From Candidatus Thorarchaeota archaeon (GTDB lineage Archaea > Asgardarchaeota > Thorarchaeia > Thorarchaeales > Thorarchaeaceae): a DNA stretch of 5,226 nt. The notes under the pieces were generated by a model, which was not told the DNA's origin, did no database searches, and was given only the letters and a program-made list of their open reading frames with translations. The first letter of the stretch is position 1; every line of letters begins with the position of its first letter. Positions 1-5,226 of this stretch are shown here, piece by piece. The stretch is taken from positions 1 through 5,226 of the forward strand of contig JAEOUL010000115.1 in NCBI GenBank assembly GCA_016839345.1, given 5' to 3'. Made by a program: the position numbers and the translations under genes.

Positions 1-1212
1 TAGAAACTCTTTAGCTATAATTTCGAGTGTATCTACGAAACGATCAATATCCTCTATTGAGTTATAGGCGTGGATTGATGCTTGAATCATTCCGTCATTT
101 GATATTGATTGAATAAGAGAATGTGCGCAAAGGATACCGCTTCTGACAGCAATATTTGATTCGTCAAGGAATAGTGATACATCGTGGCAGTTGATTCCGT
201 TTTCAGGACTAAGATTGAATCCGAATATGGTACTGGTTTCCTTTGGCTCACCATAAATGATGAGATTATCTATCTCCGTGAGTCTTTGTATCATATATTT
301 TGAAAGTCTGTTGATGTGTTTTGTGAGTCCTTGTGCATGAAGTTTTTCAAGGTAGTCAAGCGACTCACCCAAACCTACGATGGCAGGTATGTTCAGATAG
401 CCTGACTCGAACTTGTCTGGTTGTAATGCTACCTCGAACGAGTCATCTTCAATGTTCGTGACAGAAGACGCTCCCAAAATTCCTGGTATGTGAGTTTCGC
501 CAATTGACCTATCAATCCATTGAATAGCTAATCCCGGTGGTCCCATCAAACCAATATTGGCTGAAAAAACTAGTATATCAGAACCAAGTGTTGTTATTGT
601 TTCACTAGTGAGTCCTGCCGAACGTGTAGCATCCGTTAATAGAAGAGCATTAGATTGGTGAGCAATTTCAGCAACGGAATGTATCGGGTTGTGAATTCCA
701 GGACCAGGTGACACATGACCAATTGCTACTAGGCCTGTCTTATCGTCCACAATCTTTTCCAATTCGTCAAGGAGCAGGTTTCCTTTCTCATCAATTGGAG
801 CAATCTCTACATCCAGTCCCATAATCTTTGCAGATCGAAGTAATGAAACAAGGATGGAATTCTCTTCTCCCTGTCCAATCACAATCTTGGTCTTTTTGTT
901 AGTCTTCCAATCATGACCATACACAAATGATGTAACAGTAGTAGGAATTGATTTTTGGAATGATATCTGAGATTTGTCAGTCTGTAGAAACTTAGCCAAG
1001 GATTTTCTGACATCTTCAACAATTGCACTACCTTTCACAGCAAGACGATGAGCCCCACGACGAGCTGATGCCACTGTGAAATTGAGAAAATTGTTAGTTG
1101 CAGAAACAGCTTGTCGTGGTACAAGTGTAGTGCTTGCTGAGTCAAAATATGCCAAGTCGGGAGTATGATCATAAACACCAAAATCGTGTTTTATGTCAAA
1201 TTCAGCAGTCAT
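1..1212 (-). CDS. Class V aminotransferase / cysteine desulfurase-like protein, likely PLP-lysine-less, 3' end cut by window
   Basis: The minus-strand frame is open from the ATG at 1212 to the window edge (404 codons, no stop seen). An in-frame TGA lies 12 nt upstream of that ATG, with no other usual start between, which fixes the start. The protein follows the SufS/CsdA fold throughout: YFDSAS at 22-27, RRGAH at 51-55 (SufS HRGIH), an aspartate in LLTDAT (D194, the PLP pyridine-nitrogen partner), GPPG at 224-227, KFESG at 267-271 (SufS RFEAG), and RSGILCA at 357-363 with Cys362 where SufS has its catalytic cysteine. Near-full length (SufS is about 400 residues). Oddities: where SufS has S-G-H-K, this protein has S-A-N-I (217-220), so the Schiff-base lysine is absent. 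The stacking histidine region reads GEEN (115-118), and the TTE phosphate-binding motif is not recognisable. Fold membership is well supported; desulfurase activity is doubtful. No Shine-Dalgarno is visible, and the gene is divergent from the nucleotidyltransferase gene. Confidence 0.88.
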   Translation of the reverse strand, partial: MTAEFDIKHDFGVYDHTPDLAYFDSASTTLVPRQAVSATNNFLNFTVASARRGAHRLAVKGSAIVEDVRKSLAKFLQTDKSQISFQKSIPTTVTSFVYGHDWKTNKKTKIVIGQGEENSILVSLLRSAKIMGLDVEIAPIDEKGNLLLDELEKIVDDKTGLVAIGHVSPGPGIHNPIHSVAEIAHQSNALLLTDATRSAGLTSETITTLGSDILVFSANIGLMGPPGLAIQWIDRSIGETHIPGILGASSVTNIEDDSFEVALQPDKFESGYLNIPAIVGLGESLDYLEKLHAQGLTKHINRLSKYMIQRLTEIDNLIIYGEPKETSTIFGFNLSPENGINCHDVSLFLDESNIAVRSGILCAHSLIQSISNDGMIQASIHAYNSIEDIDRFVDTLEIIAKEFL

Positions 1213-1237
1213 GATTAGTATTCATGGTATGAGCGAC

Positions 1238-1245
1238 TTTAATAC
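1238..1245. promoter_or_regulatory. Shared TATA-like box of a divergent promoter
   Basis: TTTAATAC on the plus strand reads GTATTAAA on the minus strand, so it resembles an archaeal TATA box in both directions. Its centre lies about 24 nt before the ATG at 1266 on the plus strand and about 29 nt before the ATG at 1212 on the minus strand. Both are suitable distances for leaderless or nearly leaderless transcripts, and neither gene has a Shine-Dalgarno. No convincing BRE is seen. The assignment rests on position and composition only. Confidence 0.35.
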
Positions 1246-1265
1246 AATGCTATGTATTGACGTTG

Positions 1266-2261
1266 ATGATTATTGTGACCAAGAACCTTGTAGAAGGCTA
1301 CTTCATCGTAACTATAGACGACCTCATCTTTGAAGTTAAGGGCATAGTTCATCCTAGAGACCGTGTTATTGCATATCTTCGATATGTTCCAAGAAAAAAG
1401 TCAGACTCAGGATACAGGAAAGTGTATGATTTAGATGAAAGAGAGAATTATCTTCAGAGTAATCATCCATCGTACCTTTGGTTTAGTGAGTCCCATGGAA
1501 GAACAGTACAATCTGTTCCAAATAGTAAGATCAAATACATACTTAATCCTGTGAATCGCCTGACGAGTCTTAGAAACAGAATTGATGAAGTTTCAGACTT
1601 GGAAAAAGCTTCAGTTGAACTTGCAGGAAAATTGGTAGAATCCTCAGGTATTGAATGGTCAGACATTGGAATTACAGGCTCACAGCTTGTCGGTGTAGCA
1701 GGTACGGACTCAGATATTGACCTAGTAGTATTTGGGTCTGACATATGTCGGAGATTCTATTCTAAATTGTCTGAGAACATTGAATCGATTGTGGGTGTTG
1801 AGCGTTATACGGGAACCATACTTGATGAGCATGTTACTTTCAGATGGGGAGCTCATGAGAGCCTGAGGTCTGTTCTTCGGAAAATTGAGCAGGCAAAGAT
1901 ATTGCAAGGATTGTTCAGAAACTATCACTTCTTTGTGAGGCTAGTCAAAAATTCAGATGATCTTGATTATGTCTATGGTGATTTTTCATATCAGGAGAAG
2001 GGTCAACAATTAGTATCTGGGGAAATAATGAATAATGAGGAGTCTATATTCACACCTTGTGAGTATCTGATTGAATGTGATAATCTTCCAAATATTAGGA
2101 AACTTGTAAGCTATCGAGGTAGGTTTACTGAACAAATTTCGGAAGAGATGTTTTTTGAAGCATTAGGGAGACTTGAGATTGTCACTAATCACAAAGAGAA
2201 GACACAATTCATGCAGCTAGTGTTGGGTGAACTCCCTACTGACTATTTGGTTCCAAAGTAG
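1266..2261 (+). CDS. Archaeal Pol-beta-superfamily nucleotidyltransferase, three-part architecture
   Basis: This is a 331-residue protein with the minimal nucleotidyltransferase signature: GS at 138-139 followed by SDIDL at 149-153, supplying the two metal-binding aspartates. The N-terminal part (about 10-95) carries motifs I associate with an archaeal nucleotidyltransferase family: VKGIVHPRDRVIAYLRYVP, GYRKVYDLDER and a following SVP segment. After the catalytic region come FFVRLVK, IFTPCEY (261-267) and a C-terminal domain beginning SYRGRFTEQ (282-290). I recall this family as COG1665-like; its substrate is unknown to me. I chose ATG 1266 because it gives an N-terminus near that of relatives and sits about 24 nt from a TATA-like box. 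TTG at 1257 (334 residues), TTG 1263 and GTG 1275 are alternatives. No Shine-Dalgarno is seen. Translation ends with tandem in-frame stops, TAG then TGA. The molecule nucleotidylated is not predictable from the sequence. Confidence 0.9.
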   Translation: MIIVTKNLVEGYFIVTIDDLIFEVKGIVHPRDRVIAYLRYVPRKKSDSGYRKVYDLDERENYLQSNHPSYLWFSESHGRTVQSVPNSKIKYILNPVNRLTSLRNRIDEVSDLEKASVELAGKLVESSGIEWSDIGITGSQLVGVAGTDSDIDLVVFGSDICRRFYSKLSENIESIVGVERYTGTILDEHVTFRWGAHESLRSVLRKIEQAKILQGLFRNYHFFVRLVKNSDDLDYVYGDFSYQEKGQQLVSGEIMNNEESIFTPCEYLIECDNLPNIRKLVSYRGRFTEQISEEMFFEALGRLEIVTNHKEKTQFMQLVLGELPTDYLVPK

Positions 2262-2262
2262 T

Positions 2263-2344
2263 GAGTATTTACGTTCACAAGTCATTCATATCTACATCAG
2301 TTCACACATCAGTTGTGTGAATGGCGCCTTATTTGTGAATACTC
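2263..2344. repeat. Nested inverted repeat just after the nucleotidyltransferase stop
   Basis: GAGTAT (2263-2268) pairs with ATACTC (2339-2344). After a 6-base bulge on the left arm, TCACAA (2275-2280) pairs with TTGTGA (2333-2338). Inside these arms is a separate perfect hairpin: TTCACAC (2301-2307) with GTGTGAA (2315-2321) around a 7-base loop. ACATCAGTT also occurs twice in tandem register, at 2294-2302 and 2306-2314. The structure could be a 3' RNA hairpin of the upstream gene or a DNA operator. It has no U-run typical of an intrinsic terminator. Confidence 0.5.
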
Positions 2345-2350
2345 TAGGGG

Positions 2351-2378
2351 AAAGGGACCTCTTATTGCTTTAATATTG
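2351..2378 (+). repeat. Direct repeat A, copy 1 (AAAGGG-CTC-TATTGCTTT-TATTG)
   Basis: This copy matches 2542-2567 over about 26 bases with a 2-base gap: AAAGGG is identical, and the following 20 bases agree at 17 positions. The copies are 191 bp apart in the same orientation, with the ORB-like element at 2419-2444 between them. The function is unknown; an origin-associated repeat or an old duplication would both fit. Confidence 0.5.
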
Positions 2379-2418
2379 GAATAGGGATACGATATGTTCT
2401 ATGATACCTGTGAATAGA

Positions 2419-2444
2419 CACACCCCTTCGTTTCCTGTGGAAAC
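2419..2444 (-). other. ORB-like origin recognition box 1
   Basis: Read on the minus strand, the core is TCCACAGGAAACGAAGGGGT. As I remember it, the crenarchaeal ORB core is TCCACAGGAAACGGAGGGGT, one mismatch in 20. Both ORB hallmarks are present: a short dyad (GTTTCC, three bases, GGAAAC at 2430-2444) and a downstream G-string (four G, complement of 2423-2426). In known systems Orc1/Cdc6 binds such sites through its winged helix and AAA+ domain. A chance match of this length and organisation in an intergenic gap is unlikely. The consensus is quoted from memory. Confidence 0.68.
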
Positions 2445-2445
2445 A

Positions 2446-2458
2446 GGTAAAAAGACCT
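2446..2458 (+). repeat. Direct repeat B, copy 1 (GGTAAAAAGACCT)
   Basis: This 13-base sequence recurs at 2567-2579 with one change (GTTAAAAAGACCT). It starts immediately after the dyad of the ORB-like element at 2419-2444. The second copy forms the right arm of the A/T-rich palindrome. The copies are 121 bp apart in the same orientation. Confidence 0.45.
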
Positions 2459-2525
2459 ATGAAATACTTACACACTCATTCACAATGGTTATAGATTAGT
2501 GAATAGCGAAATAACTGGAGAATAT

Positions 2526-2578
2526 GGTTTTTTTAACGAAAAAAGGGCTCATATTGCTTTTTTATTGTTAAAAAGACC
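2526..2578. repeat. A/T-rich 53-bp palindrome, candidate duplex-unwinding element
   Basis: The outer arms GGTTTTTTTAAC (2526-2537) and GTTAAAAAGACC (2567-2578) pair over 12 positions with a single G-T wobble. Nested inside, AAAAAAG (2539-2545) pairs perfectly with CTTTTTT (2557-2563) around an 11-base loop. The strand is nearly all A/T runs, as expected for easily melted DNA. A transcription terminator or an RNA hairpin is an alternative, but it lies about 265 bp beyond the upstream stop codon. The AACGAA followed by GGG at 2535-2547 might also be a degenerate ORB. Confidence 0.6.
2542..2567 (+). repeat. Direct repeat A, copy 2, inside the A/T-rich palindrome
   Basis: This is the second copy of the AAAGGG...TATTGCTTT...TATTG repeat found at 2351-2378. 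It overlaps the inner stem of the palindrome at 2526-2578. The three substitutions (A for T, then TT for AA) lengthen the T-run to TTTTTT, which is what lets this copy pair with the upstream A-run; copy 1 cannot form that stem. Confidence 0.5.
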
Positions 2579-2579
2579 T
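2567..2579 (+). repeat. Direct repeat B, copy 2 (GTTAAAAAGACCT)
   Basis: This copy differs from 2446-2458 by one base. It forms the right arm of the palindrome at 2526-2578, followed by a small CTGAC/GTCAG inverted repeat at 2578-2592 that leads up to the second ORB-like element. Confidence 0.45.
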
Positions 2580-2592
2580 GACAGGACGTCAG

Positions 2593-2611
2593 CACAGTAG
2601 AAACGAATCGG
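2593..2611 (+). other. ORB-like element 2 (mini-ORB type)
   Basis: The plus strand reads CACAGTAGAAACGAATCGG. Aligned to the mini-ORB core CAGTGGAAACGAA it differs at one position (A for G in the dyad), and a broken G-run (CGGACGAGG) follows where the G-string would be. It is opposite in orientation to the element at 2419-2444, so the two flank the A/T-rich palindrome as an inverted pair. It is weaker than the first element. Confidence 0.48.
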
Positions 2612-2655
2612 ACGAGGTCTATATGTGCGCAGACACACTATCTAGCTCTTATCTT

Positions 2656-2668
2656 GGTATACATAATT
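2656..2668 (+). promoter_or_regulatory. TATA-like promoter element of the winged-helix gene
   Basis: GGTATACATAATT contains TATACATA (2658-2665), centred about 34 nt before the ATG at 2696. This predicts a transcript with a leader of about 10 nt or less, in keeping with the absence of a Shine-Dalgarno. It overlaps the last TGTGAA/TTCACA copy (2667-2672), so a protein bound there could affect initiation. Confidence 0.35.
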
Positions 2669-2695
2669 CACATACTCACACTTATTTGGGATTTC

Positions 2696-3370
2696 ATGTT
2701 AGTTGATTGTGAACAGTTGGTAATATCGGAGAAGATTGGTTTGACTAGTGAAGACAGAACTAACTATGTGTATGAATTCACGTATAGTTCTGCACCAGGT
2801 CTTCGTGAAATATTCCAGTGTAAATATGTCAGACCAGATGAGGCTCTTAACAGGTTTAGAAAGATCCTCGCGCTAACCGAATCGCCTTTTGACTTCAAGA
2901 TTATTGTGTCTGATGAAACAATGGGAGAAGAGTCTAGTTTCCAAGTAAAAGGCGGTAGTATTGAAGAGATGTTTGTCAAATTCAAGGTCTTCTTGGAAAC
3001 AAGTACAGGATTCGTCTTTAAGCCAGTCAGTGAAGAAATCACAGAGGTCGGAATCGAGGACCTTCGATTTGAGTCAATGAGTAATTACGATAAGATGCAG
3101 GTGATAATCTATGCATCCTTCAAACATGGAAAATTCTCCTCGCTTGATGTCACTGAAATTTACCATGACTCCTTTAATGAAGATCTCCCAAAAAGCACAG
3201 CATCCACGTATCTAGCAAGAATGTGGAACAATGGAAAGGGACATCTAGAACGATATGGAAACCGTTCAGGTTATACATATAGACTTAGAACTGAGATTGC
3301 AGAAGTCCAGAAAGAAACTGAGAGAGCGGAAGAACTTTTGGCTGCAATACAAATGCGAGTTAGAGATTGA
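2696..3370 (+). CDS. Orphan protein with C-terminal winged-helix-like domain
   Basis: I do not recognise the family. The product is 224 residues from ATG 2696. A TTG at 2654 would add 14 hydrophobic residues, but that stretch overlaps the TATA-like box, so I rejected it. Residues 1-125 look like a mixed alpha/beta domain with no motif I know. Residues about 129-198 resemble a winged helix: a first helix (KMQVIIYASFKHG), a second (SLDVTEIYHDSF), a likely recognition helix (PKSTASTYLARMWNNG) and a wing ending ERYGNRSGYTYRLR, rich in aromatic and basic residues. Residues 199-224 form a charged helix (EVQKETERAEELLAAIQ) that could mediate dimerisation. There is no signal peptide or membrane segment. 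It is too short to be Orc1/Cdc6 and has no Walker motifs. It sits directly downstream of the candidate origin, so transcription control or an origin-associated role is possible; both are inference. Confidence 0.8.
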   Translation: MLVDCEQLVISEKIGLTSEDRTNYVYEFTYSSAPGLREIFQCKYVRPDEALNRFRKILALTESPFDFKIIVSDETMGEESSFQVKGGSIEEMFVKFKVFLETSTGFVFKPVSEEITEVGIEDLRFESMSNYDKMQVIIYASFKHGKFSSLDVTEIYHDSFNEDLPKSTASTYLARMWNNGKGHLERYGNRSGYTYRLRTEIAEVQKETERAEELLAAIQMRVRD

Positions 3371-3417
3371 ACTCAGGTCATAATGTGATTCCTGTTCAAA
3401 CCATAGTGTTCCAGTTA
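3371..3417. other. Convergent intergenic gap, no clear terminator
   Basis: A 47-bp space separates the stop of the winged-helix gene (TGA 3368-3370) from the stop of the saccharopine dehydrogenase gene on the opposite strand. I see no strong hairpin or T-run in either direction, so the two transcripts may overlap at their 3' ends. Confidence 0.4.
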
Positions 3418-4734
3418 TCACAAATCAAATGTCTTCTCATCCATCTTTATGTCTAATGTTTCCAATTCCTCAAGGATTGGTTTATAGATTTCAGGGATTA
3501 TTGGTCTGTGAACACCAATCAGAGAGATCTTACCATCTAGAATCATCTTACTTGCTATAGCTACAGGAAGAGCCACCGTCCTAGACATTGAACTGTCGCC
3601 ATGCGGAATGCCATAGTCAATGAGAGTTGAGGTGATTTTTTCTTTCTTGTCAGGATACTCTGCAATGAACTCATGATGCATGACAATCATATCACGCTCA
3701 CCTGGAGCATACTGTAATTTTTCCTCGAAAAGATGACAAAGAGCATCTAGGATTGTGTTGATTCTCTCGGGGATTTGTTTTTCTTCAAACAGTCCTAACC
3801 ATTCAAAGCGCTTGATAATTGGATCATCAGTATCTAGACTACAAGCCTTTGCCACTGCGGATATCACGTTTGAGTCACTAGTTGATGTAAGCTCACGCAT
3901 TAAATCAGCATAGGTCATATCATTGAAAGATCGTTCCTCTATGTCTAAAAGGCCCAAGTCAGCAATCTTGTCTAGTGTACCGCACCATCCAACATTCCTG
4001 AAGGTTCCTCGTAACATCGTTTTTGTTTCTGGAATGTTGTAGATATCAATGTAAGAAAGACTGTCACGATTCGGGTATCCTTCGAAAATACCCATCCTAG
4101 GGACCTCCATTAGTTCGCAATTATCAAAGAGCTCAGATCCAGGGATTTTGATTTCTTTCCCATCACGGAGAAAATGTGCATCGTTACGTCCGGCCAAAAG
4201 CACTCCTCTGGGACTCCATGATAACTTGTAGCCGTATGGATTGTTGTTTGCATCAGGGGCAGGAAGACCTCCTGTAAAGGATGTAAAGCTAATAATCTTA
4301 CCGTCATTGTTGTGGACTTCATCAATGATTTTCATGGCGCTCATATGATCTATACCTGGGTCAACTCCGCATTCGTTCAGGATTAAGACACCAGCCTTTT
4401 TTGCATTCTCTTCAAGAGCTTTCATCTCATCTGAGATGTATGATGTAGTGCAGAAGTGTGTCTTATGTTTGATAGCGACTTTGGCAGCCTTCACGTGAAA
4501 TGTGTAAGGGAGCAAAGAGCACACGAGATCGACCTTCTTAGTGAGCTCTTCAAGGAGCTCATCATCTTTTGCTATATTGAAAGCCACAGCTTCAGTGTTT
4601 TTACATCCCTCAATGAGACGTTCAGCTTTGCTTATTGTACGACTCGCAACAATGACATAGAAACCATTGTCGGAGAGGTATTGTATGTATGGGCGAGCTA
4701 CTAGTCCAGCACCCAAGCACAGTACTTTCTTCAT
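3418..4734 (-). CDS. Saccharopine dehydrogenase (L-glutamate-forming), LYS9/AASS C-terminal type
   Basis: This 438-residue cytosolic oxidoreductase is predicted to oxidise saccharopine to 2-aminoadipate 6-semialdehyde plus glutamate using NAD(P)+. The N-terminal Rossmann domain has the dinucleotide motif GAGLVA (8-13) and an SR pair (31-32) after the second strand. It then matches yeast LYS9 and the human AASS C-terminal half along its whole length: LLPYTFH (74-80), TTSYIS (96-101), the signature NECGVDPGIDH (120-130), GGLPAP (155-160), GYKLSWSPRGVLLA (168-181), YPNRD (220-224), RGTFR (242-246), WLGLF (312-316), GERDMIVMHHEF (345-356), and SSMSRTVALPVAIA (381-394). The length is normal for LYS9 (about 450). 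It starts at ATG 4734, 2 bp after the upstream gene's stop, with a strong Shine-Dalgarno. The co-factor cannot be settled by eye. In the reverse direction the enzyme could serve lysine synthesis, but pairing with a lysine-2-oxoglutarate reductase of AASS type favours degradation. Confidence 0.95.
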   Translation of the reverse strand: MKKVLCLGAGLVARPYIQYLSDNGFYVIVASRTISKAERLIEGCKNTEAVAFNIAKDDELLEELTKKVDLVCSLLPYTFHVKAAKVAIKHKTHFCTTSYISDEMKALEENAKKAGVLILNECGVDPGIDHMSAMKIIDEVHNNDGKIISFTSFTGGLPAPDANNNPYGYKLSWSPRGVLLAGRNDAHFLRDGKEIKIPGSELFDNCELMEVPRMGIFEGYPNRDSLSYIDIYNIPETKTMLRGTFRNVGWCGTLDKIADLGLLDIEERSFNDMTYADLMRELTSTSDSNVISAVAKACSLDTDDPIIKRFEWLGLFEEKQIPERINTILDALCHLFEEKLQYAPGERDMIVMHHEFIAEYPDKKEKITSTLIDYGIPHGDSSMSRTVALPVAIASKMILDGKISLIGVHRPIIPEIYKPILEELETLDIKMDEKTFDL

Positions 4735-4736
4735 TG

Positions 4737-5226
4737 TTAGTTGTCCTCCTTGGAAAGGTATTGTTCTAGATATTGGAATTTCTCTGTTAGTTTTCCACGA
4801 TATACAATTACGGCATCCTTGAGCTCACGAGGTAAATCAAGATTTGGAAAGTCTACGGTAAAATCTGCGTTCGCAAGAGCTGGTAAGAAATCTAGCAGTG
4901 TTTCACTGAAAGATGTCGACGATTCGCGTGGGAGTTCGCATGGTAAATTATCAACAGCCATGATTACTGGCCCCTCACCTTTCACACCAAGCTCTGTTCG
5001 GTTCTCATCGATGATGTAAGTAAATGCAGGTTTGTCAGCACTTGTACATTGAACTGTGAATTCTATCGCGCCTCTAATATCACATGAGATGTCACCGATG
5101 ACTTGGAGCTTTCGATTATCTTCTTTCCAATGATTTCGAATAAAATCGAGGGTGACTAATCGAGGATATTTGTCTGACCAATAAATACAGTTCATCAAAA
5201 CTGTGAGATACGGGACATGTCTGTGA
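4737..5226 (-). CDS. Lysine-2-oxoglutarate reductase (saccharopine dehydrogenase, L-lysine-forming), C-terminal part
   Basis: The frame is open from the right edge to the TAA at 4737-4739, leaving 162 visible residues; the true start lies outside the window, so the internal TTG at 5198 is not the start. The sequence matches the end of the LKR domain of AASS: VPYLTVLMNCIYW with YPRL after it (human: VLVNGIYW...PRLL), GDISCDIRGAIEF (44-56 of the visible part; AASS CDISADTGGSIEF), GEGPVIMAVDNLPCELPRE (83-100; AASS GSGILMCSIDNLPAQLPIE), then a run resembling DAVI...GKL...KYKYI. The family reduces the imine of lysine and 2-oxoglutarate to saccharopine. The protein ends here as a separate polypeptide instead of continuing into the dehydrogenase as in eukaryotes. 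The NAD(P)-binding core and most of the catalytic residues lie outside the window. AASS comparisons are from memory. Confidence 0.92.
   Translation of the reverse strand, partial: HRHVPYLTVLMNCIYWSDKYPRLVTLDFIRNHWKEDNRKLQVIGDISCDIRGAIEFTVQCTSADKPAFTYIIDENRTELGVKGEGPVIMAVDNLPCELPRESSTSFSETLLDFLPALANADFTVDFPNLDLPRELKDAVIVYRGKLTEKFQYLEQYLSKEDN
4745..4751 (-). promoter_or_regulatory. Shine-Dalgarno of the saccharopine dehydrogenase gene
   Basis: AAGGAGG on the minus strand lies 10 nt before the ATG at 4734, inside the last codons (Lys-Glu-Asp) of the upstream reductase gene. It is the only strong Shine-Dalgarno seen before a gene start here, and it suits internal translation initiation on a polycistronic mRNA. 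Confidence 0.8.

What the first reader, a model, noticed from the sequence alone, without database searches (positions are those of the whole stretch)
2410..2615. Candidate archaeal replication origin with outward-facing ORB-like elements
A gene-free gap holds a near-perfect ORB core on the minus strand (2419-2444: dyad plus GGGG string) and a mini-ORB-like site on the plus strand (2593-2611), flanking an A/T-rich palindrome. This is the established layout of origins bound by Orc1/Cdc6. No orc1/cdc6 gene is adjacent, so automated origin finders that rely on gene context could have missed it.
Basis: partly seen in the sequence, partly recalled or inferred. Interest (0 to 1): 0.85.

Follow-up and report, generated by a model that had tools for sequence, protein, structure and literature searches.

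The report
Asgard archaeal replication-origin side module
This stretch of DNA from a Thorarchaeon, an archaeon close to the ancestry of eukaryotes, carries one true docking site for the protein that starts chromosome copying; the actual starting point most likely lies about four thousand bases away, and an unnamed DNA-binding protein gene travels with such sites in many Asgard archaea.

Summary
The minus-strand ORB (2419-2444) is real: 39.7 bits on a matrix built without the window; next window site -8.3. All 24 related loci that include the gap carry it. In 37 Thorarchaeal genomes, 81 of 101 ORB matches lie within 10 kb of the flanking gene; the reversed-pattern control gave none. The plus-strand 'mini-ORB' is not an ORB by score, and the A/T palindrome is not conserved.

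In relatives an outward ORB pair around A/T-rich DNA lies ~4.2 kb downstream, beyond the window. In the one contig with strong strand asymmetry the AT-skew switch falls at that pair, not at the window-type ORB; three other contigs show no switch there. So: origin locus probably yes, initiation core probably elsewhere.

New: the gap is packed with TGTGAA and precedes an unnamed winged-helix gene. In 32 of 40 non-Thor Asgard genomes having both, a homologue lies within 10 kb of an ORB (chance ~0.4); TGTGAA is the top-ranked hexamer upstream of it in 21 chosen non-Thor loci. I infer an Asgard origin-linked DNA-binding protein. No binding was tested.

The parts
2262..2740 (.). Intergenic gap conserved as a whole: ORB plus TGTGAA array upstream of the winged-helix gene
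   Evidence: Alignment of window and 24 loci; ORFs
2419..2444 (-). Genuine ORB (Orc1/Cdc6 box), G-string towards lower coordinates, about 320 bp before and antisense to the winged-helix gene
2591..2612 (+).
2526..2578 (.). A/T-rich imperfect inverted repeat (arms 2526-2544 and 2560-2578); not conserved in distant relatives
2274..2713 (.). Array of 8 TGTGAA/TTCACA sites starting at 2274, 2301, 2316, 2334, 2409, 2479, 2667, 2708; proposed binding sites of the winged-helix protein (inference)
2741..3370 (+). Gene of an unnamed winged-helix protein, 209 aa from the TTG start suggested by relatives; homologues lie near ORBs in many Asgard genomes
1275..2261 (+). Left neighbour, nucleotidyltransferase-like (weak Pfam match just under the cut-off)

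Best explanation
The window lies in the Orc1/Cdc6-dependent chromosomal origin region of a Thorarchaeon. The gap 2262-2740 is a side module of that origin: one ORB about 320 bp upstream of, and antisense to, the gene of an Asgard winged-helix protein, inside an array of TGTGAA sites. Shown by sequence: the ORB, its conservation, its near-confinement to this locus, the array, the linkage of the gene to ORBs in other Asgards, and a strand-composition switch at the downstream ORB pair in one genome. Inferred: Orc1 binds the outward ORB pair about 4.2 kb downstream (beyond the window) and MCM is loaded at the A/T-rich DNA between them; Orc1 also binds the ORB in the gap; the winged-helix protein binds TGTGAA, so that it and Orc1 meet on one element that sets the protein's own level and modulates origin firing.
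For: ORB present in 24 of 24 relatives' gaps and near-unique (81 of 101 genome-wide matches in 37 genomes within 10 kb of the gene; control 0). Outward pair around DNA of 80-82% A+T, against at most 72% in the window gap. Third-position AT skew step in G017:C2 explains 70% of variance and lies between the two genes that flank the pair. Outward gene orientation in four contigs. Non-Thor Asgards: homologue within 10 kb of an ORB in 32 of 40 genomes with both, Cdc6 within 6 kb of it in 23 of 30 chosen genomes, antisense ORB 230-360 bp upstream in 18 of 30 chosen loci. TGTGAA: 7-9 copies per 500 bp at this gap against a background of 0.36-0.43 and a next-best cluster of 4 in each of four contigs; first-ranked hexamer upstream of the gene in 21 chosen non-Thor loci, 3 or more copies in 16.
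Against: No AT step at the ORBs in G006, G003 and G014; in G017 itself the GC skew does not switch there (extremes at 312 and 350 kb). 20 of 101 ORB matches lie elsewhere. The Thorarchaeal Cdc6 genes are 13 kb or more away. Heimdall-type loci lack the TGTGAA array (0 of 9), so array and protein do not always go together. Two Heimdall-type and ten other chosen loci lack an ORB at the expected upstream place. No binding data exist.
Confidence: 0.6

Rival explanations
1. The gap is only a promoter. Orc1/Cdc6 and the winged-helix protein regulate the winged-helix gene there; the gap takes no part in initiation, which happens at the downstream pair.
For: The array and ORB sit directly upstream of the gene; TGTGAA clusters of this density were seen only at this gap in four contigs, as for an autoregulated gene; the skew switch is at the pair, not here.
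Against: The gene stays near ORBs across Asgards (32 of 40), which simple autoregulation does not require; in 7 of 9 Heimdall-type loci the upstream ORB is one arm of the outward pair itself.
Confidence: 0.25
2. One reading: the gap 2410-2615 is itself the initiation site, with ORB, A/T palindrome and mini-ORB.
For: The gap ORB is the best-conserved ORB of the locus; Heimdall-type loci have an outward pair at the corresponding place; an A/T-rich inverted repeat exists.
Against: No second ORB; less A/T-rich than the pair region; palindrome not conserved; skew switch excludes it in the one informative contig.
Confidence: 0.1
3. Not an origin: the ORB-like boxes are sites of an unrelated regulator that happen to cluster here.
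For: A few ORB-like sites occur elsewhere and recur between related genomes (off-cluster rows); skew is silent in three contigs.
Against: Near-confinement to one cluster; nearby Cdc6 in 23 of 30 chosen non-Thor genomes; skew switch in G017.
Confidence: 0.05

Closest known systems
Sulfolobus oriC1, Orc1-1/ORB origin (PMC12141716: outline and passages seen)
   Same: ORBs bound with polarity; two inverted ORBs flank an A/T-rich DUE (130-bp ORB3-DUE-ORB2 region); a third ORB
   Different: Here the pair-to-third-ORB distance is about 4.2 kb, the nearer Cdc6 gene is 13-39 kb away, and a winged-helix gene with TGTGAA repeats belongs to the third ORB
Sulfolobus oriC3 / WhiP, a winged-helix initiator described as a distant Cdt1 homologue (PMC5333045 and PMC12141716: passages seen)
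   Same: A winged-helix protein associated with an origin
   Different: WhiP replaces Orc1 at oriC3; here the protein accompanies ORBs. Kinship not established
Sulfolobus UBP and the ucm element (PMC12141716: abstract and passages seen)
   Same: A second DNA-binding protein with its own motif at an ORB origin
   Different: ucm lies between the two ORBs, and UBP binds hundreds of genomic sites; TGTGAA arrays surround the third ORB and were dense only here in four contigs
Haloarcula hispanica oriC2 with an ORB-rich region that represses it (PMC5333045: passage seen)
   Same: Extra ORB outside the core that may regulate the origin
   Different: One ORB rather than a rich region; effect untested here
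Predicted Odinarchaeum origin (PMC9246712: passages seen)
   Same: An Asgard chromosome origin proposed from sequence
   Different: Chosen from skew values; the terms ORB and Cdc6 do not occur in that text

Membership tests
Orc1/Cdc6-ORB replication origin (whole locus) | ORB sequence with G-string | tested here: met
Orc1/Cdc6-ORB replication origin (whole locus) | Inverted ORBs flanking an A/T-rich DUE | tested here: met
   In relatives, about 4.2 kb downstream of the window-type gap; the window itself ends before that place
Orc1/Cdc6-ORB origin core (the gap 2262-2740 alone) | Inverted ORBs flanking an A/T-rich DUE | tested here: not met
   One ORB only; second site -21.6 bits, not conserved
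Orc1/Cdc6-ORB replication origin (whole locus) | ORBs clustered at one place of the genome | tested here: met
   81 of 101 matches in 37 genomes within 10 kb of the gene; 8 of the other 20 are outward pairs on other contigs
Orc1/Cdc6-ORB replication origin (whole locus) | Linked orc1/cdc6 gene | tested here: inconclusive
   13-39 kb for the nearer gene in 12 Thorarchaeal genomes; within 6 kb in 23 of 30 chosen non-Thor genomes
Orc1/Cdc6-ORB replication origin (whole locus) | Switch of strand composition | tested here: inconclusive
   Clear in G017:C2 for AT skew, not for GC skew; none at the ORBs in three other contigs; Heimdall sample inconclusive
Orc1/Cdc6-ORB replication origin (whole locus) | Orc1 binding and mapped initiation | not testable with these tools
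   Needs protein and cells or deep read coverage
WhiP-type winged-helix initiator | Sequence or fold kinship to WhiP/Cdt1 | tested here: inconclusive
WhiP-type winged-helix initiator | Gene linked to an origin | tested here: met
   37 of 37 Thorarchaeal genomes have an ORB at about the gap-ORB distance from the gene; 32 of 40 non-Thor genomes with both features within 10 kb
WhiP-type winged-helix initiator | Origin firing depends on it | not testable with these tools
   Needs genetics or reconstitution

The most novel reading that the evidence does not exclude
Many Asgard archaea share a two-protein origin system: Orc1/Cdc6 on ORBs plus a dedicated Asgard winged-helix protein that recognises TGTGAA repeats beside an ORB and acts in initiation (loading, licensing or firing control). 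It would be a new origin-binding protein family in the archaea closest to eukaryotes.
Probability: 0.35. Interest if true: 0.87.

Novelty: new variant of a known kind. Interest (0 to 1): 0.68.

Why it matters
How Asgard archaea start chromosome replication is experimentally open. My searches of the held open-access library for Asgard or Thorarchaeal names together with origin or ORB terms listed few texts; in the passages I saw of six of them only a skew-based Odinarchaeum prediction was given. This locus supplies exact sequences: a core pair, a side module and a candidate second origin protein, all testable in vitro without cultivating the organism.

Tried and rejected
Rejected: the gap as a complete outward-ORB origin; a known RNA gene there (no tRNA/tmRNA and no Rfam match at gathering scores). 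G219:C1 (2.58 Mb) first looked like a closed chromosome, but 71 of its 74 fetched stretches carry N runs, as in joined contigs, so I discarded its skew; its ORB count (3, all in the cluster) still stands as a whole-genome count. Heimdall genome G029, 8 blocks of 10 kb: three of four left blocks have positive third-position AT skew and the two nearest right blocks negative, but the third right block is strongly positive and the fourth near zero: inconclusive. Fold search of the winged-helix model gave common winged-helix matches, none at E <= 0.001; WhiP was not seen in the lists shown, which means nothing. No Pfam family reached its cut-off for the protein or five homologues; no PDB match for the Thor profile at E <= 1; the wider profile gave weak ArsR-type winged-helix matches, best 1.3e-5.

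Selection to note: the 30 genomes are 30 of the 55 non-Thor genomes with the protein, picked mostly because an ORB lay near; so the 23 of 30 (Cdc6), 18 of 30 (ORB layout) and 21-plus-9-locus (TGTGAA) figures are not from a blind sample. The 32 of 40 figure uses every non-Thor genome with both features; of the 55 with the protein, 15 had no ORB match at 2 mismatches or were not among the 222 genomes. G212 (ORB match, no protein match) was left out of the tally. Some protein matches are weak (E up to 3e-4) and could be other winged helices. L192-L221 are 2-3.4 kb each, so farther ORBs are missed. In one search the minus-ORB places of L016, L018 and L019 were inferred from neighbours, not found by the 2-mismatch scan. 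ORB patterns came from Thor loci, so finding the Thor gap ORBs again is partly by construction; the clustering, the controls and the non-Thor results are not.

Full report
WHAT THE WINDOW IS. Homologues place it in Thorarchaeota, Asgard archaea. Genes: aminotransferase class V (1-1212, minus), a nucleotidyltransferase-like gene (1275-2261, plus), the gap 2262-2740, a gene without a Pfam match (2741-3370, plus; TTG start suggested by relatives), a saccharopine dehydrogenase-like gene (3418-4734, minus) and a piece of an alanine-dehydrogenase-type gene (minus, to the window end). No genome is held for the window, so all that is genome-wide comes from relatives.

THE OBSERVATION. The minus-strand ORB is genuine. 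A weight matrix from 55 ORBs of relatives (24 of the gap type, 31 of the pair type, window left out) gives it 39.7 bits; the next window site has -8.3. All 24 fetched loci that include the gap carry it at the aligned place; the 25th, L002, starts after it. The plus-strand site has -21.6 bits and 8 mismatches of 22; at that place 24 relatives have 8 to 12. The inverted repeat exists but is not kept in distant relatives.

WHERE ELSE ORBs OCCUR. With up to 3 mismatches in 22 positions, 37 Thorarchaeal genomes give 101 matches and the backward-read control none. 81 of 101 lie within 10 kb of the winged-helix gene, and each of the 37 genomes has one at about the gap-ORB distance from it. Of the 20 others, 8 form four outward pairs on other contigs (G007, G218, G020, G226), where the gene's contig ends within about 3 kb on the pair's side (L008, L080, L023 lengths; place), so contig breaks are likely; 12 lie truly elsewhere, several of them recurrent (see noticed items).

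THE DOWNSTREAM PAIR. About 4.2 kb downstream, before a gene that I take for an indolepyruvate ferredoxin oxidoreductase alpha subunit (recognised by eye in the ORFs, no family search), relatives carry a minus and then a plus ORB about 150 bp apart, G-strings outward, around A/T-rich DNA (80-82% in 50-bp stretches of L020 and L004), with GAACACGTGTTC-like palindromes nearby (18 loci). The window ends before it.

STRAND COMPOSITION. In G017:C2 (592 kb, no N) the cumulative AT skew peaks at 376,745. Third-position AT skew is positive left and negative right of this point for genes of either strand, and intergenic DNA follows (0.075 and -0.070). A single step explains 70% of the between-gene variance, between genes centred at 376.9 and 378.4 kb; 0 of 200 permutations did as well. 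Bootstrap (150 resamples) 95% range 374.7-379.3 kb. The pair is at 378.0-378.2 kb, the window-type ORB at 382.2 kb, where a split is 7% worse. So the pair, not the window-type gap, marks the switch. Against this: GC skew in the same contig has its extremes at 312 and 350 kb; G006:C64 and G003:C69 have weaker steps elsewhere (12% of variance each; 0 and 2 of 200 permutations as good) and G014:C54 none (132 of 200). Gene orientation is outward on both sides in all four contigs within 75 kb or as far as the contig goes, 58-70%; within 25 kb the left side is unbiased in three (46-49%).

THE CDC6 GENES. Each of 21 and of 16 Thorarchaeal genomes searched has a Cdc6-lid match. In the 12 genomes where both strong matches share a contig with the ORB cluster, the nearer is 13-39 kb away and the farther 54-72 kb (10 genomes) or 143-152 kb (2); e.g. 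G017:C2 402,484 and 442,400 against the ORB at 382,209. G219 is left out, its contig being a joined one.

THE WINGED-HELIX GENE. Among the best 120 of 305 homologues listed, identity is 83-98%, against 48-74% for all but one (97%) of the best 120 of 463 listed for the left neighbour (queries excluded). A profile finds it in 92 of 227 Asgard genomes: full length in 37, and in 55 only the C-terminal part (E 1e-19 to 3e-4), in proteins of 141-177 aa where I read them. A protein search with a wider profile returned 101 hits; the names given are of Frey-, Jord-, Njord- and Heimdallarchaeota, many have no name. The model (mean pLDDT 77, pTM 0.45, so domain arrangement is uncertain) shows two beta-beta-alpha units, a winged helix and a long C-terminal helix.

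LINKAGE ACROSS ASGARDS. In 40 non-Thor genomes that have both the protein and an ORB (up to 2 mismatches), the two lie within 10 kb on one contig in 32 (27 within 3 kb), about 0.4 expected by chance; one has them 14 kb apart and seven on different contigs. In 30 chosen loci an antisense ORB (up to 5 mismatches) sits 230-360 bp upstream of the gene in 18 (window: 320), and an outward pair lies in the fetched 2-3.4 kb in 18. In 7 of the 9 Heimdall-type loci the -300 ORB is one arm of the pair, the other at about -140. The window's weak plus-strand site falls near that second position, so it may be a decayed arm: a guess.

THE TGTGAA ARRAY. The window gap has 8 copies; the corresponding gap is the densest TGTGAA cluster of each of four contigs (7-9 per 500 bp, background 0.36-0.43, next best elsewhere 4). 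In 600 bp upstream of the gene in 21 chosen non-Thor, non-Heimdall-type loci, TGTGAA ranks first among hexamers by the number of loci with 3 or more copies (16 of 21), above A/T runs; in 9 Heimdall-type loci it reaches 3 copies in none.

HOW IT MOST LIKELY WORKS. [quoted passage not shown] passages of PMC12141716). Inferred here: Orc1/Cdc6 binds the outward pair and MCM is loaded at the A/T-rich DNA between; a further Orc1 sits at the gap ORB; the winged-helix protein binds the TGTGAA array around that ORB. That arrangement suits autoregulation coupled to Orc1 occupancy, or an auxiliary origin element; an ORB-rich region that represses an origin is known in Haloarcula (passage of PMC5333045). 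Sequence alone cannot separate a promoter-only role from an origin role.

NOVELTY. The ORB origin is a known kind. Not found in my searches: its position in Thorarchaeota, this split layout, and an Asgard protein and motif linked to it. The searches cover only the held open library, and of the papers I saw passages only, or listings.

Noticed in passing
G017:C2:107808 and G018:C25:206510: A second, off-cluster ORB-like site with the same 22-mer in two related genomes; in G017 it lies in or near short ORFs close to a likely promoter.
   Followed up: partly
G204:C14:3731, G205:C55:7887, G208:C243:5370, G223:C68:9787, G224:C7:58143: Five Thorarchaeal genomes share another off-cluster ORB-like box of the form CTCCATNGGAAAYGGAGGGGTG; its neighbours were not examined.
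   Followed up: no
Pair region, e.g. L020 13660-14080 and L001 13830-14330: GAACACGTGTTC-like palindromes recur around the downstream ORB pair; binder unknown.
   Followed up: no
window 2316-2340: The string TGTGAATGGCGCC is invariant or nearly so in the 25 aligned gaps, stronger than the rest of the array.
   Followed up: partly
G004 (L005, L014) and G003 (L002, L004): Two copies of the winged-helix gene in one assembly, in G004 with a gap ORB on both contigs; probably mixed bins.
   Followed up: no
G219:C1: A 2.58-Mb record that looks like one chromosome but has N runs in 71 of 74 fetched stretches, as if contigs had been joined.
   Followed up: yes
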